Source: a bacterium
GTDB taxonomy: Bacteria > ARS69
Direction: 5' to 3'
NCBI GenBank assembly: GCA_025774865.1
Contig: JALGZO010000652.1
Location: 1-7,233 of the forward strand
Length of the DNA: 7,233 nucleotides
The notes below the pieces were generated by a model. The model saw only the letters and a list, made by a program, of their open reading frames with translations, did no database searches and was not told the DNA's origin. How positions within the stretch are numbered: position 1 is the first letter of the stretch; each line of letters starts with the position of its first letter. Below, piece by piece: positions 1 through 7,233 of this stretch. Position numbers and translations under genes: made by a program.

Positions 1-467
1 CCCGCCGTCAGGAGCTCGTTGAGGGTCTCGACGTCCGCGGTGACCCGCGACACGACGCGCCCCGCCGGATTTCGATCGAACCAGCCGAGGCCCATCTTCT
101 GAATGTGCCGGAAGAGCTCCGTACGAAGGTCCATCATGATGGTCTGGCCGGTGCGCGTCATGATGATGTGCTGGATGTAGTTCGTGACGAAGGAGAGAAC
201 GAGCACACCGATGAAGGCGAGGACGACCTTCCCGAGCAGGCTCTGGTCTCCGCCGCCGATGGCGTCGTCGATCGCGATCTTGGTGAGGTAGGGCCCCGCG
301 AGCTCGAGGGCGCCGGAGACGAACAGCAGCGCCATCGCGCTCAGCAGCGGCGTCCGGTACGGCCGTACGTAGCCGAGGAATCGTCGCGCCAACGCGAGAT
401 CGTGGGCGTGTCCGTCGCGCGGCCGGGTCTCTTCCGAAGTGCGAGCGCGGAAGCGGGTGCCTCTCAC
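1..467 (-). CDS. ABC exporter half-transporter, N-terminal part (runs off left edge)
   Basis: The first 155 codons are present and the 3' end is outside the window. The protein has a hydrophilic leader of about 25 residues, then a type-IV ABC exporter membrane domain: TM1 around residues 33-58 (ending GPYLTKIAIDDAI) and TM2 around 68-88. A coupling-helix region follows with DLRTELFRHIQ, WFDRNPAGR and SRVTADVETLNEL. The stretch FDRNPAGR...DVETLNELLTAG is typical of the MdlB/YheH-like partner of heterodimeric exporters. The start is a GTG whose last two bases are the first two of the preceding gene's TGA (4-base overlap GTGA), which implies translational coupling and near-equal expression of the two halves. 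The nucleotide-binding domain is not visible, so the ATPase motifs cannot be checked. Family assignment is firm; the transported substrate is unknown. Confidence 0.9.
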   Translation of the reverse strand, partial: MRGTRFRARTSEETRPRDGHAHDLALARRFLGYVRPYRTPLLSAMALLFVSGALELAGPYLTKIAIDDAIGGGDQSLLGKVVLAFIGVLVLSFVTNYIQHIIMTRTGQTIMMDLRTELFRHIQKMGLGWFDRNPAGRVVSRVTADVETLNELLTA

Positions 468-2200
468 GCCGCTTCTCCTTTCGACGGGCGACGTTGTTCG
501 AGCTCCTCCAGCAGGCGCTGACGGTGGACGAAGCGGGCGTACTCGCCGTCCGCGTCGACGAGTTCCCGGTGCGTGCCGGATTCCAGGATGCGTCCCTCGT
601 CGAGGTAAACGACGCGGTCGGCGCGACGAACGGTGCTGAGCCGGTGCGACACGAGCAGCACCGTCATGCCGTGGAACCGTTCGGCCAGTCCGGACAGCAC
701 GATCTCTTCCGTGCCGGTGTCCATGTTCGAGAAGGCGTCGTCGAGAACGAGAACGCGTGGTTGCCGCAGCAGGGCGCGCGCGAGGGTCGTGCGCTGTCGT
801 TGGCCACCCGAGAGCGTGACTCCGCGCTCGCCGACCATCGAGTCGAATCCGTCCGCGAACGCGTCGACCTCGACGGCGAGCGCCGCGAGCTCTGCGACGG
901 CGCGGATCTCCTGCTGCTCGGCGCCCGGTCGTCCCACTTCGAGGTTGCGCGCGATCGTCTCGGAAAAGAGGAATGCGTCCTGCGGAACGAAGCTCAGCTC
1001 GCGCCGGAGCACCGGTAGGTCCCAATCCTCGATGGGCACGCCGTCGACGAAGATCTTGCCCTCCGTCGGTGGCAGCAGTCGCGCCAGGAGCTTCAGCATG
1101 GTGCTCTTGCCGGAGCCGGTCGGTCCGACGAGCGCCGTGACCTGCCCCGGTTCGATCGTGAGATCGACACCGGCAAGGATCTCGCGCTCACCGTAGCGTA
1201 GCGCGACACTCTCGAACCGGATCTCGCCCGGACCTTCCGGAACGCGGCCGCCGTGATCGAGGGGCTCGGCGGGCTCCGCCATCAGGGCCCGGATCCGCTC
1301 CCACGAGGCCGCTCCCCGCTGAAACAGATTCAACGTCCAGCCGAGCGCCGCCATCGGCCACATGAGGAGCATCAGATATCCGGAGAAGGCGACGAAGTCA
1401 CCGAGCGAGATGGCGCCCGCCATCACCGAGAGTCCGCCGCGCCAAAGAACGAGAGCTACCGCGATCCCCGTGAACAGGAGCATGGCGGGGAGGAAGAGCC
1501 GCTGTACACGGGCGAGCGACATGTTGAGCTCGAGGTAGCTGTGGCAAGCGTCCTCGAAGAGGCGGATCTGCGTTCCTTCTTGCGCGAACGCCTTCACGAC
1601 CCGGATGCCCTCCAGATTCTCGCGGACGCGGGTGTTCAACGTCGCGAAGCCCTCCTGGACCCGTATGACGCGGTCGTGGATCCGCCGCATCACGATCACG
1701 ACCGCGATCGTCACGAGCGGGAGGGGCAGGAGCGCGACGAGGGTCAGCGACGGGGAAATACTGATCATGAGCCCGATGCAGAACGTGAGAATCAGCGCCG
1801 TGTTCGCCGTGTACATGAGCCCCGGTCCCAGGAACATGCGGACCGAGTTCAGATCGTTCGTGACGCGCGCCATGAGATCGCCCACGTCGAACTGCTGGAA
1901 GAACGGCAACGGCAGTCGTTGGAGGTGGCCATAGAGGGTTCGGCGCAGGTCGTACTCGACCCGGCGCGACACCCCGATGATCGTCTTGCGCATGACGTAG
2001 CGGAAGCAGCCGTCGAGGAGCGCGAGCAGGACGAGGGCGAGCGCGAACTGATGAATCGGACGGGGCGCGGCGTCGCCGCGAAGCGCGTCGATCGCAGCCT
2101 TCAGCACCCAGGGGGAGAGCGCGGAGAAGAGGTTGGTGAAGAGGATTCCGACGGCGCCGATGGCAAGCGTCCGGCGGTACGGACGAAGCCACGGAAGCAT
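464..2200 (-). CDS. ABC exporter half-transporter with degenerate catalytic site (MdlA/YheI-like)
   Basis: This 578-residue protein has the usual length of a fused membrane domain plus ATPase domain. Six hydrophobic helices lie at about 12-34, 50-70, 128-148, 150-171, 236-258 and 266-290. The ATPase domain follows with Walker A GPTGSGKST (359-367), Q-loop Q407, signature LSGGQ (463-467), Walker B VLVLDD (483-488) and H-loop H519. The residue after the Walker B Asp is Asp488, where the catalytic Glu normally sits. This is typical of the degenerate-site subunit of heterodimeric exporters such as TM287/288, BmrCD and MdlAB. The protein should act in the inner membrane with the product of the overlapping downstream gene, exporting a lipid, drug or envelope precursor; the substrate cannot be read from sequence. 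The ATG at 2200 is the only canonical in-frame start nearby, but it lacks a well-placed Shine-Dalgarno sequence and gives a short N-terminus (MLPWLRPYRR). Confidence 0.95.
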   Translation of the reverse strand: MLPWLRPYRRTLAIGAVGILFTNLFSALSPWVLKAAIDALRGDAAPRPIHQFALALVLLALLDGCFRYVMRKTIIGVSRRVEYDLRRTLYGHLQRLPLPFFQQFDVGDLMARVTNDLNSVRMFLGPGLMYTANTALILTFCIGLMISISPSLTLVALLPLPLVTIAVVIVMRRIHDRVIRVQEGFATLNTRVRENLEGIRVVKAFAQEGTQIRLFEDACHSYLELNMSLARVQRLFLPAMLLFTGIAVALVLWRGGLSVMAGAISLGDFVAFSGYLMLLMWPMAALGWTLNLFQRGAASWERIRALMAEPAEPLDHGGRVPEGPGEIRFESVALRYGEREILAGVDLTIEPGQVTALVGPTGSGKSTMLKLLARLLPPTEGKIFVDGVPIEDWDLPVLRRELSFVPQDAFLFSETIARNLEVGRPGAEQQEIRAVAELAALAVEVDAFADGFDSMVGERGVTLSGGQRQRTTLARALLRQPRVLVLDDAFSNMDTGTEEIVLSGLAERFHGMTVLLVSHRLSTVRRADRVVYLDEGRILESGTHRELVDADGEYARFVHRQRLLEELEQRRPSKGEAA

Positions 2201-2212
2201 CTGCGTAAGAGT

Positions 2213-2238
2213 CTGGATGGTCGCGCTCCTGGATGGTC
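2213..2238 (-). promoter_or_regulatory. Direct repeat around an AGGAG ribosome-binding site upstream of the ABC gene
   Basis: On the minus strand GACCATCCAG occurs twice with a 16-base period (2238-2229 and 2222-2213). AGGAG (2230-2226) lies at the end of the first copy. AGGAG is about 25 bases from the annotated ATG, too far for normal initiation, but only 7 bases from an in-frame ATC (2218-2216). Initiation at ATC would add six residues and give the N-terminus length more usual for this family. ATC starts are very rare, so this is a possibility, not a call. Confidence 0.4.
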
Positions 2239-2295
2239 CCGCCGACCGTACGGGAGGACGGGGCTCGAGGCAAACTCCGAGCGACGACCAGGAGA

Positions 2296-2829
2296 TCAGG
2301 TCAGCGCGCGAACACCGAGGCTGGCTAGCCGGTCAGCGGAGGATGAGGCTTTCCAAGAGACTCGAGAGTTCCCCCACGAGCGCAGCGACGAGGCACTGTC
2401 GGCCTGGGCGTGCGCCGACGGTCGGGGTCGGGCTCTCATCTGCGTGAGGGACCGGAGCGTCTCGTGGAAGTGGGACAAGCGCGACCCGGACCGGGGGCGC
2501 CGGCGATCGCGCGCGCGGCGGTTTTCCACGGGGAACTCGCGAGAGCGGCGCTCCGCCTCGCGCCGTTCGGGGCCGCCCCAGCCCCGGCCGGTGAGTGCCC
2601 TTCTCGGCGAGATCGCCTTCACGACGATTGCCACGACGGCCAAGAGTGGCGTGAGGAGCGCGAGCGCCCCGGCGGAGAGAAGAACGTCGACCTCGCGACG
2701 CAGGGAGTCATCGATCAATCCGGAAGCGGCACGGGGCCCGTGCGGATACCGAAATGACGGGTCGACCGACACGGACCGATGTCGACCGTCGGCGGGGATT
2801 CGAGATTTGTCCAGGGGTACTGAGCGCAT
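2296..2829 (-). CDS. Small basic membrane ORF with a phosphoglycosyl-transferase-like re-entrant helix, no catalytic domain
   Basis: This is a candidate 177-residue protein that I cannot assign with certainty. Residues 44-75 read RREVD, a hydrophobic stretch with a central Thr-Pro (60-61), then VVKAISP. That spacing matches the N-terminal membrane-re-entrant helix of monotopic sugar-phosphate transferases (PglC/WcaJ type, KRxxD...SPLL...xVKxxSPG). The catalytic domain is absent. An Arg-rich segment follows (88-111: PERREAERR, ENRRARDRRR) and then a low-complexity tail. Third-position G/C is high through the helix and Arg-rich part. In the tail another minus frame, closing at 2333, looks equally or more protein-like, so a frameshift near 2470-2520 is possible. 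ATG 2829 was chosen because it lies about 34 bases after the predicted start of the sigma-54-type promoter and has a weak GAG 8 bases upstream; a GTG further in is possible. It lies 95 bases ahead of the ABC genes in the same direction. It may be a truncated transferase (pseudogene), an orphan membrane anchor, or not a gene. Confidence 0.42.
   Translation of the reverse strand: MRSVPLDKSRIPADGRHRSVSVDPSFRYPHGPRAASGLIDDSLRREVDVLLSAGALALLTPLLAVVAIVVKAISPRRALTGRGWGGPERREAERRSREFPVENRRARDRRRPRSGSRLSHFHETLRSLTQMRARPRPSAHAQADSASSLRSWGNSRVSWKASSSADRLASLGVRALT
2729..2743. repeat. 15-base palindrome with 7-bp arms
   Basis: GCACGGG, one central base and CCCGTGC form a perfect dyad inside the 5' part of the small membrane ORF, downstream of the minus-strand sigma-54-type promoter. 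It could be an operator or chance in GC-rich DNA. No other copy was noticed in the window. Confidence 0.4.
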
Positions 2830-2873
2830 CAGCTGTTCTCGGGCGGCGGGGAACGGGCGCGTGAGGACGTTTT

Positions 2874-2889
2874 TGCAAGAGGGGGGCCA
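2874..2889 (-). promoter_or_regulatory. Sigma-54-type (-24/-12) promoter facing the small membrane ORF and ABC genes
   Basis: The minus strand reads TGGCCCCCCTCTTGCA. GG and GC are separated by exactly 10 bases, and 10 of the 12 defined positions of the sigma-54 consensus TGGCACG-N4-TTGCW match. The -12 GC is at 2876-2875, which predicts transcription starting near 2863, about 34 bases before the ATG at 2829. An NtrC-family activator is encoded in the same window. No strong palindromic activator site was found upstream of this element. Weaker than the 5150-5165 promoter, because the run of C could create a chance match. Confidence 0.55.
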
Positions 2890-3110
2890 GGTTCGGCGCG
2901 TTGATCGTTCGCGGAATTTCCTGCTGATGCTGGGGATTCCTTGGATGTTCTGAGACGTCGTCCGTGCTGGGCTCGAGATCGGGTTGCTCGCTGGGGGGAA
3001 TGGCCCCACGCGGCCTGGGGGTCTTTTCCCAACGCGTCCACCGCGACGGAGCGGTACATTGATCGGATGACGATGCACCAGAGCCCGATGCCGCGTCGCG
3101 GCTCCTCGGG
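2890..3110. other. Divergent intergenic region
   Basis: This is the regulatory gap between the leftward and rightward units. No convincing sigma-70 promoter for the rightward gene could be picked; TACATT near 3055 is a possible -10 with no matching -35. Inexact dyads are present, including GGAAT...ATTCC around 2911-2940 and CCCCA...TGGGG around 3004-3020. A perfect 13-base palindrome, GCCGCG-T-CGCGGC, lies at 3090-3102, ending 8 bases before the ATG at 3111 where a Shine-Dalgarno sequence would be expected. It might limit ribosome access or serve as an operator. Confidence 0.35.
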
Positions 3111-4082
3111 ATGAGCAAAGGAGTCGCAGCGGCTCTCCGTCTCGTGGTGGGTCTGGGAGCCCTGACCTTCCTCGTCATGCGGATGGAGCCGGGCCGGGCC
3201 TGGGCGGTGCTATCGTCGTCGGATCCGAAGTGGCTCCTCGTCGCCCTGGCCGCGCAGGTCGGGTCCAAGGCCTGCTGGATCCTGCGCTGGAGGACGCTTC
3301 TGGCGTCGACGGGTCATCGGCGCGGCCTGGGCGAGCTCTTGCGGCTCATCCTCCTGGGGCTCTTCTTCAACAACTTCCTGCCAACTTCGGTCGGGGGCGA
3401 CGTTGCCCGGGGGCTGGGTCTCGCTGCTCGCGGGGTGCCGCGAGCGACCGCCGCGGCTTCGGTGGTCGGAGACCGGTTGATCGGGCTGCTGGCGCTGGGG
3501 ATCATGGCGGTCGTCGGCGGAGTGATCGGCACGGTGTTATGGCCGGGCGAAGGACCGTGGATGACCGCCGGTGTCTTCGCGCTGGCCGTCGTCGGCTTGA
3601 TCGTCGGTCTCACGAGGCCGGAGGTTCTCGATCGTTTCGCGCGCTCCCGCTTCGTGCCCGACGTGGGAGGGCTGCCGGGGAAGGTCCAGAGAGTGCTATC
3701 GGGGGTCTCGTTCCTGGCCGCGCGCGGCCCGACCACCAGCCGGGCCCTGGTGTTCTCGCTGGGGCTGTCCGCCTGCTCGGCGGTTTACCACTGGTCCATC
3801 GGAAGGGCGGTCGGCATCTCGATGGGGCTCACGGCGTATTTCGTCATCGTCCCGGCGGTCATGATCGTCGCCGCGCTCCCCATCACGATGAATGGGCTCG
3901 GGATTCGCGAGCTCGGTTTCGTGGGGCTGCTCGGTGCCCAGGGGATCCCGAGCGAGACGGCGACGGTGTTCGCCCTGTTGGCGTTCGTCGGGACACTGGG
4001 GTTCGCAGTCGCGGGCGGGCTCCTCTTCGTGGCGGGCGTGCGATCGTCGACCCGTGACCGTGCCGGGGCCGAAGAGGTTTGA
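3111..4082 (+). CDS. LPG-synthase-TM / UPF0104 flippase-like membrane protein, copy 1
   Basis: This 323-residue polytopic inner-membrane protein has about eight hydrophobic segments. It carries the hallmarks of the lysylphosphatidylglycerol-synthase transmembrane family (UPF0104, YbhN-like, related to the MprF flippase domain): FFNNFLPTSVGGDVAR at 85-100, a DR pair at 121-122, and PITMNGLGIRELG at 257-269 near the C-terminus. There is no aminoacyl-transferase domain, so it is not a complete MprF. Stand-alone members are often found with lipid or cell-surface-glycan genes and are suspected to move lipid-linked substrates; the exact reaction here is unknown. The ATG at 3111 is the first possible start after an in-frame stop near 3060. 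It lacks a recognisable Shine-Dalgarno sequence and follows a palindrome (3090-3102). It is coupled to its paralogue by a 4-base overlap. Confidence 0.92.
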   Translation: MSKGVAAALRLVVGLGALTFLVMRMEPGRAWAVLSSSDPKWLLVALAAQVGSKACWILRWRTLLASTGHRRGLGELLRLILLGLFFNNFLPTSVGGDVARGLGLAARGVPRATAAASVVGDRLIGLLALGIMAVVGGVIGTVLWPGEGPWMTAGVFALAVVGLIVGLTRPEVLDRFARSRFVPDVGGLPGKVQRVLSGVSFLAARGPTTSRALVFSLGLSACSAVYHWSIGRAVGISMGLTAYFVIVPAVMIVAALPITMNGLGIRELGFVGLLGAQGIPSETATVFALLAFVGTLGFAVAGGLLFVAGVRSSTRDRAGAEEV

Positions 4083-5014
4083 CTCGGCGATCCCGGGGCG
4101 GGCTGGCGTGGAAGCTCGGCGTCAGCCTCCTGCTCGTGGGCATCCTGGGCTGGCGGTACGGTGGGGACGCGCGATTCCAGGCGACCCTGTCCGAGCTCGA
4201 TGCCGTTTCCTTCCTGCTGGCGACCGCGGTTCTGGCGGTGGGGCTTCTGCTGTCGGCGCTGCGATGGAAGATCCTGCTCGCAGCGGCGGGCGTCTCGTTG
4301 TCGTTGCGTCGGTCGATCCGCCTCTACTTCGTGGGCTACTTCTTCAACTTCTTCCTCCCGACGACGGTGGGCGGGGACGTCGCCCGCGCGATGGGCGTCG
4401 GTCGCGGCACGCCGTTGCCCGTGGTCGGAGGATCGATCCTGGTCGAGAGGTTTCTCGGGTTCGGATGCCTCCTCGTGATGGGCATCGTCGCGAGCTTCAC
4501 GGTCGAGTCGCTCTCCGTGGCGAGACGGGTCCTCGCGCTCGCCGCGGCCGCCTTCGCCGGGGGGTTGGCGGTAGTCCTCTTCGTGCCGTTACCCGAGGTC
4601 CGGGCCGAGGGCATCGTTGGCCGTGTTCTCGAAGGGCTGCGGAAGACCGCGATCGAAGTTCGCGCCTACGGCTTCCACGCACGTGCGCTCGGTTGGGGGG
4701 TCGTGCTCTCGGTCGGGTGGCAACTTGCGCTCGTCGTGGCGAACGCGACGCTGTCGCACGCGCTCGGCGGAGTTGCTCCGGTGCGAAGTCTTCTGGCGCT
4801 CGTGCCCGTCGTGCAAGCGATCACGATGATTCCGGTCAGCTTCGGAGGACTCGGGATCCGCGAAATGGGGTACGAGTTCTTCTTCCGGGCGTCGGGGTAC
4901 GACCCGGCCGGCGCGGTAGCGCTCGGCGTGGGGTTTCTCGGCGTGACCATCGCGCTCGCTCTGGCCGGCGGAGTCGCGTACCTCGTCCGGCCGATCCGGG
5001 ATGCGGACGAGTGA
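4079..5014 (+). CDS. LPG-synthase-TM / UPF0104 flippase-like membrane protein, copy 2
   Basis: This 311-residue paralogue of the preceding gene has the same topology and matching motifs: FFNFFLPTTVGGDVAR at 88-103, an ER pair at 123-124 (DR in copy 1), and PVSFGGLGIREMG at 252-264. The start is TTG at 4079-4081, overlapping the TGA of copy 1 (TTGA), the only sensible start given the N-terminal basic stretch MTRRSRGG followed by TM1. AAGAGG sits only one base upstream of TTG, too close for ideal initiation, so translation probably relies on re-initiation by ribosomes finishing copy 1. The two proteins have clearly diverged outside the motifs, so this is an old duplication or the assembly of two family members, possibly a heteromer or a pair with different substrates. 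The function is inferred from family only. Confidence 0.9.
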   Translation: MTRRSRGGLAWKLGVSLLLVGILGWRYGGDARFQATLSELDAVSFLLATAVLAVGLLLSALRWKILLAAAGVSLSLRRSIRLYFVGYFFNFFLPTTVGGDVARAMGVGRGTPLPVVGGSILVERFLGFGCLLVMGIVASFTVESLSVARRVLALAAAAFAGGLAVVLFVPLPEVRAEGIVGRVLEGLRKTAIEVRAYGFHARALGWGVVLSVGWQLALVVANATLSHALGGVAPVRSLLALVPVVQAITMIPVSFGGLGIREMGYEFFFRASGYDPAGAVALGVGFLGVTIALALAGGVAYLVRPIRDADE

Positions 5015-5019
5015 CGGCG

Positions 5020-5048
5020 CCGCGTTCATCCGCGATTTGAGAACGCGG
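5020..5048 (+). terminator. Hairpin after the flippase-like pair
   Basis: CCGCGTTC (5020-5027) and GAACGCGG (5041-5048) are perfect 8-bp complementary arms with a 13-base loop, starting six bases after the TGA of copy 2. No T-run follows, so it may be an intrinsic-like terminator, an RNA-stabilising stem or a protein site. Its position at the end of the operon favours a 3'-end role. Confidence 0.45.
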
Positions 5049-5061
5049 ACCGGCGCTCACC

Positions 5062-5076
5062 GTCGCAAAATGCGAC
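5062..5076. promoter_or_regulatory. Palindromic upstream activator site (candidate enhancer) for the sigma-54 promoter
   Basis: GTCGCA-AAA-TGCGAC is a perfect dyad with 6-bp arms and a 3-base A-rich centre. Its centre is about 107 bases before the predicted transcription start near 5176, within the usual range for NtrC-type enhancer sites. A further TCGCA half-site lies at 5082-5086. It is the best candidate for binding by the Fis-type HTH of the downstream activator (autoregulation); this is inferred from position and symmetry. Confidence 0.5.
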
Positions 5077-5149
5077 CTGGCTCGCAGAAAGAAGCGTGAC
5101 GGTCTTGCGTTCCCTGCGCGACGTTGGGACATCGACGATCAATCTTGGG

Positions 5150-5165
5150 TGGCACGGAATCTGCA
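5150..5165 (+). promoter_or_regulatory. Sigma-54 (-24/-12) promoter of the activator gene
   Basis: TGGCACGGAATCTGCA matches 11 of the 12 defined positions of the consensus TGGCACG-N4-TTGCW. GG (5151-5152) and GC (5163-5164) are exactly 10 bases apart. Transcription should start near 5176, leaving a leader of about 44 bases that contains the GGGGAG ribosome-binding site. A sigma-54 promoter directly before a sigma-54 activator suggests positive autoregulation. Confidence 0.8.
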
Positions 5166-5204
5166 ACTTCGGATGCTGTCGGCGGACGCCTCGCCGGCGG
5201 TGCC

Positions 5205-5210
5205 GGGGAG
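5205..5210 (+). promoter_or_regulatory. Ribosome-binding site fixing the activator start
   Basis: GGGGAG lies 9 bases before the ATG at 5220 and downstream of the predicted sigma-54 transcription start. It supports 5220 over the TTG at 5124, which lies upstream of the promoter. Confidence 0.75.
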
Positions 5211-5219
5211 ACGCCACCG

Positions 5220-6653
5220 ATGAAGAGGATTCTGATCATCGATCCCGATGCGTCGTATCGCGGTAAGGTGCGAGTCGCGCTCGAGTCTTTGGCCTGTGAC
5301 GTGGTCGCGCTGGAGAGTGTCGGTGAGGCATCCCGTGCGCTGATTGAAGAGTCGCCGGCGCTCGTGATCTCGGGCTACGACCAGCCTCGTGAAGAGGAGC
5401 TCGATCTCCTGCGCCTCGCGCGCAAGGGCAGCCACCCGGTGCCCGTGCTCGTGCTCGCGCGAGAAGGAAGCACGCGCGGTGCGATCGACTTCATGGACGC
5501 AGGCGCCTACGACTACCTCCGTCGCCCTGACGTGACCGAACTCCGCGCGGTGGTCGAAGATATCCTGCGATTGTCGGGGGAGGACTCGAGCTCGGTGGAT
5601 TTGCCCGACGAGCGCGAGGGTGAGGCGGCCAAGATCATCGGGTCGAGCGCGGAGATGATCGAGATCTACAAGCTGATCGGACGCATCGCGAAGTCGGACG
5701 CCGCCGTGCTCGTTCAGGGTGAGAGCGGAACGGGCAAGGAGCTCGTGGCCAGGACGATCCACGAGAACAGTCGGCGCGCCAATCGCTCGTTTCTCGCCGT
5801 GAACTGCGCGGCGATCCCCGAAACGCTTCTCGAGAGCGAGCTGTTCGGTCACGAGAGGGGCGCGTTCACCGGAGCGTCCTACTCGCGCAAGGGCAAGTTC
5901 GAGCTCAGTCACGGCGGCACGATCTTTCTCGACGAAGTGGGCGACATGAGCCTGCCCACGCAGGCGAAGATCCTGCGCGTCCTTCAGGAGCAGACGTTCG
6001 AGAGAGTCGGCGGCGAACAGACGCTGACGTCCGACGCACGAATCATCGCGGCGACGAACAAGAGCCTGGTCGAGTGCATCGAGTCGAACGCGTTCCGCGT
6101 GGATCTCTTCTACCGGCTCAAGGTCGTCTCCATCTTCCTGCCATCGCTCCGGAAACGTCCGGGCGACGTGGCGCTCCTCGTGGATCACTTCATCCGCAAG
6201 TACCATCGCGAGTCGAAGATCTCGATCCGCGGCATCTCTCGTCGCGCCCGCCTGTATCTCGAAGCCCAGCCTTGGACCGGCAACGTGCGCGAGCTGGAGA
6301 ACGCGATCCAAACTGCGGTGGTCCTCAACCGCACCGGCACGCTCGACGTGGAGGACTTTCCGTTCCTGCGGGACCACTCGGGCTCCGGCGGCGGAGCGAC
6401 GGGGCCGAACGTTCTGGAGCGACTCCGTGAGGAAGCTCGTCGAGCGGCGAATGTGTTGCTCGCGGACCAAAGCGGCCGGGCTGGCAAGCCCGTGTACCAC
6501 AACTGTGTCGACACGGTGGAGCAGGCGGTTGTGGACGCAGCCCTTCTGCACTGCGCGGGGAATCAGGTGCGGGCGTCCAGAATGCTCGGGATCAGCCGGA
6601 ATACGCTCCGTACCAAGATGAGTCTCGACGATCCGATCCAGGGGGAAGGTTGA
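5220..6653 (+). CDS. Sigma-54-dependent activator, NtrC family, with degenerate receiver domain
   Basis: This 477-residue, three-domain bacterial enhancer-binding protein should hydrolyse ATP to remodel sigma-54 RNA polymerase. Receiver domain, about 1-115: the acidic pair D8/D10 is present. Aligned to LVLLDIRMP, the stretch LVISGYDQP puts Gly52 at the phosphoacceptor position, with Asp54 two residues on. The switch Thr is Ala80 and the conserved Lys is Arg102, so normal phosphorylation is unlikely. AAA+ domain, about 138-380: Walker A GESGTGKE (167-174), intact sigma-54-contact loop GAFTGA (214-219), Walker B IFLDE (235-239), sensor-I ATN (278-280), FRVDLFYRL with candidate Arg fingers R293/R299, and sensor-II GNVRELEN (354-361). 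C-terminus: Fis-type HTH, NQVRASRMLGISRNTLRTKM (448-467). MKRILIIDPD is a typical receiver start, and GGGGAG lies 9 bases upstream. No histidine kinase is adjacent. It probably activates its own promoter and perhaps the 2889-2874 promoter. Confidence 0.96.
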   Translation: MKRILIIDPDASYRGKVRVALESLACDVVALESVGEASRALIEESPALVISGYDQPREEELDLLRLARKGSHPVPVLVLAREGSTRGAIDFMDAGAYDYLRRPDVTELRAVVEDILRLSGEDSSSVDLPDEREGEAAKIIGSSAEMIEIYKLIGRIAKSDAAVLVQGESGTGKELVARTIHENSRRANRSFLAVNCAAIPETLLESELFGHERGAFTGASYSRKGKFELSHGGTIFLDEVGDMSLPTQAKILRVLQEQTFERVGGEQTLTSDARIIAATNKSLVECIESNAFRVDLFYRLKVVSIFLPSLRKRPGDVALLVDHFIRKYHRESKISIRGISRRARLYLEAQPWTGNVRELENAIQTAVVLNRTGTLDVEDFPFLRDHSGSGGGATGPNVLERLREEARRAANVLLADQSGRAGKPVYHNCVDTVEQAVVDAALLHCAGNQVRASRMLGISRNTLRTKMSLDDPIQGEG

Positions 6654-6693
6654 CGCCGCGGTCGCGACGGCGCTGACCTCCACCATCCGCGAC

Positions 6694-6721
6694 CCGCCGT
6701 CGCAGTTCCTCACGACGGCGG
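6694..6721 (+). terminator. Hairpin after the activator gene
   Basis: CCGCCGTCG (6694-6702) and CGACGGCGG (6713-6721) form a perfect 9-bp stem with a 10-base loop, 40 bases after the activator TGA. No clear T-run follows. A smaller stem, CGCCG/CGGCG (6654-6672), directly follows the stop. Together they probably mark the end of the activator transcript. Confidence 0.5.
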
Positions 6722-6773
6722 AGACCGTTGAAAATCATGCGGTTAGGGCGTGCCTGTCCCACCGGGATTCGCC

Positions 6774-6803
6774 TTGACCCCCTCTGAGAGCGCATGCTAG
6801 CGT
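6774..6803 (+). promoter_or_regulatory. Candidate sigma-70-type promoter for the STAS gene
   Basis: TTGACC (6774-6779), an 18-base spacer and TAGCGT (6798-6803), with TG one base ahead of the -10 (extended -10). Transcription would start near 6810, about 80 bases before the gene. It lies after the hairpin that likely ends the activator transcript, so the STAS gene probably has its own transcription. Confidence 0.4.
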
Positions 6804-6882
6804 TCACCGCGTTCTTCAGCCCCAAAAGTGAACGTGTAAGCAATTGATGTTCAGCGACTTACGCGCACCCACGACCGCCTCC

Positions 6883-6886
6883 GGAG
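6883..6886 (+). promoter_or_regulatory. Ribosome-binding site deciding the STAS start
   Basis: GGAG lies 7 bases before GTG 6894 but only 1 base before the in-frame ATG 6888. Spacing favours the GTG start. Both give nearly the same protein. Confidence 0.55.
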
Positions 6887-6893
6887 CATGTCG

Positions 6894-7233
6894 GTGGAAG
6901 CTTCGGTCCGTCAGGAACGGGATCTCACAGTCGTTCGCCTTTCGGGAAAGATTCTGGGTGGTCACGAATCGGACGTGCTCAGGAAGGAGCTCGACCGACT
7001 CTTCGAACGAGGCGATCAGCGTCTCCTGGTGGATTTGACCGAAGTCCCGTGGATGAACAGCGCGGGTCTGGGCATACTGCTCTCAGCCTACTCCCGCATG
7101 AAGGATCGAGGCGGGGTGATCCGTTTCTCGGGGGCCGGGGAGCGGGTTCGAGGTATCCTCAACACGACCAAACTTCTCACGGTCCTGGAAGTTCATGACG
7201 ATGAAGAGTCAGGAATCCAGAGCTTCTCCGTGG
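6894..7233 (+). CDS. STAS-domain anti-sigma-factor antagonist (SpoIIAA/RsbV-like), 3' end outside window
   Basis: The visible 113 codons cover almost a whole STAS domain: beta strands in EASVRQERDLTVVRLSGKI, then the helix SDVLRKELDRLFERG, then LLVDLTEVPWMNSAGLGILL. Proteins of this type bind an RsbW/SpoIIAB-like anti-sigma kinase and free a sigma factor, and are switched off by serine phosphorylation in the DSxG loop. Here the loop reads NSAG: the phosphoacceptor Ser is kept (Ser56 from the GTG start), the preceding Asp is Asn, and the following residue is Ala. The downstream helix (GERVRGILNTTKL) and last strand (TVLEVHDDEESGIQSF) are also typical. The frame is closed by TAA about 55 bases upstream, leaving ATG 6888 or GTG 6894 as starts; I chose GTG for its Shine-Dalgarno spacing. 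No kinase or phosphatase partner is visible, but one may follow beyond the edge. Confidence 0.92.
   Translation, partial: MEASVRQERDLTVVRLSGKILGGHESDVLRKELDRLFERGDQRLLVDLTEVPWMNSAGLGILLSAYSRMKDRGGVIRFSGAGERVRGILNTTKLLTVLEVHDDEESGIQSFSV

Follow-up and report, generated by a model that had tools for sequence, protein, structure and literature searches.

A sigma-54 activator with a pseudo-receiver domain, preceded by a predicted sigma-54 promoter and a conserved palindrome and linked to XrtA-type exopolysaccharide loci

FleQ and FlrA are pseudo-receiver sigma-54 activators of flagella and exopolysaccharide (EPS) genes, and FleQ also governs biofilm genes. RitR, HP1021 and ChxR likewise act without phosphate. 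Pseudo-receivers are common, at approximately 4-13% of receivers in estimates that differ from one another; many dimerize without phosphate, and receivers of the NtrC family pair via alpha4beta5 (PMC12632262). How bacterial pseudo-receivers are switched is an open question according to the same 2025 review (PMC12632262). For PEP-CTERM genes, a layout of an upstream motif, about 63 nt and a sigma-54 promoter has been described (PMC1569441).

Here we analyzed a 7,233-nt stretch of bacterial DNA (the window), in which an earlier note had picked out a sigma-54 activator with an altered receiver. The features of a sigma-54 enhancer-binding protein (GAFTGA loop, Walker A and B, HTH) are all present in the 477-aa product. 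Pfam gave a strong Sigma54_activat match at residues 139-305, an AAA lid at 311-382 and HTH_8 at 432-467, and a receiver match at residues 4-112 that is weak but over threshold (34.3 bits versus a cut-off of 30.2). As judged from its sequence, the motor and DNA-binding parts are thus intact (GESGTGKE, GAFTGA, LDE and the Fis-type HTH were all seen), as the earlier note had held. We rejected an earlier start, a TTG at 5124, because the extension would contain the promoter.

Table 1. Features of the window, with positions counted from its first nucleotide.
Feature	Position	Strand	Basis or remark
Flippase-like membrane protein	3111..4082	+	Pfam; ortholog within G002 exosortase locus
Second flippase-like membrane protein	4079..5014	+	Pfam; ortholog within G002 exosortase locus
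Putative palindromic upstream activating site, GTCGCA-AAA-TGCGAC	5062..5076	+	core kept in 5/5 orthologs
Predicted sigma-54 (-24/-12) promoter, TGGCACGGAATCTGCA	5150..5165	+	pattern kept in 4/5 orthologs
NtrC-like sigma-54 activator with pseudo-receiver	5220..6653	+	477-aa ORF and profile matches
Pseudo-receiver domain, residues 1-117 (P9, G52, A80, R102; family-specific C26 and D93)	5220..5570	+	
G52 codon, phosphoacceptor position	5373..5375	+	alignment
Linker, lacking the helical, heptad-like continuation of most intact paralogs	5571..5630	+	inspection
AAA+ sigma-54 interaction domain with GESGTGKE, GAFTGA and LDE	5634..6134	+	Pfam
Fis-type helix-turn-helix	6513..6620	+	Pfam
STAS protein (anti-sigma factor antagonist type), runs off contig	6888..7232	+	ortholog in G002 exosortase locus

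Alignment to solved receivers and to receivers from the same genomes places G52, A80 and R102 in the columns of the phosphoacceptor Asp, the switch Thr and the Lys, in agreement with the earlier note. Its further statement that D8 and D10 remain holds for D8 only. In the PhoP and NtrC alignments and in 34/34 intact same-genome receivers, position 9 holds the second acid of the pair (DD); this position is Pro9 here and D10, the third position, lies outside the pair, leaving one of the five catalytic residues. The second acid is the one that binds metal directly (PMC12632262), and in the orthologs its column holds Pro, Arg or Ser.

We searched five genomes, which represent five genera of one family within a phylum-level lineage; each carries a single ortholog (61-70% identity to the window protein). 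At the acceptor position, G000 to G004 have G, E, G, V and R, respectively. The Asp is therefore absent from all five orthologs, whereas 35 of the 36 other sigma-54 activator receivers that could be aligned in these genomes have it (41 receivers in total, a large sample rather than a complete count, with about 14 loci left out of the parsing); the only other Asp-less one is the paralog L150. L008 (G000:C457) and L150 (G001:C43) represent a second kind of sigma-54 activator in this lineage, with an Asp-less receiver-like N-terminal domain (LPIQLRD / LPREM). Because the Asp is missing in all five genomes, chance or sequencing error is excluded as the cause, and by sequence the phosphotransfer residues are lost throughout the set. 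The replacements drift over the five orthologs (G/E/R/G/V at the acceptor, A/T/A/A/A at the Thr and R/K/N/K/K at the Lys), so it is the loss itself and no particular substitution that they share; the co-conservation of the exact G/A/R substitutions that the earlier note had proposed to look for was not found. An AAA+ tree built without the receiver unites the five orthologs (SH-aLRT 100), and the homologs read outside this clade carry Asp at the acceptor place, so that the sequences are most simply read as a single ancestral loss.

No sensor kinase adjoins the activator gene, as the earlier note had observed: there is none in the window, and none was detected on the activator contigs of the relatives except in one genome, 23 kb away. 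Moreover, PrsK (TIGR02916) was over cut-off in none of the five genomes, some of which are incomplete (best approximately 114 bits versus a cut-off of 300). Three results strongly support the suggestion that the activator is unlikely to be controlled by ordinary phosphotransfer: the loss is fixed in the lineage, the Mg-binding acid is missing as well, and the searches turned up no kinase that is adjacent or of the PrsK type.

The receiver is nevertheless under constraint. Identity among the orthologs is 0.52 in the receiver versus 0.81 in the AAA+ domain, and the receiver/AAA+ distance ratio is 2.97, compared with 0.99-1.91 for seven groups of orthologs with intact receivers from these genomes; relative to AAA+, the receiver diverges about twice as fast as intact receivers, and its constraint therefore appears relaxed, not lost. 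Thirty-four receiver columns are invariant across the five genera. Conservation is highest in beta4 (0.94), followed by the alpha4beta5-beta5 segment (0.81) and alpha4 (0.71), and lowest in the old acceptor loop (0.32). Family-specific conserved residues of alpha4/beta5 include G87, M92, D93 (mostly K/R in intact receivers) and GAYDY; Y97 and Y99 are invariant. C26, placed like D54 by alignment and secondary structure, is conserved in 5/5 orthologs, whereas the same position is aromatic or His in 34/34 intact paralogs. An AlphaFold model of the receiver (mean pLDDT 94.6) matches solved receivers with a best Z of about 18, indicating that the receiver fold is retained; the full-length model (mean pLDDT 49.9) is poor beyond the receiver, and its use was limited to that domain.

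In four of the five genomes, the activator gene lies within an XrtA/exosortase-type EPS locus. XrtA-system families over cut-off beside the orthologs are TIGR03087, TIGR03006, TIGR03019 and exosortase. The next gene after the activator in the four relatives encodes the XrtA-system glycosyltransferase TIGR03087, over cut-off; in G001 and G003 there are also, no more than a few kilobases further on, an XrtA-type deacetylase and an exosortase, and FemAB (TIGR03019) is on the activator's contig in 4/4 relatives. Because both flippase-like genes and the STAS gene of the window have close relatives in the G002 EPS locus, the window locus corresponds in part, by synteny of these neighbors only, to that locus but lacks its exosortase block. 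Searches of the window genome found neither exosortase nor FemAB, and for stp1 they recovered only a paralog fragment (36%); this genome is 92.65% complete, so the missing block is no proof of absence. Small PEP-CTERM proteins number one or two per genome in G001-G004 (L137, L138, L139, L140, L142), a low number for an exosortase system. In the exosortase locus of G002, the STAS gene is followed by a GAF-GGDEF gene (L135, 16486-18173), a possible c-di-GMP input. In the window, an ORF on the reverse strand (2296-3078) has no Pfam match; on visual inspection, its central part looks like the membrane segment of a sugar transferase of the bactoprenyl type.

Upstream of the activator gene, the pattern TGGCACGGAAnCTGCW stands 66-70 nt 5' of the start codon in four of the five orthologs and is degenerate in G003. 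All five orthologs have a GCAnnnTGC core 81-98 nt 5' of the -24 element, and none of 5000 first-order Markov shuffles shared the core in 5/5 sequences. The scan also recovered pilin genes with sigma-54-like promoters, a useful positive control in view of how pilin genes are regulated. Among the loci examined, a strict palindrome paired with a sigma-54 promoter occurs only at the activator gene. The predicted promoter and the palindrome are thus conserved before this gene as judged from sequence, suggesting that the activator is autoregulated and lending support to the guess in the earlier note that its level is set by autoregulated transcription. No wider regulon can be claimed, because the relaxed sigma-54 pattern was no commoner than its reversed control and none of the 16 examined loci with strict palindromes elsewhere had a good sigma-54 promoter beside it. 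Small PEP-CTERM genes were rejected as activator targets: they lack such a promoter, and the site pair was found at 0/6 of their loci. On many contigs of G002 the palindrome CTCGCACCCTGCGAC recurs, in at least 15 copies; it is probably a dispersed repeat that has nothing to do with the upstream site.

Taken together, we favor, with about even confidence, the explanation that the activator is a phosphorylation-independent, self-activating regulator of EPS genes whose receiver serves as an assembly or docking module. Control is probably exerted by its own protein level or by a binding partner and not by a kinase, because the acceptor is lost, the motor and the gene's own promoter are kept and EPS genes are usually adjacent. 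From these sequence features we infer self-activation and EPS control. The activator would have left two-component control; it would bind its own upstream palindrome and switch on its own transcription unit, and in relatives perhaps the adjacent EPS genes too. Its receiver may act as a phosphorylation-independent assembly module via the conserved beta4-alpha4-beta5 region, as its conservation and the pseudo-receiver review suggest. Output would be set mainly by the amount of activator made, with a supply seeded by read-through from the co-directional upstream genes and then amplified by the sigma-54 loop. A negative input, so far unseen, is likely, because a constitutive self-activator without a brake would lock on. 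We count against this explanation that exosortase, FemAB and a full stp1 were not found in the window genome, that the G003 promoter is degenerate and that the small PEP-CTERM genes have no promoter of this kind.

The leading rival where switch-off is concerned, which we consider somewhat doubtful as the main mode of control, is that an anti-activator or co-activator docks on the conserved alpha4-beta5 face. The family-specific residues of this face would fit such a role, and FleQ-FleN and dephospho-DctD-IIAGlc are precedents comparable in principle (PMC10723142, PMC11077940). However, no regulatory neighbor is conserved, and the next gene in the relatives encodes a glycosyltransferase. Control by a ligand is unlikely; c-di-GMP would be the first candidate, because the GAF-GGDEF gene follows the STAS gene in G002 and EPS genes are common c-di-GMP targets. 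The pseudo-receiver of ShkA binds c-di-GMP on its beta5-alpha5 surface with the involvement of Y338 (PMC7010744), and the invariant Y97 and Y99 point in the same direction, but a Tyr at the beta5 position is common in intact receivers too. Furthermore, the FleQ linker arginine R144, which contacts c-di-GMP (PMC10723142), aligns to A137 here, where the orthologs have T, S, S or G, and we therefore rejected a FleQ-type arginine in this family. Still less likely is redox sensing through the invariant Cys26 at the alpha1-beta2 junction. HP1021, Cj1608 and Abu0127 rely on a Cys of their alpha1-beta2 loop (PMC12632262), and the restriction of C26 to this family is consistent with a similar role; however, C26 differs in position from the DD+19 of these proteins, and a lone Cys there may be merely structural. 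It is very improbable that the receiver is decaying baggage on an activator working like a receiver-less, PspF-like protein: the domain evolves faster, but its length, its modeled fold and its 34 invariant columns have been kept. Least credible of all is residual control by phosphorylation at D54 or another residue, since D54, which lies two residues past the old site and was the alternative acceptor of the earlier note, is found in only 2/5 orthologs and is Asn in the other three, intact receivers usually carry R, N or K at D+2, and the metal-binding acid, the Lys and the Thr have all drifted.

More broadly, we put forward tentatively the possibility of a lineage-wide replacement of the PrsK-PrsR switch, wherein the activator of an exosortase/EPS locus would have dropped kinase and phosphosite and would now receive a new input (a partner, c-di-GMP or thiol redox via C26) via a rebuilt alpha4-beta5 face or another part of the pseudo-receiver. 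The case described here also suggests that exosortase/EPS loci may run without the PrsK kinase. The loss is fixed in the lineage, intact paralogs of the same cell provide built-in controls, the family-specific residues are defined and a self-regulated promoter is predicted; therefore, the pseudo-receiver question should be tractable here by small mutagenesis and reporter tests.

The activator resembles PrsR in its NtrC-like domains, its XrtA/EPS loci and its upstream motif-spacer-sigma-54 promoter, the last of which also recalls the described layout of PEP-CTERM genes (PMC1569441). It scores 352.3 bits against the PrsR model TIGR02915, below the curated cut-off of 502.6. PrsR has an intact receiver (DD, D, T/S and K in 19/19 parsed) and the kinase PrsK as its partner, whereas the activator here has a pseudo-receiver and no PrsK over cut-off; unlike in the PrsR setting, the PEP-CTERM genes here have no upstream site. 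NtrC (TIGR01818) is the best-scoring NCBIfam model over its whole length (402.9 bits), but this is below the cut-off of 558.6, the phospho-Asp is absent and no nitrogen gene was recognised nearby. With RitR, HP1021 and ChxR it shares a receiver fold without a phosphorylation site, but its output is a sigma-54 AAA+ motor and theirs a simple DNA-binding domain. Like FleQ and FlrA, it is a sigma-54 activator with a non-phosphorylated pseudo-receiver, although the neighboring stretches that were read contained no recognizable FleN-like or flagellar gene. Activators with a pseudo-receiver, FleQ among them, are an already known kind; what is new here is the conserved predicted sigma-54 promoter with its putative palindrome, and the linkage to XrtA/PEP-CTERM exopolysaccharide loci.
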